Source: Saccharopolyspora erythraea NRRL 2338
Lineage (GTDB): Bacteria > Actinomycetota > Actinomycetes > Mycobacteriales > Pseudonocardiaceae
Assembly: GCF_000062885.1 (NCBI RefSeq)
Contig: NC_009142.1
Coordinates: 8,049,584 to 8,113,583, forward strand
Direction of reading: 5' to 3'
DNA: 64,000 nucleotides
Shown here: positions 1-64,000 of the stretch, in pieces
Numbering within the stretch: the first letter of the stretch is position 1
How the letters are laid out: each line of letters opens with the position of its first letter
The notes under the pieces: model-generated
What the model saw: only the letters and a program-made list of their open reading frames with translations
What the model was told of the DNA's origin: nothing
Databases searched by the model: none
Position numbers and translations under genes: made by a program

Positions 1-791
1 CCGTAGGCGATTCCGAAGTAGACGAACGCCAGGGCGATGATCCGCGGGTGCGTCAGCGCCTTGCGCAGCGGCCAGTGGTGGCTCGCCTCGGTCTCGCGGC
101 GCTCGGCCTCCAGCCGCTCGGTCAGCCACCGGCGCTCCTCCGGCTCGAGCCACTTCGCCTGGTCGGGGCGGTCGGTCAGGTAGAACCAGGTGGCCACGGC
201 CAGCAGCATCGCCGGGACGCCCTCGACCACGAACATGAACCGCCAGCCCGACAGCCCGAAGACCCCTTCGCCGCTGCTGATCAGGACGCTGGAGACGGTC
301 GCGCCGATGGCGCTGGAGACCGGCACCGCCGCCATGAACAGCGCCACCGCCTTCGCGCGCTGCGCGGCCGGGAACCAGTAGGTCAGGTACAGGATGATGC
401 CGGGGAAGAAGCCCGCCTCGGCCACGCCGAGCAGGAAGCGCAGCACCACCAGCGTCGTCGCGTTCGGCACGAACGCCATCGCGGTGGCCACCACGCCCCA
501 CGAGATCATGATCCTGGCCAGCCACTTGCGGGCGCCGAAGCGGTGCAGCGCGAGGTTGCTGGGCACCTCCAGCACGAGGTAGCCGAGGAAGAAGATCCCC
601 GAGGCGAACCCGAACACGGTGGCCGTGAGCTCGAGCTCCTCGTTCATCCCGTTCGGGCCGGCGAAGCCGATGTTGACCCGGTCCAGGTAGTTGACGAAGT
701 AGAGCAGGCAGAGGAAGGGCATGAGCCGGACCGCGACCTTGCGGACCACGCGGTTCTCCAGCCCGGGTGCGGCGGCTTCGGCGCTGTTCAC
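1..791 (-). CDS. MFS transporter, ACS (anion:cation symporter)-like, partial
   Basis: This is the N-terminal 263 residues of an inner-membrane secondary transporter; the rest lies beyond the left edge. The visible part has about six hydrophobic helices. The loop after helix 1 reads YLDRVNIGFA and a cytoplasmic stretch reads RAKAVALFMAA, both typical of the ACS branch that takes up organic acids such as tartrate, phthalate or sugar acids. The GTG start is chosen because an in-frame TAG lies four codons upstream and AGGAC sits about 7 nt before it. It is divergent from the SDR gene. Substrate cannot be told from the sequence. Confidence 0.85.
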   Translation of the reverse strand, partial: MNSAEAAAPGLENRVVRKVAVRLMPFLCLLYFVNYLDRVNIGFAGPNGMNEELELTATVFGFASGIFFLGYLVLEVPSNLALHRFGARKWLARIMISWGVVATAMAFVPNATTLVVLRFLLGVAEAGFFPGIILYLTYWFPAAQRAKAVALFMAAVPVSSAIGATVSSVLISSGEGVFGLSGWRFMFVVEGVPAMLLAVATWFYLTDRPDQAKWLEPEERRWLTERLEAERRETEASHHWPLRKALTHPRIIALAFVYFGIAY

Positions 792-880
792 CGGGCAGTC
801 CTAAGCCGACGCACCCGCCGCAGTCAAGACCGCGACCGCCTGGTGGGACGGCCGGTCGAGGGGCGCCGGAACGGCCCGAC

Positions 881-886
881 TACCGT
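881..886 (+). promoter_or_regulatory. -10-like TACCGT, leaderless start of the SDR gene
   Basis: TACCGT fits TANNNT and lies 7 nt before the ATG at 894. No Shine-Dalgarno sequence is present, so transcription probably starts at the ATG. Confidence 0.4.
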
Positions 887-893
887 TCTGGGT

Positions 894-1577
894 ATGCCCG
901 AACGACCGATTGCCCTGGTCACCGGTGCCTCACGTGGCATCGGTGCCGCCGTGGCCCGCTCGCTGGCCGACACGCACGACCTGCTGTTGGGCGGCCGCGA
1001 CACCACCGCTCTGGAGAAAGTCACCGCCGACATCCCCGGCGCCCGCCCCTGGCCCGTCGAGCTCACCGACCACGAGTCGGTGGCCGCCGCCGTCGCCGAG
1101 ATCGACCGCCTGGACGTGCTCGTGCACAGCGCCGGGCTGGTCGAGCTGGCGCCGGTCGCCGACGCGCCGCCGGACTCGTGGCGCCGCACCTTCGAGCTCA
1201 ACCTCTTCGCGGTCACCGAGCTGACCCGCCTGCTGCTGCCCGCGCTCCGCGCGGCGAAGGGGCACGTAGTGCTGGTCAACTCCGGCGCGGGCCTGTCGGC
1301 CAAGCCGAACTGGGGCTCCTACGCGGCCAGCAAGTTCGCGCTGCGCGCGTTCGCCGACGTGCTGCGCGCGGAGGAAGCGGCCAGCGGAGTCCGCGTGACC
1401 TCGGTGTTCCCCGGCCGGACCGCCACCGAGATGCAGCGCGGGGTGCGCGCCGCCGAGGGCGGCGAGTTCGAGCCGGAGAACTACCTGCGCCCGGAGTCGG
1501 TGGCCGAGCCGATCGTCTCCGCCGTGCGGTCCTCCCGCGACGCGCACATGACCGAGCTGGTCATCCGCCCGGCCTGA
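894..1577 (+). CDS. SDR family NAD(P)-dependent oxidoreductase
   Basis: Short-chain dehydrogenase of 227 aa, a normal length for a classical SDR. Visible motifs are the cofactor-binding TGASRGIG (residues 10-17), HSAG (78-81), and the catalytic tetrad N103, S130, Y143 and K147 (YAASK). R35 after the second strand suggests a preference for NADP(H). The ATG is preferred because the reading frame upstream is antisense to the MFS gene and a TANNNT box sits 7 nt before it. It stands alone, divergent from the transporter. The substrate is unknown. Its stop codon abuts the first copy of the dispersed repeat. Confidence 0.85.
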   Translation: MPERPIALVTGASRGIGAAVARSLADTHDLLLGGRDTTALEKVTADIPGARPWPVELTDHESVAAAVAEIDRLDVLVHSAGLVELAPVADAPPDSWRRTFELNLFAVTELTRLLLPALRAAKGHVVLVNSGAGLSAKPNWGSYAASKFALRAFADVLRAEEAASGVRVTSVFPGRTATEMQRGVRAAEGGEFEPENYLRPESVAEPIVSAVRSSRDAHMTELVIRPA

Positions 1578-1781
1578 GAGCCTGTTTCCGGTCTTTGAAG
1601 CGGCCGCTTGGCCCACTCTCGCAACCGGCACCGCCGCGGGTTCGCAGGCGTTCTCCGGCGAGGACAGCTTTTTCGCGGCGTATGGGTGATACGTGAGAAG
1701 AAGATCCCGGAGCCCCGAGGGCGCCTGAGGTTCCGCCACGCGAGGTGAGCCCGAAGACAGCTCTGAACACGCCATCCCTCC
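1578..1781. repeat. Dispersed structured repeat, copy 1
   Basis: One of three related intergenic sequences (also 3426-3610 and 11858-12045). All share a GAGGACAGC core, a GATCCCGGAG core and TGAGGTTCCGCCA, in the same order. Here the main stem is CAGGCG (1645-1650) with CGCCTG (1722-1727), and CTCCGG (1653-1658) with CCGGAG (1707-1712). A 12-bp palindrome lies at 1598-1609. It fills the gap between the convergent SDR and amidohydrolase genes. This is the most diverged copy. Confidence 0.7.
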
Positions 1782-1817
1782 GGGCGGCCGGTGCGGCCAC
1801 CCGGAGGAGCCGGGCGG

Positions 1818-3158
1818 TCAGCCCCTGACGTGGGCGGCGGCGGTGCGGGCCGCGGCCTGGACGCGCCTGCGGTCGACGCGGGTGGGTTCCCGGTCGTGCA
1901 GGACCTCCTCGCCCGCGACCCAGACGTCGCGCACGCAGCGCGAACCCGCCGCCCACACCACGTTGGCCAGCACCTGGTCGTCCGGGGCGTCCAGGCCGGT
2001 GGCGAACGCCGGGTTGTCGACGTCCAGGTGCACGACGTCGGCCCAGCGGCCGGGCTCCAGCGCGCCGATGTCGTCGCGGTGCATCGCGTCGGCGCCGCCG
2101 CGGGTGGCGGCCAGCAGCGCCGCGTCCGCGCTCAGCGCGGTGGCCTCGCCGGTGACGGTGCGCGCGAACAGGCCCGCGAGCTGGACCTCCTCCCACAGGT
2201 CGAGGTCGTCGTTGGCCGACGGACCGTCGGTTCCCAGGCCGACCGCGACCCCCGCGGCCAGCAGGTCGACCAGCCGCGCCGTGCCGGAGGCGAGCTTGGC
2301 GTTGGAGCCGGGGCAGTGCGCGACCCCGACGCCGCGCCGCGCGAACAGCGCGATGTCGTCGTCGCTGAGGTGCACACCGTGCGCGGCGAGCACCCGCCCG
2401 CCCAGCAGCCCGACCTTCTCCAGCAGCGCGGGCACCGAACCGAACTCCTCGCGCTGGGCGACGTCCTCCTGCAGGGTCTCCGCGACGTGGGTGTGCACCA
2501 GCGCGCCGCGCTGCCGCGCCGCCCCGCCGATGGTCTCCAGCGCCTCCGGCGGCAGCGTGTAGGCCGAGTGCGGGCCGTAGGCGAGCTCGACCCGCTCGCC
2601 GGAGCCGAAGCGCAGCCCGTCGGCGTCGATCCAGCCGCTGATCCCGTCGACCATGCCCTGCCAGGTGCCGAAGGCGCTCAGCGCGGGCGTGTCGATCACG
2701 GCGGAGGCCAGCACCACCCGCGAGCCGACGGCGAGCACGCCCTCGACGACCGACTCACCGCCGAAGTACATCTCCGCGCTGGTGGTCACGCCCGCGCGCA
2801 GCATCTCCACGCAGCCCAGCTCCATGCCCGCCCGGATGTCGGCGGGCCGCAGCCGCGACTCGGCGGGCCAGATCACGTCCTGCAGCCACGGCAGCAGCGG
2901 GAGGTCCGCGCCCATGCCGCGCAGCAGGGTCATCGGGCTGTGGGCGTGGGAGTTGACCAGTCCGGGCAGCAGGATTCCGCTGCACTCCCGGACCAGGGCG
3001 TCCGCGGGCCGAGCCGGTGCGTCGACGCGCGGACCGCAGTAGAGGATTCGACCTTCCGCGTCGACGTCCACCACCGCGTCCCGGATGATCGAGCAGTTCG
3101 GGTCGCAGGGCAGCGCCATCGGCGCGTGGAGGCGTAGTGCGATCGGCATGGCCCGCAT
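1818..3158 (-). CDS. Amidohydrolase, TRZ/ATZ/MtaD-like deaminase
   Basis: Metal-dependent amidohydrolase of 446 aa, resembling 5-methylthioadenosine/S-adenosylhomocysteine deaminases and chlorohydrolases. Metal and catalytic residues are visible: H71 and H73 (NSHAHS), H224 (VHTHVAE), H260 (AAHGVH) and D311 (GLGTDGPSAND). The family releases ammonia from purine-like or triazine-like substrates; the actual substrate is not determined. The start could instead be the ATG at 3149. It begins 10 nt after the stop of a 39-aa membrane ORF, so the two are probably cotranscribed. Downstream lies copy 1 of the structured repeat. Confidence 0.85.
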   Translation of the reverse strand: MRAMPIALRLHAPMALPCDPNCSIIRDAVVDVDAEGRILYCGPRVDAPARPADALVRECSGILLPGLVNSHAHSPMTLLRGMGADLPLLPWLQDVIWPAESRLRPADIRAGMELGCVEMLRAGVTTSAEMYFGGESVVEGVLAVGSRVVLASAVIDTPALSAFGTWQGMVDGISGWIDADGLRFGSGERVELAYGPHSAYTLPPEALETIGGAARQRGALVHTHVAETLQEDVAQREEFGSVPALLEKVGLLGGRVLAAHGVHLSDDDIALFARRGVGVAHCPGSNAKLASGTARLVDLLAAGVAVGLGTDGPSANDDLDLWEEVQLAGLFARTVTGEATALSADAALLAATRGGADAMHRDDIGALEPGRWADVVHLDVDNPAFATGLDAPDDQVLANVVWAAGSRCVRDVWVAGEEVLHDREPTRVDRRRVQAAARTAAAHVRG

Positions 3159-3168
3159 TCTGCCGGAC

Positions 3169-3288
3169 CTACCGGCCGCCGATCGTGCTCATCGAGAGCC
3201 ACATCGCAGCGCCCGCCGCGAGCACGAACGCGACGACGGTGATGAGGACGACGATGTCGGTGACCTTGCCGGGAAGTCGCTGTTCCAT
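3169..3288 (-). CDS. 39-aa single-pass membrane microprotein
   Basis: Small ORF of 39 residues: a charged N-terminus (MEQRLPGK), one hydrophobic helix of about 22 residues (VTDIVVLITVV onward), then a short tail ending TIGGR. GGAGG lies just before the ATG, so the ribosome site is unusually close; a start by leaderless or non-canonical initiation is possible. It lies directly upstream of the amidohydrolase on the same strand. Function unknown. Confidence 0.6.
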   Translation of the reverse strand: MEQRLPGKVTDIVVLITVVAFVLAAGAAMWLSMSTIGGR

Positions 3289-3425
3289 GCCTCCAGCATC
3301 CGCGCCGGGCGGGCCGCCGACCTCGGCTGAAAGGCCCGGTCACCTCGGTCGATCGGCCGCGCGGCCCGGCCTTCCGGCCGACCGCGGGCAGAGCCGCGGG
3401 TCCTGTGGGTCGCCTTGGCGGCCCA

Positions 3426-3610
3426 GGCTCTGTTCCACAAGCGGCGGTGTGGGACTCAGCCTGACCACCCGCGGGTTCTCAGCCGTCTTCTCGCGAGGAC
3501 AGCTTCGACGCCGCGTCCGGACATGCATCAGTCGAAGATCCCGGAGCGAGAAGGCGGCTGAGGTTCCGCCAAGCGCCCCACTGCGCAAGCCACCTCTGAA
3601 ACACGTCCCA
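3426..3610. repeat. Dispersed structured repeat, copy 2
   Basis: The best conserved copy with 11858-12045. Predicted stems: CAGCCG (3480-3485) with CGGCTG (3555-3560), CTTCTCGC (3487-3494) with GCGAGAAG (3546-3553), and the inner CTTCGAC (3503-3509) with GTCGAAG (3531-3537). It ends only a few nucleotides from the stop codon of the response regulator at 3617, so it would form the 3' end of that transcript, read in the minus direction. Confidence 0.75.
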
Positions 3611-3616
3611 GCAGGC

Positions 3617-4279
3617 TCACAGGTCCTCCATGAGGCCGCTGCGCCACGCCCAGGCCGCGGTCTCGACGCGGTTGCGGGCGCCGATCTTGGCCTGCGCGGC
3701 GGCGAGGTGGGTCTTCACCGTGGACAGGGACATGAACAGCTCCCGGCCGATCTCGGTGTTGGTCAGCCCCTTGGCCGTCGCGCGCACGACCTGCAGCTCG
3801 CGCTCGGTGAGCTCCTCCTTCGGCGGCGCGACCGCCGAGCGAACCCTCTCCCGCGACTGCGAGAAGTGCTTGAGCAGCCGGACCGTGATCTGCGGCGAGA
3901 CCAGCGCGTCACCGCGCACCGCGGCCTGGATCGCCTCGATGAGCAGCGCCGGCCCGGCGTCCTTGAGCAGGAAACCGCTGGCGCCGTTGGCCAGCGCGGC
4001 GTCCACGTACTCGTCGAGGTCGAAGGTGGTGACCACGACGACCTTGACCGGGTCGGTCACTCCGGGGCCGGCGAGCCGCTTGGTCGCCTCCAGCCCGTCG
4101 ATGCCGGGCATCCGGATGTCCATCAGGCACACGTCGGGCCGCTTCTCGCGCGCCACGCGAACCGCGTCGACACCGTTGGCGACATCGCCGACGACCTCGA
4201 TGGTCCCCTGGGACTCCAGGATCATCCGGAAACCCGCCCGCACCATCTCCTGATCGTCCGCGATCAGCACCCGGATCAT
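3617..4279 (-). CDS. NarL/LuxR-family response regulator
   Basis: Response regulator of 220 aa. The receiver domain has the acidic pair (ADDQ), phospho-acceptor D54 (LMDIRMP) and the conserved Lys of FLLKD. The C-terminal LuxR helix-turn-helix begins at LTERELQVV and includes STVKTHLAAA. Its ATG overlaps the kinase stop (ATGA), so the pair is translationally coupled. It probably acts on the adjacent ABC exporter operon, where a 16-bp motif is found (6092 and again 10276). No terminator other than repeat copy 2 is seen behind it. Confidence 0.93.
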   Translation of the reverse strand: MIRVLIADDQEMVRAGFRMILESQGTIEVVGDVANGVDAVRVAREKRPDVCLMDIRMPGIDGLEATKRLAGPGVTDPVKVVVVTTFDLDEYVDAALANGASGFLLKDAGPALLIEAIQAAVRGDALVSPQITVRLLKHFSQSRERVRSAVAPPKEELTERELQVVRATAKGLTNTEIGRELFMSLSTVKTHLAAAQAKIGARNRVETAAWAWRSGLMEDL

Positions 4280-6057
4280 GCAGCGCCCTCTTCTTCCTTG
4301 TTCTGCTCGCCCAGCGGGAGCCAGGCCTCGACGCGCCAGCCGACGTGGTCTCCCGGACCGGCGTGGAACCGCCCGCCGAGCAGTTCCACGCGCTCGCGCA
4401 TTCCGACCAGACCGTATCCGCCCGACCCGCCGACCGGGCGGGCGTGCGTGCCGGTGCCGTCGTCGGAGACGCGGGTGTGCAGGTGGGTCTCGTTGGAGGT
4501 GACCGCGACCTCGACGCGGGAGACGTCGAGCGCGTGCTTGCCGCTGTTGGTCAGCGACTCCTGCACGACGCGCAACGCGGACCGCGCCACCTCCAGCGGG
4601 ATCTCGTGCCGGATGTCGACCGACAGGTCGATGCGGGCGGGGTCCGCGCGCTCGGCGCCGTGCCGCTGGGCGCCCTCGACCAGCGCAAGCAGGTCGGCTT
4701 CCAGGTCCGTGGTGGCCTGCTCGGTGGCGCGCGAGGCGCCGGCGGGTTCGGCACCGCGCATGCTGGCCACCAGGCGGCGCATCGCGGTCAGCGCCTCGGT
4801 CCCGCTGTCGGCGATCCGCGCCAGCGCTTCGGTCGCTGCCCGCGGGTTCTTCTCCGACACAAGCTGTGCGGCCTGCGCCTGCACCACGATGCCGGTGACG
4901 TGGTGGGCCACGACGTCGTGCAGCTCGCGGGCCAGCGCCATCCGCTCGGCCTGCTGGGCGCTGCTGACCGCGTTGTGCACGGTCCTGGCACGCTCGTCGT
5001 CGCGGGCCCGGAAGTAGACGCCGGTGCCCACCGACAGCACGAGCAGCAACCCGCCCATGAACATGTAGTTCAGGTAGTCGCCGACCCGGGTCGAGTCGTC
5101 GGAAGGCGTCACGAACAGCGCGAACAAGGCCGCGCCCACCAGCGCGCAGCCATTCCGGACGGCGTTGCGGGGCGGCGCGTAGCGGGTGCTGAAGGCCAGC
5201 AGGATCATCCCCGAAGCGATCGCCGACGGCGAGATCGGACCGAGCAGCCAGGTGTTGGCCCCGGCGCCGGTGATCCACATCGTCAACGCCGTGGTCGCCA
5301 GCGCGACCGCGCCCAGCATCGCCGTCTCCGACGGCCGCAGCGGCGCGAGCACCGCGAGCACGGCCAGCACCGCGCCGCCGAGCGCGACGATCACCGTCGA
5401 CATCACCCCTTGGCCGCTGAGCAGCTCCAGGCACAGGAACGCGAACAGCACGCCCATCACGGGCCACTGCCGGCGCAGCAGGGCCTGAAGCGGGGTGTCG
5501 TCGGAGCGGGGTTTGCGCCCTCGCAGGTACACACCGGTGCCGACGGCGAGGACCAGCTCCACGAACCCGACACCGATCGAGCGCGAGACGTCCTGGCTGG
5601 CGTGGACGTAGGAGGTGCCGGTGCGCGCGAAGAGCGCCGCCAGGCACGACACGACGAGCGCGGTGGTCACCGGGATCGCGTAGCGCTTGCGCCGCAGCCA
5701 GAAGACGTGGACGACCATGGCCAGGCCGGCGATGTTCTCCGTGGGCCGGACGGCCAGCAGGCCGAACGAGTAGGAGTCGGCGTTGAAGTAGTCGATCGCG
5801 ACGGTGCTCGCACCGAGCGCGAAGGCGCCCGCCAGTCCGCAGAACACCGGCCAGCGGCTGGCCAGCACCGCGAGCGCCGCCATCGCGGTGAGCCCGGGGA
5901 GCACGACGGCGTCGCGCTCGGAGCGATCGATCGAGTGCACCATCTCCCCGCACCACGCCAGGCCGATGACCAGCGCGAAGATCCACTGCGCGCGCACGAG
6001 CCCGCACAGCCGGGCCGGCCAGGTCGAAGCGGTGGGGTGCGTGGGGAGCTCGCTCAC
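4276..6057 (-). CDS. Sensor histidine kinase, NarL/DesK type (HisKA_3)
   Basis: Membrane histidine kinase of about 593 aa. The N-terminal 330 residues hold about ten hydrophobic segments with little extracytoplasmic loop, as in kinases that sense membrane or lipid-targeting compounds. The dimerisation helix carries the phospho-His in ARELHDVVAHHV, and the ATPase domain has VVQESLTNSGKHA, DDGTG and GYGLVGMRER. The GTG at 6057 was chosen because TACGGT lies 6 nt upstream (6064-6069), giving a likely leaderless start. It faces the ABC exporter across a short regulatory gap. The many helices fit an intramembrane sensor; the signal is unknown. Confidence 0.9.
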   Translation of the reverse strand: MSELPTHPTASTWPARLCGLVRAQWIFALVIGLAWCGEMVHSIDRSERDAVVLPGLTAMAALAVLASRWPVFCGLAGAFALGASTVAIDYFNADSYSFGLLAVRPTENIAGLAMVVHVFWLRRKRYAIPVTTALVVSCLAALFARTGTSYVHASQDVSRSIGVGFVELVLAVGTGVYLRGRKPRSDDTPLQALLRRQWPVMGVLFAFLCLELLSGQGVMSTVIVALGGAVLAVLAVLAPLRPSETAMLGAVALATTALTMWITGAGANTWLLGPISPSAIASGMILLAFSTRYAPPRNAVRNGCALVGAALFALFVTPSDDSTRVGDYLNYMFMGGLLLVLSVGTGVYFRARDDERARTVHNAVSSAQQAERMALARELHDVVAHHVTGIVVQAQAAQLVSEKNPRAATEALARIADSGTEALTAMRRLVASMRGAEPAGASRATEQATTDLEADLLALVEGAQRHGAERADPARIDLSVDIRHEIPLEVARSALRVVQESLTNSGKHALDVSRVEVAVTSNETHLHTRVSDDGTGTHARPVGGSGGYGLVGMRERVELLGGRFHAGPGDHVGWRVEAWLPLGEQNKEEEGAA

Positions 6058-6091
6058 GGCACGACCGTATAGGGCGCGTGATCGCCACACC

Positions 6092-6107
6092 CTTGGCCGA
6101 TAGGTCC
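6092..6107 (+). promoter_or_regulatory. Candidate regulator site, motif copy 1 (CTTGGCCGATAGGTCC)
   Basis: This 16-mer recurs with one mismatch at 10276-10291, in the same orientation, upstream of the microprotein gene of the same locus. CCGAC and a nearby GAT follow at similar spacing in both. It sits in the gap shared by the kinase and the ABC exporter, and is therefore a good candidate binding site for the response regulator. Confidence 0.5.
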
Positions 6108-6247
6108 GAAACGGCCGACCGATCGGCCGACCGCCCGCGCGCGTGCTCCGGCCCGCTGGTGGAGCCGCCGACCGCCCCTCCGCGGCGAACCTTGTCACCG
6201 ATCGCGCTCGGCGTCGGGCCGCGGCGCAGGGAACCAGGAGGATCACA

Positions 6248-6973
6248 GTGTCAGGTCCAATGGCGTCCGGCCGGCTCGCGGCCGGTCCGGCCACCGGGCG
6301 TCCGGTGCTGACCGGGCGGGGTTTGGTCAAGCGCTACGGCGACCACCGCGCCCTGGCGGGGGTGGACATCGGGATCTCGGCCGGCGAGGTGCTGGCCATC
6401 GTCGGGCCGTCCGGGTCGGGCAAGACGACCCTGCTGCACGTGCTCGCCGGTGTCCTGCGCCCCGACGACGGCGAGGTGGTGCTCGACGGGCACCGCGTCG
6501 ACCGCCTCGGCGAGTCCAAGCGCAGCGAGCTGCGCAGGCGGGAGTTCGGGTTCGTCTTCCAGAACGGCATGCTCGTCGCCGAGCTCACCGCCGAGGAGAA
6601 CACCGCGCTGCCGCTGCTGCTGGCGGGCGCGAACCGGCAGCGGGCGATGGCAGGGGCCCGCGAGTGGCTGGGCAGGCTGGGGCTGGCGGGCATGGAGACC
6701 CGGCGTCCCGGCGAGCTCTCCGGCGGTCAGGCGCAGCGCGTGGCCATCGCGCGGGCGCTCGCCCACCAGCCGAAGGTGATCTTCGCCGACGAGCCGACCG
6801 GTGCGCTGGACACGCGCACCGGCGAGGAGACCATGAGCGCGCTGCTGGGCGCGGCGGCCTCGACCGGCGCGGCCGTGGTGGTCGTGACGCACGACCGGGA
6901 CCTGGCCGCCCGCGCGGGCCGCATCGTCGAGATCCGCGACGGCCGCATCGCCGACGGGGTGGTAGCGGCATGA
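6248..6973 (+). CDS. ABC transporter ATP-binding protein, MacB/LolD type
   Basis: ATPase of 241 aa. Walker A is GPSGSGKTT (53-61), the Q-loop is FVFQNG, the signature is LSGGQAQR and Walker B is VIFADEP, followed by VVVVTHD. The GTG start follows a strong AGGAGG at 6237-6242. Its stop overlaps the permease ATG (ATGA). Together they form an exporter of the MacB/FtsX class, a class linked in Gram-positive bacteria to peptide antibiotic or cell-envelope stress. Control by the divergent two-component system is inferred from position and the motif at 6092. Confidence 0.92.
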   Translation: MSGPMASGRLAAGPATGRPVLTGRGLVKRYGDHRALAGVDIGISAGEVLAIVGPSGSGKTTLLHVLAGVLRPDDGEVVLDGHRVDRLGESKRSELRRREFGFVFQNGMLVAELTAEENTALPLLLAGANRQRAMAGAREWLGRLGLAGMETRRPGELSGGQAQRVAIARALAHQPKVIFADEPTGALDTRTGEETMSALLGAAASTGAAVVVVTHDRDLAARAGRIVEIRDGRIADGVVAA

Positions 6974-9198
6974 ATCCCGTGCAGTTGGCGCTGCGCGTTC
7001 TGCGGGGCGACTCCCGCTCCCGGCTGTCGGCGGTCCTCACGGCGCTGGGCGTCGCGGTCGGCACCGCGCTGGTCGTGCTGCTTTCGAGCCTGCCCGGCGC
7101 CGTCGACGCCCGCGGGGAGCGCTCGCAGTGGCAGTACTCCGAGCACGCCGAGCCCACCGGGACCGCGCTGTCGAGCGCGGACTTCGTGCGGGGCGAGCAG
7201 ATCACCCGGCTCGACGTCTCCGGAGACCCGCGAGTTCCGGCGGACGCGCCGCGCCTTCCCGCGCCGGGGCAGGTCCTGCTCTCGCCGCGCCTGGCCGAGC
7301 TGACCAGGACGATGCCGCCGGGCGAGCTCGCCGACCGCTTCCCCGGTGAGGTCGCCGGCACGATCGGCCCCGAGCACCTGCGCTACCCGGAACAGCTCGT
7401 CGCGGTGGTCGCGCACCCGCCGGGCGCGCTGGACGCGACCGCCGCCGGCCACGAGGGCGGCTGGGCCGCCGGGCAGGCCGGCACGCAGGACTTCCTGCTG
7501 AAGTTCCTGGCGTGGGTCGGGATCGCGCTGCTGGCGGCGCCGAGCCTGGTGCTGGTCGCCTCGGCGTCGCGGCTGACGGCCGCCCGGCGCGAACGGCGCC
7601 TGGCCGCACTGCGGCTAGCCGGTGCGACGCCGGGCCAGGTCGTGGCCACCGTCGCCGCCGAGACCGGGTTCGCCGCCGTGGCGGGCACCGCGGGCGGGCT
7701 GCTGCTCGGCTGGCCGCTGCGGATGCTCGTGATGCACGTGCCGTGGGGCGGCGGCACCTGGCTCGCCTCGGACTTCACGCCGTCGTCGGCCACCGTCCTC
7801 GGCGTGGCCGCCGGGATTCCCGCGCTGGTCGTGCTCGCGGCGGTGCTCGGACTCCGCCGGGTGGTGCGCGCACCGGTCGGGGCGGCGATGGAGCACTCGA
7901 AGAAGGCGCCGAAGGCGTGGCGGCTGGTGGCCATCGCCGCGGCGGCCGCGTTCTTCGTCTTCGGTCTCGCGTTCGCGCAGCAGACCGGCAACATCGCCGT
8001 GCTGCTCGCCTCGCTCGTGGTCATCGTCCTGTCGGCGTCGGTCGTCGGACCGTGGCTGACCGCCGTGCTGGGGACGCTGTTCTCGAAGCTGTGGCGGCGG
8101 CCGTCGACGCTGCTGGCCGGACGCCGGCTGCGCAACGACCCGAAGGCCGCCTACCGCTCGGCGTCGGGCGTCGTGCTCGCCGTGTTCGTCGGCTCGATGG
8201 CGCTGACGCTGCTGCCCGGCTTCGAGTCGCAGGCCGGCGGCGGCCGGTCGTTCAAGGACTCCGTGCTGTACCTGAACGTGCCCGCCGCCCAGGCCGCCGA
8301 GCAGCGGCGACTCATCGCCGAACAGCTCGCGCGCGGCGGCACTGAGGCGACGGTGGCCACGGCAGGCCGGGTCGTCGTGGAGACGCCCGGGAACTCGTAC
8401 TCCGGCCTGGTCATCGGCTGCGCCGAAGCGGCCGAGGTGACCCGCATGGCCGTGGGGGCGTGCGCCGGTCCGCCGAGCGTGCGCGCCGATCCGGCGCTGA
8501 ACCTGCAGGCGGTCGGGCTGCGGGTGGTGCCCACCGGCGGCTACGGCGAGTCGAACGGCTCGGAAGGCGGAGTGCCGGTGCCGCCCGGCACTCCGGTGCG
8601 CCCGCTCGGGGGTCAGGACCCCGATCTCGTCGACTCGGTGCTGGTCGACCCGAGCCTGGTGCCCGGCGTGCTGGCCACCGGGGAGACCACGGTCGCGGTC
8701 GCTCCGCGCAACGACGCCGACCGCGAGGAGGTGCGCACCGCGATGGCGCTGGCCGCACCCGGTGCCGTCGTCCAGAGCCGCGAGCTTGTGCTGGCCGATC
8801 AGCAGACGATCCTCGGCGACCTGCGCCGGATCACCGCGATCGGCCTGGTCATCGCGTCCGTGCTGGCGGGGTGCAGTGCCGCGATCACGGCCGCCTCGTC
8901 GGTGGTCGACCGTCGCAGGACCTTCGGCGCGCTGATCGCTGCCGGTACGCCCCGGCGGGTGCTGGCGCGGGCGCTGCGCACCGAGGCCGCGCTGCCCGCG
9001 CTGGTGGCGACGCTCGGTGCGGGTGCCGGTGGTGTCGGGGTCGGTTACGGCCTGCTGAGCCTGTTCAAGATCGACGGGGCGCTAAGTCCCTGGGTGTTCG
9101 CGCCGGTCGCGCTGGGCGTACTGGTCGCGGTCCTGGCGGCGTCGGCGAGCGGCCCGATGCTGCGCCGGGTCGCTTCCGAGCCGTTCGCGGAGGAGTGA
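6970..9198 (+). CDS. FtsX-like ABC transporter permease
   Basis: Permease of 742 aa with two FtsX-like units. The first membrane helix is followed by an extracytoplasmic region, then a three-helix block around residues 180-300, a second N-terminal helix pair after EHSKKAPKAWR, a large extracellular domain and a C-terminal three-helix block. This duplicated 8-10 helix form is common in actinobacterial exporters. It overlaps the ATPase stop and is followed after 3 nt by the DUF418 gene. The substrate is unknown; a lantibiotic-like peptide or lipid would fit the family. Confidence 0.9.
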   Translation: MNPVQLALRVLRGDSRSRLSAVLTALGVAVGTALVVLLSSLPGAVDARGERSQWQYSEHAEPTGTALSSADFVRGEQITRLDVSGDPRVPADAPRLPAPGQVLLSPRLAELTRTMPPGELADRFPGEVAGTIGPEHLRYPEQLVAVVAHPPGALDATAAGHEGGWAAGQAGTQDFLLKFLAWVGIALLAAPSLVLVASASRLTAARRERRLAALRLAGATPGQVVATVAAETGFAAVAGTAGGLLLGWPLRMLVMHVPWGGGTWLASDFTPSSATVLGVAAGIPALVVLAAVLGLRRVVRAPVGAAMEHSKKAPKAWRLVAIAAAAAFFVFGLAFAQQTGNIAVLLASLVVIVLSASVVGPWLTAVLGTLFSKLWRRPSTLLAGRRLRNDPKAAYRSASGVVLAVFVGSMALTLLPGFESQAGGGRSFKDSVLYLNVPAAQAAEQRRLIAEQLARGGTEATVATAGRVVVETPGNSYSGLVIGCAEAAEVTRMAVGACAGPPSVRADPALNLQAVGLRVVPTGGYGESNGSEGGVPVPPGTPVRPLGGQDPDLVDSVLVDPSLVPGVLATGETTVAVAPRNDADREEVRTAMALAAPGAVVQSRELVLADQQTILGDLRRITAIGLVIASVLAGCSAAITAASSVVDRRRTFGALIAAGTPRRVLARALRTEAALPALVATLGAGAGGVGVGYGLLSLFKIDGALSPWVFAPVALGVLVAVLAASASGPMLRRVASEPFAEE

Positions 9199-9201
9199 GC
9201 C

Positions 9202-10203
9202 ATGACGACCCTCGACGTGCGGACACAACGCCTCACCGGCCGGATCCACGATCTCGACGCGCTGCGCGGCTTCGCCCTGTGCGGAATCCTGTTCGTCAAC
9301 ATCCCCTCGATCGCGCACATGGGCTGGGGCCCGGCCATCGGGGTGGCCGACCCGGTGCGGACGGCGCTGAACATGTTCGTGCAGCAGCGCTTCCACCCGA
9401 TCTTCGCCTTCCTGTTCGGCGTCGGGTTCGCGCTGTTTCTCGACCGGGCGGGCGCCCGGGTGGCCCATCCGCGGGTCCTGCTGTTCCGCAGGCTCGCCGT
9501 GCTGGCCCTCATCGGAGTCGGGCACCAGTTCCTGATGCCCGGCGAACCGCTGCTGATCTACGCCGTCGCCGGCATGGTCGTGCTGCTGCCGACCGCGAGG
9601 CTGCCGCGATGGGTTCTGCTGTGGGGCGGGCTCGCGCTGCTCCTGACGGGGCTGATCGCCGCCGACGGCGGTGTCTTCCTGGTACCCGGTCTGCTGGTGC
9701 TCGGCGCGGCGGCGGTGCGCTGCGGACTCGTGGAGACGCTCGACCACCGGACGAGGCAGCTCGGGGTCGTCTTCGGGATTTCGGTCGTGCCGGCCGGGAT
9801 CGGCGTGTGGATCCAGGTGATCTCCAAACAGGAGCCGACGTTCTTCCTGATCTGGGCGACGGCGGGACTCTTCGGCGCGGTCGCCTACGCATCCGGGTTC
9901 CTGCTGCTGTTCCGCACCCGGCTGCGGGGCGCGCTGGCCGCGGTGTTCACCCCGCTCGGCCGGATGGCGCTGACGAACTTCGTGAGCGCCACGCTGCTGA
10001 CGCTGTCGTTCGGGCCGCTGATCGGCCTTGGCGAAGGCTCCATCCGGTACGACCGGATGCTGTTGTTCGCGATCGGCGTCCTGGCCGCCCAATGGGCCTT
10101 CTCGCGCTGGTGGCTGCGCCGGTTCGGCCACGGGCCGCTGGAGTGGCTCTGGCGCTGCGCCACCTGGTGGCGGCTGGTCCCGTTGCGCCGATCGGTTCGC
10201 TGA
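9202..10203 (+). CDS. DUF418 (YeiB-like) multipass membrane protein
   Basis: Membrane protein of 333 aa with about ten helices. The start IHDLDALRGFALCGILFVN and the C-terminal part GRMALTNFVSATLL are typical of DUF418 proteins, which resemble acyltransferase-3-like membrane folds. No enzyme activity is established for the family. It starts 3 nt after the permease stop, so it belongs to the exporter operon. Its presence suggests the locus also changes or protects an envelope component. Confidence 0.85.
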   Translation: MTTLDVRTQRLTGRIHDLDALRGFALCGILFVNIPSIAHMGWGPAIGVADPVRTALNMFVQQRFHPIFAFLFGVGFALFLDRAGARVAHPRVLLFRRLAVLALIGVGHQFLMPGEPLLIYAVAGMVVLLPTARLPRWVLLWGGLALLLTGLIAADGGVFLVPGLLVLGAAAVRCGLVETLDHRTRQLGVVFGISVVPAGIGVWIQVISKQEPTFFLIWATAGLFGAVAYASGFLLLFRTRLRGALAAVFTPLGRMALTNFVSATLLTLSFGPLIGLGEGSIRYDRMLLFAIGVLAAQWAFSRWWLRRFGHGPLEWLWRCATWWRLVPLRRSVR

Positions 10204-10223
10204 ACCGCCCGCACGTCACCCGT

Positions 10224-10255
10224 CCGGCCGGTCCGGTCACTCCGAGACCGGCCGG
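10224..10255 (+). terminator. Hairpin after the DUF418 gene
   Basis: Perfect 9-bp arms CCGGCCGGT (10224-10232) and ACCGGCCGG (10247-10255). No T-run follows, so it may be a weak terminator or attenuator between the operon and the microprotein gene. Confidence 0.5.
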
Positions 10256-10275
10256 AGGGCCGGGGCCACCAGCCA

Positions 10276-10291
10276 CTTGGCCGATACGTCC
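10276..10291 (+). promoter_or_regulatory. Candidate regulator site, motif copy 2 (CTTGGCCGATACGTCC)
   Basis: Matches the site at 6092-6107 in 15 of 16 positions and in the same orientation. It lies about 60 nt upstream of the 38-aa peptide gene, so that gene probably has its own promoter in the same regulon as the ABC exporter. Confidence 0.5.
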
Positions 10292-10352
10292 AGCGCCTTC
10301 CGACAGCGATTCTGAGTACCGGAAAACGCAAGACCACCAGGAGGTTCACGAA

Positions 10353-10469
10353 ATGTTCACCACTCTGCTGACGGTCGCGGGCACCGTGCTCGCGGTGGGT
10401 GTGCTGCTGCTGATGGCGGCCAGCTCGGTACTACCCGACCTCTCGGAGTCGTCCCGAGCCCGGCACTGA
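10353..10469 (+). CDS. 38-aa membrane microprotein of the ABC/two-component locus
   Basis: Small ORF with a strong ribosome site (CAGGAGG, 9 nt before the ATG). The product has one hydrophobic helix (LLTVAGTVLAVGVLLLMAA) and a polar tail rich in Ser, Arg and His. It lies downstream of a copy of the motif shared with the exporter operon. No family is recognised. Possible roles are a small subunit or regulator of the exporter or kinase, or a stress peptide. Confidence 0.65.
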   Translation: MFTTLLTVAGTVLAVGVLLLMAASSVLPDLSESSRARH

Positions 10470-10548
10470 AGGGGCCGGACGAGGAAGAGTTGATCCGAAC
10501 CATGTCCAGCACCGCGTTCCAGACGGGCGCCCGGCCGGAGTCCGGCCG

Positions 10549-11691
10549 TCAGCCCGGTTCGCCGGTGGCCCGGGCGGTCGCCGTCCGGGCCACCAGCGGG
10601 AAGCACGCCGGTGCTCCCTTCCTGGCCCGCCTGTCGGCTTCCCCGCCCGCGACGAACGCGGGCCGCTCGGTGCCCTCCTCGGGTGCCGTGCGCAGCCACG
10701 CCAGCCGGTGCAGCGTCTCGCTGTGGTGGTCGGTGATGGTGACCCGGGCGGAGTCGAACGAGTACAGCACCGCCCGGTTGATCTCGACGATGGCCCGGTC
10801 CCGCCACAGCGTCCGCTCCGAGGTCGTGTCCAGGCCGATCCGGTCCGCCACCTCGCGGATGAACCCGTAGGCCATCTCGTCGGCCAGAGCGCGGGTGCCG
10901 ATCTCGGTCCCGACGAACCACGTGTTGAACGGCGCGGCCGGGTAGGTGATCCCGCCGATGAGCAGCCGCATGTTGCTGACCAGCGGAACGCTGTGCCAGC
11001 GCAGCCCCAGCTTGTAGAACCACGGCAGGTCCGGGTGCTCCAGCGGCACCTCCTGCACCAGGTCCCTGGGGACGGTGAAGGTCCTCGGCCCCTCGTGGGC
11101 GGTCTCCACGACGAGCGGCAGGTGGTCGAAGCGCCCGCGGGTCTTCGGCGGCCGCCAGCCCAGCCGCTGCGCGGCGGCGGTGAAGCCGACGTAGCGGGCG
11201 TCGCCGAGCACCTCCCCGCCCGGACCCGCGTAGCCGGCGTAGCGCACCACCTGCTCGTTCCAGATGCGCGGACCCGGCTCGTGCGGGGTATCCGGGGCGA
11301 AGACGCTGATCAGCGGCTGGATGCGACCGGCGTTGGTGGCCAGCCGCAGGTGCTCGAAGCACTCCTTGGCCACCGTGGTGGCGTTGCGCAGCCCGCGCAG
11401 GTCGCGCACGAGCAGCCGCCGCCAGGGAACGCCGCTGGTGCACCACCCGCTGTCGCGCAGCGCGACGCGGGCGCCGTAGGCCAGTTCCTCCGGGGTGTGC
11501 CGGTAGGTACCGGTCCTGGCGATCTCGGCGCGGACCTCGGCCAGCCGCGGGTCGAGCTCCCCGGCCTCCGGGTGGGCGTCGTGGAACGCTCGCAGGAACT
11601 TCTCGGCCGCCGCGACGTCGGTCGCCGCCGAACCGGGACCTGCGGGAGCGTTCTGCTGAGCCGGGGTTGCATCGCCGCGAATAGCCGTCAC
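10549..11691 (-). CDS. nos: Bacterial nitric oxide synthase, oxygenase domain, unusual C-terminus
   Basis: The protein (380 aa) aligns by eye with bacterial NOS oxygenases. It has the proposed heme-thiolate Cys84 (GWCTSGVPW), ATNAGRIQPLISVF, IWNEQVVRYAGY, RFDHLPLVV, and GGITYPAAPFNTWFVGTEIGTRALADE with the substrate glutamate E263, then LWRDRAIVEINRAVLYSF and TITDHH. The family makes NO from arginine, using electrons from cellular reductases. After TDHH, the usual DWxWxxPP region that helps bind substrate and pterin is replaced by an Arg/Ala-rich tail ending at 10549. No other frame restores it. The GTG start has TATTTT 8 nt upstream. The product may be inactive or modified. Confidence 0.8.
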   Translation of the reverse strand: MTAIRGDATPAQQNAPAGPGSAATDVAAAEKFLRAFHDAHPEAGELDPRLAEVRAEIARTGTYRHTPEELAYGARVALRDSGWCTSGVPWRRLLVRDLRGLRNATTVAKECFEHLRLATNAGRIQPLISVFAPDTPHEPGPRIWNEQVVRYAGYAGPGGEVLGDARYVGFTAAAQRLGWRPPKTRGRFDHLPLVVETAHEGPRTFTVPRDLVQEVPLEHPDLPWFYKLGLRWHSVPLVSNMRLLIGGITYPAAPFNTWFVGTEIGTRALADEMAYGFIREVADRIGLDTTSERTLWRDRAIVEINRAVLYSFDSARVTITDHHSETLHRLAWLRTAPEEGTERPAFVAGGEADRRARKGAPACFPLVARTATARATGEPG

Positions 11692-11699
11692 GGACCCGT

Positions 11700-11705
11700 A
11701 AAATA
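11700..11705 (-). promoter_or_regulatory. -10-like TATTTT before the NOS gene
   Basis: On the minus strand TATTTT lies 8 nt before the GTG start at 11691, without a ribosome site, suggesting a leaderless transcript. Confidence 0.4.
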
Positions 11706-11857
11706 GTCTCGATCAACGTTCACGCGGCACTCTCGCACAGCCAGTCTTTGTTGTGAACTTTCGCCACCTGATCCGGTGGTCTCCCAACCCACTGTGGTGT
11801 GCATCGGCGCGGCCACGCCACCTCTTGATCGTCCGATCGGGTGAGGAAATCCGGCCA

Positions 11858-12045
11858 GGGCTGTTTTACAAGCGGCGTGAGCCGCTTGCGGTGCGGGACT
11901 CAGCCGGCGGTTCTCAGAAGCCCTTCTCGCGAGGACAGCGCCGACGTGGTGAGTCGGGCATTCATGATGTCGGCGATCCCGGAGCGAGAAGGCTTCTGAG
12001 GTTCCGCCACCCACACCGCCGCGCGAACCACTTCTGAAACATCCC
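11858..12045. repeat. Dispersed structured repeat, copy 3
   Basis: Stems: CAAGCGGC (11869-11876) with GCCGCTTG (11881-11888), CAGAAG (11915-11920) with CTTCTG (11993-11998), CTTCTCGC (11923-11930) with GCGAGAAG (11984-11991), and GCCGAC (11940-11945) with GTCGGC (11969-11974). The CAGAAG/CTTCTG and GCCGAC/GTCGGC pairs differ from copy 2 on both arms while pairing is kept. It touches the trmB stop codon. Confidence 0.75.
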
Positions 12046-12759
12046 TCAGATGCGCTCGAAGATCAGGTCGTGGATCACGCGGCCCTCGTCGTGGGCGCGG
12101 TTCTCGAACTTCGTCACCGGCCGCCAGTCCGGACGCGGGGCCCAACCGCCGGGCTCGGCCGCGTAGCGGTTGCGCAGCAGCGGCTGGGCCTGGCAGACCT
12201 CCAGCATCTGCTCGGCGTAGTTCTCCCAGTCGGTCGCCATGTGCAGCACGCCGCCCGGCGCGAGCCGGGAGGTGATCAGCTCGACCGAGGCGTCCTGGAC
12301 CAGCCTGCGCTTGTGGTGGCGCTTCTTCGGCCACGGGTCCGGGAAGTAGATCCGCACCTCCGACAGCGACCCGGGCTCGACGTGGTCGCGCAGCAGGACG
12401 ATCGCGTCGCCGCGCAGCAGCCGCAGGTTGGTCAGCTCCAGCTTCTCGGCCCGCAGCATGAGCTGGGCCAGGCCGGGCTTGTAGACCTCGATGGCCAGGT
12501 AGTTGACCTCGGGCGCGGCGGCCGCGAGCTGCGCGGTGGTCTCGCCCATGCCCGAACCGATCTCCAGCACCACCGGCGCCTGGCGGCCGAACCACGACGT
12601 GGTGTCGAGCGGGCCTTCCGGCAGCGCGGTGACCTCGGCGCCGAAATCCGGCCAGTACTGGTCCCAGGCCCGCTGCTGGCCGCTCGTCATGCGCTCGCCG
12701 CGCTGGACGTAGCTGACGACCGTACGACGAAACGGAACCTGCTGGTCAGAGGCATTCAC
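12046..12759 (-). CDS. trmB: tRNA (guanosine-46-N7)-methyltransferase
   Basis: SAM-dependent RNA methyltransferase that makes m7G46 in the tRNA variable loop. At 237 aa it has the SAM-binding VLEIGSGMGE (64-73), YLAIEVYKPG, the diagnostic IYFPDPWPKKRHHKRRL, and the C-terminal TKFENRA motif. The GTG at 12759 is preferred over an upstream start because similarity begins there; GATACT lies 8 nt before it, so it may be leaderless. In mycobacteria trmB also lies close to pckA, as here. The structured repeat copy 3 forms its 3' flank. Confidence 0.92.
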   Translation of the reverse strand: MNASDQQVPFRRTVVSYVQRGERMTSGQQRAWDQYWPDFGAEVTALPEGPLDTTSWFGRQAPVVLEIGSGMGETTAQLAAAAPEVNYLAIEVYKPGLAQLMLRAEKLELTNLRLLRGDAIVLLRDHVEPGSLSEVRIYFPDPWPKKRHHKRRLVQDASVELITSRLAPGGVLHMATDWENYAEQMLEVCQAQPLLRNRYAAEPGGWAPRPDWRPVTKFENRAHDEGRVIHDLIFERI

Positions 12760-12983
12760 GAGGAGCCAGTATCGCAAACCGCCGATGGTGGGCGGGCATT
12801 GCCCGCCGGGCCGCGAGGACACGAGCCGGACGCGTCGGCCGGGACGGCGGCCGTCCTGGGGCCACCGTCCGGCCGGCTCCGGCGGCCGACCTCACCGCCC
12901 GGCTGGACACCCCGCCCTCACACGGTCGCCCGGCGCCGCATCGGCCCATGCGGCCGGCAGGCTCGGGACTGGCGCCGGCCCCG

Positions 12984-13571
12984 TCACCACGACTCGATCT
13001 GCGGCAACGCCGAGAGCAGCCCGGGCGCCCGGTCCACCGGCACCGGCAGCGGAGAGGTGTCGCGGTGCGCGGCGAAGACGTGGACCCAGCCGGGGTGCTG
13101 GTCGGTGAACAGCACCGTCGTGGGCGCCTTCATCGGGCCGCGGTCGGACGGGCCGTACTCCCAGTAGCCGACCTCGCCGAGCGCGCGCCACGGCACGAAC
13201 ACCCAGCCGGGACGACCCGTCAGCAGGGTGTGGACCTCGTCCTCGAGCTCGAACGCCCTGGCCCGGGACGGCAGCTCGCCGCGGTCCAGCGCGCGCAGCC
13301 ACCACGGCGCGGGCAACCGCCGCCGGGCCCCCTGGAGCCTGCGGAACAGTTCCAGCACCTGCTCCTCGGGGGCGGTGTGGATCCAGCTGTTGCGCAGCGC
13401 CGCAGGCCGGGCCGGCTCGTCCACGAGCGGATGGATCTCGGTCGCCAGCGACCACTCCAGGCGCGGCACCGGCTCCAGGTGCACGTCGGTCCCGGGTCGC
13501 GGGTGCTGCCGGCTCCGTCGTGCAGGGTCCGGTTGTGCCTGCGCAGTCGGACGTTCAGCGGAACGCACCAT
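12984..13571 (-). CDS. Hypothetical protein, 195 aa
   Basis: No family recognised. The protein is soluble, rich in Trp and Arg, with motifs RNSWIHTAPEEQVLELF, LPAPWWLRAL and GEVGYWEYGPSDRGP. Codon use is strongly GC3-biased like neighbouring real genes. The ATG follows GGTGGG. It is divergent from a universal stress protein gene across an AT-richer gap and lies upstream of trmB on the same strand with a 224-nt gap. Confidence 0.7.
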   Translation of the reverse strand: MVRSAERPTAQAQPDPARRSRQHPRPGTDVHLEPVPRLEWSLATEIHPLVDEPARPAALRNSWIHTAPEEQVLELFRRLQGARRRLPAPWWLRALDRGELPSRARAFELEDEVHTLLTGRPGWVFVPWRALGEVGYWEYGPSDRGPMKAPTTVLFTDQHPGWVHVFAAHRDTSPLPVPVDRAPGLLSALPQIESW

Positions 13572-13702
13572 TTCGCCCACCCCATCTGCTGTTGAGAAGG
13601 TCGCGAGCACACCGCGTTGGTGGCCCCCGAACGGCGCATGCCCCCAAGCGACGCTGGTTCGGGACAAAACGTTCTACCCATGCATTACCACTGGGGCGCC
13701 AG

Positions 13703-13746
13703 AACGTGACACTTCGTGCACAATTGTGTCCAACGTCACAACTTCG
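13703..13746. promoter_or_regulatory. Direct repeats and palindrome in a divergent promoter region
   Basis: AACGTGACACTTCG (13703-13716) is repeated as AACGTCACAACTTCG (13732-13746), and the perfect palindrome CACAATTGTG (13719-13728) lies between them. The cluster sits in the gap between the hypothetical gene and the universal stress gene, and is likely a regulator site. Confidence 0.4.
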
Positions 13747-13814
13747 CATCTCGTTGGGGATGCAACCGGCAACTCGGCTCGACAAGCCGGGCGCGGGACG
13801 TTGAAGTGGGAGAC

Positions 13815-14279
13815 GTGGACCACACGATGCAACGAGTCGAGATCGACGGCGGGGTCGCCGTCGGCGTGGACAGCTCGGCCTCGTCGGTACGCGCGCTGAT
13901 CATGGCCGCGGAAGAGGCCAAGCGGCGACAAACCGTGCTGCACGTGGTGCGGGCGTGGAGCATGCGGACGGCGCCGCGACCGGAGGAGTGCCCGCCCGGG
14001 ACGGTGCCCAGCACCGACCAGTACCAGCAGGCGGTCATCGCCGACACCCAGCGGATCGTCAACAGCAAACTGGGTGCCGAGCCCGCGGTGCCGGTGGAGC
14101 TCCACATAGTGCACTCGCCGTCCCCGCAGGCCCTGCTCTCGGCCTCGCGCGGCGCCGACCTGCTCGTGGTCGGCCACCGCGGCCGGGGCGGGTTCGCCGG
14201 GCTGATGCTCGGCTCGGTCGCCGAGCAGGTCGTGCGGCATGCGGCGTGCCCGGTGCTGGTGGTCCGCCCGAACATCTAG
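13815..14279 (+). CDS. Universal stress protein (UspA family)
   Basis: Single USP domain of about 154 aa. It begins GGVAVGVDSSASS and carries the nucleotide-binding pattern VVGHRGRGGFAG followed by LGSVAEQV and ACPVLVVRP, so ATP binding is expected. GTG at 13815 and ATG at 13827 are both possible starts; GGGAG at 13808-13812 is badly spaced for either. Such proteins are usually induced by dormancy, hypoxia or stress. The divergent promoter region carries direct repeats. Confidence 0.85.
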   Translation: MDHTMQRVEIDGGVAVGVDSSASSVRALIMAAEEAKRRQTVLHVVRAWSMRTAPRPEECPPGTVPSTDQYQQAVIADTQRIVNSKLGAEPAVPVELHIVHSPSPQALLSASRGADLLVVGHRGRGGFAGLMLGSVAEQVVRHAACPVLVVRPNI

Positions 14280-14721
14280 GGGCGCGGCCGGAACGGTGCG
14301 GGCGCCGGGAGGCGGTCGGCTCGCCCGCACCGGCCGGCCTCGCGGCGGCCCTGGACCGGCTCACTCGAACAGACCCTGGACAGCACAGGGCCCGGGCCAT
14401 CCCCCGAATGACAGCCCGGGCCCTCCCCCGTCCCGACCGCGGCGCCCCCGAGCGCTTGTGCAGTCGGTCGATCCTGTTGTGCGCACCGGGCGCTTGCCCG
14501 GGCTCCACCACCGACCGGTCAGGACGTCCACATCGGACGTCTTCCACCGGATCGGTACCGGCGTGTCGCGCGGCGCTGCCGCGGACGATGCTTTGCGGAG
14601 ATCCTATCGGTTGACGTGACCAGCCTCTCGGCCGGGAGGGGTAACGTTTCGTTATCTCCGGCCCCATCAGGGGTTTCGACGAAGTTGATCTCGCGCTTCA
14701 CCCCGATCACATCCGGCCTGG
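14280..14721. other. Gene-free interval between usp and the ABC-2 exporter
   Basis: Holds the hairpin at 14387-14424 and a short inverted repeat TAACG-TTT-CGTTA at 14642-14654. I see no credible coding sequence in either strand. Confidence 0.5.
14387..14424 (+). terminator. Hairpin terminator downstream of usp
   Basis: Perfect 11-bp arms AGGGCCCGGGC and GCCCGGGCCCT around a 16-nt loop. No T-run, as is common in high-GC actinobacteria. Confidence 0.5.
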
Positions 14722-15444
14722 TCAGGCGTCCCGCCGGTTGGCCACCGCGAGCGCGGCGGCAAGCACCGCGAACACGATCGCGGCGAAGTACGCCAGCGAT
14801 CCCCACGGCCCGAAGGGCATGGAGGAGCCGAACGGGGAGGCCTCCGAGAGGAAGTGGTTGGCGTTGGTGAAGGGCAGCCAGCGCTGGATGTCCACGCCGA
14901 TGTTCGGGATCGCCGCCACCAGGTTCTCCACCAGCATGGACCAGATCAGCAGGATGGTCACCGCGCCCGCGCTCTGGCGGACCAGCACGCCCACGGCGAC
15001 CGCGAAGACCGCGCCCAGGGCGAAGACCAGTCCGACCCCGGCCACCAGCCGCCAGTCCTCCGCCGTGGCCAGCTCCATGCCCGCGGGCGCGACCACCTTG
15101 GCCACCAGCCACGAACCGAACGCGGCGAGCTCGCCGACGACCAGCGCCATCAGCGCGACCACCGTCGTCTTCGCCAGCAGCGCCGCGGTGCGGTTGGGGA
15201 CCGCCTGGAACGTCGAGCGGATGGTCCCGAACCGGTACTCGGTGGTGACCGCGAGCACGGCCATCACCATCACGACCATCTGCCCGAACTGGGAGCCCTG
15301 CTGGCTCATCGACAGCGTCGGGTTGTCGATGTTGGCCACGAACAGCCAGCCGAAGCCGATGGTCAGGCCGAGCGCGACGACCGTGCACCACCACGGCGAG
15401 CGGGTGGAGAACAGCTTGATGCGTTCAACTGCGAGCAGTGTCAT
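14722..15444 (-). CDS. ABC-2 type transporter permease
   Basis: Integral membrane subunit of 240 aa with six predicted helices, starting ERIKLFSTRSPWWCTV and containing TTEYRFGTIRSTFQAVPNR, typical of ABC-2 permeases of drug or antibiotic exporters. Its ATG follows the ATPase stop by one nucleotide, so the two are translationally coupled. Substrate unknown. Confidence 0.88.
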   Translation of the reverse strand: MTLLAVERIKLFSTRSPWWCTVVALGLTIGFGWLFVANIDNPTLSMSQQGSQFGQMVVMVMAVLAVTTEYRFGTIRSTFQAVPNRTAALLAKTTVVALMALVVGELAAFGSWLVAKVVAPAGMELATAEDWRLVAGVGLVFALGAVFAVAVGVLVRQSAGAVTILLIWSMLVENLVAAIPNIGVDIQRWLPFTNANHFLSEASPFGSSMPFGPWGSLAYFAAIVFAVLAAALAVANRRDA

Positions 15445-15445
15445 T

Positions 15446-16384
15446 TCACTTCCCTGCCGTGGTCAGCGCGGCGGTGCCGCCGAGGTCCGTCTGGTACTCC
15501 ACCGCCTGGCTGGTGAGCTGCATGAACGCCTCCTCCAGCGAGCCGCGCTGGGTGGTCAGCTCGTGCAGCACGATGCCGTTGCGGGCGGCGAGCTCGCCGA
15601 GCTGCTCGCTGGTGGCGTCGCCGACCAGCAGTGTGCCGTCCAGCGGCTGCTGGACGGTCAGGCCCTGCTCGTCCAGCAGCGCCCGCAGCTCCTCGGCCTG
15701 CGGGGTGCGCACCCGCACCGACGCGATGCTCGCGCCCTCGACGAACTCCTCGGTGCTGCACTGCGCGATCAGCTCGCCGCGGCCGATGACGACCAGCTCC
15801 TCGGCGGTCAGCGACATCTCCGAGAGCAGGTGGCTGGACACGAAGACGGTGCGCCCCTCGGCGGCCAGGCCCTGCATGAACCGGCGGATCCAGTGGATGC
15901 CCTCCGGGTCCAGGCCGTTGACCGGCTCGTCGAACATCAGGACCTCGGGGTCGCCGAGCAGGGCGGCCGCGATCCCGAGCCGCTGCGACATGCCGAGCGA
16001 GAAGCCGCCGGCGCGCCGCTTGGCCACCTGTTCGAGCCCGACCATGGCCAGCACCTCGTCCACCCGGCTCAGCGGCAGGTCGTTGGACCGCGCGAGCCAC
16101 TTGAGGTGGGAGTGCGCCGAACGGTTCGGGTGCACCCACTTCGCGTCGATCAGCGCGCCGACCTTGCGCAGCGGGTGCTTGAGCTCCTGGTACGGCTTCC
16201 CGTCGATGAGCACCCGTCCCGACGTCGGCGCGTCGAGCCCGAGGATCATCCGCATCGTGGTCGACTTGCCCGCTCCGTTCGGCCCGAGGAACCCGGTGAC
16301 CTTGCCCGGTTTCACGGTGAACGACAGGTCGTTGACCGCGACCGTCGATCCGTAGCGCTTGGTGAGGCCGACAGCCTCGATCAT
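15446..16384 (-). CDS. ABC transporter ATP-binding protein, DrrA-like
   Basis: ATPase of 312 aa. Walker A is GPNGAGKST (about 34-42), the signature is FSLGMSQRLG, which is usual for this branch, Walker B is EVLMFDEP, and the H-loop is VSSHLLSEM. A C-terminal extension of about 100 residues is present, as in DrrA-type exporters. GGGAGA precedes the ATG. It is the first gene of a two-gene exporter operon; an HAD phosphatase lies 178 nt upstream on the same strand. Confidence 0.9.
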   Translation of the reverse strand: MIEAVGLTKRYGSTVAVNDLSFTVKPGKVTGFLGPNGAGKSTTMRMILGLDAPTSGRVLIDGKPYQELKHPLRKVGALIDAKWVHPNRSAHSHLKWLARSNDLPLSRVDEVLAMVGLEQVAKRRAGGFSLGMSQRLGIAAALLGDPEVLMFDEPVNGLDPEGIHWIRRFMQGLAAEGRTVFVSSHLLSEMSLTAEELVVIGRGELIAQCSTEEFVEGASIASVRVRTPQAEELRALLDEQGLTVQQPLDGTLLVGDATSEQLGELAARNGIVLHELTTQRGSLEEAFMQLTSQAVEYQTDLGGTAALTTAGK

Positions 16385-16562
16385 GATCTCTCCCGTTCGC
16401 GGCGGCGTTCTCGCGATTTGCGGGCCCCACTCTGCCGGGCGGCGCCGGTCGCCGTCATCGGTCGATGGGCCAGAACACGATCGTCCTCAGGTCGTACTCG
16501 CGCGCCCGCGCGGTGACAGTCGTCTCAGGGTTTTCCCGCAGTCACCCGGAGAACAGGCGGGA

Positions 16563-17360
16563 TCAGCCGAAGATGCGGTTCAGCACGGCCGCCAGGCCGT
16601 CCTCGGAGACCGGGCCGGTGACCTCGTCCGCGGCGGCGTGCACGACGGCCGGGCCCTGGCCCATCGCCACGCCGTGCGCGGCCCACTCCAGCATCTCGAT
16701 GTCGTTGTCGCCGTCACCCGCGGCGAAGGTGTCCTCGGCGGGGATGCCCAGCTCGGTGCGCAGCTTCTCCAGCGCCGAGCCCTTCGTCACACCGGCGGGC
16801 ACCACCGTGACCCACGGCTCGTAGTGGTCGAGGGTGATCGTGCACGCCGGGAACTCGACACCGCCCATGGCGTGGTGCACTTCCTCGGGGGCGTGGCCGG
16901 TCCAGTTCGCGATCAGCCGCGGTACGGGCCGCGCGACCAACTCGTCGAGCCCGGCGAGCTGCTGCGGTCCGTGCAGTTCCTCCTCGCCGAACAGGCTGCT
17001 CACGAGGCTGCCCACGCCGACCCGCTCGGCCGCGTAGATCGCGCCCGGCAGGCGCTCGGAGAGCGCCGCGTGCACGGGCGCGGGGTCGAAGGTCTCCACC
17101 GCCAGGACCGCGCCGGTGGCGGCGTCCATCCGGACCGCGCCGTTGGAGCACAGCGCCACACCGCCGGTCAGGCCGAGCTCGGCCAGGATCGGCCGCGTGC
17201 CCAGCGTGCTCCTGCCGGTGGAGACGACGACCTGGGCCCCGCTGCCGACCGCCCGCCGCACGGCGGCCCGGACCACTTCGGAGACGGACTGGGTCTCGGG
17301 GTCGAGCAGGGTCCCGTCGACGTCGAGGGCGATCAGCTTGGGCTTCCAGGCGGAGGACAC
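16563..17360 (-). CDS. HAD-superfamily hydrolase, Cof/IIB type
   Basis: Phosphatase of 265 aa. HAD motif I is ALDVDGTLLD (nucleophile D13, acid D15), motif II is VVSTGRS, motif III Lys is in VTKGSAL and motif IV is AGDGDNDIEM. The large cap between motifs II and III marks the Cof/IIB class that acts on sugar phosphates or similar small molecules. The GTG start has TAGCCT exactly 6 nt upstream (17367-17372) and no ribosome site, so the mRNA is probably leaderless. No clear functional link to its neighbours. Confidence 0.87.
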   Translation of the reverse strand: MSSAWKPKLIALDVDGTLLDPETQSVSEVVRAAVRRAVGSGAQVVVSTGRSTLGTRPILAELGLTGGVALCSNGAVRMDAATGAVLAVETFDPAPVHAALSERLPGAIYAAERVGVGSLVSSLFGEEELHGPQQLAGLDELVARPVPRLIANWTGHAPEEVHHAMGGVEFPACTITLDHYEPWVTVVPAGVTKGSALEKLRTELGIPAEDTFAAGDGDNDIEMLEWAAHGVAMGQGPAVVHAAADEVTGPVSEDGLAAVLNRIFG

Positions 17361-17425
17361 CAGTGCAGGCTATGCGCGTCCGGCGCCGGTGCGCCGCGTG
17401 ACGCGGCAGATCTCACGGTCCCGCC

Positions 17426-18082
17426 TCACTTTTCACCGGGACGCACCAGTCCGGTCTCGTAGGCCAGCACAACGGCCTGCACCCGGTCGCGGATGTCCAG
17501 TTTGGACAGTATGCGGCCGACGTGGGTCTTGATGGTGGCCTCCGACAGGAACAGCCGCGACGCCAGCTCTGCGTTGGAGAGCCCCTTGGCGACCAGCACC
17601 AGCACCTCGCGCTCCCGCTCGGTGAGCACGTCCAGGACACCGGGGTCGCGCAGCGCGCCGCCGTCGCCGCCGAGGAAGCGGTCGAGCAGCCGCCTGGTCA
17701 CGCTGGGCGAGACGACCGCGTCGCCGCTTGCGACCGAGCGCACCGCGGTGACCAGCCCGTCCGGCGGGGTGTCCTTCAGCAGGAAGCCGCCGGCCCCGCC
17801 GCGCAGCGCCGCCAGCGCGTACTCGTCGAGGTCGAAGGTGGTCATGACCAGGACCTTCGAGCTGCCCTCCGCGACGATGCGCCGGGTGGCCTCCACACCG
17901 TCGACGACCGGCATCCGGACGTCCATCAGCACCACGTCCGGCCGCAGGCTCCTGGCCAGCTCCACGGCTTCCTCGCCGTTGCCCGCCTCGCCGACGACCT
18001 CCAGGTCGTCCTGCGACTCGAGCACCATGCGGAAGCCCATCCGCATGAGTTCCTGATCGTCCACAAGCAGGACACGAGCCAT
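17426..18082 (-). CDS. NarL/LuxR-family response regulator
   Basis: Response regulator of 218 aa beginning MARVLLVDDQE. The receiver domain has the acceptor Asp in DVVLMDVRMP and Lys in FLLKDTPP. The LuxR domain contains LTEREREVLVLVAKGLSN and ATIKTHVGRIL. It pairs with the kinase immediately upstream. TAGGCT at 18090-18095, part of which is the kinase stop codon, lies 7 nt before its ATG, so it may also be made from its own leaderless transcript. Target genes are unknown; the ABC-2 exporter nearby is possible. Confidence 0.93.
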   Translation of the reverse strand: MARVLLVDDQELMRMGFRMVLESQDDLEVVGEAGNGEEAVELARSLRPDVVLMDVRMPVVDGVEATRRIVAEGSSKVLVMTTFDLDEYALAALRGGAGGFLLKDTPPDGLVTAVRSVASGDAVVSPSVTRRLLDRFLGGDGGALRDPGVLDVLTEREREVLVLVAKGLSNAELASRLFLSEATIKTHVGRILSKLDIRDRVQAVVLAYETGLVRPGEK

Positions 18083-18092
18083 GTTCGCCAGC

Positions 18093-19277
18093 CTAACCAC
18101 GGGGGAGCGGCAGCACCGCGCGCACGCGCCAGCCGCCCTCGGTGCGGGGTCCCGCGTGCAGCTCACCGCCGTAGACGGTGGCCCGCTCGCGCATGCCGAT
18201 GAGTCCGTTGCCGCCGGAGACCAGCGTCGTCGGCTCCCGCCGCGCGCCGTCGTCGAGCACCTCGATCTCGATGCGTTCGCCGTCGTTGGCGGCGTGCACC
18301 GCGGCGCGCACGTCGCGTCCGCCGTGCTTGAGCACGTTGGTGAGCGACTCCTGCGCTATGCGGTAGACGGCGAGCCCGATGCCGGTCGGCAGCACCTCGA
18401 AGTCGCCGTCGAGCCGCAGCTCGACCGGCAGCCCGAGCCCGCGCACCCGGTCGGCGAGCTCGCGCAGGCCCGCCGCGGTGGGCTGCGGGGTGCGGCCACC
18501 GCCTTCGTCCGGATTGCGCAGGACCTCCAGCAGGCCGCGCAGCTCCGACAGCGCGTCGCGGCCGGTCTCGCCGATGGCCCGCAGCGCCTTCTCGGCCATC
18601 TCCGGCTTGCCGTGCAGCGCGAACGTGGCACCGTCGGCCTGCGTGATCATCACGCTTACCGAGTGCGCGAGGACGTCGTGCAGCTCGCGGGCGATCCGGT
18701 TGCGCTCCTCGGCGACGGCGATCCGCGACTGCTGGTCCTGCTCGAACTCCAGGTGGCGCAGCCGCCGCTCCACCTCGGCGTTGTAGGCGCGGCGGGCGCC
18801 GACGAACTCGCCGAGCACCCAGCAGACGGCGGCGACCAGGACGTAGACGACCGCCATCACGGTGATCGCGTTGCCCCGGTCGTCGAAGGTGGGCGTCTTG
18901 AACAGGACCTGGCAGGCCACGACCACGGCGGCGAGGAACGTGTACGGCGCGGCCGGTCGCCGGCCGGCGTAGGCCACCACCGTGTAGACGGAGACGCACA
19001 CGGCCAGGCCCGCGACCCGCACCATCGCGCCGTCCTGGGTGAGGACCATCAGCGCCAGGCCGGCGAGCACCGCGTAGGCGGAGGCCAGCGGCCACCGCCT
19101 GCGCACGCACAGCGGCACCACCGTCACCACACCGACCGCGGCGTAGAGCCACGGCGGGACACCCCGGTCCTCGACGCCCACCAGCAGCTCGCTGAGGTCC
19201 AGGAGCAGGACGAGCGCGGCGATGGTGGAGTCGCCGACCACCGGGTGCTCCCGCATCCACAGACTCAGCCTTCGCAT
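18093..19277 (-). CDS. Sensor histidine kinase, NarL type (HisKA_3)
   Basis: Kinase of 394 aa. Five to six hydrophobic segments fill residues 15-155, followed by a coiled linker (RRLRHLEFEQDQQSRIAVAE), the phospho-His in ARELHDVLAHSVSV, and an ATPase domain with IAQESLTNVLKHGG, DDGARRE and GNGLIGMRERA. TAACCT lies 7 nt upstream of the ATG (19285-19290) without a ribosome site. The signal is not predictable from sequence. Confidence 0.92.
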   Translation of the reverse strand: MRRLSLWMREHPVVGDSTIAALVLLLDLSELLVGVEDRGVPPWLYAAVGVVTVVPLCVRRRWPLASAYAVLAGLALMVLTQDGAMVRVAGLAVCVSVYTVVAYAGRRPAAPYTFLAAVVVACQVLFKTPTFDDRGNAITVMAVVYVLVAAVCWVLGEFVGARRAYNAEVERRLRHLEFEQDQQSRIAVAEERNRIARELHDVLAHSVSVMITQADGATFALHGKPEMAEKALRAIGETGRDALSELRGLLEVLRNPDEGGGRTPQPTAAGLRELADRVRGLGLPVELRLDGDFEVLPTGIGLAVYRIAQESLTNVLKHGGRDVRAAVHAANDGERIEIEVLDDGARREPTTLVSGGNGLIGMRERATVYGGELHAGPRTEGGWRVRAVLPLPRG

Positions 19278-19363
19278 CCCGTCGAGGTTAGGCAGGCCCC
19301 ACCGGGCCAGGCGTCATCCTGGCGGCGACGCCGTCGTACGCCCCAGGTCGTACGACGGAGGGA

Positions 19364-19450
19364 TCAGGCCCGCTGCTGGAGGACGCGGTATAGGGCGCGT
19401 TCGATCTCCGCCTCGCGCGTGAAGACCGAGGCCCGGACGGATGCCGCCAC
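19364..19450 (-). CDS. Possible 28-aa ORF divergent from the toxin-antitoxin pair
   Basis: Short GTG ORF ending VFTREAEIERALYRVLQQRA. It starts 5 nt from the TTGACA box of the antitoxin promoter and would share the 22-bp palindrome. It could be a remnant of a longer gene or a genuine small protein; there is no ribosome site. Weak call. Confidence 0.25.
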   Translation of the reverse strand: MAASVRASVFTREAEIERALYRVLQQRA

Positions 19451-19479
19451 TTGACACTTCAGAACTAGTTCTGAAGTAT
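19451..19479 (+). promoter_or_regulatory. Antitoxin promoter with 22-bp perfect palindrome
   Basis: TTGACA (19451-19456) is followed 17 nt later by AAGTAT (19474-19479). The spacer is filled by a perfect 22-bp palindrome, half-site ACTTCAGAACT, spanning 19456-19477. This is the classic arrangement for a self-repressed toxin-antitoxin operon. Confidence 0.65.
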
Positions 19480-19485
19480 GGAGGT

Positions 19486-19950
19486 GTGAGTACCACAGTG
19501 TCCTTTTCCAAGCTTCTGCGCGAACCCAACGAGGTGGTCAAGCAGCTCGATCACGGGGACGTGCTCCTCTCCCGTCGCGACGGCGAGTCGTTGCGGCTGT
19601 CCAAGGCCGGCGACGCCGAGCGGGAGGTCGACACCCTGCAAGCGCTGGCCCAGCTGATCGCCGCTTCACTGGACGAGGATGCCTGCGACCGGATCGTCAC
19701 GCGGCTGACCGAACCGTTCCCCTGGGTGACGTTCCTGCCCGCGGATCGACGCCGGGAATTCGTCAGCGAGTTCCTCCGAGTCGCCCGCGCTTGCGCCTCC
19801 ATCGGGCGTTTCGAACGCTTGACGATCACCCTGAACTCCTGGCGAGCCACCGCCGAGGCCTACGCCGACCCGTCCGTGACCCCGGACGGCTCCGATCTGG
19901 ACTACCTCCCCACCGCCGAGGTGGCCGACGACCCGCGTGAGACCGGATGA
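19486..19950 (+). CDS. Type II antitoxin, Phd/prevent-host-death-like, long form
   Basis: Antitoxin of 154 aa. The N-terminal 45 residues (TVSFSKLLREPNEVVKQLD, then GDVLLSRRDGESLRLSK) look like a Phd/YefM DNA-binding domain; the remaining 110 residues form a longer helical C-terminus (FPWVTFLPADRRREFVSEF) that should wrap the toxin. The GTG start lies right behind the palindromic promoter; GGAGG is only one base away, so a leaderless start is possible. The stop overlaps the toxin ATG (ATGA). Confidence 0.75.
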   Translation: MSTTVSFSKLLREPNEVVKQLDHGDVLLSRRDGESLRLSKAGDAEREVDTLQALAQLIAASLDEDACDRIVTRLTEPFPWVTFLPADRRREFVSEFLRVARACASIGRFERLTITLNSWRATAEAYADPSVTPDGSDLDYLPTAEVADDPRETG

Positions 19951-20309
19951 GCAAGTCCGAACGTGTTGAACGACCGCTCAAACGCGTGGAGTACGAGATC
20001 TTCTTCATCACCCGGGAGGCGCAGAAGGGGTGGCAGGACTGCCTTGCCGTCGCCCGGAACGCCACGGTGCAGGCGTGGGAGCGTCTCACCACGGCACCCA
20101 CGCACGAAGATGAGCGGCTCTACCGGCTCTCGGCTGACTTCGCCGTCGGCACCTACGGCCGTCGTACCTTCGAGCGCTACCAGTACAAGATCACCAATGG
20201 CGGGCGGCTCTGGTACTTCGTCGAGCCGACACCCCGTTCCAAGGTCGCTGGCCGTGTGCTGCTCGAACGGTGCATGACGGGCCATCCCAAGGAGACGGAG
20301 CCGAGATAG
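19947..20309 (+). CDS. RelE-like toxin of a type II toxin-antitoxin pair
   Basis: Basic protein of 120 aa. It starts VEYEIFFITREAQKGWQD and ends with RLWYFVEPT, VLLERCMTGHPKETE, resembling actinobacterial RelE-type toxins that end HTHHPNQTK. The first His of that ending is missing here. Members of the RelE fold cut mRNA on the ribosome; activity of this branch is inferred. Translation is coupled to the antitoxin. Confidence 0.7.
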   Translation: MSKSERVERPLKRVEYEIFFITREAQKGWQDCLAVARNATVQAWERLTTAPTHEDERLYRLSADFAVGTYGRRTFERYQYKITNGGRLWYFVEPTPRSKVAGRVLLERCMTGHPKETEPR

Positions 20310-20498
20310 CTCGTCTGCACGGCGTCCGTGCCGTACGTCCCCTCGCTCGGAGCCGCCGGCCCCGGCCCGTAGGAGGCTCCACCACCGCCCCGGGCCCGCG
20401 GCCGGGTTCGTGCAGATCGGCGCGATGCGCGCGCGGGGCGTGGCAGGATGTTGCGCACGCGCCGACCGGCGCGGATGTCGCCGCTGATCGAAAGGGCC

Positions 20499-22055
20499 GT
20501 GGTGGGTACGGGAACCGAGCATCAGCACTGGCCCGGTCCGCTGTCGTCCGCCGTGGCCGCGCTTTGCACCGGGTTGCAGCCGCAGGTCTCCGAGCGCACC
20601 GCCGAGGGCTTCCGGGAGGTGCTGCGCCGGCTTTCCGCGCCGCTGCAGGTCGCGGTCGCCGGGCGGATCAAGTCCGGCAAGTCCACGCTGGTCAACGCCC
20701 TGATCGGGCGCCGGGTCGCGCCGACCGACGTGGGTGAGTGCACCCGGCTGGTCACGCGCTTCCAGTACGGCACCGTCGACCGGGTCGAGGTGGTGTTCCA
20801 CGACGGCGGCAAGCAGGCCATCCCGTTCGACGCCGACGGCGGCATCCCCGCCGACCTGGGCATCGACCTCGAGAAGATCTCCCACCTCGAGGCCTACCTC
20901 ACCAACGCGGTGCTGCGCGACCTCACCGTGATCGACACCCCCGGTCTCGGGTCGCTGGACGCGGCGTCGGTCGCCCGCACCGAGGAGCTGCTGGGCACCA
21001 GGCGCGGCGACGGCGAGGCCGGCGACGACCTCGACCCCGTCTCCCGCAACGCCGTCGCGGGCGCCGAGGCCGTCCTCTACGTCGTGACCCAGGCGGTGCG
21101 CGCCGACGACCAGCAGGCCCTGGCGTCCTTCACCGCCGCCACCGCCAGCCGGGAGGCCGGGCCGGTCAACGCCATCGCGCTGCTGAACAAGGCCGACACC
21201 ATCGAGCCCGACTCGGTCTCCGAGTCCGGCGGCGACGTGTGGACCGCGGCGACGCTGATCGCCGGAAAACAGGCCCAGCTGCTCAAACCCCGCGTCGCCG
21301 ACGTGCTGCCGGTGATCGGCCTGCTCGCCGAGACCGCCGAGACCGGCGGGTTCACCTCCGCCGACGCCGACGCGCTGCGCCGGCTCGCGGCGCTGGACGA
21401 GGTCACCCGCGAGACTCTGCTGATGTCGGCGGACCTGTTCACCAGCTGGGACTGCGACGTGCCCGCCGGGGTGCGGACCCGGCTGCTGGAGCGGATGGAC
21501 CTCTACGGCATCCGGCACGCGCTGGCCGCGATCGACGCCGAGCCCGAGATCACCGCGGGCGACCTGCGCCGCAGGCTGCTGGACTCCTCCGGACTGGCCG
21601 GGGTGATGAGCAGGCTCGACTCGGTGTTCCGCGCCCGCGCCGACGGGATCAAGGCCGCCGCGGCGCTGGCGTCGGTCACCGCCCTCGCCCACGCCTCCGG
21701 CGACCAGGGTGAGCGCCAGCGCGTGCACGACGCGATCGAGGTGCTGCTCGCCAAGCCCGAAGCCCACCAGCTGCGGCTGCTGGAGGCGCTGACGCTGGTC
21801 GCCTCCGGCGCGGTGGAGATGCCCGAGGACCTCGCCGAGGAAGTCATGCGGGTCGGCAGCGCCTCCGACGTCGGCGAGCAGCTCGGGCTGCCCGGCCGCG
21901 GCAGGCAGGAGCTGACCGACTACGCGCTGGAGCGCGCCGGCTGGTGGCGCTCGTTCTCCTCGTTCGGGGCTACACCCGCGCAGAGCCGGATCGCCCACGT
22001 CGTGCACCGCGCCTACTTCCTGATCTGGCAGCACTTGCGGGCGCAGGGGACGTGA
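20499..22055 (+). CDS. Dynamin-like GTPase (IniC-like), first of pair
   Basis: GTPase of about 518 aa. G1 is GRIKSGKSTLVNALIG (about 55-70), the switch Thr lies in GECTRL, G3 is VIDTPGLGS and G4 is LNKADT. The C-terminal half is helical without clear membrane segments, like the soluble partner in actinobacterial dynamin pairs such as IniA/IniC and DynA/DynB. GAAAGGG precedes the GTG start; ATG at 20475 is an alternative. It heads a three-gene operon with the GrpE-like and second GTPase genes. The family remodels or protects the cell membrane. Confidence 0.85.
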   Translation: MVGTGTEHQHWPGPLSSAVAALCTGLQPQVSERTAEGFREVLRRLSAPLQVAVAGRIKSGKSTLVNALIGRRVAPTDVGECTRLVTRFQYGTVDRVEVVFHDGGKQAIPFDADGGIPADLGIDLEKISHLEAYLTNAVLRDLTVIDTPGLGSLDAASVARTEELLGTRRGDGEAGDDLDPVSRNAVAGAEAVLYVVTQAVRADDQQALASFTAATASREAGPVNAIALLNKADTIEPDSVSESGGDVWTAATLIAGKQAQLLKPRVADVLPVIGLLAETAETGGFTSADADALRRLAALDEVTRETLLMSADLFTSWDCDVPAGVRTRLLERMDLYGIRHALAAIDAEPEITAGDLRRRLLDSSGLAGVMSRLDSVFRARADGIKAAAALASVTALAHASGDQGERQRVHDAIEVLLAKPEAHQLRLLEALTLVASGAVEMPEDLAEEVMRVGSASDVGEQLGLPGRGRQELTDYALERAGWWRSFSSFGATPAQSRIAHVVHRAYFLIWQHLRAQGT

Positions 22056-22059
22056 GGGT

Positions 22060-22539
22060 ATGGCCATGCGGGGTTGGTTCCGCCTGTCCGGCAGTTCACC
22101 CGTCAGTGGAACCGGAGCGGCGTCCGCGGCGTCGGAGCCGGAAGGGGGGCCGGCCACGGCCCCCGATTCCGACTCCGAGTTGGGGGCAGACATGACCGCG
22201 GTGGACACCGACGCCCTCGCCAGCCCGCTCGACCAGGCGCTGGCCGAGCGGGCGACGCTGATCCAGCTCTGCATGTACGCCATGGACCGCGCCCGCAGCA
22301 GCGGCGTGGTGGAGCGGCTGTCCGAGGGGCTGGGCGGGATCGGCGTGGTTGCGCTGCGCCCGGACGGCATGCGCTTCGACCCCGCCCACCACGAGGCGGG
22401 CGGCACCATGCCCACCGACGACCCGGCGCTGGACGGCATGATCGCCGAGACCGAGGTGCTCGGTTTCGCCGACCGCGACCGCGTGCTGCGCGCCCCGATC
22501 GTCACCGTGTACCGCCTGCACGACACCCCGCCGCGGTGA
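22060..22539 (+). CDS. GrpE-like protein between two dynamin-like GTPases
   Basis: Protein of 159 aa. A low-complexity Ser/Gly/Pro/Glu N-terminus of about 45 residues precedes a helix (LAERATLIQLCMYAMDRA) and a domain with GIGVVALRPDG, FDPAHHEAGG, ETEVLGFADRDRVLRAPIVTVYR. The latter matches the GrpE C-terminal beta domain pattern (FDP..HEA, RVLRPA.V.V). GrpE is the nucleotide exchange factor of DnaK; no DnaK lies in the window. It follows the first GTPase by 4 nt. Its role may be to couple a chaperone to the dynamins. Confidence 0.65.
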   Translation: MAMRGWFRLSGSSPVSGTGAASAASEPEGGPATAPDSDSELGADMTAVDTDALASPLDQALAERATLIQLCMYAMDRARSSGVVERLSEGLGGIGVVALRPDGMRFDPAHHEAGGTMPTDDPALDGMIAETEVLGFADRDRVLRAPIVTVYRLHDTPPR

Positions 22540-22564
22540 TCGGCGTGCGCGAGGGAGGACGACG

Positions 22565-24424
22565 ATGAGTGCGCCGAGCCCGGGACAGGCGGTCGCGACG
22601 GCGCTGCCGCAGTTGGTCAAGCAGACCCGCGACAAGCTGTTCGCGCTGCTGCGCGAGGCCGATCCGGGGGCCGCCGAGTGGGTGGACCAGGTGCGCCGGT
22701 CCCGCCCGGCCACGCCCGGCGTGGTCGTCGTCGGCGAGACCAACCGGGGCAAGAGCTCGCTGGTCAACGCGTTGCTGGAGAGCCCCGGGATGTCCCCTGT
22801 GGACGCCGGGGTGGCGACCGCGACCTACCTGCAGTTCCAGTACGGCGAGCAGTGGGCGGGCCTGGCCTGCTATCCGGGCCAGCAGGAGCCGGTCGCCTTC
22901 CCGATCGCCGAGCTGCCCGCCTGGTCCGCGGTCGGCCACGAGCTGCCCGACGGTCAGCTCCCGCCGCGCTACGTGCGGGTCGAGGCGCCGCTGGAGGCGC
23001 TGTCGAAGCTGACCGTCGTGGACACCCCCGGCGTCGGCGGGCTCGACTCCGTGCACGGCGAGCTGGCCCTGGAGGCGGCGGCATCGGCTACCGCGCTGCT
23101 GTTCGTCGTCGACGCCTCCGCCCCGTTCACCCGCGGTGAGCTGGACTTCCTGCGCACGGTCGGCGACCGGGTCGAGACGGTGGTGTTCGCGCTGGCCAAG
23201 ACCGACCAGCACCGCGGGTGGCGGCAGGTGCTGGAGGAGGACCGCAGGCTGCTGGCCGAGCATGCGCCGCGGTTCGCCGACGTCCCGATCTACCCGGTGT
23301 CGGCCCGCATGCAGGAGATGGCGGCCAAGGCGCCGAGCGAGCAGGCCGGCGCGATGCTGCGCGAGAAGTCCGGCATCACCGAGCTGCGCTCGGCGCTGGA
23401 GCAGCTCGTCGCGGGCCGCTCGGCCATGCTCGGCGAGGCCAACACGATGCGCGCGCTGTCGACCGTGCTCGGTGAGCTGACCGCGAAGCTCGAGGCCGAG
23501 AAGCGGGCGCTGACCGTCGGGGAGGACGAGGCGGAGTCGCTGCGCGGACGCCGCGACGAGCTGACCACGGCGCGCCGGTCGTCGACCCGCGGCTGGCAGG
23601 TCCGGCTGCGCGGCGAGATCCAGCGCACCCGGGTCGAGGCCGGGCACGAGGTGACCCGGCAGGTCCGCGAGGTGCAGAACTGGTTCCGCCGCTCGATCGA
23701 CGGCGCCGACCGCCAGCAGCTTCCCGAGCTGCCGCAGCAGGTCGACATCGCGTTGCAGATGGTCTCGACGCGGGTGGCGACGATGCTGTCGACGCGGCTG
23801 GCCAAGGTCGCGGAGTCCTCGCTGGCGGAGCTGTTCTCCGCCGAGGAGCTGGACGTGATCCGCTCGCAGTTCGCCCGTGGCGCGCAGGCGCCGATCGCGC
23901 TGCGCCCGCCGGACAAGCGCCCGCCGACCGCCGAGGACAAGCTGCTGGTGTTCATGGGCATCTCGGGTGGTCTCGGCGTCGGGCGGGCCGCGGCGATGCC
24001 GCTGGCCGGGGTCGGCATCGGCGTGCTGAACCCGATCGTGCTGCCGGTGACGATCGTGCTCGGGCTGGGTGCGGGCTGGTGGATGGCGCGAACCCGCAAG
24101 CACGCGGCCGACAAGCAGCACATGAAGCAGTGGCTGACCGAGGCGATCGCCGACGCGCGCTCCACTCTGGACCAGCTGGTGTCCGAGCAGCTCATCGAGG
24201 CCGAGCAGCAGTTGTCGCTGGCCCTCGACGACGCCCTGACCAGGCGGATCGAGGCCATCGAGGGCGAGCTGCGGGAGGTCGACAAGGCGCTGAAGATGGA
24301 CGCCGCCGAACGCAGCCGCCGGTTGCAGACCGTCGGCCGCAGGCTCACCGAGGCCACCACCGGCCGGGAGAAGGCGGAGAAGCTGCTCGAGAGCATCCGC
24401 AACCTCCGCGACCGCGCGGCCTGA
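22565..24424 (+). CDS. Dynamin-like GTPase with membrane segment (IniA-like), second of pair
   Basis: GTPase of 619 aa. G1 is GETNRGKSSLVNALL (about 57-71), G3 is VVDTPGVGG and G4 is LAKTDQ, a variant of NKxD. A long helical middle with LTAKLEAEKRAL and RGEIQRTRVEAG leads to a Gly/Ala-rich hydrophobic hairpin (MGISGGLGVGRAAAMPLAG to VTIVLGLGAGWWMA), then a coiled coil (residues 510-615). This is the layout of membrane-bound bacterial dynamins. GGGAGGA precedes the ATG. It probably assembles with the first GTPase on the cytoplasmic membrane. Confidence 0.87.
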   Translation: MSAPSPGQAVATALPQLVKQTRDKLFALLREADPGAAEWVDQVRRSRPATPGVVVVGETNRGKSSLVNALLESPGMSPVDAGVATATYLQFQYGEQWAGLACYPGQQEPVAFPIAELPAWSAVGHELPDGQLPPRYVRVEAPLEALSKLTVVDTPGVGGLDSVHGELALEAAASATALLFVVDASAPFTRGELDFLRTVGDRVETVVFALAKTDQHRGWRQVLEEDRRLLAEHAPRFADVPIYPVSARMQEMAAKAPSEQAGAMLREKSGITELRSALEQLVAGRSAMLGEANTMRALSTVLGELTAKLEAEKRALTVGEDEAESLRGRRDELTTARRSSTRGWQVRLRGEIQRTRVEAGHEVTRQVREVQNWFRRSIDGADRQQLPELPQQVDIALQMVSTRVATMLSTRLAKVAESSLAELFSAEELDVIRSQFARGAQAPIALRPPDKRPPTAEDKLLVFMGISGGLGVGRAAAMPLAGVGIGVLNPIVLPVTIVLGLGAGWWMARTRKHAADKQHMKQWLTEAIADARSTLDQLVSEQLIEAEQQLSLALDDALTRRIEAIEGELREVDKALKMDAAERSRRLQTVGRRLTEATTGREKAEKLLESIRNLRDRAA

Positions 24425-24433
24425 CGGAGGTCG

Positions 24434-24448
24434 GGCGGCCGGACCGCC
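24434..24448. terminator. Short hairpin between convergent genes
   Basis: GGCGG and CCGCC arms around CCGGA in the 38-nt gap between the dynamin operon and the protease gene. Confidence 0.35.
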
Positions 24449-24462
24449 GAGGGCCCCAGGGG

Positions 24463-25314
24463 TCAGCGCAGCTGCTCCTGGATCTGCTCGCTGAAGGTGA
24501 TCAGCTCGGTGAAGGTGCTGTAGTTGGCGTGCAGGCCGTAGGTGCCGCCGGCGGCGACGCCGATCAGCTTGCCGCCCGCGACCAGCGGCCCGCCGCTGTC
24601 GCCGCCGTGCGTGGTGACCTCGCCCATTTCGTACCGGGTGCAAACGTACTGCCGGGGGTCGAAGGTCACGGCGTGGTACGGGTCGCTCTCCGAAGCCGCC
24701 AGGCAGGGTTCGTCCTCGGTGATCGGCAGTTGTGCCTGCTGGAGGATGCGGGACGTGGTCGGCAGCGGCTCGCCGGGGTCCGGCGGGTAGGTCTTGTCCG
24801 GGTCGGTGACGCCCCAGCCGAGGATCCGGGCGGGCGCCCCCGCGCGGTACAGCGCCGCGTCCTCGACGGTGGCGAGCGGCAGCGCGGGGAACGGCATCGG
24901 GCGGTCGAGCGTGACGACCGCGACGTCGGGGTGCATCCGCGGCAGCTCACCGGGCGGCGGCGGGGTGTGCTGCCAGCCGGGGTGCTTCCACACCGACACG
25001 ACCCCGCGCACCTCACCGTCGTCGGTGCGCAGGTCGGTGCGCCCGCCCACGACGTGCATCCGGTCGGCGGGGTGCTCGTCGACGCAGTGCGCGGCGGTCA
25101 CGACCTTGGTCGGGGTGACCAGCGTGCCCCCGCAGTGCAGCGTGTCGCCCTCCGGAGCGTCCGGCGCGTCGGTGATCCACATCATCCAGGGGTTGTCGTC
25201 CGTGCCGGCCGGCGTGCCGCCGACGATCTTCGGCTGGACGTCGGCGGCGGCCGGGGCCGCGGTGAGGACGATGCCGAGCGCGGCGGCGGCCAGGACCCAC
25301 TTCTTCGTCGTCAT
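24463..25314 (-). CDS. Secreted S1-family serine protease (chymotrypsin fold)
   Basis: Exported protease of 283 aa. The signal peptide (MTTKKWVLAAAALGI to AAPAAA) is followed by KIVGGTPAG, where activation by cleavage would free the new N-terminus. The triad is visible: His in VTAAHCV, Asp in HPDVAVV and Ser in GGDSGGP. At the position equivalent to trypsin D189 there is Thr, and the usual Cys191 is replaced by His (TTHGGDSGG), so trypsin-like Arg/Lys specificity is not expected. It converges on the dynamin operon and is divergent from the 11-mer repeat gene. Confidence 0.87.
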   Translation of the reverse strand: MTTKKWVLAAAALGIVLTAAPAAADVQPKIVGGTPAGTDDNPWMMWITDAPDAPEGDTLHCGGTLVTPTKVVTAAHCVDEHPADRMHVVGGRTDLRTDDGEVRGVVSVWKHPGWQHTPPPPGELPRMHPDVAVVTLDRPMPFPALPLATVEDAALYRAGAPARILGWGVTDPDKTYPPDPGEPLPTTSRILQQAQLPITEDEPCLAASESDPYHAVTFDPRQYVCTRYEMGEVTTHGGDSGGPLVAGGKLIGVAAGGTYGLHANYSTFTELITFSEQIQEQLR

Positions 25315-25484
25315 GCCGACACCCTCGGTGTTCGGCGGGTACGCACGCGTCGGCCCGCGAACGGATCCGCACCTCGACCTCAGCAGTACTCGCCGGTCCG
25401 GGAGAGCCCCTAGCCGGCGAGGACGTTCGCCCCTGGCGCCGAGCGGTGGCCGCCGAGACGGTGTGCGTCTTGGGAGGTGGTCGC

Positions 25485-26429
25485 GTGGCAGGAGCGGACG
25501 ACGAGGCAGTCCCGGCAGAAGAACGAGATGACCAGGAGCGCACCGAGCCCGACGCCCGGGAACGCACCGAGCCCGACGCCCGTGAGAACACCGCGTCCGA
25601 CGGTCCGGACAGCGCTGAACCCGACGTCCTCCTGGACGTCCCCGGGCTGTCGGTCGACGAGATCGACCTCGAGGTGCAAGACCTCGCAGCGCGGGTTTCG
25701 CTGCGGGCCGAGGTGCTCGACCTGCTGAAGCTCAACGTCGGCGCCGACGTGACGCTCGGGAAGGTGTCGCTGACCATCACCGGGGTCGAGGCGCAGGCGC
25801 TGCTGAAGGTGCGGCTCGACCGGGTGGCCCGGATCATCGAGCGGGTGCTCGCGACGATCGACCGGAACCCGCAGCTGCTCGAACAGCTCGTGCGCGGCGT
25901 CGAGCCCGCGTTGCGCGGTGTCGGGGAAGCGGTCGGCGAGGTCGGCCGCGGCGCGGGTGGAGCCGTCGAGGAGCTCGGCGGCGAAGTCGGGCGAGGTGCC
26001 CGAGAGGCGGTCGGCGAAGCCGGACGCGGCGCGCGGCGGGCGGTCGAGGACGTCGGACGGGGCGCCGGGGAGACGGTCGAGGATGTCGGGCGCCGTACCG
26101 GGCGAGCGGTCGAGGACGTCGGCCGAGGTGCCGGGCGAGCCGCCGACGACGTCGGCGCGGCGGCCGAGGACCTGGGCGGCGAGGTCGGCGAAACGGTCGA
26201 GCGCGCGGCGGAGGCCCCCAGGCGCTCGACGCGCCGAACCCCGTCCCGCAGTCGTGCCGACCGAGACCAGCCCCGGCGCGAGAGCGAAGCCGACGCCGAG
26301 AGCACCGAGCGCGCGGAGACCGCACGACCGCGCCGTCGCCCGGCCACCCGGGCCGAACCGGAGCGCCGGCGCCCCCGGCGCGAACCTCCCCCGAGTCGCC
26401 GGGGCCGCCGCGGGGACCGGCCGTCGTGA
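25485..26429 (+). CDS. Protein with tandem 11-residue amphipathic repeats
   Basis: No family recognised with confidence. GGGAGG lies 7 nt before the GTG. The 314-aa product has an acidic N-terminus with a repeated block (RTEPDARE), a conserved central domain (residues 40-125; VLDVPGLSVDEIDLEVQDL to NVGADVTLGKVSLTITGVEAQALLKVRLDRV), then eight consecutive 11-residue units such as RGARRAVEDVG and RGAGETVEDVG, and a highly basic Arg/Pro tail. The 11-mers would form an 11/3 helix like those of synuclein, perilipin or LEA proteins, which suggests lipid or membrane binding. It overlaps the next gene by 4 nt. Confidence 0.75.
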   Translation: MAGADDEAVPAEERDDQERTEPDARERTEPDARENTASDGPDSAEPDVLLDVPGLSVDEIDLEVQDLAARVSLRAEVLDLLKLNVGADVTLGKVSLTITGVEAQALLKVRLDRVARIIERVLATIDRNPQLLEQLVRGVEPALRGVGEAVGEVGRGAGGAVEELGGEVGRGAREAVGEAGRGARRAVEDVGRGAGETVEDVGRRTGRAVEDVGRGAGRAADDVGAAAEDLGGEVGETVERAAEAPRRSTRRTPSRSRADRDQPRRESEADAESTERAETARPRRRPATRAEPERRRPRREPPPSRRGRRGDRPS

Positions 26430-26641
26430 GCGGGCCGGACATCAGCTTCACCGCGACGGTGCGGGCGCAGCGCCTTCGGTTCCACGTGAAACCCGACGCC
26501 CGGGTCGAGTTCACCGGCGACGCGGCTGGCACGTCGGAGTCGGAGCGCACCGGACTGCCTGAACCGGTGCGCGCCGGGGTCACCTACCGCGACGTGCGGA
26601 TCCACTACCGGCTCCGCGCCGAGACGCGGGACCCGTCGTGA
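26426..26641 (+). CDS. Small conserved hypothetical protein, 71 aa
   Basis: Starts with a GTG that overlaps the stop of the 11-mer repeat gene (GTGA), so the two are coupled. The product has ISFTATVRAQRLRF, GLPEPVRAGVTYRDVRIHYRL, a pattern of beta strands. The gene contains the parS-like site at 26478-26493 within its coding sequence. Function unknown; a partner of the upstream repeat protein is plausible. Confidence 0.65.
   Translation: MSGPDISFTATVRAQRLRFHVKPDARVEFTGDAAGTSESERTGLPEPVRAGVTYRDVRIHYRLRAETRDPS
26478..26493. promoter_or_regulatory. parS-like site 1 (GGTTCCACGTGAAACC)
   Basis: Matches the known parS consensus TGTTNCACGTGAAACA except at the two outermost bases. ParB/Spo0J binds such sites near the replication origin. 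It lies inside the 71-aa ORF. A second site is at 42031. Confidence 0.6.
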
Positions 26642-26751
26642 CGCCCACGGGTCTCTCGACCCTGGCGGGTCGCCGCGACATGCCGTGACGTTGGTGCCAC
26701 CGCGCGGATATCCGGCCGCGCGGGCAGAACTCCCGTGGACGGGAGGCGGCC

Positions 26752-28137
26752 ATGACCGTCACGATCGAGAACCTGCGGGACCGCGTCCGCGGCCCCGTCA
26801 TCACCGAGACCGACCAGCGCTACGACGAAGCGCGCAGGGTCCACAACGCCATGATCGACCGCAAGCCGTGGGTAGTCGTGCGGTGCGCCAACGCGGGGGA
26901 CGTCATGGCGGCGGTCGACTTCGCCAGGGCGAACCGGCTCGACGTCGCCGTGCGCGGCGGCGGGCACAGCGTGCCCGGGTTCGGCACTTGCGACGAAGGG
27001 GTGGTGATCGACCTGTCGGCGATGCGCGGCGTGCGGGTCGACCCGGTGCGCCGGACGGCTCGTGTCGAGGGCGGGGCTACGTGGGGCGACCTAGACGCCG
27101 CGACGCACGCCTTCGGACTGGCCACCACCGGCGGCATCATCTCCACCACCGGCGTCGGCGGTCTCACGCTGGGCGGCGGCATCGGGTACCTGAGCCGCAG
27201 GCTGGGGCTCTCGGCCGACAACCTCGTCTCCGCCGACGTCGTCACCGCCGACGGCACGATGCGCCTGGTCGACGAGGACTCCGAGGAGGACCTGTTCTGG
27301 GCGATCCGCGGAGGCGGCGGCAACTTCGGGGTGGTGACCTCCTTCGAGTTCCGCCTGAGCCCGGTCGCCGACATCTACGGCGGGCCGATGTTCTTCGACC
27401 TGGACCGCGCGGGCGACGTGCTCCGCTTCTTCCGCGAGTTCATCGCCGAGGCTCCCGAGGAGTTCGGCGGGTTCCCGGGGTTCCACCTCGCACCGCCGCT
27501 GCCGTTCATCCCGCAGAACCGGCACGGCCTGCCGCACCAGCTGGTGGTGACGTGCTGGACCGGCGACGTCCGGGAAGGCGAACAGGTGATCGGCCGGCTG
27601 CGCGAAGTGGCACCCGTGGTCGCCGAGCACGTCGGCGTCATGCCGTACCCGCTGCTCAACAGCGCGTTCGACGCCCTGGTGCCTCCCGGGCTCCAGCACT
27701 ACTGGAAAGCAAGCTTCGTCCGGGAGCTCACCGACGAGTCGATCGAGGCTCACATCACCTACGGGGCGCGGGTGCCCTCCGTCAACACCGCGGTGCACAT
27801 CTACCCGATCAACGGCGCGTGCCATCGGGTCGGCCAGGACGGGACCGCCTTCGCCTACCGGGACGCCAACTTCGCGAGCGTCATCGCCGGCATGTGGCCC
27901 GATCCTGCCGACAACGAGGCCAACATCGCCTGGGTGCGCGACTTCTACGCCGCGACCGCACCGCACGCCGAGGCCGGCGGCTACATCAACTTCATGGCGG
28001 GCGACGACCAGGAGCGCATCAGGGCCAACTACCGGCAGAACTACGAGCGGCTGGCCGCGATCAAGCGCAGCTACGACCCGGACAACCTCTTCCACCTGAA
28101 CCAGAACATCCGGCCCGGGATGGCGCACGCGGCCTGA
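26752..28137 (+). CDS. FAD-linked oxidoreductase, berberine-bridge-enzyme-like
   Basis: Flavoprotein of 461 aa, a normal length for the BBE/PCMH family. The FAD-binding N-terminal half has VAVRGGGHSVPGFGTCDEG, whose His is the usual covalent flavin site, then GGIISTTGVGGLTLGGGIGY and IRGGGGNFGVVTSFEF. The second covalent cysteine found in bicovalent members seems absent. The C-terminus YDPDNLFHLNQNI is the BBE signature. Such enzymes oxidise sugars or secondary metabolites using oxygen. GGGAGG precedes the ATG. It appears monocistronic. Confidence 0.9.
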   Translation: MTVTIENLRDRVRGPVITETDQRYDEARRVHNAMIDRKPWVVVRCANAGDVMAAVDFARANRLDVAVRGGGHSVPGFGTCDEGVVIDLSAMRGVRVDPVRRTARVEGGATWGDLDAATHAFGLATTGGIISTTGVGGLTLGGGIGYLSRRLGLSADNLVSADVVTADGTMRLVDEDSEEDLFWAIRGGGGNFGVVTSFEFRLSPVADIYGGPMFFDLDRAGDVLRFFREFIAEAPEEFGGFPGFHLAPPLPFIPQNRHGLPHQLVVTCWTGDVREGEQVIGRLREVAPVVAEHVGVMPYPLLNSAFDALVPPGLQHYWKASFVRELTDESIEAHITYGARVPSVNTAVHIYPINGACHRVGQDGTAFAYRDANFASVIAGMWPDPADNEANIAWVRDFYAATAPHAEAGGYINFMAGDDQERIRANYRQNYERLAAIKRSYDPDNLFHLNQNIRPGMAHAA

Positions 28138-28218
28138 GCGCGGCTGTCGCGCGGGAACCCGCTGCCTCTACTCTGCGTCATAGCTGTGGAAGCGGACGCG
28201 GAGTTGAGGGGTGCGCAC

Positions 28219-28953
28219 GTGTACATCGAGGAGACGGGCGCGAACGACGGCGACATCAAGATCTCCGTCGAGGGCGAGGAGTACACCGCCGAGGCCAACT
28301 TCGACCTCGACGGTGACGGGGTCGACGAGACCGTCGCGGTGATGGCCGACGACGGCTACGTGGGCTACGTCGACGAGAACGCCGACGGCGCCGCCGACGT
28401 CATGCAGACCGTCGACGCCAACGGCCAGGTCGTCAGCCAGGCCCGTTTCGACGCCGCGACCGGCGACTGGGTCGCCGAGCAGCCGCAGCAGCACCCGGGC
28501 GAGGCCGACCCCAGGCAGCAGGGCGGCCAGGCGATGGTCGTCGACACCCCGGAGGGCGACGTCCAGATCGGCCCGGCCACCGAGGACACCAACCAGGACG
28601 GCGTCGCCGACACCGCCGTGGTCAGCACCGCCGACGGCACCAGGCTGGTCACCGACGTCGACGGCGACGGGTCGGCGGACCAGATCATCGACATCAGCAG
28701 CACCGGCGACGTGACCACGGCCCACCACACCGGCGACGGGCAGTGGACCGTGGTCGAGCAGGGGCGCATCGACGAGCACGGGCAGTACACGCCGAGCCCG
28801 GCCGTCGGCCCGACCGACGACGCGGCCTGGAGCTTCGGCGACCCGGAGCCCCAGCCGGAGCCGAAGCCGGAAGGCGGCGCAGGCCGCGCCGCCGGCAGCT
28901 CCCACGGCGGTTCGGGGGCGCCCGCCGCCGACTCGGACACGCTCTGGAGCTGA
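28219..28953 (+). CDS. Acidic DxDGDG-repeat protein
   Basis: Acidic 244-aa protein. Three calcium-loop-like motifs are visible: FDLDGDGVDE, DTNQDGVAD and DVDGDGSAD, plus DENADGAAD, all similar to EF-hand or thrombospondin-type loops. It has no signal peptide, and a proline/glycine-rich tail (PEPQPEPKPEGG). Actinobacteria have a family of such proteins without known function. GAGGGG lies 7 nt before the GTG at 28219; upstream in-frame starts lack a ribosome site. Metal binding is inferred from the motifs only. Confidence 0.7.
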   Translation: MYIEETGANDGDIKISVEGEEYTAEANFDLDGDGVDETVAVMADDGYVGYVDENADGAADVMQTVDANGQVVSQARFDAATGDWVAEQPQQHPGEADPRQQGGQAMVVDTPEGDVQIGPATEDTNQDGVADTAVVSTADGTRLVTDVDGDGSADQIIDISSTGDVTTAHHTGDGQWTVVEQGRIDEHGQYTPSPAVGPTDDAAWSFGDPEPQPEPKPEGGAGRAAGSSHGGSGAPAADSDTLWS

Positions 28954-29329
28954 CGCCCGCTCCGACGCGACACCCGCCGCCCGGTGCCCTCCACGCGAGG
29001 GCACCGGGCGGTTCGCTTCCTCGCGGCGTCGATCAACCGCCGTTCGGCCGCCTCGTCCCGGCCACCCTCCGTTCGCACGCGTGTCCACTTCGCCGGAAAT
29101 TCTTGGGCGACTGGGACCTCGGTCACGGACGATCCATTGCGTCGTTGGATTCTGAATCGATTCCCTTATCGTTCTTGTGAGAGAACCGACAATCCTGATC
29201 TGCATTGCGGGCGCCCGGCGCGGTTAGCCTCATTGCATCCCTTTGAATCTGCCCGATCTGCGGGTTGGGCGGAGCTTTCCCTAAAGACCCGATTCCGGGC
29301 TGCGGCGCCCAGTCAGGAGACAAGACGCG
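28954..29329. other. Gene-free interval upstream of pckG
   Basis: Contains the terminator at 28977-29011 and an AT-richer stretch with the palindrome GAATCGATTC (29153-29162), then CAGGAGA before pckG. No credible gene. The pckG promoter and a regulator site are expected here. Confidence 0.5.
28977..29011 (+). terminator. Strong hairpin terminator after the DxDGDG gene
   Basis: Perfect 15-bp arms beginning CCGCCCGGTG and ending ACCGGGCGG with a 5-nt loop, 24 nt after the stop codon. Confidence 0.7.
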
Positions 29330-31147
<1,818 letters not shown>

Positions 31148-31160
31148 TCCGCGGATCGCC

Positions 31161-31217
31161 CGTCCGGGTGGTCTTGGGTCGGAGCAACGGCGCTTCGGCG
31201 AGTAGACCACCCGGACG
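31161..31217. terminator. Long-loop inverted repeat after pckG
   Basis: Perfect 14-bp arms CGTCCGGGTGGTCT (31161-31174) and AGACCACCCGGACG (31204-31217) with a 29-nt loop that itself contains GCGCTTCGGCG. Confidence 0.55.
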
Positions 31218-31248
31218 TGCCGGTCCCGCCTCCAGCGTGCGCAATCGT

Positions 31249-31300
31249 GCGGCGCTTTCCCGGAGAGAGATGAGTCTCTTTCGGGAAAGTGCCGCTTTTT
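31249..31300 (+). terminator. Intrinsic terminator with T-tract
   Basis: GCGGC, then CTTTCCCG, pair with CGGGAAAG and GCCGC; an inner GAGA/TCTC extends the stem. TTTTT follows at 31296-31300. It is the only clear hairpin-plus-T-run terminator in the window and stops pckG transcription. Confidence 0.8.
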
Positions 31301-31440
31301 GCATTCGAAGGTGCGGTTTGACTACGCCGAACGGGTAGTCGCGAAAAACCGGAGTCGATCAGCAACCGCTTCCCGGCACACGGCGTCCTATCTGTATCCG
31401 CTGTCACAATCAGCGTTCCGAGGGCGTGGAGGGAGGTGTC

Positions 31441-31614
31441 ATGGCTGATCTGGCGATGCTGGCGTTGTCGCTGATCGCGGTCGCCGCGGTGTTCGTGGCG
31501 ATGCGCGTCGACGACGACGAGACCGGCGAGAAGACCGATGGCGAGATCGACGGCATCCCATTACCCCGCGGTGAGTCCGAGCTAGACCGCGAAGGGAGGA
31601 CAATGCTGCGATGA
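31441..31614 (+). CDS. 57-aa single-pass membrane protein
   Basis: GGAGG lies just upstream of the ATG. The product has one N-terminal helix (LAMLALSLIAVAAVFVAM) followed by an acidic tail (RVDDDETGEKTDGEID). An unusual GGGAGG lies near the 3' end, 4 nt before an in-frame ATG-CTG-CGA-TGA. It is followed by a perfect hairpin. No family recognised. Confidence 0.6.
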   Translation: MADLAMLALSLIAVAAVFVAMRVDDDETGEKTDGEIDGIPLPRGESELDREGRTMLR

Positions 31615-31634
31615 AATTTGCGAAAACGAGCGAC

Positions 31635-31671
31635 GCGGGCGGTGAGGGGAGAAATCCCGATCACCGCCCGC
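31635..31671. terminator. Bidirectional hairpin terminator
   Basis: GCGGGCGGTGA and TCACCGCCCGC arms, with inner GGGA/TCCC pairing, between the convergent 57-aa gene and the tripeptidyl-peptidase-like gene. Confidence 0.7.
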
Positions 31672-31684
31672 GTGCTTTGCGGGG

Positions 31685-33370
31685 TCAGCCCAGGGTGTCC
31701 GCCAGGTCGGCGAGCACGTCGAGCAGTCCGGCCGGCTTCGCCGCGGCCGTGCGCGCCTGCCGCGGCTCGGGGAGACCGACGCCCTGGCACGTCACGTCCC
31801 GCGCCGGCACGACGCCGTCGACGAGGTAGGACTCCACCACGTCGTCCACGCAGGCGTTGCCCGCCGCGTAGACCCCGTGGTCTCCCTCGTCCGCGACGGT
31901 GACCATGCGCGAGCCGGCGAAGTCGCGGTTCGCGATGCGCGCGCCCTCGACCGCGGTCGCCGGGTCGTTCTCCGACTGCAGCATCAGCACCGGCGGCACG
32001 CCTTCGCCGGTGGGCTCGCGAAGCTCCACGTCAGGCCGGTCCCAGTACGCACAGGGCTGGAAGATCGTGTTGTAGCCGTAGGTCGGGAACAGCCGTCCCT
32101 GCAGCTCCGAGTTCCACACCAGGTCGCCGGGACGACCGCGGAACCGCGTGTCGTTGCAGCGGATCGAGAACATCGTCGCGGTCTGGCTGTCCAGTACCGG
32201 GTCCTGGCCGTCGGCCACCGGCGTCGGCCGCATCGGCAGCGCCATGGCGTTGGCGCGGGCCATCGTGCGGACGGCGTCCTCGCGCTGCGGCACGGTGCCG
32301 CCGCGCAACCCGGCCAGCGCGTCGCCGAGCGACGGGAACGCCTGCTTGCTGTACATGGTCCACAGCAGCATCGAGTCGAACGCGTTGTGGTCCAGCGGCG
32401 CGCCTTCGGGGTTCGGGAGCGGGTTCCGCTTCAGCTCGGCGCGCAGCTCGTCGACGGTCTTCTGCACCGCGTCGGGCGTCGCGCCGAGACCGTAGACGTC
32501 GTCGTGGGCGGCCAGCCACGGGCGCAGGTCCTCGCGCCACCGGCGTTCGAAGGCCAGCGGCTGCCAGCCGAAGACCTCCTGCCAGCTCCCGGTGAACTGC
32601 GCGTTGGAGTCGAGCACGAACTTGTCGACGGTCTCCGGGAAGTAGGTGGCGTAGTACGCGCCCAGCCAGGTGCCGCCGGAGACCCCGTACCAGTTGACCT
32701 TCTCACGCTGTTCGACGCGCCGCAGCAGGTCCAGGTCGGCGACGGTCTGCTCGGTCGTGACGTACCGGCCCAGCTCACCGCTGTGCTGCCGGCAGTCCGC
32801 GGCGAACTCCTCGGTGAGCGCGAGTTGCGCGCGGATGCTCTGCGGGCTGCGGTCGCGGGCGTCGAGCGCGCTGGTGGCCTCCTGCGGGCCGCACGAGACG
32901 GTGCTGCTCAGCCCGGTGCCGCGGACGTCGATGCCGTAGATGTCGAAGTTCTCCAGCACCCTGGTGCGGTTCTGGACCAGCATCGCCAGCGGCATCTCCA
33001 CCCCGGCACCGCCCGGACCGCCGGGGTTGGTGAACAGTGCGCGCCCCGCCGGGCCGCTCGCGGGCGAAAGCCGCGTCACGGCGATGGTGACGTCCTCGCC
33101 GCCTGCCGGGTGGTGCCAGTCCCGCGGCGCGGTCAGCTCGCCGCACTCGAGCCGTTCCGAGCCCGGCGGAAGGCCGGGCGGCAGCGGCTGCCCGGGCGGG
33201 AAGCAGGGCTGCCACTGGATCCGCTGACCCGCGTACTCCGCCGGTGCCTCCGGAAACGCCCGCGACGGCGCCTGCGGCGGCGCTGCCGGCTCGGCCGGCA
33301 CCGGCTGGCCGGTGGCCAGCAGGCCGGCCACCGCCGCGGTCACCCCCAGGCCGATCATCAGTCTGCGCAT
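31685..33370 (-). CDS. Secreted alpha/beta hydrolase, tripeptidyl aminopeptidase-like
   Basis: Exported hydrolase of 561 aa with a signal peptide (MRRLMIGLGVTAAVAGLLA). The oxyanion region TNPGGPGGAG, nucleophile elbow GVSGGTWLG, and C-terminal TAP-like domain with MLQSENDPATAVEG (Asp) and EGDHGVY (His) give the full triad. Actinobacterial relatives cleave tripeptides from secreted proteins or hydrolyse esters. AAGGGGA precedes the ATG at 33370; the longer frame upstream lacks a ribosome site. Confidence 0.88.
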   Translation of the reverse strand: MRRLMIGLGVTAAVAGLLATGQPVPAEPAAPPQAPSRAFPEAPAEYAGQRIQWQPCFPPGQPLPPGLPPGSERLECGELTAPRDWHHPAGGEDVTIAVTRLSPASGPAGRALFTNPGGPGGAGVEMPLAMLVQNRTRVLENFDIYGIDVRGTGLSSTVSCGPQEATSALDARDRSPQSIRAQLALTEEFAADCRQHSGELGRYVTTEQTVADLDLLRRVEQREKVNWYGVSGGTWLGAYYATYFPETVDKFVLDSNAQFTGSWQEVFGWQPLAFERRWREDLRPWLAAHDDVYGLGATPDAVQKTVDELRAELKRNPLPNPEGAPLDHNAFDSMLLWTMYSKQAFPSLGDALAGLRGGTVPQREDAVRTMARANAMALPMRPTPVADGQDPVLDSQTATMFSIRCNDTRFRGRPGDLVWNSELQGRLFPTYGYNTIFQPCAYWDRPDVELREPTGEGVPPVLMLQSENDPATAVEGARIANRDFAGSRMVTVADEGDHGVYAAGNACVDDVVESYLVDGVVPARDVTCQGVGLPEPRQARTAAAKPAGLLDVLADLADTLG

Positions 33371-33547
33371 CGATTCCCCTTGTTCGATGGGCGCCGCCTT
33401 CGAGTTGGCGGCGTCGTGACCACTCGTGATCACGACGTTCATTCCATCGAGCGAACAGAAATCGAAGTAGAACCAGTAGTCAGCACTTCATGTGACAGAT
33501 GTCAGCGAATCCTCACCCGGAAGGGAGGTCGTCGCGAGGTCCGGACG

Positions 33548-34387
33548 CTAGTGCTTGATCGCACCCGCGAGGGCGAAGGCGCCGCCGAGGGAACGCGAAA
33601 CCACCAGGTAGAGCAGAATCACCGGTGCCGTGTAGAGGATCGAGTACGCCGCGAGCTGTCCGTAGGCGATCAGGCCGCCCTGTCCGAAGAACGTGTAGAC
33701 GCCGACCGCGGCGGGTTGCTTGGCGGGGTCGAGCAGCAGCACGAACGGCACGAAGAAGTTGCCCCACGACGTGATGAACGTGAAGATCGCGACCACGCTC
33801 ATGCCCGGCACGACCAGCGGCAGCACCACCGAACGCAGCGCCTGCATGCCGGAGGCGCCGTCCACCCAGGCCGCCTCCTCCAGGCTGATCGGCACGCCGT
33901 CCATGAAGTTCTTGGTCATCCAGATCGCGATCGGCAGCGAGCTCGACGCCAGGAACAGGGTCGTGCCGAACATCGAGTCGATCAGCGAGAACTGCACGAA
34001 CATGCTGTAGACCGGCACCATGACCGCCGTCATGGGCAGCCCGGTCGCGAACAGCACGGTGTAGAGGAACGGCCGCTTGAAGCGGAGCTGGTAGCGCGAG
34101 AGCGGGTACGCGCAGAGCACCGCCGCGGCGACCGCCAGCAGCGCGGCACCGCCGCACATCAGCAGCCCGTTCCACAGTGGACGAAGACTGGTCTCCCAGT
34201 TGAGCACCTGGGTGAAGTTGTCGAGCGTGAAGCTGCTCGGCACTCCGGCCGACAGCGGCGCGTCGGCGTCGAAGGCCGCCGTGACCAGCCACAGCAGCGG
34301 CGCGAGGAAGGCCAGCGCGATCAGGCCGAGCACCACGTGCACCACGGCCGACGCCGAACTCCTGCGCGCGGAGGTGATGGCCACCAT
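33548..34387 (-). CDS. Carbohydrate ABC transporter permease, MalG type
   Basis: Inner-membrane permease of 279 aa with six helices. The EAA loop reads SLEEAAWVDGASGMQALRSVVLPLVVPG, where the family contacts its ATPase. The ATG has GAGG 7 nt upstream; a GTG at 34393 that overlaps the previous stop is the alternative. It is the last gene of a binding protein / permease / permease operon. No ATPase gene is in the operon, so a shared MsiK-type ATPase is inferred. Confidence 0.92.
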   Translation of the reverse strand: MVAITSARRSSASAVVHVVLGLIALAFLAPLLWLVTAAFDADAPLSAGVPSSFTLDNFTQVLNWETSLRPLWNGLLMCGGAALLAVAAAVLCAYPLSRYQLRFKRPFLYTVLFATGLPMTAVMVPVYSMFVQFSLIDSMFGTTLFLASSSLPIAIWMTKNFMDGVPISLEEAAWVDGASGMQALRSVVLPLVVPGMSVVAIFTFITSWGNFFVPFVLLLDPAKQPAAVGVYTFFGQGGLIAYGQLAAYSILYTAPVILLYLVVSRSLGGAFALAGAIKH

Positions 34388-34389
34388 GC

Positions 34390-35268
34390 TCACACCTCGT
34401 CCCGGAGGCTCTTGGCGTACACGACCGCGAACAGACCGCCGATGCCCAGCAGCACCAGCGACATCGTCGCGCCATAGCCGATCTCGTCGAACTCGAACGC
34501 CGTGTCGTACATCAGCAGCGGCAGCGTCTGCGTGGCGTCGCCGGGACCGCCCGCGGTCAGCACGTAGATCAGGGTGAACATGCCGATGGTCTGCAACGTC
34601 ACCAGCATCAGGTTGGTGAGCACCGCGCCGCGGATGATCGGCAGCGTGACGTGCCAGAACCGGCGCAGCGGCCCGGCGCCGTCGACCTCGGCGGCCTCGG
34701 ACAGGTCGCCGGGCACCTGCGACAACGTGGCCTGGTAGACCAGCATCGAGAACGCCGTGCCGCGCCAGACGTTGCCCAGCACGATCGCGGCCATCGGCGC
34801 GCTGAACAGCCAGTCCTGCTCGCCGGCTCCGACCGCCGCGAACAGGTTGTTCAGCGTGCCTTCCGGGTTGAGGAACGCGTAGATCGCGAACGCGGCCACC
34901 AGCTCCGGCAGCACCCACGCCGACACCACGACGATGCCCACGCTGTTGCGCAGCCACCGGCTGCGGTGCCGGGTGAGCAGCGCGATGAGCATGCCGAGGC
35001 AGTTCTGCCCGATCACCGCCGAGCCCAGCGTGAACAGCACGGTCAGCCAGGCCGAGTGCCACAGCGCGGGATCGGCGAACAGCCGCCGGAAGTTGTCCAG
35101 GCCGACGAACTGCGGGTCGGTCGCGCCGCTGCCGGTGAGCGCGGCGTCGGTGAAAGCGACGTAGCAGCTCCACAGGATCGGCCCGACCACGAACAGGCCG
35201 AGCAGGACCAGCGCCGGTGCCATCGGCGCCAGCCAGCTCCCCACCCGCTGGGGCCGCAGGACCGCCAT
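34390..35268 (-). CDS. Carbohydrate ABC transporter permease, MalF type
   Basis: Permease of 292 aa with six helices and the EAA loop DLSEAAEVDGAGPLRRFWHVTLPIIRG. Its ATG overlaps the stop of the binding-protein gene by one base (TGATG), and its own stop lies at the start of the MalG-type gene, so all three are coupled. The pair would form the channel for a sugar delivered by the lipoprotein. Confidence 0.92.
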   Translation of the reverse strand: MAVLRPQRVGSWLAPMAPALVLLGLFVVGPILWSCYVAFTDAALTGSGATDPQFVGLDNFRRLFADPALWHSAWLTVLFTLGSAVIGQNCLGMLIALLTRHRSRWLRNSVGIVVVSAWVLPELVAAFAIYAFLNPEGTLNNLFAAVGAGEQDWLFSAPMAAIVLGNVWRGTAFSMLVYQATLSQVPGDLSEAAEVDGAGPLRRFWHVTLPIIRGAVLTNLMLVTLQTIGMFTLIYVLTAGGPGDATQTLPLLMYDTAFEFDEIGYGATMSLVLLGIGGLFAVVYAKSLRDEV

Positions 35269-36608
35269 CAGCCCGCCCGGGTGTTCGCGGCCTCGACGAT
35301 CCGGCTCACCTTCTGCGCCCACTGGTCGGCGACCTCGGCCGGAGGCCTGCCGTCCACCACCTCGAGCACCGACTGCTGGATCTCCTCGGAGACCTTCGGG
35401 TACTCCGGCAGCGCGGGCCGGTAGTGGGTGTTGCCCAGCAACCCGATCCAGAAGCGGCTCACCGGGCTGGCGTCGGCGACCCGCGGATCGGCCGCGGCGT
35501 CCTCCCTGGCCGGGAGGTTGCCGCTGGCGACGGAGTACTCGACGACGTTGTCCTTGGACATGGCCAGCTTCACGAACTCGAAGGCGTCGTCCTGCTTCTT
35601 GCCCGACGCGCTCAGCGCGAGCGTCCAGCCGCCCGACATCGACACCGACCCCGGCGCCTGGCCGAACTGGGTCGGCATCGCGGTCGCCGACATCGTCTCG
35701 CTCCAGTTCTTCCAGCCCGCGGCGTCCCAGTTGCCCGCCGCGAAGCTGCCGTCCAGCCGGATCGCGACCTTGCCCTGCTGCGCGAGGTTGTCGCGGGCGT
35801 TCTTGTCGTACTGGGCGTCGGCGATCTGGGCCTTGCTCTGCGTCAGGTTCTCGCCGATGGCGGTGGACAGGAAGCGCATCGCGTCGGCGAAACCGCGGCT
35901 GGGCGCGATCCACTTCTTCTGCTGCTCGTCGTAGAGCGTGCCGGTCTCGGTGCCGTAGAGCAGCATCTCCACCGTCTGCATGCTCACCGACTCGCCTTCG
36001 GCCTTGCCCAGCGAGAGGTCGAGCCCGATGACGTCCGGGAAGCGCTGCTTGACCTGCCGCGCCGCGGCGAGCACGTCGTCCCAGGTGCGCGGCTTCCAGT
36101 CGGCGGGCAGTCCGGCGCGGGCGAAAAGGTCGCGGTTGTACCAGAGGCCGCGGGTGTCGGTGTCGAGCGGAACGCCGTAGGTGCGGCCGTCGGCGGCCCG
36201 GCCGGCCCGCTTGGTGGTCTCGATGTACTGGTTCCACTCCGGCCACTGCGCCAACCGCTCGTCGAGCGGGGCCAGGTAACCGGCCTCCACGTCGGAGTTG
36301 AGGTTGAAGGAGTCCTCGTAGATGACGTCGGGCGCGGTCGAGGCCGAGCGCATCCGCAGCTGCAGCTTCGACAGGTACTCGCTCTCCGGGGCCACGACCG
36401 GGTCGAGCTTCACGGTCTTGCCCGGATGCGCCTGCTCGTACTGCTGCTTGACGCGCTGCATCCACTGGTCGACGTTCTGCGTGTTGCCGTAGCGGTGGTA
36501 GGCGACGGTGATGGTGTTGGGGTCACCGGCGGCGGAACCGCCACAGGCGGCGAGGGAGAACCCCAGCACACCGGCGGTCAGCACGGCCATTGCTTTCCTG
36601 CGCCGCAT
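35268..36608 (-). CDS. Extracellular sugar-binding lipoprotein of ABC transporter
   Basis: Solute-binding protein of 446 aa, family 1 type. The signal MRRRKAMAVLTAGVLGF ends in the lipobox LAAC, so it is a lipoprotein on the outer face of the membrane. It has DVIYEDSFNLNSDVEAGYLAPLDE and the hinge-like GVPLDTDTRGLWYNRDLFA. GGAGGA precedes the ATG. It is the first gene of the importer operon and is driven by a promoter at 36663-36692. The sugar is unknown; oligosaccharides are usual. Confidence 0.92.
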   Translation of the reverse strand: MRRRKAMAVLTAGVLGFSLAACGGSAAGDPNTITVAYHRYGNTQNVDQWMQRVKQQYEQAHPGKTVKLDPVVAPESEYLSKLQLRMRSASTAPDVIYEDSFNLNSDVEAGYLAPLDERLAQWPEWNQYIETTKRAGRAADGRTYGVPLDTDTRGLWYNRDLFARAGLPADWKPRTWDDVLAAARQVKQRFPDVIGLDLSLGKAEGESVSMQTVEMLLYGTETGTLYDEQQKKWIAPSRGFADAMRFLSTAIGENLTQSKAQIADAQYDKNARDNLAQQGKVAIRLDGSFAAGNWDAAGWKNWSETMSATAMPTQFGQAPGSVSMSGGWTLALSASGKKQDDAFEFVKLAMSKDNVVEYSVASGNLPAREDAAADPRVADASPVSRFWIGLLGNTHYRPALPEYPKVSEEIQQSVLEVVDGRPPAEVADQWAQKVSRIVEAANTRAG

Positions 36609-36651
36609 CGTGGTCCTCCGAGGAATCTTGCGCCTATGCTGAGACCGGGAT

Positions 36652-36661
36652 CACACGTGTG
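36652..36661. promoter_or_regulatory. Candidate ROK operator CACACGTGTG
   Basis: Perfect 10-bp palindrome placed just downstream of the importer promoter, at about +1. It is a natural target for the divergent ROK repressor. Confidence 0.5.
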
Positions 36662-36662
36662 C

Positions 36663-36692
36663 AACTTAATTCCATTCGATGAAGCAAGTCAA
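36663..36692 (-). promoter_or_regulatory. Promoter of the sugar importer operon
   Basis: On the minus strand TTGACT (36692-36687) and TAAGTT (36668-36663) are 18 nt apart, close to the vegetative consensus. The predicted start falls in the CACACGTGTG palindrome. Confidence 0.6.
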
Positions 36693-36796
36693 CGATCTTG
36701 TCCGCCGAGGTCCGCGGGCTGTTCCGGGAACGGGCCCGGTCTGCCAGGGTGTCCACCTCGTCGTCCGTTCCAGCGCAGCCACTCGGGAGAGCACCG

Positions 36797-38014
36797 ATGC
36801 CTCATGAGTTCTGGCAGGGCACCAACCTGCCGCGGGTCGGCGGTTTCAACCGCGCGGTCGTGCTCGACACGATCCGGGCCCACGGCGAGGTGAGCCGCGT
36901 CGAACTCGCCGAACGCACCGGGCTGACCGCGCAGACGATGTCCAACATCGTGCGGGCGCTGATGGCGGACGGGCTCGTCGCCGAGAACGGCCACGCGCCT
37001 TCCACCGGCGGCAAGCGGCGCGTGTTGCTGCGCGTGGTGCCGGACGCGTACTCGTCGGTCGGGCTGCACCTGGATCCCGAGTCCATCACCGGAGTCCTGC
37101 TCGACCTCGCGGGCGGCGTGCGGTTGCGCAGCCGCCGTCGCGTACCGCAGGACGCCTCGCCCGCGACCGTCGCCGCGGCCCTGACCCGGACGTTGAAGCA
37201 GCTCGTGCGGCGGTCGGGCATCGACGAGTCGCGCGTGCTCGGGGTCGGGCTCGCCGTCCCGGGACCGCTCGACGCCGACCACCGCAGGGTGCTGGGCCCG
37301 CCGAACCTCCCGGGCTGGGACGACGTCGCACTGGCCGACCTCGTGGAGCAGCGGGCGGGCATGCCGGTCGTGATGGACAACGACGCCACCGCGGCGGCGA
37401 TCGGCGAGCGCTGGGCGGCGGGCAAGGCGCGCCGGGGCTCGTTCGTCTACGTCTACCTCGGCGCGGGCGTCGGCGTCGGGGTCGTGCTCGGCGACCAGGT
37501 GCACCGCGGCACCAGCAACAACGCCGGCGAGATCGGGCACGTCAACGGAGGCGGCGCCGGACGGCCGTGCTCCTGCGGAAAGCGCGGCTGCCTGGAGGCC
37601 TACTGCTCGATGCGGGCGATCGTCGACGAGTGGCTGTCGGCCACCGGGAGCCCGGAGGGCGATTCGGTTTCGGCGGACTACGAGGAGATCTGCCGCGCGG
37701 CGGCCGGTGGTGACGCGACGGCGGTACGGCTCCTGCGGCAGGCCGCGACCAAGCTGGGACAGGCGCTGGCGACGGTGGTGAGCGTGCTCGACGTCGACCA
37801 CGTCGTGCTCGGCGGACCGGCGCTGCGCCACGTCGAGGAACTGGTCCGATCTCGGGTGGAGAAGACCCTCGCCGCGCACGTGTGGGCGCCCGCGGTGCGG
37901 CCGGTGCGCGTGCGCACGGCGCTCATCGGCGAGGACGCGGGAGCGGTCGGCGCCGCGTCGCTGGTGCTCGACCACGCGTACTCACCGCGCCTGGCCACGC
38001 TCCTCGGCTCGTAG
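36797..38014 (+). CDS. ROK family transcriptional repressor
   Basis: Regulator of 405 aa. An N-terminal winged helix (SRVELAERTGLTAQTMSNIVRAL) is fused to a sugar-kinase-like ROK domain with VVMDNDATAAAIGE, GAGVGVGVVL, NAGEIGHV and the zinc motif CSCGKRGCLEAYC. The family releases DNA when it binds a sugar. GGAGA lies 7 nt before the ATG. It is divergent from the sugar importer and most likely represses it and itself. Confidence 0.93.
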   Translation: MPHEFWQGTNLPRVGGFNRAVVLDTIRAHGEVSRVELAERTGLTAQTMSNIVRALMADGLVAENGHAPSTGGKRRVLLRVVPDAYSSVGLHLDPESITGVLLDLAGGVRLRSRRRVPQDASPATVAAALTRTLKQLVRRSGIDESRVLGVGLAVPGPLDADHRRVLGPPNLPGWDDVALADLVEQRAGMPVVMDNDATAAAIGERWAAGKARRGSFVYVYLGAGVGVGVVLGDQVHRGTSNNAGEIGHVNGGGAGRPCSCGKRGCLEAYCSMRAIVDEWLSATGSPEGDSVSADYEEICRAAAGGDATAVRLLRQAATKLGQALATVVSVLDVDHVVLGGPALRHVEELVRSRVEKTLAAHVWAPAVRPVRVRTALIGEDAGAVGAASLVLDHAYSPRLATLLGS

Positions 38015-38021
38015 CCGCGCG

Positions 38022-38348
38022 TCAGGTCAGCTCGAGCGCGAGCTGACCGGCTGTCTCCGCGTCGGTGGCGGGCGGTGCGCCGGTGGTGCGGCGCAGGCAG
38101 AGCTTGCACGTCACAGGATCGCGGGTGGGGTGGATGTCCTCCACCGCCCAGCCCGCGACGCCGACGTGGCAGGCGGGCGCGGGCAGCTCGTGGCCGCCCA
38201 TCCACCGGGTCCAGGCGACCGCGTGCACCGTGCCGCGGTTGCGCACGACGAGGTTGCGGTCGCGGAACTGCGTGGCGGCGTGGCGCGCGACGGAGCCGAG
38301 CACCGCCGACAGCGGATCGGATGACGTCGAGGCGGCAGGTGTGGACAT
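38022..38348 (-). CDS. Small putative zinc-binding protein, 108 aa
   Basis: The C-terminal half has CHVGVAGW, IHPTRDPVTCKLCLRR, a C-H-C-x2-C arrangement that may hold zinc. The rest is soluble. GGAGG lies immediately before the ATG as in the 39-aa ORF at 3288. Function unknown. It converges on the ROK gene; a 9-bp inverted repeat (38025-38048) lies over its stop region and may end both transcripts. Confidence 0.6.
   Translation of the reverse strand: MSTPAASTSSDPLSAVLGSVARHAATQFRDRNLVVRNRGTVHAVAWTRWMGGHELPAPACHVGVAGWAVEDIHPTRDPVTCKLCLRRTTGAPPATDAETAGQLALELT
38025..38048. terminator. Hairpin at the convergent 3' ends
   Basis: GGTCAGCTC and GAGCTGACC arms around a 6-nt loop, overlapping the end of the 108-aa gene. 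Confidence 0.45.
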
Positions 38349-38452
38349 GCCTCCAGCGTGCCCCAGACCACCGACCGGCACGAACACTTCCCGGCATTCC
38401 GGCCCGGTGCGGGGAGGACGTCCAAGGCCCGTTCAGGGGCGTCCGAGCCCGG

Positions 38453-39328
38453 TCAGCTCACGGTCGGTGCCTCCGAGCGCACCGCTTCGGACAGTGCCTG
38501 GCCGAAGGCGCGCATGCCGTTGGCGTTCGGGTGCAGCGGCGCGGCGATCGAGGTCGGGATCACGCCCTCGAAGTACTTCTCCGACGGGGCGGCGCAGGTG
38601 TCGTGGCCCCTGCTCAGCGGGCCGATGTCGACGAACTTCGCGCCGTGCTCGGCCGCCTCCGCGCGCAGCATCGCGCTGAGCCGGTCCACGCTGTTCTGGA
38701 TGTAGTCGGCGTCGCGCGCCCAGATCGGCTGGACCGGGTAGCAGCCGCCCGGACGGATGTAGGTGCCGTAGCCGACCACGACGACCTCGGCGTTCGGCGC
38801 GCGGTCGCGGATCGCGTCGAGGGCCTCGCCGAACCGCGGTGCGACCGCGTCGATGCGGGCGCCCAGCTCGTCGCGGCCGCCGGAGGTGAAGCCGTCCGCG
38901 CAGGACCGGCCGATCGGTTCGGGCAGCAGGTTGATGCAGGAGATGGCCGCCTGCACCAGGTCTGCGTCGTTGCCGCCGATGGTCACCGACACCAGGTCGG
39001 TCTGCGGCCCGAGCGCGTCGAACTGCGGCGGCACGAAACCGTGCTGCCTGCCGGTGAGGTCGTTGAGCTCGGCACCGGAGCAGGTGACGTCGGTGAGCCG
39101 CGCACCGAGCAGCCCGGCGGCGACACCCGGGTAGTTCGACCCAGACCGCAGGCAGGCCAGGTTCGGGTCCGGGCCCGGGATCAGCGGACCGGCCGCCGCG
39201 GAGTCGCCCAGCGCGACGTAGTCCAGCACGTCGGCCGCCTGCGCGCTCGCGGGCGTGAACACGCACGTCAACGAAAAAGCCGCCGCGACACCCGTGCGGG
39301 CGAGGCGACGGCCGAGCTGGTCTCCCAC
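38453..39328 (-). CDS. Secreted SGNH/GDSL esterase-lipase
   Basis: Exported hydrolase of 291 aa. After a signal peptide ending PASAQAA, block I is ALGDSAAAG (Ser), block II has a Gly in PGVAAGL, block III is IGGNDADL and block V is PLHPNANG (Asp is replaced by the common variant; His present). Six cysteines suggest disulfides, as in Streptomyces SGNH lipases. AGGAGG precedes the GTG at 39328, so the upstream frame is not used. Probably acts on lipids or esters outside the cell. Confidence 0.88.
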   Translation of the reverse strand: MGDQLGRRLARTGVAAAFSLTCVFTPASAQAADVLDYVALGDSAAAGPLIPGPDPNLACLRSGSNYPGVAAGLLGARLTDVTCSGAELNDLTGRQHGFVPPQFDALGPQTDLVSVTIGGNDADLVQAAISCINLLPEPIGRSCADGFTSGGRDELGARIDAVAPRFGEALDAIRDRAPNAEVVVVGYGTYIRPGGCYPVQPIWARDADYIQNSVDRLSAMLRAEAAEHGAKFVDIGPLSRGHDTCAAPSEKYFEGVIPTSIAAPLHPNANGMRAFGQALSEAVRSEAPTVS

Positions 39329-39417
39329 GAGGACCTCCTGCGCTGGGCGGAACCTCATAAGGAAGTAGCACAGAAACGGCTTGGCCTAGGCGAAGTTCAC
39401 TCTTCCGCCGAGTGGTA

Positions 39418-41706
39418 TCAACGCTCTCGGCGCAGTCCCCGGCTTATACCTGCCGCGACCGTGGTCGCCAGGATCCAGCCCGCGGCGATGAGCAGCACCG
39501 TGATCCACTGCGAGTGCCCGCGCGCCTGCCACATGCCGTCGTGGCCGAGGTTGATGATCGGCACCAATTGGTCCACTGTGTACAGCAGCGGGTTCCACAC
39601 CGGGTGGTCGTCCTGGTTGATGGGCACCAGCTCGTGGAAGCTGAACCACGCCGTGCCCACCACGCCGAACAGCAACAGCCACGCCAGCGCGCGCAGCGGG
39701 CGGTAGCCGTAGCTGACCGTGATCCGCTGCAGGAGGCTCCACAACCGCACCGTCCAGCGGAACGCCGGCCGGGTCGCCTTCGCGATCGCCTGGTAGCGCC
39801 GCAACTGCTTCTCGATCAGCACCGTGACCGCGTGCTCCTCGTTGCCGTTGCCCCGGAACACGTTCGCCAGCTGGTCGTAGGGCCCCGGCTGGTACTTGCC
39901 ACCGGTGGTGGCCCGCAGCCAGGCCAGGCGCTCCTCCACGCGGTCGTGGTCGGCGATCTCGAACGGCGTCGTGAAGTTCTCGTAGCTGAAGTCCTCCACG
40001 TCGACGCCGCCGGTGGCGTCCCACAGCTCGGCGTTGTCGGCCAGCAGTTCGCACTGCGCCTGGCGCAGGGTGACGCGGCCGCGCGGTGGTTCCGACGGGA
40101 ACAGCGTCAGCTCCTGGGTCACCACGCCGAAGGCGTTGATGGCGGTCGTGGACGTGCCGTCACCCAGCACGCAACCCCAGAAGTTGAGCTGCCTGCCGAT
40201 CGTCGCCCGCCGCAGCTGCACCGTGCCCTCGGCGCGGAACTTCCTGCTGCCCTCGGCGCAGACCAGGTCGCGCTCGATGCGCGCCGCGCGCAGGTCCAGC
40301 GACGCCTTGTAGGCCATCCGGTGCCGGTGCCAGGCGGGTTTGGTCAGGTAGGTCGAGCGTAGGTCGAGGTTCGCGCCGACCTGCGCGCCCTGCAGCTGCA
40401 TCGAGCCGGTGATGTCGGCGTCGCGGGCGTCCAGGTTGCTGCCCACGACGACCCTGCTGGCCAGCAGCACATCGGTGCGCGGCCCGTCGAGCTTGGCCTT
40501 GTTGATCTGCAAGCTGCCGCCGACCCGGACGTCGGTCATCCGGAACTGGCCGCGGAACTCGACCTTGGCGGCCTCCAGGTTGCCGAGGACCTGCGTGCCG
40601 TCGATGTGCACCGCGCGCAGCGGTTCCTCCACCGACGCCCTCGGCGAGCGCAGCCAGCCGAGGTCGATCTGCGCGCCCGACATCCGCAGGTCGCCGCCGA
40701 CCGTCGCGCTGACCATGCGGATCGTGCCGCCGCTGCGGAAACCCTGGTCTAGCTGCACGTCGCCGCGCACCTCGCTGCGGTCGGCGATCAGGGTGCTGGT
40801 CGGGTCGTCGTACTTGGACTCCCCGCGCCGGGGCGGGCTGACGCCGGGTTCGAGGATGGCGTCGCGCATCCGCAGGTCGCCTGAGATGTGCGCGCTGGGC
40901 AGGAAGATCTTGCCCGCGACGGTGAACGGCCTGCGCGTCAGCGGGTCGACGTCGAGCCGCAGCGAGCCGCCGATCTGGATGCCGGTGCCGTTGAGCGCGT
41001 AGCGGCCGCGGTTGCGCAGCGCGCCACCGGAAAGCGTCAGGTTGCCGCCTACCTTGGCGCCGGGGATGCGGATCTCGCCCGCGACCTGCAACCGGATTCC
41101 CAGCAGGGCACCGCCGACCGAGAGGCGGTCGCCGTAGACCGCACGCGCGCCGGGGTTGCGCAGCTCGCTGTCGTTGAGCACCAGCGAACCGCCGAGGTCG
41201 GCGTCGGCGATGTCGACGATCCCGCCGATGCTGTTGCAGTTGCGCAGAACCGTGTCGTTGGTGACGCTCAGGTTCCGCGCGTTGATGCCGGGGAACCGGC
41301 AGTGCCACAACACGAGCCCGGCCAGCCGCGTCTGCCGCAGGTCCGGGGCGTGCTCGAAGCGGCAGTGCACGAACTCCAGCAGGTAAGGCAGTTCCGCGGC
41401 GCGCAGGTCGACCTGACCGGTGATGACCGCGTTCTCGATCGGGATCACCAGCTGCTGGGCGCTGCGCTTGCTGAAGGGGCGCCAACCGCCCTCCTCCAGC
41501 GAGTCGATCAGCCTGCGGCTCAGGTACTCGCCGCGGATCTCCCGCTCCCGGGCGAAGTTCGTCGCGTGCACGTCGAGCGTGCGGACGGACTCGTCGCTGC
41601 GCCGGACCTCCGACCTGCCCTGCCTGAGCAGCTCGTCGAAGCGCTGCTCGGCCGCGGTCAGCGGCCCGTTGTTGTCCCACGGCCTGCCCGGCACTCGATG
41701 CTCCAT
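39418..41706 (-). CDS. Large membrane-anchored beta-helix repeat protein
   Basis: Protein of about 762 aa. Residues 80-560 consist of imperfect repeats of about 20-25 residues such as VGGNLTLSGGALRNRG, ISGDLRMRDAIL, VGGDLRMSGAQIDL and VGSNLDARDADITG, which predict a right-handed beta helix like bactofilin or pentapeptide proteins. The C-terminal 130 residues have two membrane helices (LRALAWLLLFGVVGTAWF; WITVLLIAAGWILATTVAAG). A cytoplasmic helix scaffold anchored in the membrane is the best guess. The ATG start has no clear ribosome site. An inverted repeat GGTAGT/ACTACC lies at 41735-41758. Confidence 0.75.
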   Translation of the reverse strand: MEHRVPGRPWDNNGPLTAAEQRFDELLRQGRSEVRRSDESVRTLDVHATNFAREREIRGEYLSRRLIDSLEEGGWRPFSKRSAQQLVIPIENAVITGQVDLRAAELPYLLEFVHCRFEHAPDLRQTRLAGLVLWHCRFPGINARNLSVTNDTVLRNCNSIGGIVDIADADLGGSLVLNDSELRNPGARAVYGDRLSVGGALLGIRLQVAGEIRIPGAKVGGNLTLSGGALRNRGRYALNGTGIQIGGSLRLDVDPLTRRPFTVAGKIFLPSAHISGDLRMRDAILEPGVSPPRRGESKYDDPTSTLIADRSEVRGDVQLDQGFRSGGTIRMVSATVGGDLRMSGAQIDLGWLRSPRASVEEPLRAVHIDGTQVLGNLEAAKVEFRGQFRMTDVRVGGSLQINKAKLDGPRTDVLLASRVVVGSNLDARDADITGSMQLQGAQVGANLDLRSTYLTKPAWHRHRMAYKASLDLRAARIERDLVCAEGSRKFRAEGTVQLRRATIGRQLNFWGCVLGDGTSTTAINAFGVVTQELTLFPSEPPRGRVTLRQAQCELLADNAELWDATGGVDVEDFSYENFTTPFEIADHDRVEERLAWLRATTGGKYQPGPYDQLANVFRGNGNEEHAVTVLIEKQLRRYQAIAKATRPAFRWTVRLWSLLQRITVSYGYRPLRALAWLLLFGVVGTAWFSFHELVPINQDDHPVWNPLLYTVDQLVPIINLGHDGMWQARGHSQWITVLLIAAGWILATTVAAGISRGLRRER

Positions 41707-42049
41707 CGCTGTCGAACCGACGACTTGCACGAACGGTAGTCGATCAACCACCACTACCAATATGACGCGTGGCGAGGCCGATCAGTTGCGGTCGGCGATT
41801 ACTGCACCGAGATGGCCGAAGATCGCGCTATGCCGTGGAACCGTTCGGAGGAAGGGCCGCCGACCAGTCGATTCGCCGCCGCGCGGGCACTCACGCCCAC
41901 TCTGGACGCGCGCGTCGCGATCGCGGAAAGCGCATTGCCCGTCCCCGGAACAACGGAACATCGAGTTGAATTTGATTGAAATCCCCACGACCGCCGATCG
42001 CCGTTTCCGCGTCGGGCCGTGCGGCGGTGTGGTTCCACGTGAAACGGCA
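41707..42049. other. Gene-poor interval with parS-like site
   Basis: Holds the GGTAGT/ACTACC inverted repeat (41735-41758), a locally AT-richer stretch around 41960, and the parS-like site at 42031-42046. Possible frames here show poor codon bias and no ribosome sites. Confidence 0.5.
42031..42046. promoter_or_regulatory. parS-like site 2 (GGTTCCACGTGAAACG)
   Basis: Same 14-base core GTTCCACGTGAAAC plus the leading G as the site at 26478; intergenic. Two near-consensus copies in 16 kb are unlikely by chance. Confidence 0.6.
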
Positions 42050-42084
42050 ACGGCCGTGCCGGGTGGAGATCCCGGCACGGCCGT
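42050..42084 (-). terminator. Hairpin terminator of the amino-acid ABC operon
   Basis: Perfect 14-bp arms ACGGCCGTGCCGGG and CCCGGCACGGCCGT with a 7-nt loop, 4 nt after the ATPase stop codon. Confidence 0.7.
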
Positions 42085-42088
42085 GCGC

Positions 42089-42847
<759 letters not shown>

Positions 42848-42858
42848 GCTCGGGCTCC

Positions 42859-43689
42859 TCACTGGGTGGTCGCGGAAACGCCGCCGCCGTACTTGCGCTC
42901 GAGCACGTTGGACACCCGGGACAGCGGAATGGTGATGATCAGATAGCACAGCCCGGCGACAAGCAGCGGCGTCAGCGAGGCGTACTCGTTGAGCGCGTTG
43001 CGGCCGAACTTGGCCAGCTCGTACTCGTTGCTGGCCAGACCGAGCAGGTAGACCAGCGAGGAGTCCTTGGTCAGCAGGATCAGCTCGTTGGTCAGCGGCG
43101 GCAGGATGATCCGGAACGCCTGCGGCATGACGACGGTCAGCATGGTCCGCGTCGGCGACATCCCCAGCGAACGCGCCGCCTCGACCTGACCGCGCGGCAC
43201 CGCCTGCACGCCGGCGCGGATCGTCTCGGCCATGTAGGCGGCACCGACCAGGCCCAGCGCCAGCATCACGGTCGAGTAGATGTCGAAGCGCATCTGGAAG
43301 GCGATCGGCACGCCGAAGCCCAGCGCGATGAACACCAGCAGCGCGGGCAGCCCGCGGAACAGCTCGATGTAGGCGGTGGCGATCCAGCGGTACGGCCCCA
43401 CCGGCGAAAGCTTCATCAGCGCCAGCACGATGCCCAGCGCGAGACCGAAGCCGAAGCCGAGCACGGTGTAGACGACGGTGTTGACCAGCGCCGTGGTGAT
43501 CACGGCGGGGAACTGCGCGACCGCGACCTCGACGTTGAAGAACGCGCGGACGATCGAGCCCCAGTCGGCCAGCACGGCCGCGAGGACGACCGCCACGACC
43601 AGCACCGCGTACTGGATCCCGCGGTTGAGCCGCGCCCGCTGCCTGCGGCCCATGCCCGCCCTGGCCGGCCGCTCGAGTTGGGTTGTCAT
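42859..43689 (-). CDS. Amino-acid ABC transporter permease
   Basis: Permease of 276 aa with about five helices, of the His/Glu/Gln/Arg/opine class: [31 protein letters not shown] and the EAA loop [19 protein letters not shown]. It belongs to the operon of binding protein, permease and ATPase. A GC-rich hairpin at 43709-43739 lies between it and the binding-protein gene. Confidence 0.93.
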
Positions 43690-43708
43690 CGAATCTCCTG
43701 TCAGTGGT

Positions 43709-43739
43709 CGGGGCCGGCGGCTCCCGCCCGCCGGCCCCG
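43709..43739 (-). promoter_or_regulatory. Hairpin between binding-protein and permease genes
   Basis: CGGGGCCGGCGG and CCGCCGGCCCCG arms, 12 bp, with a 7-nt loop. Such hairpins often act as partial terminators or RNA stabilisers so that more binding protein than permease is made. Confidence 0.55.
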
Positions 43740-43761
43740 GGGTCTCAGCAGCCGCTGGAGG

Positions 43762-44574
43762 TCACTCCGGCTTCTTGCCGAACCACTTCTGGTAGATCGC
43801 GTCGTACTCGCCGTTCTCCTTCATCTTCTTCAGCGACTGGTTCACCGCGTTGCGCAGCGCCTCGTTGCCGGTGGCGACCCCGATCCCGTACTGGTCGCCG
43901 GTGGTGAACTCGGTGGTGATCTCCACCTCTGGGTTGTTCTTGATGAAGTCGCCCAGCACGCTGTTGTCGTTGATGGCCGCGTCGATCTGACCGGTCTGCA
44001 CGGCGGTCACCGACAGCGGCAGGTCCTCGAACTGCACGACCTCGTAGCCGTGGGCGGCCTTGTTCTCGTTGGCGTAGGTCTCACCGGTGGTCGAGAGCTG
44101 CACGCCGAGCTTCTTGCCGCGCAGGGCCTCGAGGCTGTTGAGGCCGGTGCCCTTCTTGGTCAGCAGCGCCTGCGTCGCCTCGAAGTACGGGTCGGAGAAG
44201 TCGAAGTTCTGCTCCCGGACGTCGGTGATGCTCATGGCCGCCGCGGCGACGTCGCAGCGGCGGGTGTTGAGGTCCTCACCGGACTGGATGCCCTCGAACG
44301 GGGTGTCCACGATCTTCTGCTGCACGCCGAGATCCCGGGCGATCAGGTCGACCAGGTCGACGTCGAAGCCGACGATCTTGCCCTGGTCGTGGAACTGGAA
44401 CGGCTTGTAGTCCATGTGCGTGCAGGTGGTCAGGTGACCGCTCTCGATCAGCTGCACCCCGCCCGCCGCGGTACCGCCGCCGCCGGTGGTCGGCTGGGCG
44501 CAGCCCGCCAGCCCGAACACCAGTGCCAGGGCGGGCAGCACGGCTGCCGCTCGTTTCATCGTCCGACGCGCCAC
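43762..44574 (-). CDS. Amino-acid-binding lipoprotein of ABC transporter
   Basis: Binding protein of 270 aa, family 3. The signal ends at the lipobox LAGC. It has GKIVGFDVDLVDLIARDLG, TPFEGIQSGEDLNTRRCD, SITDVREQNFDFSDPY and EYDAIYQKWFGKKPE, all typical of polar amino-acid binders. AGGAG lies 7 nt before the GTG. A Cys pair (TTCTHMD and TRRCD) may form a disulfide. It is the first gene of the importer operon; ligand not known. Confidence 0.93.
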   Translation of the reverse strand: MARRTMKRAAAVLPALALVFGLAGCAQPTTGGGGTAAGGVQLIESGHLTTCTHMDYKPFQFHDQGKIVGFDVDLVDLIARDLGVQQKIVDTPFEGIQSGEDLNTRRCDVAAAAMSITDVREQNFDFSDPYFEATQALLTKKGTGLNSLEALRGKKLGVQLSTTGETYANENKAAHGYEVVQFEDLPLSVTAVQTGQIDAAINDNSVLGDFIKNNPEVEITTEFTTGDQYGIGVATGNEALRNAVNQSLKKMKENGEYDAIYQKWFGKKPE

Positions 44575-45066
44575 GGTGTCACTCCTAGTAGGTGAGAACG
44601 CGAGTTCCGGAATACTGCCACTCGAATGGGCGCAATCCCAGACTCGCGTATTGCGAACCCGTCAAGTTTTCGCGGCCGCCCGGCCCGTCCGGGATGCCCG
44701 AAGTGGAAACTCTGTGGGCGAACCACCGCTACGACACTGTTCTTGCGCGTTTCCGCCCCCGTTCCGGCCGGTTGTTGTGCCTCTCGCGATGGAGAACTTC
44801 AGTTTCGTGTGACGCATGCCACCGGTCAACAGCAGTTTCGAACGCGTTACGGAAGCGGTGTGCGGGGCTGGTGGGACGGTCGTGGCAGCCGGAATAGGCC
44901 GTCACGGTAGGTGATCATCAAGGTCGTTCGAGTGCGCACCGACGGGGCTGCGCACCGAGCTAGACCAGATGGCGGTCGAGCCGCACATCACGAGTTGACA
45001 ACACTCCTCGTGGACCGTCCGAGGACCGGGCGGTGCCGAAAGCGCACAACCACGGAGGAGGTAAGG
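44575..45066. other. Divergent intergenic region, 492 nt
   Basis: Separates the amino-acid importer from the secreted EEP-fold gene. A TTGACA box lies at 44995-45000 facing right. I see no convincing small gene, RNA or repeat, so the long gap is unexplained. Confidence 0.4.
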
Positions 45067-45852
45067 ATGATGCGTGCCGTCACAGCGGGACGGCGGCGGT
45101 CGGTGGCGGTCCTGGTGGCCGCGCTGGCCGCGATCGCGACCGCCTTCGCGACCCCGGCCCAGGCCGAGGCGCCGAAGGCGGCTTCGTTCGACGTGCTCCA
45201 GCTCAACCTCTGCAACGGTGGGTTCGCACACTGCTACTCGGCGGGCAGGTCCGTCGACTCCGCGATCGCCGCGATCCGGCAGCGGCGTCCGGACGTGGTG
45301 ACGCTCAACGAGGTCTGCGCCCCCGACATCACGCGCCTCACGCACGAGACCGGCTACGCCGGGGAGTTCACCCCGATCGGCAGCAAGGTCACCGGTGCGC
45401 CCCAGCCCTGCTCGGAGGGCCGCGGCGACTACGGCGTGGCGGTGCTGGCCCACCCCGACCAAGGGTCGCTCGTGGACGGTCTGGTCGAGAAGCAGTTCGC
45501 CGCGCAGGACGGCGGAAAGGAGGCGCGGGTGCTGCTGTGCGCGCCGTTCTCGCAGTTCGCCGCATGCACGGGCCAGCTCTCCATGGACGGCAACGTCGCC
45601 GCCCAGCAGTGCGTGGAGCTCGCGCAGGCCGCCGCCGGACTCGGTGCCGCGACGCTGCTGGGCGGGGACCTGAACCTCGCCGAGGGCGGCAACCCCGACG
45701 TGCGCGCCTGCGTCCCGCAAGGCTGGTACAGCAAGGGCGACGGCACCATGCAGCACGTGTTCGCCACCGGCGCGTTCGGCTTCGAGCGCACCGAGAACCT
45801 GCCCATCGAGGGCTCCGACCACCCCGGTTTCCTCGTCGAGCTCGCCCGCTGA
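45067..45852 (+). CDS. Secreted endonuclease/exonuclease/phosphatase-family protein
   Basis: Exported protein of 261 aa with a signal peptide ending PAQAEA. EEP-fold residues are visible: Asn in LQLNLCNG, Glu in VTLNEVC, GGDLNLAEGG and the terminal GSDHPGFLVEL. It could be a nuclease, sphingomyelinase-like enzyme or phosphatase. Four or more cysteines suggest disulfides. A strong GGAGGAGG precedes the ATG. It stands alone. Confidence 0.85.
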   Translation: MMRAVTAGRRRSVAVLVAALAAIATAFATPAQAEAPKAASFDVLQLNLCNGGFAHCYSAGRSVDSAIAAIRQRRPDVVTLNEVCAPDITRLTHETGYAGEFTPIGSKVTGAPQPCSEGRGDYGVAVLAHPDQGSLVDGLVEKQFAAQDGGKEARVLLCAPFSQFAACTGQLSMDGNVAAQQCVELAQAAAGLGAATLLGGDLNLAEGGNPDVRACVPQGWYSKGDGTMQHVFATGAFGFERTENLPIEGSDHPGFLVELAR

Positions 45853-46104
45853 AGGTTCGGCGCCTCCGCCCCCGGCGGGGGCGCCGGACGTCGCGGGAAC
45901 CGCCCCGGGCTCGCACAGCGACCCCATGCGCCCGGCCGCCGACCTGCTGCGCGGCTTCGTGCCCTCCCGGTTCGCCTGAGCCGCGTCCCCTCGCCGGCGG
46001 ACGCACCTAGGGGTTGGCGGAGGCTGAAATCCGGGTACCACCATGAGGTGCGGTCGGCTCCCGGAGCCGACGATGGAAGCACCAACGGCGAAAGGCATCC
46101 GGAA

Positions 46105-46284
46105 ATGAAGCTCACCCGCCCCCAGCACGGCAAGCGGATCGCCGGCGTGTGCGCCGGCCTCGCGGACCGCTTCGGCATGTCGCGGGGCCTGGTCCGATTC
46201 CTGTTCATCCTGTCGTGCCTGCTGCCCGGCCCGCAGGTGCTGATCTACATCGTCCTCTGGATCCTGATCCCCAAGAGCCGCTGA
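46105..46284 (+). CDS. PspC domain membrane protein
   Basis: Small protein of 59 aa consisting of one PspC domain: KRIAGVCAGLADRFGMS, RFLFILSCLLPGPQVLIYIVLWILIP. PspC proteins are envelope-stress components in the membrane. An in-frame upstream start exists but the ATG at 46105 gives the usual domain length. It converges on an ABC exporter operon. Confidence 0.85.
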   Translation: MKLTRPQHGKRIAGVCAGLADRFGMSRGLVRFLFILSCLLPGPQVLIYIVLWILIPKSR

Positions 46285-46308
46285 ACCCCGAGAGCCGATG
46301 ACCGCCCA

Positions 46309-46959
46309 CTAGCCGACTCGCCTGGCCGCGGCTTTCGCGGTCAGCAGGACGCTCGCCGCGAGCACCGCGCTCGCGGCGAGCCCCGTCCAACCCAGCAGGG
46401 CCGGGCCGGGCAGCTCGGAGTTCATCGCGTGCAGCAGCGGGAAGACCAGCGGTACCCACCTGGCCAGCAGGACGGTGGCGAACAGGACCGCCGAGAGGAC
46501 CAGACTGCGGCCGAGCCCGTTCACCAGTAGCCGCGAGCACGGCAGCGCCAGCCCGATCCCCACCGCCGCGCACGCCAGGTGCGCGAGCGCCCCGGTCAGC
46601 AGCTCCGGACCGGTCGGCCGCGGGTCGTGCGCCAGCGCCGACCACACCACCGGCACAGCCCCGAGAGCCGCCGAGCACATCAGCACCGCCACCGACGCCG
46701 ACGCCGTCAGCCGGCACGGCGACCCGGCGTGGGCCTGGGTGACCATGCGTTGCACCGGGTCCTCGACGTCGACGAGCGCGATCGTCAGCCAGCCCGCGAC
46801 GACCAGCAGCGAGCCCGCCGTCACCGCGAACACCGGCAGCACCGCGCCGCGGTTGTCCTGGTGGAGCGTGCCGACCACGCCGACGTGGAGCAGCACGGGC
46901 GCGAGGTAGCGCTGGGAGTGGCCCAGCACTGCGAGCTGGTACCTGACCAGTGCGATCAA
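46309..46959 (-). CDS. ABC transporter-associated membrane protein
   Basis: Integral membrane protein of about 216 aa with six helices (SQRYLAPVLLHVGVVG, PVFAVTAGSLLVVAGWL, and others), likely the permease partner of the ATPase upstream. I chose the TTG start that overlaps the ATPase stop (TTGA) with GGAG 8 nt before it. Sequence similarity to known permeases is weak. Confidence 0.7.
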   Translation of the reverse strand: MIALVRYQLAVLGHSQRYLAPVLLHVGVVGTLHQDNRGAVLPVFAVTAGSLLVVAGWLTIALVDVEDPVQRMVTQAHAGSPCRLTASASVAVLMCSAALGAVPVVWSALAHDPRPTGPELLTGALAHLACAAVGIGLALPCSRLLVNGLGRSLVLSAVLFATVLLARWVPLVFPLLHAMNSELPGPALLGWTGLAASAVLAASVLLTAKAAARRVG

Positions 46960-47774
46960 CGCGCCTGCTCCACCGAGAGCACCGACGAGCCCGCGCGGAT
47001 CGCGGTCATCAGCACCGCCTCGCGCTCGGACACCCGCACGGTCAGCGTCACCTCCTGGTCGTCGCCGTGGTGCTCGACCACACCGGCCCGCGCCTTCCAG
47101 TCGACCGGGCGACCTCCCGAGAGCAGCACCCGGGCCGTCGGTTCGGCCCCCGCCACGGCGACCAGCCTGCCGCCGACGAGCCGGTGCGTGCTGGTGGCAG
47201 GCGACCGCGCGAACGCCGACCGGTGGTCGGTGAAAACCACGGCGGTCCCCTCGGCCCGCACCTCGCCGATCACCTCCGTCAGCACCTCGCGGGCCGCGAG
47301 GTCCAGGCCCGACCAGGGCTCGTCGAGCACGAGCAGGTCGGGCCGCTCCAGCAGCGCCTGGGCCAGCCCGACCTTCTGCGCGTTGCCCTTCGACAGCTCG
47401 CGCAGCGGCGTCGCCGGGCCGCCCGCGAGGTCGAAGCGCACCAGCCAGTGCTCGGCGCGCGCCCTGGCATCGGCGGTGCGCAGCCCGCGCACGCGTCCCA
47501 TGTGGCACAGGTACGCGCGGGCGCTCATGCGCTGGCGCGCGGGGAACCGGTCTGGCACGTAGGAAGTGGTGGGGTGCCCGGTGATCCGGCCCGACGACGG
47601 CCGCGACAGCCCGGCCAGGATGCGCAGCAGCGTCGACTTGCCGGAACCGTTCGCGCCGAGGATTCCCGTCACCTGCCCGGGTTCGAGAACGAGGTCGACG
47701 CCGCGGAGGACCTGGAAGCCGGAGCCGTAGCGCTTCGTGACCCCGTGCAGCCGAAGCAGCGAAGTGGACTCCAC
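46956..47774 (-). CDS. ABC transporter ATP-binding protein
   Basis: ATPase of about 272 aa. Walker A is GANGSGKST, the signature is LSKGNAQKVGLAQALL, Walker B is LLVLDEPWSGLD, and the H-loop is FTDHRS. The GTG start at 47774 is preferred because TATGTT, 7 nt upstream (47782-47787), contains the alternative ATG at 47786. An extended C-terminus follows the core. It forms a two-gene exporter with the overlapping membrane gene. Confidence 0.85.
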   Translation of the reverse strand: MESTSLLRLHGVTKRYGSGFQVLRGVDLVLEPGQVTGILGANGSGKSTLLRILAGLSRPSSGRITGHPTTSYVPDRFPARQRMSARAYLCHMGRVRGLRTADARARAEHWLVRFDLAGGPATPLRELSKGNAQKVGLAQALLERPDLLVLDEPWSGLDLAAREVLTEVIGEVRAEGTAVVFTDHRSAFARSPATSTHRLVGGRLVAVAGAEPTARVLLSGGRPVDWKARAGVVEHHGDDQEVTLTVRVSEREAVLMTAIRAGSSVLSVEQAR

Positions 47775-47904
47775 GCCGCCAAACATAGTCCGCGAACCGT
47801 CGCCGCGGCCGGATTCCGGCCAGGACGGCTGTCCGGTCGGGTTCGGCCTTTCGGGCGGGCTCGGCCTTTCGGGCAGGTTCGGATGTCCGGGCAGGATCGG
47901 CGGC

Positions 47905-49323
47905 TCAGCGCCGGGCGTGGGCGTCCAGGACGTAGGAGACCGCGGTGGTCACCTTCGCGGCGAAGCCGAGGTTCAGCGACTCGTCGGGCACGTGCGCGTT
48001 GCTGTCCGGCCCGAGCGCGCCGGTGACGACGAACTGCGCGTCCGGGTACACGCTGTGCAGCAGGCCCATGAACGGGATCGAACCGCCCAGGCCCATCGTG
48101 CGCCATCCGCTGCCGAAGACGTCCGCGCTCGCGTCGTCGAGGGCCGCGCGCAGCCACGGCGCGGTGTCCGGGGCGTTCCAGCCCGGCCCGGCCTCGCTGT
48201 GCTCGATGGTGACGCGGGCGCCGTAGGGCACGTCGGTCGTGAGCCGCTGCTCGACCGCGCGCAGCGCCGCGTCGGCGTCGACGGTCGGAGGCAGCCGGAA
48301 GCTCAGCGACAGCGTCGTGAACGGGCGCAGCACGTTGCCCGCGTCGGCCGGCAGCGGCAGTCCGTCGGCGCCGATCACCGACAGCGTCGGGCGCCACGTG
48401 CCGTTGAGGGCCAGCTCGACCTCGTCGTCGGTCACCGGCCGGACGCCCTCCGACAGCAGCACGCTGCCGCGCACCATGCCCGGCACGGCCTCGACGGCCG
48501 CCTTGGTCTCGGCGACCCGGTTCGGCGGGATCTCGGCGTTGAGCTCGGGCACCAGGACCTCGCCGGTCGCCGGGTCCTCCAGGCGGTCGAGAAGCAGGCG
48601 CAGGACGCGGAAGCTGCTGGGCACGATGCCGCTGACGATCCCGGAGTGCTGCCCCTGGTCGAGCACCTGGACCCGGACGTCCATGCCCGCCATGCCGCGG
48701 AGCGACGTGGTCAGCCACAGCCGCTCGTAGTCGCCGCCACCGGAGTCCAGGCACACCACCAGCGACACCCGGCCGAGCCGGTCGGAGAGGTGCTCCAGGT
48801 AGGCGGGCAGGTCGGGGCTGCCGGACTCCTCGCCGGTCTCCAGCAGCACGACGCAGCGCGTGTGCGCGCCGCCGTGCGCCCGGACCGCCTCGATCGCCGT
48901 GATGGCGGCGTACCCGGCGTAGCCGTCGTCGGCGGAGCCGCGGCCGTAGAGGCGGCCGTCGCGCACCACCGGCTTCCACGGCCCCAGGCCCTGCGACCAG
49001 CCGCCGACCGGCGGCTGCTTGTCGAGGTGGCCGTACAGCAGCGCGGTCTCGTCGCCGCTGCCGCCGCCGGTGGCGGGGATGTCGACCAGCAGCAGCGGAG
49101 TCCGTCCCGGCAGCCGCACCACGTCGAGCCGCGCGCCCGGGATGCCGCGCGCGGCGATCCACTCCCGCACGTGCGCGACGGCGGCGTCGAGGTGCCCGGA
49201 GGCTTCCCACCCCGCGTCGAAGGCGGGCGACAGCGCGGGCACCCTGACCAGGTCGGACAGGCTCGGCACGACCGAGGTGTCCCAGGTGTCCTCAACGGTT
49301 CGCTTCACTGCTGCGTGATCCAC
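47905..49323 (-). CDS. M20-family dipeptidase
   Basis: Metallopeptidase of 472 aa, close to carnosinase-like M20 dipeptidases. Zinc and catalytic residues: His and Asp in LLYGHLDKQP, Asp in GRGSADDGYAGY, the Glu pair in LETGEESGSPDL, Asp in CLDSGGGD, and the final His in PDSNAHVPDE. The GTG start has TATCAT exactly 7 nt upstream (49331-49336) and no ribosome site. Cytoplasmic peptide turnover is the likely job. Confidence 0.92.
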   Translation of the reverse strand: MDHAAVKRTVEDTWDTSVVPSLSDLVRVPALSPAFDAGWEASGHLDAAVAHVREWIAARGIPGARLDVVRLPGRTPLLLVDIPATGGGSGDETALLYGHLDKQPPVGGWSQGLGPWKPVVRDGRLYGRGSADDGYAGYAAITAIEAVRAHGGAHTRCVVLLETGEESGSPDLPAYLEHLSDRLGRVSLVVCLDSGGGDYERLWLTTSLRGMAGMDVRVQVLDQGQHSGIVSGIVPSSFRVLRLLLDRLEDPATGEVLVPELNAEIPPNRVAETKAAVEAVPGMVRGSVLLSEGVRPVTDDEVELALNGTWRPTLSVIGADGLPLPADAGNVLRPFTTLSLSFRLPPTVDADAALRAVEQRLTTDVPYGARVTIEHSEAGPGWNAPDTAPWLRAALDDASADVFGSGWRTMGLGGSIPFMGLLHSVYPDAQFVVTGALGPDSNAHVPDESLNLGFAAKVTTAVSYVLDAHARR

Positions 49324-49391
49324 GGGCGCGATGATATGCCGCTCCGGACCCTCCCGGCCGCCCGCGACGGGAAGCCGACACGCGGGCCGAG

Positions 49392-49727
49392 CTATGAGCG
49401 GCGTGCGCTCGACCGGTGGGCGGTCCGCACGGCGAGGATCCAGGCGATGGCCCGCCCCAGCGTGTCGAGCATGCCGTAGTGGCGCATCGCCACGCGGTCG
49501 GCGCGGTGCGGGACCACGTGCCTGCCGATCCCGCTGCCGTGCAGGAGCCCGGCCGGCGCCACCGTTCGCCGCTCCGGCGGTGCCAGGCCTTGCAACAGGT
49601 GGCACAGGTCCGCCAGCACGGCAGCCCGCGCGTTCGGTTCGGGGAAGTGGCGCACGGTGGGGAACAGGCCACCGGTGCAGGAGTGGCTTGCGAGGGCGAG
49701 CTGGGCGGCCAGGGCGAGCCCGGCCAC
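49392..49727 (-). CDS. Hypothetical protein, 111 aa, downstream of the GPP34 gene
   Basis: Begins 3 nt after the GPP34 stop, with a hydrophobic N-terminus (VAGLALAAQLALASHS) and LADLCHLLQGLAPPERRTVA. Codon bias is strong. No family recognised; cotranscription with GPP34 is likely. Confidence 0.55.
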   Translation of the reverse strand: MAGLALAAQLALASHSCTGGLFPTVRHFPEPNARAAVLADLCHLLQGLAPPERRTVAPAGLLHGSGIGRHVVPHRADRVAMRHYGMLDTLGRAIAWILAVRTAHRSSARRS

Positions 49728-49730
49728 GCG

Positions 49731-50402
49731 TCAGGCTCCGCCGCCTCCGCCGCCGTCTCCGCCGCCGCCGTTGCCGGCGGAAGTGGCCGCGACCGCGCCG
49801 ATCACGGCCGCGGTGGAGGCGATCACTGCCTGGACCGCCTTGCCGAGGTTCTCGCCCTTGCTGATCTCCTTCAGCCGCTTGCGCTCGGGGCGGTCGAAGC
49901 CGAGCGAGTACGCCAGGCCCGTGGCGTGGACCAGGGACGCGAGCAGCGCGAGCCGGTCGTCGGGGTCGCGCTGCTGGGAGGCCACCTGGTGCAGCTCCGC
50001 GAGCAGCGCCTGCTGCATCGCCTGATCGGGGTAGTGGCGGTCGGCGCGGAAGCCGAGGAAGGTCCTCTTCTCTTCGCGGAACACGCCGCGCTGGACCAGC
50101 GCCGCGCAGTGCGTCTTGCGCGCGGACTTGCGGCTCATGATGAAGCGCGCCCCGTCGACCGGCTTCTGCTTCGCTCCTGACTTCGCCACCAGCCACGACG
50201 CGGCGTCGTCGACCCAGCCGACCCCGGTGGGCGAGCCGTCGAGCACCCGCACCTTCTTGCCCTCGAACTCGACGCGGCCGCGCAGCACCAGCTCACCCAG
50301 CTCGGCGGCGCCGGTGTGGTCGGCGGTGCTGCGGTAGCTGCCGTTGGACTTGTAGAGCAGCAGCACGAACTGCTCCGGAAGGTTCAAGGTCGGCTCGCTC
50401 AT
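49731..50402 (-). CDS. GPP34 (GOLPH3/Vps74-like) family phosphoprotein
   Basis: Protein of 223 aa with LPEQFVLLLYKSNG, GAAELGELVLRGRVEFEG and LLASLVHATGLAYSL, typical of the GPP34 domain that binds phosphoinositides in eukaryotes. Actinobacteria have many copies of unknown role. It ends with a Gly-rich tail (GNGGGGDGGGGGGA). It is on the opposite strand from the dehydrogenase operon. Confidence 0.85.
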   Translation of the reverse strand: MSEPTLNLPEQFVLLLYKSNGSYRSTADHTGAAELGELVLRGRVEFEGKKVRVLDGSPTGVGWVDDAASWLVAKSGAKQKPVDGARFIMSRKSARKTHCAALVQRGVFREEKRTFLGFRADRHYPDQAMQQALLAELHQVASQQRDPDDRLALLASLVHATGLAYSLGFDRPERKRLKEISKGENLGKAVQAVIASTAAVIGAVAATSAGNGGGGDGGGGGGA

Positions 50403-50768
50403 GCACCCAAGTGTGCAACCTCGGCCGCGCCCTCGAGTGGCGATCGTGCGAACAGGGGCACACAGTATCGGGACCGCGATGGTCCCAACCGCGTTAGTCG
50501 GACCTCCATTGCTTTGATGACCTGGGAATTCAGCCGGATCCGCGGCGCTTTACGGTGCAGTAGGCAGGTTGGTGGCGGGCGTGCGCGCCGGCCGCCGACC
50601 GCTGTGGCAGGGCTCACTGGTTCGGCGGTTTTCGTGCCAGGATGGCGGGGAGCGATCCAACGCTTGGCCGGGTTCCGCGGGCGACCACCCACGTCCACCG
50701 CGGGGCGCGGCCGGAGCTTGCCGGCGGTCGTCACGAGCGACCGGCCGGCGCGAGACGAGGAGATCCAC
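50403..50768. other. Divergent intergenic region upstream of the bkd operon
   Basis: Contains the inverted repeat GGGACC-GCGAT-GGTCCC (50470-50486), a possible operator, and the GAGGAGA ribosome site of the E1alpha gene. No gene is visible. Confidence 0.45.
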
Positions 50769-51995
50769 ATGTCCCCGGAACGATGGACGCGAGAAGGCCA
50801 CTCCGGCGAAGCCACCGACACCGGCCCACCTGCCGCAACCGCAGCCAAACCCACACGGGAGCAGGTGATCGCCGGTTTGCGGGCGACAAGCGAAGGCGGA
50901 GCTGACCTGGTTCAGCTCCTCACCCCAGAGGGCGAGCGGGTCTCGCACCCGGACTTCGACATCGACGTCACCGACGCGCAGCTGCGCGACCTCTACCGGG
51001 ACATGGTGCTGGTGCGGCGCACCGACCGGGAGGGCAACGCGCTCCAGCGGCAGGGCCAGCTCGGCATCTGGGTGCCGCTGCTCGGCCAGGAAGCCGCCCA
51101 GATCGGCGCGGGCCGCGCGCTCAAGCCGCAGGACATGGCATTCCCCAGCTACCGCGAGCACGGCGTCGCCTGGTGCCGCGGCCTGGACCCGACCGAGGTG
51201 CTGGGCATCTTCCGGGGCACCGACCACGGCAGCTGGGACCCGAAGGCCACCGGCTTCCACCTCTACACCATCGTCATCGGCAACCAGTGCCTCAACGCGG
51301 CCGGCTACGCGATGGGCCAGCGCTTCGAGGGCCGCGTCGGCGACGACGACGGCGAGGCCACGATGGTCTTCTTCGGCGACGGCGCCACCAGCCAGGGCGA
51401 CGTGCACGAGGCGATGGTCTGGGCCGCGGTCTACGACGCGCCGCTGGTGTTCTTCTGCCAGAACAACCAGTGGGCGATCTCCGAGCCGACCGAGCGCCAG
51501 AGCCGGGTGCCGCTGTACCAGCGCGCCTCCGGCTACGGCTTCCCCGGCATCCGGGTGGACGGCAACGACGTGCTGGCCAGCCTGGCCGTGTCGAAGTGGG
51601 CGCTGGACGAGTGCCGCCACGGCAACGGCCCGGTGCTGGTGGAGGCGTTCACCTACCGGATGGACGCGCACACCACCTCCGACGACGCCACCCGCTACCG
51701 GCTGGCCGACGAGCTGGAGGCGTGGAAGCTCAAGGACCCGATCGAGCGACTGCGGGTGCACCTGGTGCGCGAGCAGATCGCCGGCCAGGACTTCTTCGAC
51801 TCGGTGGAGGCCGAGTCCGACGAGCTGGCCGCCCGCTTCCGCGACTACTGCTTCAACCTGGCCGACCCGCCGCCTCAGCGGATGTTCTCCCAGGTCTACG
51901 CCGAGCAGACCCCGCAGCTGGCCGAACAGGAGCGGGAGTACCTGCGCTACCTCGACAGCTTCGCCGACGACTCGCTCGCGGGAGGTGTGCACTGA
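50769..51995 (+). CDS. bkdA: Branched-chain 2-oxoacid dehydrogenase E1 alpha subunit
   Basis: Thiamine-dependent subunit of 408 aa. The ThDP motif runs from GDGATSQGDVHEAM (residue 203 on) to the NN pair at 232-233. GQLGIWVPLLGQEAAQIGAG and YRMDAHTTSDDATRYR are usual in E1alpha. GAGGAGA precedes the ATG. It overlaps the E1beta start (TGATG). With E1beta and E2 it decarboxylates 2-oxoacids from Val, Leu and Ile to acyl-CoAs that prime branched fatty acids. A pyruvate-specific complex is the alternative. Confidence 0.93.
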   Translation: MSPERWTREGHSGEATDTGPPAATAAKPTREQVIAGLRATSEGGADLVQLLTPEGERVSHPDFDIDVTDAQLRDLYRDMVLVRRTDREGNALQRQGQLGIWVPLLGQEAAQIGAGRALKPQDMAFPSYREHGVAWCRGLDPTEVLGIFRGTDHGSWDPKATGFHLYTIVIGNQCLNAAGYAMGQRFEGRVGDDDGEATMVFFGDGATSQGDVHEAMVWAAVYDAPLVFFCQNNQWAISEPTERQSRVPLYQRASGYGFPGIRVDGNDVLASLAVSKWALDECRHGNGPVLVEAFTYRMDAHTTSDDATRYRLADELEAWKLKDPIERLRVHLVREQIAGQDFFDSVEAESDELAARFRDYCFNLADPPPQRMFSQVYAEQTPQLAEQEREYLRYLDSFADDSLAGGVH

Positions 51996-53011
51996 TGGCC
52001 GCACCTGCACTGGAACGTCCCACGGCCCCGGTCGCCACCCAGATGGTCACCATCGCCAAGGGCCTCAACCTCGGGCTGCGGGCGGCGATGGAACGCGACC
52101 CCAAGGTCCTGGTGATGGGTGAGGACGTGGGCAAGCTCGGCGGCGTCTTCCGCGTCACCGACGGCCTGCAGAAGGACTTCGGCGAGCACCGCGTGCTGGA
52201 CACGCCGCTGGCCGAGTCCGGCATCATCGGCACCGCGATCGGCCTGGCCATCCGCGGCTACCGGCCGGTGTGCGAGATCCAGTTCGACGGGTTCATCTTC
52301 CCCGGCTTCGACCAGATCGTCTCCCAGCTCGCCAAGCTGCACTTCCGCACCCAGGGCAAGCTGAAGATGCCGGTGGTCGTGCGGGTGCCCTTCGGCGGCG
52401 GCATCGGTGCCGTCGAGCACCACTCGGAGTCCCCGGAGTCGCTGTTCGCCCACATCGGCGGGCTGAAGGTGGTCTCCTGCTCCAACGCCGTGGACGCCTA
52501 CTGGATGCTCCAGCAGGCCATCGAGTGCGACGACCCGGTGCTCTTCTTCGAGCCGAAGCGCCGCTACTACGAGAAGGCCGAGCTGGACCCGACCGCCGAG
52601 CCCGCACCGCTGTTCTCGTCGCGGGTGCTGCGCCCGGGGTCGTCGCTGACGCTGGCCACCTACGGGCCGATGGTGCGCACCTGCCTGGACGCGGCCAAGG
52701 CCGCCGAGGAGGACGGCCACGACCTGGAGGTCGTCGACCTGCGCACGCTGTCGCCGCTGGACCTCGGTCCGGTCTACGAGTCGGTGCGGCGCACCGGCAG
52801 GCTGGTGGTGGTCAGCGAGGCTCCGCCGGAGGCTTCGATCACCTCGGAGATCGCGACCCGGGTGCAGCAGGAGTGCTTCTACTCCCTGGAGGCGCCGGTG
52901 CTGCGGACGACCGGCTTCGACACCCCGTACCCGCCGAGCAAACTGGAGGAGGGCTTCCTGCCCGACCTCGACCGGGTACTCGACGCCGTCGACCGCTCGC
53001 TGGCCTTCTGA
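51995..53011 (+). CDS. bkdB: Branched-chain 2-oxoacid dehydrogenase E1 beta subunit
   Basis: Transketolase-like subunit of 338 aa. Conserved stretches: VLVMGEDVGKLGGVFRVTDG, RVLDTPLAESGIIGTAIG, EIQFDGFIFPGFDQIVSQ, GGGIGAVEHHSESPES and EAPPEASITSEIATRV. It joins E1alpha in a heterotetramer. Translation is coupled at TGATG, and 11 nt separate it from E2. Confidence 0.94.
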   Translation: MAAPALERPTAPVATQMVTIAKGLNLGLRAAMERDPKVLVMGEDVGKLGGVFRVTDGLQKDFGEHRVLDTPLAESGIIGTAIGLAIRGYRPVCEIQFDGFIFPGFDQIVSQLAKLHFRTQGKLKMPVVVRVPFGGGIGAVEHHSESPESLFAHIGGLKVVSCSNAVDAYWMLQQAIECDDPVLFFEPKRRYYEKAELDPTAEPAPLFSSRVLRPGSSLTLATYGPMVRTCLDAAKAAEEDGHDLEVVDLRTLSPLDLGPVYESVRRTGRLVVVSEAPPEASITSEIATRVQQECFYSLEAPVLRTTGFDTPYPPSKLEEGFLPDLDRVLDAVDRSLAF

Positions 53012-53022
53012 GGGAGTCATCG

Positions 53023-54408
53023 ATGCCACAGCTCAAGCACTTCCCGCTGCCCGACGTCGGCGAGGGGCTGACCGAGGCCGAGATCCTGGACTGGAAGGTC
53101 AAGCCGGGCGACGCGGTCTCGGTGAACCAGATCATCGTCGAGATCGAGACGGCCAAGGCGTCCGTGGAGCTGCCGTGCCCGTTCGCGGGCCAGGTCAGCG
53201 AGCTGCTCGCCGACACCGGTCAGACGGTGGAGGTCGGCACCCCGATCATCACGATCGACCTGGACCCGTCCGGCGCGGCGGCACCGCAGGAGGCCGCCCC
53301 CGCCGAGAGCGAGGGCAAGATCGGCGAGGAGTCCAACGGGCGGATCGCCACGCTGGTCGGCTACGGCCCGCGGACCAGCTCGGCGAAGCGCCGCCCGCGC
53401 AAGGGCTCGGCCCAGGCCGCACCCGCCGCTTCCGCCGCGCCCCCCGCTTCCGCGGCACCCGTCGAGCCGCCGGTCGCGGCCGAGCCTCCCGCCGCCGTCG
53501 CGGCCGAGGTCCAGGTGCCCGCGCAGCCGTCGGCGCCCGCGCGCAACGGCGGATACGTGCCGCTGGCCAAGCCGCCGGTGCGCAAGCTCGCCAAGGACCT
53601 CGGGGTGGACCTGCACGGGGTCGCCGGCTCCGGTGAGGGCGGCGTGATCACTCGCGAAGACGTGCGTTCCGCCGCGGCTCCGGCCGCCGCCCCGGCGGCG
53701 GCACCGGGCGCCCGCGAGCGGCGCGTGCCGATCAAGGGGGTCCGCAAGGCCACCGCGCAGGCGATGGTCAGCAGCGCCTTCACCGCACCGCACGTCACCG
53801 AGTTCCTCACCGTCGACGTCACGCCGATGATGGAGCTGCGCGAGCGGCTGAAGTCCCACCCCGAGTTCCGCGGGGTCAAGGTCACGCCGCTGGCGTTCGC
53901 GGCCAAGGCGCTGTGCCTGGCCGCGCGGCGCACGCCGGACGTGAACGCGACGTGGGACGAGGCCGCGGGCGAGATCGTCTACAAGGACTACGTGCACCTG
54001 GGCATCGCGGCGGCGACACCGCGCGGCCTGGTGGTGCCGAAGATCCGGGACGCCGACGGCATGTCGCTGCGGGAGCTGGCCGAGGCGCTGGAGTCGCTGA
54101 CCGCGACCGCCCGCGAGGGCAGGACGCCCCCGGCCGACATGGTCGGCGGGACGATCACGATCACCAACGTCGGCGTGTTCGGCGTCGACACCGGGACCCC
54201 GATCCTCAACCCCGGCGAGTCGGCGATCCTGGCGTTCGGCGCGGTCCGGGACATGCCGTGGGTGGTCGACGGCCAGGTCGTGCCGCGCAAGGTCTGCCAG
54301 CTCGCGCTGAGCTTCGACCACCGGGTGGTCGACGGCCAGCAGGGCTCGCAGTTCCTCGCCGACGTCGGGGCGCTGCTGTCGGACCCGAGCATGGCGATCA
54401 CCTACTGA
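53023..54408 (+). CDS. bkdC: 2-oxoacid dehydrogenase E2 acyltransferase
   Basis: Core acyltransferase of 461 aa. A single lipoyl domain has the modified Lys45 (EIETAKASVE), an Ala/Pro linker follows, the E1/E3-binding domain is VRKLAKDLGVDLHGVAGSG, and the catalytic domain ends with FDHRVVDG (H433, D437). GGGAG precedes the ATG. No E3 gene is nearby, so a shared lipoamide dehydrogenase is likely. Its terminator is split by an IS element. Confidence 0.94.
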   Translation: MPQLKHFPLPDVGEGLTEAEILDWKVKPGDAVSVNQIIVEIETAKASVELPCPFAGQVSELLADTGQTVEVGTPIITIDLDPSGAAAPQEAAPAESEGKIGEESNGRIATLVGYGPRTSSAKRRPRKGSAQAAPAASAAPPASAAPVEPPVAAEPPAAVAAEVQVPAQPSAPARNGGYVPLAKPPVRKLAKDLGVDLHGVAGSGEGGVITREDVRSAAAPAAAPAAAPGARERRVPIKGVRKATAQAMVSSAFTAPHVTEFLTVDVTPMMELRERLKSHPEFRGVKVTPLAFAAKALCLAARRTPDVNATWDEAAGEIVYKDYVHLGIAAATPRGLVVPKIRDADGMSLRELAEALESLTATAREGRTPPADMVGGTITITNVGVFGVDTGTPILNPGESAILAFGAVRDMPWVVDGQVVPRKVCQLALSFDHRVVDGQQGSQFLADVGALLSDPSMAITY

Positions 54409-54413
54409 CGCAC

Positions 54414-54430
54414 GCGAGAAGGGCCCCTCG
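54414..54430. terminator. Left arm of a terminator split by the IS element
   Basis: GCGAGAAGGGCCCCTCG, 5 nt after the E2 stop, is the exact reverse complement of 55925-55941 on the other side of the insertion. Confidence 0.8.
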
Positions 54431-54441
54431 TTCCGGTGGGC

Positions 54442-55914
54442 GGATTCAAGGGGTCGTCGCAACACAGATGGTCAACTGGCTTTGGTCAGGAGCATAGCGA
54501 GGCGCTCGGCTGGGGAGTCCCAGCCGAGCGTTTTGCGTGGTCGCCCGTTGAGCTGTTGGGCGACGTGTTCAAGGTCCTCGGGTCCGTAAACGCTGAGGTC
54601 GGTGCCCTTGGGGAAGTACTGGCGCAGCAGTCCGTTGGTGTTTTCGTTGCTGCCGCGCTGCCAGGGACTGGCCGGGTCGCAGAAGTAGACCGGCATGTCG
54701 GTGGCCATGGTGAACTGCTTGTGGCGGGCCATCTCGGCTCCCTGGTCCCAGGTCAGCGAGCCACGAAGGTGAGTCGGCAGCGTTGTGATAGTCGCTACGA
54801 GTCCGTCCCGGACCGTTTCGGCGTCATGCCCGTTCGGTAGGTGGACCAGCATCGTGTACCGCGTGGTGCGTTCCACCAGGGTGCCGATCGCGGACTGGCT
54901 GCCAGCGCCAATGATCAAGTCTCCCTCCCAGTGGCCGGGCACGGCCCGGTCGGCGGCCTCGGCGGGGCGGTCGCTGATCATCACCATCGGGTCGATGAAC
55001 CGCGCGGTGCGCTGGTTCGGGTTGCGGCGTGGCTTGCGGCGGGTCCGGCCGGTGCGGATCGCGGCCTGTACTTCGCGTTTGAGACCACCGCGGGCCTGGA
55101 AGTACAGCGCCTGGTAGATCGTCTCCACGCTCACTCGCATCCTCTGGTCGCCGGGATGCTCCTTGCCTAGAGCGTGGCAGATCTGCTCCGGTGACCAGCG
55201 CTCGCGCAGCCCGTCGGCCACGAACTGGCGTAACGGTCCCTGCGCGATCAGCTTGCGTTGCTTCGGGCGCGGTCGACGGGCGGCCGCCGCTCGGTGAGCC
55301 GCATACGGCCGGTAGGCGCCGTGGGTGGAGTTCGCGCGGATCTCCCGCAAGATCGTGCTGGCCGACCGCCCCAACGCCTTCCCGATCGCCCGCAGTGAGT
55401 GGCCCTCGGCCCGCAGGTCCCGGATCCGCTCCCGCTCCACCAAGGTCAGCAGCCGAGGATGCAACTGCTTGTCCAGTGCGGACAGCTTGGGCGCTGGGGA
55501 GTTCACGTCGACAATCGTGCTGGTCCCCGCCGCGTAATCGACACGAACCCCGTTCGGGTAGGTCCGCGCGTTCCGGCTCTTGCGGACCCCGTAGTCCCAG
55601 TCCTTCGCCGTGCGCTCGTTGATGCCCACCCGCTCGGCCGCCCGACGTCGGGCCACACCCTCGGAACGCAACCGCTCGTACTCCTCGCGCCGTGGGTGTC
55701 GACGCGACGCCCGAATCGACCGCCGCCCAGCCTGCCGGGCCCAACCAAAGGCCGTGTTCCGGTTCAGGCCCAGCTCACGGGCCGCCACAGTGACGCTCCC
55801 AACCGCATCAAGCCGGTCCAGGAAACGTTGCTTCAGCTCGGCACTGTCACCCTCACATGCCACGGTCCTCGCAACTCCCACAGGTCGCAGGTGTTGCGAG
55901 GACCGCTAGAACCC
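54442..55914. mobile_element. IS30-family insertion sequence
   Basis: About 1,473 bp. Imperfect terminal inverted repeats of 24 bp (20 matches), with inner identical core TCGCAACAC: GGTCGTCGCAACAC at 54452-54465 and its partner at 55891-55904. A third copy of GGTCCTCGCAAC at 55864-55875 makes a hairpin with the right end. Target-site duplication is not evident. It carries one transposase gene and appears intact. Confidence 0.8.
54472..55881 (-). CDS. IS30-family transposase
   Basis: Transposase of up to 469 aa. Two helix-turn-helix regions are visible: VAARELGLNRNTAFGWAR near the N-terminus and RDLRAEGHSLRAIGKALG before STILREIRAN. The DDE residues are in GHWEGDLIIG, LTWDQGAEM and RGSNENTNGLLRQYFPKG. 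The length is greater than in many IS30 members because of the extra N-terminal DNA-binding region. GTG at 55881 or 55863 may be the start. Confidence 0.9.
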   Translation of the reverse strand: MGVARTVACEGDSAELKQRFLDRLDAVGSVTVAARELGLNRNTAFGWARQAGRRSIRASRRHPRREEYERLRSEGVARRRAAERVGINERTAKDWDYGVRKSRNARTYPNGVRVDYAAGTSTIVDVNSPAPKLSALDKQLHPRLLTLVERERIRDLRAEGHSLRAIGKALGRSASTILREIRANSTHGAYRPYAAHRAAAARRPRPKQRKLIAQGPLRQFVADGLRERWSPEQICHALGKEHPGDQRMRVSVETIYQALYFQARGGLKREVQAAIRTGRTRRKPRRNPNQRTARFIDPMVMISDRPAEAADRAVPGHWEGDLIIGAGSQSAIGTLVERTTRYTMLVHLPNGHDAETVRDGLVATITTLPTHLRGSLTWDQGAEMARHKQFTMATDMPVYFCDPASPWQRGSNENTNGLLRQYFPKGTDLSVYGPEDLEHVAQQLNGRPRKTLGWDSPAERLAMLLTKAS

Positions 55915-55924
55915 CCGCTGTGGA

Positions 55925-55941
55925 CGAGGGGCCCTTCTCGC
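55925..55941. terminator. Right arm of the IS-split terminator
   Basis: CGAGGGGCCCTTCTCGC pairs perfectly (17 of 17) with 54414-54430. It lies 3 nt from the stop of the convergent C39-like gene, so the original hairpin served both genes. Confidence 0.8.
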
Positions 55942-55944
55942 TTG

Positions 55945-56571
55945 TCAGGCGCTGTAGCCCTTCGGCGGGATCAGCGTCGAGAGCTGGTCGAAGCTGAGCC
56001 AGTAGAGCTGGTTGCCGGAGAACGACGCCGGGTCGGCGATGTGCACGGTCATGTTCTCGCTGTCGTAGCCGATGACCGTGAAGTAGTGGTAGATCGTCTG
56101 CCCGGGCGGGTAGCCGGGCGGCTGGTTGCCGGGCGGCGCGACGATGTTGGCCACGATCGCGTGCCCGGAGTCGATGTCGGCGACGATGTCGCTCCAGAGC
56201 TTGTCCTTCTGCTCCTGCGTCGGCGGGTCGTCGGGCATCTCGACGGTGGAGTACTCGCTGCCGGTTCCCGAGAGCCGGTTGTTGAGCACGCCGGTCACCT
56301 GCGAGATGTGGTCGGTGCCGTTCTCGGTGGTGCCGAGCTCGGCGGCGAGGGTCTCCTGGCTGGGCAGGTCGCCGGTGCGGGCGGACAGCGCGATGCGGGT
56401 GGCGGCGGGACCGCACCAGTAGCCGGTCTCCTGCACCTGGTAGTCGACGTCGAGGGACTTCGCGGCCGCGACCCGCACCTGGGCGGGTGCCTCGGGGGCC
56501 GCTGCGGCGGCGGGCAGGGCGGGCGCCCCGGCCAGCACCGCGGTGGCGGCCACGACCAGGAGTCGGCGCAT
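55945..56571 (-). CDS. Secreted C39-like peptidase family protein
   Basis: Exported protein of 208 aa with a signal peptide ending PAAAAA. The C39-like core is visible: QVQETGYWCGPAATRIAL (Cys), IYHYFTVIGYD (His) and VHIADPAS (Asp). GGAGA precedes the ATG at 56571. It probably cleaves or binds peptides outside the cell. Confidence 0.85.
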   Translation of the reverse strand: MRRLLVVAATAVLAGAPALPAAAAAPEAPAQVRVAAAKSLDVDYQVQETGYWCGPAATRIALSARTGDLPSQETLAAELGTTENGTDHISQVTGVLNNRLSGTGSEYSTVEMPDDPPTQEQKDKLWSDIVADIDSGHAIVANIVAPPGNQPPGYPPGQTIYHYFTVIGYDSENMTVHIADPASFSGNQLYWLSFDQLSTLIPPKGYSA

Positions 56572-56683
56572 GCTGGTCTCCGTTGCTCGTGATCTTCTGA
56601 CGAACAACGTCATGCTTTCCGACGACAAGCAACAGCGGGAGCGGCCGGACGGCGCAATCGGGATGGTGCGCACGCCCCCGCGA

Positions 56684-57181
56684 TCAATGGCGCCGGAAGA
56701 CCACCACGCCCCGCGCAGGCCGCCACAGCTTGATCAGCAACTGCCCCGCGGCCTCGTCCACACCGGTGGTCACGACCTCGGTGATCTCCACGCGGAACAG
56801 GTGCGAGTCGTCACCGGCGGGTTTCGCGCGCTCGATCCAGGCACGGCGCTCGGAGGGGGCGGTGACCTCGAAAGCCCTGCCGGAGAGCTTGACGTCGGGA
56901 TCGCCCAGACCCGCCTCACCGGGCTGTGCGTGCACCGACATGCGCGGGTCGCGCCGCAGGTCGAGCGCCTTGTGCGAGCCGGGCATCGACCACAGCTCCA
57001 GCACGTCGTCGCGCCAGTGGACCTCGATGGCGCTGAGTCGCGGCGAGCCGTCCCGCCGCAGGGTCGCGAGCACGTGGCGCCTGCTCGCCCCGAACCGCCG
57101 CCGCACGTCCGCCGCGATCCGCGGCTCCTCGGCGGAGAACTGCTTCCAGCTGACCACGGGCACCAGGTTCGCACCGATCAC
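56684..57181 (-). CDS. FMN-binding pyridoxamine 5'-phosphate oxidase-like protein
   Basis: Split-barrel protein of 165 aa with HVLATLRRDGSPRLSAIEVHW, MPGSHKALDLRRDPRMSVHA and VTTGVDEAAGQLLIKLW. The family binds FMN or F420 and reduces or oxidises small molecules; the true substrate is unknown. The GTG start is uncertain because it lacks a clear ribosome site. Confidence 0.75.
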   Translation of the reverse strand: MIGANLVPVVSWKQFSAEEPRIAADVRRRFGASRRHVLATLRRDGSPRLSAIEVHWRDDVLELWSMPGSHKALDLRRDPRMSVHAQPGEAGLGDPDVKLSGRAFEVTAPSERRAWIERAKPAGDDSHLFRVEITEVVTTGVDEAAGQLLIKLWRPARGVVVFRRH

Positions 57182-57213
57182 CGACAGACCGGTGCGAACC
57201 GGTGAAGCCCGTT

Positions 57214-57235
57214 CGTCCCGCCCGGGGGCGGGACG
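57214..57235 (-). terminator. Hairpin after the 75-aa gene
   Basis: CGTCCCGCC and GGCGGGACG arms with a CGGG loop, 3 nt after the stop codon. Confidence 0.6.
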
Positions 57236-57238
57236 CGA

Positions 57239-57466
57239 TCAGTCCTGCTTGCGGCGCCTGCCGCCCTTCTTGCCCGCGGACGCGGTCGCGCTCTCGGAGT
57301 CGGCGACCTTCGCCTGCTCGTGGCGCTTGGCGCTCTCGGCCTCCGCCTCGCGGATGAAGTCGAACGCGTGCATGTCGAAGTCGTGCACGTCGATCTCGGG
57401 CAGCTCGCCGAGTTCCTTGTTCAGTTCTCCGAAGATCGGAGTCTTCGGGTCGTGGGTGGTGTTCAC
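57239..57466 (-). CDS. Small charged protein, 75 aa
   Basis: GGGAGGG lies about 7 nt before the GTG. The product begins VNTTHDPKTPIFGELNKELG, has an acidic middle (IDVHDFDMHAFDFI) and a basic tail (KKGGRRRKQD). No family recognised. Followed by a hairpin, so it is its own transcription unit or the end of one. Confidence 0.6.
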   Translation of the reverse strand: MNTTHDPKTPIFGELNKELGELPEIDVHDFDMHAFDFIREAEAESAKRHEQAKVADSESATASAGKKGGRRRKQD

Positions 57467-58047
57467 CGCTTCGCCCTCCCGTTTCGCTCTCGAAGCCGTG
57501 CCCGGTCCCGGCCGGGGCTCGCGAGCCCTCGCCGGTCCCGGTCGCGCTTGGTGTGGTCCCTCCCCGATGGGCCCACCCGGCGCGTTCGGCTCCACGCGTG
57601 GCCGATCGCGCCGTTGGGACGCGCGCTGACCGAGCAAGTGTCGCGTCAGCCGCCCATTTTCACCTGTTCGGGTGAGTCAGATAGTGCTTCTGCCCACCCG
57701 CGCGGGCATGGCGCCCACGAAATCCTGCCTGTTCTCGGTCAAACCCGCTCGGGCTTTGTGCAATTCCGCACCGTGGCGAGCGCCACTCCTGCCTTCCGCA
57801 ACGCGGCCGAATGAGGGAAGGGAGCCCACCGCACGGCGTCGTGCCCCCACGGCGGAACGGACGCGATGCCACCGGGCGCGCCCTCGGGCCGGACGGCATC
57901 GGGCGGCCTCCGTCCGACCCACTCCCGGTGAACTTGCGAACGAGCAGGTTCAACGGACGCGGCCCCGGCTTGATCGCGGCTGTTCTAGCCTTGGGGGAAG
58001 CACCCTGGGTGAGGCGCGGCCGGCAGGCCGCCGTGGTGAGAGGTGAG
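57467..58047. other. Long divergent intergenic region, 581 nt
   Basis: Lies between the 75-aa gene and the TetR gene. Holds only a short inverted repeat TCACC-TGTTCG-GGTGA (57660-57675). ORFs crossing it lack ribosome sites and codon bias. The function of this gap is unexplained. Confidence 0.4.
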
Positions 58048-58707
58048 ATGAAGGCCGACGTGGAGCACTCGGATCGCCCCCGCCCCCGCACCAAGCGGCT
58101 GCCGCGCTCGGTGCGGGAACGGCAGATCCTGGACGCGGCGGTGGACGTCTTCGCCGCGCACGGCTTCCACCAGGCGTCGATGGACGAGATCTCCGAGGTC
58201 GCGGGCATCTCCAAGCCGATGATCTACGCCTACCTGGGGTCGAAGGAGGAGCTGTTCGTCGCCTGCATCCAGCGGGAGGCGGCCAGGCTGCTCGACGCCA
58301 TCCGCGGCGCGGTCGACACCGGCCTGCGGCCCGACCAGCAGCTCTGGCGCGGGCTGCGGTCGTTCTTCGAGTACACCCAGCAGTACCGGTCGAGCTGGGC
58401 GGTGCTGCACCGGCAGGCCAACGCCCAGGGCGAACCGTTCTCCATCGAGCTCGCGCAGTGGCGCAGCCGCACCCGCGACGTCATCGCGATGCTGCTGGCC
58501 CGGGCGACCGAGTCGGCCGAGCAGCAGATGCAGCCCGAGCAGATGCAGCCGTTCGCCGCTGCGCTGGTCGGCGCGGGCGAGTCGCTGGTCGACTGGTGGC
58601 TGGACAATCCCGACCACACCGCCGACGGCATGGCGATGCGCCTGATGAACATGGTCTGGATGGGCTTCGGCGACCTGGTCGAGGGCCGCGACTGGAAACC
58701 GGAGTGA
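58048..58707 (+). CDS. TetR-family transcriptional regulator
   Basis: Regulator of 219 aa. The N-terminal HTH is RQILDAAVDVFAAHGFHQAS, MDEISEVAGISKPMIYAYLG. The position corresponds to mycobacterial Rv0238, next to the htdX-fabG4-fadA2 genes. It may control these fatty-acid genes through the site at 60952-60965. GAGGTG lies close to the ATG. Confidence 0.88.
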   Translation: MKADVEHSDRPRPRTKRLPRSVRERQILDAAVDVFAAHGFHQASMDEISEVAGISKPMIYAYLGSKEELFVACIQREAARLLDAIRGAVDTGLRPDQQLWRGLRSFFEYTQQYRSSWAVLHRQANAQGEPFSIELAQWRSRTRDVIAMLLARATESAEQQMQPEQMQPFAAALVGAGESLVDWWLDNPDHTADGMAMRLMNMVWMGFGDLVEGRDWKPE

Positions 58708-58710
58708 CCC

Positions 58711-58740
58711 GGGTGCCGGCTCCGGATGGAACCGGCACCC
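58711..58740. terminator. Bidirectional hairpin between TetR and htdX-like genes
   Basis: GGGTGCCGG and CCGGCACCC arms, with inner TCC/GGA pairing, in the 38-nt convergent gap. Confidence 0.65.
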
Positions 58741-58745
58741 CGCGC

Positions 58746-59576
58746 TCAGCGGGTGATCGTGCCGAACAGGTGCGGCTTGCCCGACCCGGAGTGCAAGGCG
58801 AACTCCTGGCCGCGCTCGGTGAACTCCACCGACGAGGGCAGCAGCACCGGCTTGCGGAACTCGACCTCCACACCGCACGCCTCGGGCAGCCTGCCCTCGA
58901 AGGCGGCCACGCAGCGGGCCTTCGACCACATGCCGTGGGCGATGGCGCGCGGGAAGCCGAACGCCTTCGCGGTCAGCGGGTGCATGTGGATCGGGTTGCG
59001 GTCGCCCGACACCGCGGCGTAGCGGCGGCCGAGGTCGCCGGGCAGCCGCCACCGCGCGGTGGCCTCGCCCGCCTCGATGCCCGCCCGCTCCGTACGCGCG
59101 GCCTCGGCGCCGTCTTCCTGCTTTCCCCTGCGCAGGTAGGTGCTGACCTCCCGCCAGACCACCTCGCCGCCGGTGCTGGTCTCGGTGATGACGTCGAACT
59201 GCCTGCCCTTCGGGTGCGGGCGCAGGTTCCGCACCCGCACCTGCTGGCTCAGCTCGTCGGTCACCAGCAGCGGCCGATCCTGCTGGATCGTGTTGGCCAC
59301 GTGCACCAGCCCGACCAGCGGGAACGGGAAGCCCTGGTCGGTCATCAGCCGCACCGCCATGCCGAAGGACAGCACGTGCGGGTAGGTCAGCGGCAGCTCG
59401 TCGCGCAGCCCGAAACCGCACACCCGGTTGTAGTCGGCGAGGTGCTCGCGGTCGACGGTGATGCCGTGCCGGACGTACTCGGTGTCGGGCAGGCTGGAGC
59501 CCCGCCGCGCCGGGCCGGAGGCGACCGCCCTGAGGTACAGGGAAGAAAGGTTCGGTGCGCTGGTCAGCTCCGGCAT
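58746..59576 (-). CDS. MaoC-like (R)-3-hydroxyacyl dehydratase, HtdX-like
   Basis: Double hot-dog protein of 276 aa. The hydratase 2 motif is YAAVSGDRNPIHMHPLTAKAFGFPRAIAHGM, with Asp and His in the active site. It reversibly hydrates enoyl-thioesters. It starts 1 nt after the FabG4-like stop, so the reductase and dehydratase are coupled. Gene order matches Rv0241c-Rv0242c-Rv0243 of Mycobacterium. Confidence 0.85.
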   Translation of the reverse strand: MPELTSAPNLSSLYLRAVASGPARRGSSLPDTEYVRHGITVDREHLADYNRVCGFGLRDELPLTYPHVLSFGMAVRLMTDQGFPFPLVGLVHVANTIQQDRPLLVTDELSQQVRVRNLRPHPKGRQFDVITETSTGGEVVWREVSTYLRRGKQEDGAEAARTERAGIEAGEATARWRLPGDLGRRYAAVSGDRNPIHMHPLTAKAFGFPRAIAHGMWSKARCVAAFEGRLPEACGVEVEFRKPVLLPSSVEFTERGQEFALHSGSGKPHLFGTITR

Positions 59577-59577
59577 G

Positions 59578-60915
59578 TCAGGCTCCCAGCAGGCTCTGGC
59601 CGCAGACCCGGACCACGTTGCCGTTGACCCCGGCGGAGGCGGGGCCGGCGAACCAGGCGATCGTCTCGGCGACGTCCACCGGCAGGCCGCCCTGCGACAT
59701 GCTGTTCATCCGCCTGCCCGCCTCGCGCACGAACAACGGCACCGCGGCGGTCATCTTGGTCTCGATGAACCCGGGCGCGACCGCGTTGACGGTGGCCCCG
59801 CGGGCGGCGGCGACCGGGGCGGTGCCCTGGACCAGACCGATCACGCCCGCCTTGGACGTGGCGTAGTTGGTCTGGCCGACGTTGCCCGCGATGCCGCTGA
59901 TCGAGGCGACCCCGATGATCCGCCCGCCCGGCCGCAGCGGCGAGCCCTCCGCGAGCAGCGCTTCGTTGATGCGCTCCTGCGAGGTGAGGTTGACCGCGAT
60001 CACCGCGTCCCACTGCTGCTCGGTCATCCGGCCCAGCGTCTTGTCCCGGGTGATGCCCGCGTTGTGCACGACGACGTCGATGCCGCCGTGTCGTTCGGTG
60101 AAGTGCTCGAGGATGCGCTGCGGCGCGTCCTGGGCGGTGATGTCGAGCTGGAGCGTCGAGCCGCCGATGCTGTTTGCGACCCGGGTCAGGTCACCGCCCT
60201 GGGCGGGGACGTCGAGGCAGACCACGTGCGCGCCGTCGCGAGCCAGGGTCTCGGCGATCGCCTCGCCGATGCCCCGGGACGCGCCGGTGACCAGCGCGAC
60301 CTTGTCGCGCAGCGGCTGCGCCTGGTCGACCTCGGGGACCTCGGCCGGCCCGATCCGCACGACCTGCCCGGACACGTAGGCGGACTTCGCCGAGAGCAGG
60401 AAGCGCAGCGTCGAGTCGAGTGCCCCTTCGGCGCCTTCGGAGACGTAGACGAGCTGCACGGTCGCCCCGCGCTTGAGCTCCTTGCCGACGCTGCGGGTGA
60501 AACCCTCCAGCGCCCGGCGGGCGACCTGCTCGCGCGGGTCGGCGGCCTCCTCGGGCGGTGCGGCGAGCACGACCACCCGGCCGCACCGGTCGACCTGCCG
60601 GATCGTCGAGGCGAAGAACTCGTAGACCTGCCGCAGGTCGGTGCTGGAGTGCACGCCGCTGGCGTCGAAGACCAGCCCGGCGTAGCGGGCGCCGTCGGTG
60701 CGCACGTCGTGGACCTGGGCGTGGACGTCCTTGAGGGTGGCGGCCACCGAGGCGCCGAGGCGCGAGCCGGCGGCGGCGCCGGTGAGCACCGGGCCGGAGA
60801 CGACCGGGTCGCCCGGGCGGTGGCGCCGCAGCGGGGTCGGCTGCGGGAGACCGAGGCGCTTGCTGATCTGCCGTCCCAGCGGGGACGAGGTGAACTGTAG
60901 GTACCGGTCGGACAT
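59578..60915 (-). CDS. fabG4: 3-oxoacyl-ACP/CoA reductase, FabG4-like (high molecular weight)
   Basis: Reductase of 445 aa. An N-terminal flavodoxin-like domain of about 200 residues precedes an SDR domain with VALVTGASRGIGEAIAET, HNAGITRD, ASISGIAG and the catalytic NYATSKAG. This two-domain form is that of mycobacterial FabG4, which uses NADH. AGGAG precedes the ATG. It is divergent from the thiolase gene. Confidence 0.9.
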   Translation of the reverse strand: MSDRYLQFTSSPLGRQISKRLGLPQPTPLRRHRPGDPVVSGPVLTGAAAGSRLGASVAATLKDVHAQVHDVRTDGARYAGLVFDASGVHSSTDLRQVYEFFASTIRQVDRCGRVVVLAAPPEEAADPREQVARRALEGFTRSVGKELKRGATVQLVYVSEGAEGALDSTLRFLLSAKSAYVSGQVVRIGPAEVPEVDQAQPLRDKVALVTGASRGIGEAIAETLARDGAHVVCLDVPAQGGDLTRVANSIGGSTLQLDITAQDAPQRILEHFTERHGGIDVVVHNAGITRDKTLGRMTEQQWDAVIAVNLTSQERINEALLAEGSPLRPGGRIIGVASISGIAGNVGQTNYATSKAGVIGLVQGTAPVAAARGATVNAVAPGFIETKMTAAVPLFVREAGRRMNSMSQGGLPVDVAETIAWFAGPASAGVNGNVVRVCGQSLLGA

Positions 60916-60951
60916 TCGACACTCCTGCGGACTGACGGCTCGACGCATAAG

Positions 60952-60965
60952 CTACTCATCGGTAG
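60952..60965. promoter_or_regulatory. Candidate operator in the fabG4-fadA2 gap
   Basis: CTAC-TCATCG-GTAG inverted repeat in the divergent promoter region; the nearby TetR regulator is the obvious candidate to bind it. Confidence 0.4.
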
Positions 60966-61007
60966 GTTAGATTGCCCAGAGAGTCAGCACCAGTGAGGGA
61001 GTCAGGT

Positions 61008-62285
61008 ATGTCCTCCGTTCGCCGGGTCGCGGTAGTTGGCGGCAACCGGATCCCGTTCGCGCGCGCCGGCGGCCCCTACGCCCGCGCCTCCAACCAGGAC
61101 ATGCTCACCGCGGCACTCGACGGGCTGATCGCCCGCTTCGCCCTGCAGGGCGAGCAGGTCGGCGAGTTCGTCGCCGGAGCGGTGCTCAAGCACAGCCGGG
61201 ACTTCAACCTGGCGCGCGAGACGGTCCTCGGCTCCAGGCTGGACCCCCGGACCCCGGCGCACGACGTGCAGATGGCCTGCGCGACCGGGCTCGAGTCGGT
61301 CATCTCGGTGGCCAACAAGATCGCGCTCGGCCAGATCGACAGCGGCATCGCCGGTGGCGTCGACACGGCCAGCGACGCCCCCATCGGCGTCAACGAGGAC
61401 CTGCGGCGCGTGCTGCTCGCGGCGAACCACGCCAAGACCCCGGCCGCGCGGCTCAAGGCGCTGGCCGGCATCCGGCCCCAGCACGTCGTGCCCGAGATCC
61501 CGCGCAACTCCGAGCCCCGCACCGGGCTCTCCATGGGCGAGCACGCCGCCAGGACCGCGCCGGCCTGGCAGATCGGGCGCGAGGCGCAGGACGAGCTCGC
61601 CGCCCGCAGCCACCAGCGGCTCGCGGCGGCCTACGAGCGCGGGTTCTTCGACGACCTGGTCACCTCGTTCCAGGGCCTCGCCCAGGACCAGAACCTGCGG
61701 CCGGACAGCACGGCCGAGAAGCTCGCCAAGCTCAAGCCGGTCTTCGGCGGCGGCGAGGACGCGACGATGACGGCGGGCAACTCGACGCCGCTCTCCGACG
61801 GCGCTTCGACGGTGCTGCTGGCCAGCGAGGAATGGGCGCAGGAGCGCAGGCTTCCGGTGCTGGCCTACCTCAACGACTTCGTGTCGGCCGCGGTCGACCA
61901 CGTCAGCGGCGACGAGGGGCTGCTGATGGCGCCCGCCTACGCGGTGCCGAGACTGCTGGCCAGGGCCGGGCTGGGACTGGGCGACTTCGACTTCTACGAG
62001 GTCCACGAGGCCTTCGCCTCCCAGGTGCTGGCGACGCTGAAGGCGTGGGAGGACCCGGACTTCTGCAAGAACCGGCTCGGGCTGGACGCCCCGCTGGGCT
62101 CGGTCGACCCGGAGAAGCTGAACGTCAACGGCTCCTCGCTCGCAGCGGGTCACCCGTTCGCCGCCACCGGCGGCCGGATCGTGGCCACGCTGGCGAAGCT
62201 GCTCGCCGAGCGCGGCTCCGGCCGCGGCCTGATCTCCATCTGCGCCGCGGGCGGCCAGGGGGTCACCGCGATCGTCGAACGCTGA
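61008..62285 (+). CDS. fadA2: Acetyl-CoA acetyltransferase, FadA2-like thiolase
   Basis: Thiolase of 425 aa. The nucleophile Cys is in VQMACATGLES, with NGSSLAAGHPFAATGG, YEVHEAFA and the second Cys in ISICAAGGQG. The family cleaves or condenses acyl-CoAs. GAGGGAG lies before the ATG. Matches the mycobacterial fabG4/fadA2 arrangement. Confidence 0.92.
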   Translation: MSSVRRVAVVGGNRIPFARAGGPYARASNQDMLTAALDGLIARFALQGEQVGEFVAGAVLKHSRDFNLARETVLGSRLDPRTPAHDVQMACATGLESVISVANKIALGQIDSGIAGGVDTASDAPIGVNEDLRRVLLAANHAKTPAARLKALAGIRPQHVVPEIPRNSEPRTGLSMGEHAARTAPAWQIGREAQDELAARSHQRLAAAYERGFFDDLVTSFQGLAQDQNLRPDSTAEKLAKLKPVFGGGEDATMTAGNSTPLSDGASTVLLASEEWAQERRLPVLAYLNDFVSAAVDHVSGDEGLLMAPAYAVPRLLARAGLGLGDFDFYEVHEAFASQVLATLKAWEDPDFCKNRLGLDAPLGSVDPEKLNVNGSSLAAGHPFAATGGRIVATLAKLLAERGSGRGLISICAAGGQGVTAIVER

Positions 62286-62294
62286 CCGGCGACC

Positions 62295-62323
62295 GGCTCG
62301 CGGGTGACCGCCACCCGCGAGCC
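62295..62323. terminator. Hairpin terminator after fadA2
   Basis: Perfect 11-bp arms GGCTCGCGGGT and ACCCGCGAGCC with a 7-nt loop, between convergent genes. Confidence 0.65.
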
Positions 62324-62333
62324 CGGGCCCGCG

Positions 62334-62948
62334 TCAGTCCAGCGCCCAGGTGACGGTGCACGAGGCCGTGACGCTCACCTGCCCCGGCGCGAGGTCGAGC
62401 GCCCGCACGCTGTCGGCCGCGCTCCGCGCGCCCGGCGCGGCGGCTCCGCCGAACGCGGGCGCCGCCGGCCCGCGGCGCTCCGCGCCGCCGTCGACCAGGC
62501 GCACCAGCGGCCCGAGCGCCCGCCCCAGCGCGTCGGCGTACGCCTCCGCGCGCCCGCGGGCGTCGGCCACGGCCCGCCGCTGCGCCTCGGCCGCCGCGTC
62601 GGCCTGGTCACTCAGCTCCCAGCGCGGGCCGTCGAGCCGTTCCGGCTCCGCCTCCAGCAGCGCTCCCGCCAGGCGCTCCAGCTCCTCCCGACCAGCGACG
62701 CGCAGGGTGTAGTACTGCCGCGCCTGGCAGCCGATTTGGCGTCCCTCTTCGTAGGTGGGGTGCACGGTGAGATTCCTGCTGCGCACCTCGACCGTCGACA
62801 GCAGGTCCTCGATGCCGCTGACGCGGTCGGCGAGCGCGTCGACAGCCGGCCGCCTCTCCTGCGCCGACGCGCTGAAGGAGACGGTGAGCGTTGCGCGGTC
62901 GGCGGTGCGCAGCACCTGCCCGTTTCCGTTGGTCACGACTTCGGCCAT
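62334..62948 (-). CDS. SIMPL-domain (DUF541) protein
   Basis: Protein of 204 aa with NGNGQVLRTADRATLTVSFS, LTVHPTYEEGRQIGCQARQYY and a final VSVTASCTVTWALD, as in SIMPL/DUF541 proteins. No signal peptide is visible at the chosen ATG; longer starts do not give one either. Role unknown. Divergent from the ArsR gene. Confidence 0.75.
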   Translation of the reverse strand: MAEVVTNGNGQVLRTADRATLTVSFSASAQERRPAVDALADRVSGIEDLLSTVEVRSRNLTVHPTYEEGRQIGCQARQYYTLRVAGREELERLAGALLEAEPERLDGPRWELSDQADAAAEAQRRAVADARGRAEAYADALGRALGPLVRLVDGGAERRGPAAPAFGGAAAPGARSAADSVRALDLAPGQVSVTASCTVTWALD

Positions 62949-62986
62949 GCCCGCCACCCAAGCACTCCGGCGGCTCCATGGCGTCG

Positions 62987-63098
62987 TATTGATCAATATC
63001 GGATTTATTCAATAGATGGATATAAAGACCTACAACCAGGTCAGCATTGACGAGCCGCCCGCACGGGCCTAGCGTTGAAGCACTTCCTTAATTAAGGA
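62987..63098. promoter_or_regulatory. AT-rich operator region of the ArsR gene
   Basis: Contains the perfect palindromes TATTGATCAATA (62987-62998) and TCCTTAATTAAGGA (63085-63098), and a further TTCAATA. The second palindrome overlaps the GGAG ribosome site of the ArsR gene, so binding would block its own expression. AT content is far above the rest of the window. Confidence 0.55.
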
Positions 63099-63107
63099 GT
63101 TGGCTAA

Positions 63108-63449
63108 TTGACTGCCGCCGATCCGTTGAGCCTCGTGTTCTCGGCCCTGGCCGACCCGACGCGCCGGGCGATCCTGACCCGGCTCTCCCGGGGCGCGACC
63201 ACCGTCGGAGACCTGGCCACGCCGTTCGCGATCAGCGCCCCTGCCGTCTCGCAGCACCTCAAGGTGCTCGAACGCGCGGGACTCGTGGAGCGAACCGCGC
63301 GGGCGCAATGGCGCACGGTGTCGCTGCGCACAGAACCTCTCGACGAGGTGGCGCAATGGGTCGAGAAGCACCGGCGGGATTGGAACGAGCGCTTCGACCT
63401 GCTCGACGAGCGGCTCCGGCGCACCAAGGAGGACGACCACGATGACTGA
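63108..63449 (+). CDS. ArsR-family helix-turn-helix regulator
   Basis: Winged-helix regulator of 113 aa starting at TTG, with AAGGAG about 8 nt upstream. HTH: LSRGATTVGDLATPFAISAPAVSQHLKVLERAGLV. Metal-binding ELCVCDL is absent, so it is of the non-metal type that usually sits beside an SRPBCC gene. It overlaps that gene by 8 nt. Confidence 0.88.
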   Translation: MTAADPLSLVFSALADPTRRAILTRLSRGATTVGDLATPFAISAPAVSQHLKVLERAGLVERTARAQWRTVSLRTEPLDEVAQWVEKHRRDWNERFDLLDERLRRTKEDDHDD

Positions 63450-63909
63450 GACGCCCAGCACCACCGCAGCGGAGTTCACGATCACCCGGGAGTTCGACGC
63501 GCCCCGCGAGGCCGTCTGGCGGGCGTGGACCGACCCGGCCGAGATGACCCACTGGTACCACCCGCGGGGGTTCGCCACACCGCCCGAAAGCATCAGCGTC
63601 GACCTGCGCGAGGGCGGGACCTACCGCTACACCATGGTCGACGAGAAGACCGGCGAGCAGTACCCGACGGGCGGGACGTACCTGGAGATCGCCGAGCCCG
63701 AGCGCCTGGTGTTCACCTGGGGAGACCTGGACGAGTCCGCCGAGTCGGCCCCGGTCGTCACCGTGACCCTCCAGGAACGGGGCGAGCGCACGGCGATGAC
63801 GTTCCACCTGCGCGGCATCGCGGGCCACCCGGGCGACGGCTACGTCCACGACGGCTGGGCCGAGGCGCTGGACCTCCTCATCGAGCACCTCACCGGCTCG
63901 CCGAGCTGA
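63442..63909 (+). CDS. SRPBCC (AHSA1-like) domain protein
   Basis: Protein of 155 aa with TREFDAPREAVWRAWTDPAEMTHWYHPRGF, EGGTYRYTMVDEKTG and GWAEALDLLIEHL, typical of AHSA1/START-like proteins that bind hydrophobic ligands. Overlap with the ArsR gene indicates a cotranscribed pair; this is a common actinobacterial arrangement of unknown physiological role. Confidence 0.88.
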   Translation: MTETPSTTAAEFTITREFDAPREAVWRAWTDPAEMTHWYHPRGFATPPESISVDLREGGTYRYTMVDEKTGEQYPTGGTYLEIAEPERLVFTWGDLDESAESAPVVTVTLQERGERTAMTFHLRGIAGHPGDGYVHDGWAEALDLLIEHLTGSPS

Positions 63910-63927
63910 CCGGATCGCGGAACAGAC

Positions 63928-63990
63928 CCGCTGGCCGAGCCGGTGCGCCCGCTGGTTGAGCCGACGTGTCCGCTGGTCGAGCCAGCGCGC
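63928..63990. repeat. 21-bp tandem repeat, at least three units
   Basis: CCGCTGG begins units at 63928, 63949 and 63970, giving an exact 21-bp period; each continues with a GAGCC core. The array may go on beyond the right edge. Confidence 0.6.
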
Positions 63991-64000
63991 TCCACTTGGA

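Follow-up and report, generated by a model that had tools for sequence, protein, structure and literature searches.

In this work, we analyzed three related repeats in a window of 64,000 nucleotides, the whole stretch of the Saccharopolyspora erythraea genome under study, and the family to which they belong. Taken together, the results are best explained, with a probability of roughly 0.7, by IS5-moved, non-autonomous transposable elements (MITEs) carrying a core that would fold as a single strand. Bacterial MITEs are commonly regarded as little beyond transposon ends. In the present family, the internal fold is preserved across 12 genera, with its stems rewritten on both sides, while the ends vary. 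Either a functional RNA became mobile, or transposition employs a folded single strand.

Copies in the window and distribution of the family

A sequence-only reading had proposed three repeats with conserved loops and exchanged stem bases, and all three were found where it had placed them. The exchanges that it described, CAGGCG/CGCCTG, CAGCCG/CGGCTG and CAGAAG/CTTCTG in one stem and CTTCGAC/GTCGAAG versus GCCGAC/GTCGGC in another, were verified in the sequence, and the loop motif GAGGACAGC-N(10-40)-GATCCCGGAG has three exact occurrences in the window and none in 100 shuffles. Copy 1 (positions 1578-1763, + strand) is a type A element with the ends GAGCCTGTTTCCGG / CCGAAGACAGCTC, flanked by TGA target-site duplications at 1575-1577 and 1764-1766; the left one is the stop codon of an SDR gene (951-1577) and is a TNA as in the IS5-family element of genome G013 described below. 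The sister genome G001 carries this copy, too, at its orthologous position. Copy 2 (3427-3607, + strand), a type B element with the ends GCTCTGTTCCAC / CTCTGAAACACGTC, lies between CCAG duplications (a variant of CTAG) at 3423-3426 and 3608-3611 and is missing at the orthologous G001 site. Copy 3 (about 11859-12044, + strand), also of type B and likewise missing at its orthologous G001 site, has CCAG on its left (11855-11858), where the element-free G001 site reads CTAG, and a differing right flank, CTCAG (12045-12049), which holds the stop codon of a trmB-like gene. The structured cores of copies 1, 2 and 3 (1625-1741, 3460-3574 and 11895-12012, all on the + strand) scored 113.8, 111.6 and 102.1 bits in an unfiltered search of the window with the covariance model R2, whose training includes these copies. 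Since the next scores dropped to 34.6 bits for copy 3 and 33.1 bits for copy 2, each read on its opposite strand, and then to 17.7 bits, this search reveals no fourth copy in the window. In single-sequence folding, copies 2 and 3 reached z-scores of -5.15 and -6.47, with 0 of 200 shuffles as good for each, and copy 1 barely surpassed its shuffles (z -1.63; 11 of 200 as good).

The family numbers 47 copies in the window's own genome (G000; E<=1.8e-8) and 38 in G001 (E<=8e-10), 37 of which were analyzed, the copy at 104646 being left out. Within the taxonomic family, 31 of 120 genomes carry the element, and no genome outside it was accepted as a carrier among the matches listed. The scan of the genome collection matched at least 80 loci, including some in Pseudomonas, Planctomycetota, alphaproteobacteria and others, and 24 of the 80 listed were inspected: the full core was present in all 13 from the taxonomic family, and the 11 from outside it were rejected as chance matches without flanking stems. 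The Pseudomonas matches among these 11 all fall in one coding sequence, presumably similar to secA; the sole match on a viral contig was rejected for its missing flanks, and a blastn search of plasmids and phages with copy 2 returned no match. Among the matches listed, carriers were seen in one family only, which the named carriers suggest to be the Pseudonocardiaceae. No earlier description of these elements was found in the openly available literature.

Mobility and IS5-type ends

The elements are about 185 bp long, dispersed in multiple copies and without a transposase gene, and their terminal inverted repeats are imperfect and of about 10-14 nt, as judged by eye. Two types of ends exist: type A is associated with a TNA target duplication, usually within CTNAG, and type B with CTAG. 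Among 22 compared pairs, the counterpart site was element-free in 16, held a core-less remnant in five and another decayed element in one (g1_114751 and g1_7990660, with a remnant or another decayed element, are not among the 16); target duplications are clear in several of the 22 and altered or unreadable in the rest. Furthermore, the type A ends and TNA target match those of an intact IS5-family element of another, related genus (G013). The GCCTGTCTTTGATC end was found nine times in that genome, and at the four loci examined the element is about 975 bp long, with ends GAGCCTGTCTTTGATC and GAGGCTGTCTTGGATC; the G013 transposase, of 265 aa, matches the IS5 equivalog NF033580 (204.8 bits versus a cutoff of 110). 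TNA is duplicated at three of these four loci, and the remaining one is flanked by TGA and TCA; one G013 target is CTGAC and not CTNAG, and that of window copy 1 would be CTGAA. In addition, decayed insertions with GCCTGTCTTTGATC ends occupy the CTGAG of two cores, and one decayed insertion holds a fragment of Pfam DUF4096 (IS4/5) at E 9.2e-7 and 29.5 bits, below the cutoff of 34.3. In the own genome, no intact insertion sequence with the exact 14-base end was seen, the five places with that end all being fragments or decayed copies; one with altered ends may exist there. Among 560 predicted proteins from genes beside the copies, none stood out as recurring.

Classification of the repeats as MITEs of IS5 type is well supported, because terminal repeats, target duplications, element-free sites and an IS5-family element with matching ends all coincide; the same evidence bears out the earlier suggestion of a non-autonomous mobile element. 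IS5-family DDE transposases would move such gene-less elements in trans. From the matching ends we infer that one of them moves the type A copies, and by likeness only an IS5-type transposase may also move those of type B.

Structure, orientation and position of the core

The core, of about 115 nt, combines near-invariant internal loops with exchanged stems, and by eye 12 genera share its structure and differ from one another in arms and ends. In 101 sequences from these genera, 23 of 29 pairs show double changes and 95.5% of cells are paired, a compensatory pattern far beyond both controls. The structure under selection proposed at the outset is backed by this covariation, by an asymmetry between G-U and A-C and by a conserved single copy beside gatB. 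On one strand, G-U is commoner than A-C (121 versus 35 cells, or 57 versus 24 distinct genus-column-type cases, counted over mutually related copies in an alignment fitted to a model in which G-U pairs are allowed and A-C pairs are not), as expected for a folded RNA or single-stranded DNA. The single-copy locus beside gatB shows identities of 0.72-0.97, versus 0.15-0.57 in the adjoining intergenic DNA; it nearly matches coding DNA in conservation, is conserved without amplification and was perhaps taken over by the host in one genus.

These observations suggest that the better-folding strand functions in a folded, single-stranded form, most probably as a transcribed RNA. Such an RNA would either help the element to spread or be taken over by hosts, perhaps as beside gatB. 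More tentatively, and with the odds somewhat against it, the core might represent a new class of structured RNA in one family, which reaches more than 100 copies by riding on IS5-type ends specific to each genus and of which some hosts have fixed a single functional copy. At gathering score, Rfam 15 gave no match in the window or in nine loci of other genomes, and the best sub-threshold match of copy 2 (15.8 bits) was to an unrelated microRNA family. A kink-turn in the internal loop was considered and is not supported by eye, one key position being G or C.

Transposons oriented by replication have reportedly been treated by Gomez (2014). In four of the eight genomes examined, the copies significantly oppose the replication fork (44/47, 31/37, 26/29 and 43/57); the bias is non-significant in G100 (19/32), G078 (13/18), G014 (6/7) and G063 (3/8). 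It is also found among copies polymorphic between sister species, and in gaps between convergent genes, which are symmetric for transcription, orientation is still 24:2 and 20:4. The orientation of the copies and their mobility would suit a hairpin recognised as single-stranded DNA or cruciform in transposition or at the fork, like attC or the ends of IS200/IS605, and attC-like folding is a precedent for recognition of single-stranded DNA. In 75 of 101 copies, the better-folding strand is also the more stable one when taken as DNA; on average, however, the two strands differ by 6.7 kcal/mol for RNA and by 1.4 kcal/mol for DNA. Besides, where orientation is biased, it is by derivation the leading-strand template, and not the more exposed lagging-strand template, that folds better; a cruciform requires both strands, and with it G-U should not outnumber A-C; and the unamplified gatB copy stays conserved. 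We consider this explanation rather unlikely and favor a folded RNA.

As to how the bias arises, we infer that orientation is fixed at insertion, as fork-associated transposition would do. Later loss of copies in the other orientation could produce the same pattern: core deletions do happen, and a decayed, core-less type B copy near 7,963,500 of G000, not counted in the 47, points with the fork. Against this, 15 of the 16 insertions with an element-free counterpart in the sister genome are anti-fork by strand and position, and two copies shared with G000 survived in G001 on the other replichore, which makes such loss an unlikely cause. Together with the convergent gaps, the fork orientation of polymorphic insertions provides a natural data set on replication-coupled IS5-type insertion, spanning genomes with and without the bias.

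The observation that each window copy has a stop codon within a few nucleotides is true for all three: copy 1 begins directly after the TGA of the SDR gene, which lies on the + strand; the other two copies end close to the stops of - strand genes, copy 2 at 9 nt from that of a response regulator gene (3617) and copy 3 at 1 nt from that of the trmB-like methyltransferase gene (12046). A stop codon adjoins 38 of 47 copies in the own genome and 31 of 37 in the G001 set. We attribute this to the insertion targets: CTAG, CTGAG and CTCAG hold TAG or TGA on one strand, so that insertions would adjoin stops, and those inside genes would be lost (none of the 47 cores shares more than 40 nt with a predicted gene). 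As the structured 3' UTR that had been suggested, the element would serve the gene ending next to it as a terminator or stability hairpin. In favor of this, at 32 of 47 copies a facing gene stops no more than 60 nt from the end of the core, and strong hairpins could terminate transcription. Yet the targets by themselves place copies at stops, the better-folding strand is antisense to the gene at those 32 stops, so that its transcript carries the weaker hairpin (in 91 of 101 copies this strand folds worse as RNA), and conserved internal loops are needless for a terminator; this role is improbable. Still less credible is a functionless hairpin whose arms stay complementary through replicative template-switch mutation, to which long imperfect palindromes are indeed prone and with which the frequent hairpin deletion seen in core-less copies agrees, as it leaves unexplained the near-invariant loops across 12 genera, the G-U excess and the conservation of the gatB copy above its surroundings.

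Comparison with known systems

The present elements resemble IS5-family MITEs in being small and gene-less, in their terminal inverted repeats and TNA or CTAG duplications, and in type A ends like those of an IS5-family element. An ordinary MITE is expected to conserve chiefly its ends, whereas in this family the core structure persists through 12 genera and the arms and ends change from genus to genus. REP/REPIN sequences, which are associated with the RAYT transposase, also form many short intergenic hairpins per genome; in contrast to them, the present family has target duplications, and none of the genes beside its copies stood out as a recurring partner. ERIC/IRU and CIR are, in the available part of their description, intergenic mobile repeats of 100-200 bp that give rise to long stem-loops when transcribed; ERIC also has terminal repeats and an orientation-dependent effect on mRNA stability (PMC2229807). 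The likeness lies in short, mobile, intergenic repeats with long stem-loop folds; those repeats belong to other bacteria, and, comparing by description, compensatory stem exchange around conserved loops is not among the features given in that part (PMC2229807). Finally, insertion orientation follows the direction of replication for Tn7 TnsE, IS200/IS605 and IS families with beta-clamp-binding transposases, as stated in the portion of the source available (PMC5371812). The elements described here share this dependence and, set against the systems in that portion, differ in being IS5-type MITEs of actinobacteria that are so oriented in some genomes and not in every one (PMC5371812).

Copies and distribution of the element

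The three structured repeats that the sequence-only reading had pointed out (copy 1, 1578-1763; copy 2, 3427-3607; copy 3, 11859-12044) are real. The window contains their loop pair, GAGGACAGC ... GATCCCGGAG, three times and all of 100 shuffles lack it; the whole own genome, a single contig of 8,212,805 bases, has it 18 times. A first covariance model, made from 16 copies, found 47 copies in this genome (E<=1.8e-8) and 38 in the sister genome of the same genus, G001 (E<=8e-10), 37 of which were used in the analyses. The family scan found the element in 31 of the 120 genomes, spread over 12 of 46 genera, and seven carriers searched more deeply gave from 7 to at least 150 matches each, with at least 110 in four. 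A second model, made from 101 copies, gave 32 positives among 397 genomes of the order, all 32 from the same family, and among 296 genomes sampled from the class the own genome alone was positive; both scans were strictly filtered, so that weak matches may have escaped them. Carriers named from the loci read are Saccharopolyspora, Amycolatopsis, Halopolyspora, Actinopolyspora, Saccharomonospora and Sciscionella.

Genomes G667 (locus L376) and G722 (L379) each hold one high-scoring copy with none in the listed congeners, which suggests horizontal arrival. Two genera (loci L377 and L380) each have a copy between two genes that we take to be benB and benC; the stems of the two copies are quite different, and this would be either an old shared insertion or one stop codon hit twice. 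Locus L244 of G013, a genome of a different genus, carries two copies in opposite orientation within at most about 320 bases, whose loops agree and whose helix 1 sequences are quite different.

Insertion sites and a putative IS5-family partner

The mobile nature of the element is well supported. Identity between the own genome and G001 at the compared loci is mostly 93-98%, and among the regions fetched only 13 own copies were matched to a G001 copy at the same place; copy 1 is common to both genomes, and copies 2 and 3 are missing from G001. We set 22 filled sites against their counterparts, in which the second model detected no core beyond the known copies. The element was absent from 16 counterparts; five kept one or both arms and had lost the core (those of own 1870148, 7063946 and 7292446 and of G001 8003113 and 114751); and at that of G001 7990660 there was a decayed type B element, oppositely oriented and without a core. 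Arms kept with the core wholly or largely lost, at varied break points, were also seen at L224, L228 and L371, and a core-depleted type B element at L205 (about 3500-3625) points with the fork.

Type B elements, such as copies 2 and 3, duplicate CTAG, cleanly at G001 172336 and 7683223 and with one altered copy at own 7538906 and G001 358628; CCAG stands on either side of copy 2. Type A elements, such as copy 1, duplicate TNA (TCA at own 310164, TGA at G001 2289595, TGA around copy 1). In the remaining pairs the flanks have diverged and the duplication is unreadable.

These targets bear on the proposal that the repeats, lying at gene ends, might be structured 3' UTRs. A stop codon does adjoin the copy in 38 of 47 cases in the own genome and 31 of 37 in G001. 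Each of CTAG, CTGAG and CTCAG, however, has a stop codon on one strand, insertions within genes are presumably lost (0 of 47 own cores overlap a gene predicted by a GC-frame script by >40 nt), and the TGA duplicated at copy 1 is the SDR gene's own stop codon, so that the adjacency is explained without a 3' UTR function. One neighbour of copy 3 is a gene for a bacterial nitric oxide synthase oxygenase (10549-11691, minus strand; Pfam NO_synthase, 368 bits).

Two own copies carry a decayed IS5-type insertion with ends GCCTGTCTTTGATC in the CTGAG of their core (L007, about 1562-1922, which contains an IS4/5-type transposase fragment; L121, about 1871-2513), and G001 copy 2833295 shows a type A element within the CTGAG of a core remnant; the element is thus itself an insertion target. 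G013 has the 14-base end at nine places. Four of these loci were read, and at each the ends GAGCCTGTCTTTGATC and GAGGCTGTCTTGGATC bound an element of about 975 bp that encodes a transposase of 265 residues (scanned once, with the L370 protein: Pfam DDE_Tnp_1 and DUF4096, IS5 equivalog NF033580). Its TNA duplication is seen at three of the four loci, the targets being CTNAG twice and CTGAC once. The type A ends and duplication match those of this element, which points to an IS5-family element as the putative partner. The four loci read of the nine look near-identical, and the IS may thus have been active in G013 in recent times. No intact IS carrying the exact 14-base end was found in the own genome. 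Copies in G100 have related ends (CTGCCTGTCTC) and, by eye, TNA duplications, and in further genera the ends are not assignable to a type; the ends thus vary more than the core.

The structured core

The compensatory stem changes first noticed in three copies go beyond chance, as 0 of 500 shuffles reach any of five measures. The alignment takes in 101 copies and spans 12 genera. Its three helices comprise 29 pairs and show 95.5% pairing, a figure that falls to 33.5-48.6% once the partners are shifted by 1 to 3 columns, and G-U/U-G fills 121 cells vs 35 for A-C/C-A (helix 1, 95 vs 11; helix 3, 8 vs 10; 57 vs 24 with each genus-column-type counted once), all these counts coming from related copies, an alignment fitted to a G-U-accepting model and a structure drawn from the same sequences. 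Changes on both sides occur in 23 of the 29 pairs, and an extension of helix 1 (GCGG/CCGC) adds five C-G to G-C exchanges. Between helix 1 and this extension lies a nearly invariant G-U, U-U, U-G triple, and there is almost no variation in the internal loops GAGGACAG and ATCCCG(G/C)A.

Four Saccharomonospora genomes hold one copy each, in three of them at the same place, directly after a gene which, from its sequence, we take to be gatB. In 40-column windows, pairwise identity is 0.72-0.97 in the element, 0.80-0.97 at the gatB end and 0.15-0.57 in the adjoining intergenic DNA, and the helix 1 differences are, by eye, mostly compensated. This one locus in three species argues that the fold may be selected without amplification. 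A fifth genome of the genus (G596) has three copies.

As RNA, the fold of the motif strand is better than that of the complementary strand in 91 of 101 copies; as DNA, this holds for 75 of 101. That the core would act as folded single-stranded DNA ranks second; in our view it would most likely act as folded RNA made from the motif strand. Three published studies of S. erythraea (PMC3827479, PMC4008361, PMC3610266) describe many intergenic transcripts and predicted sRNAs.

Orientation to the replication fork

The gene dnaA is near position 1 in the own genome, G001, G013, G014 and G100, and it lies at other places in G071, G078, G119 and G063. With the terminus assumed opposite dnaA, the motif strand has an anti-fork orientation in 44 of 47 own copies (p 2e-10, two-sided binomial here and below), 31 of 37 in G001 (4e-5), 26 of 29 in G013 (2e-5) and 43 of 57 in G119 (2e-4). 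No significant bias was seen in G100 (19/32), G078 (13/18), G014 (6/7) or G063 (3/8). Outside the own genome and G001 the counts took in the best-scoring of the listed matches, for instance the best 29 of the 120 G013 matches, 57 of at least 150 from G119 and 32 of 124 from G100; G071, for which few positions were listed, was left out. Leading-strand genes number 129 of 220 in the sampled regions. Transcription is symmetric in gaps between convergent genes, and there the bias persists (24:2 and 20:4 against the fork); gene direction is therefore not its cause.

By type, the own copies divide 25:0 (A), 11:2 (B) and 8:1 (unassigned) against the fork. Two of the six G001 exceptions (1553001, 1844349) are insertions common to the own genome that lie on the other replichore in G001, and another (4179272) is near the assumed terminus. 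Insertions whose counterpart site has no element point against the fork in 15 of 16 cases. We infer that the bias originates at insertion, as has been reported of Tn7, of IS200/IS605 and of several IS families (PMC5371812).
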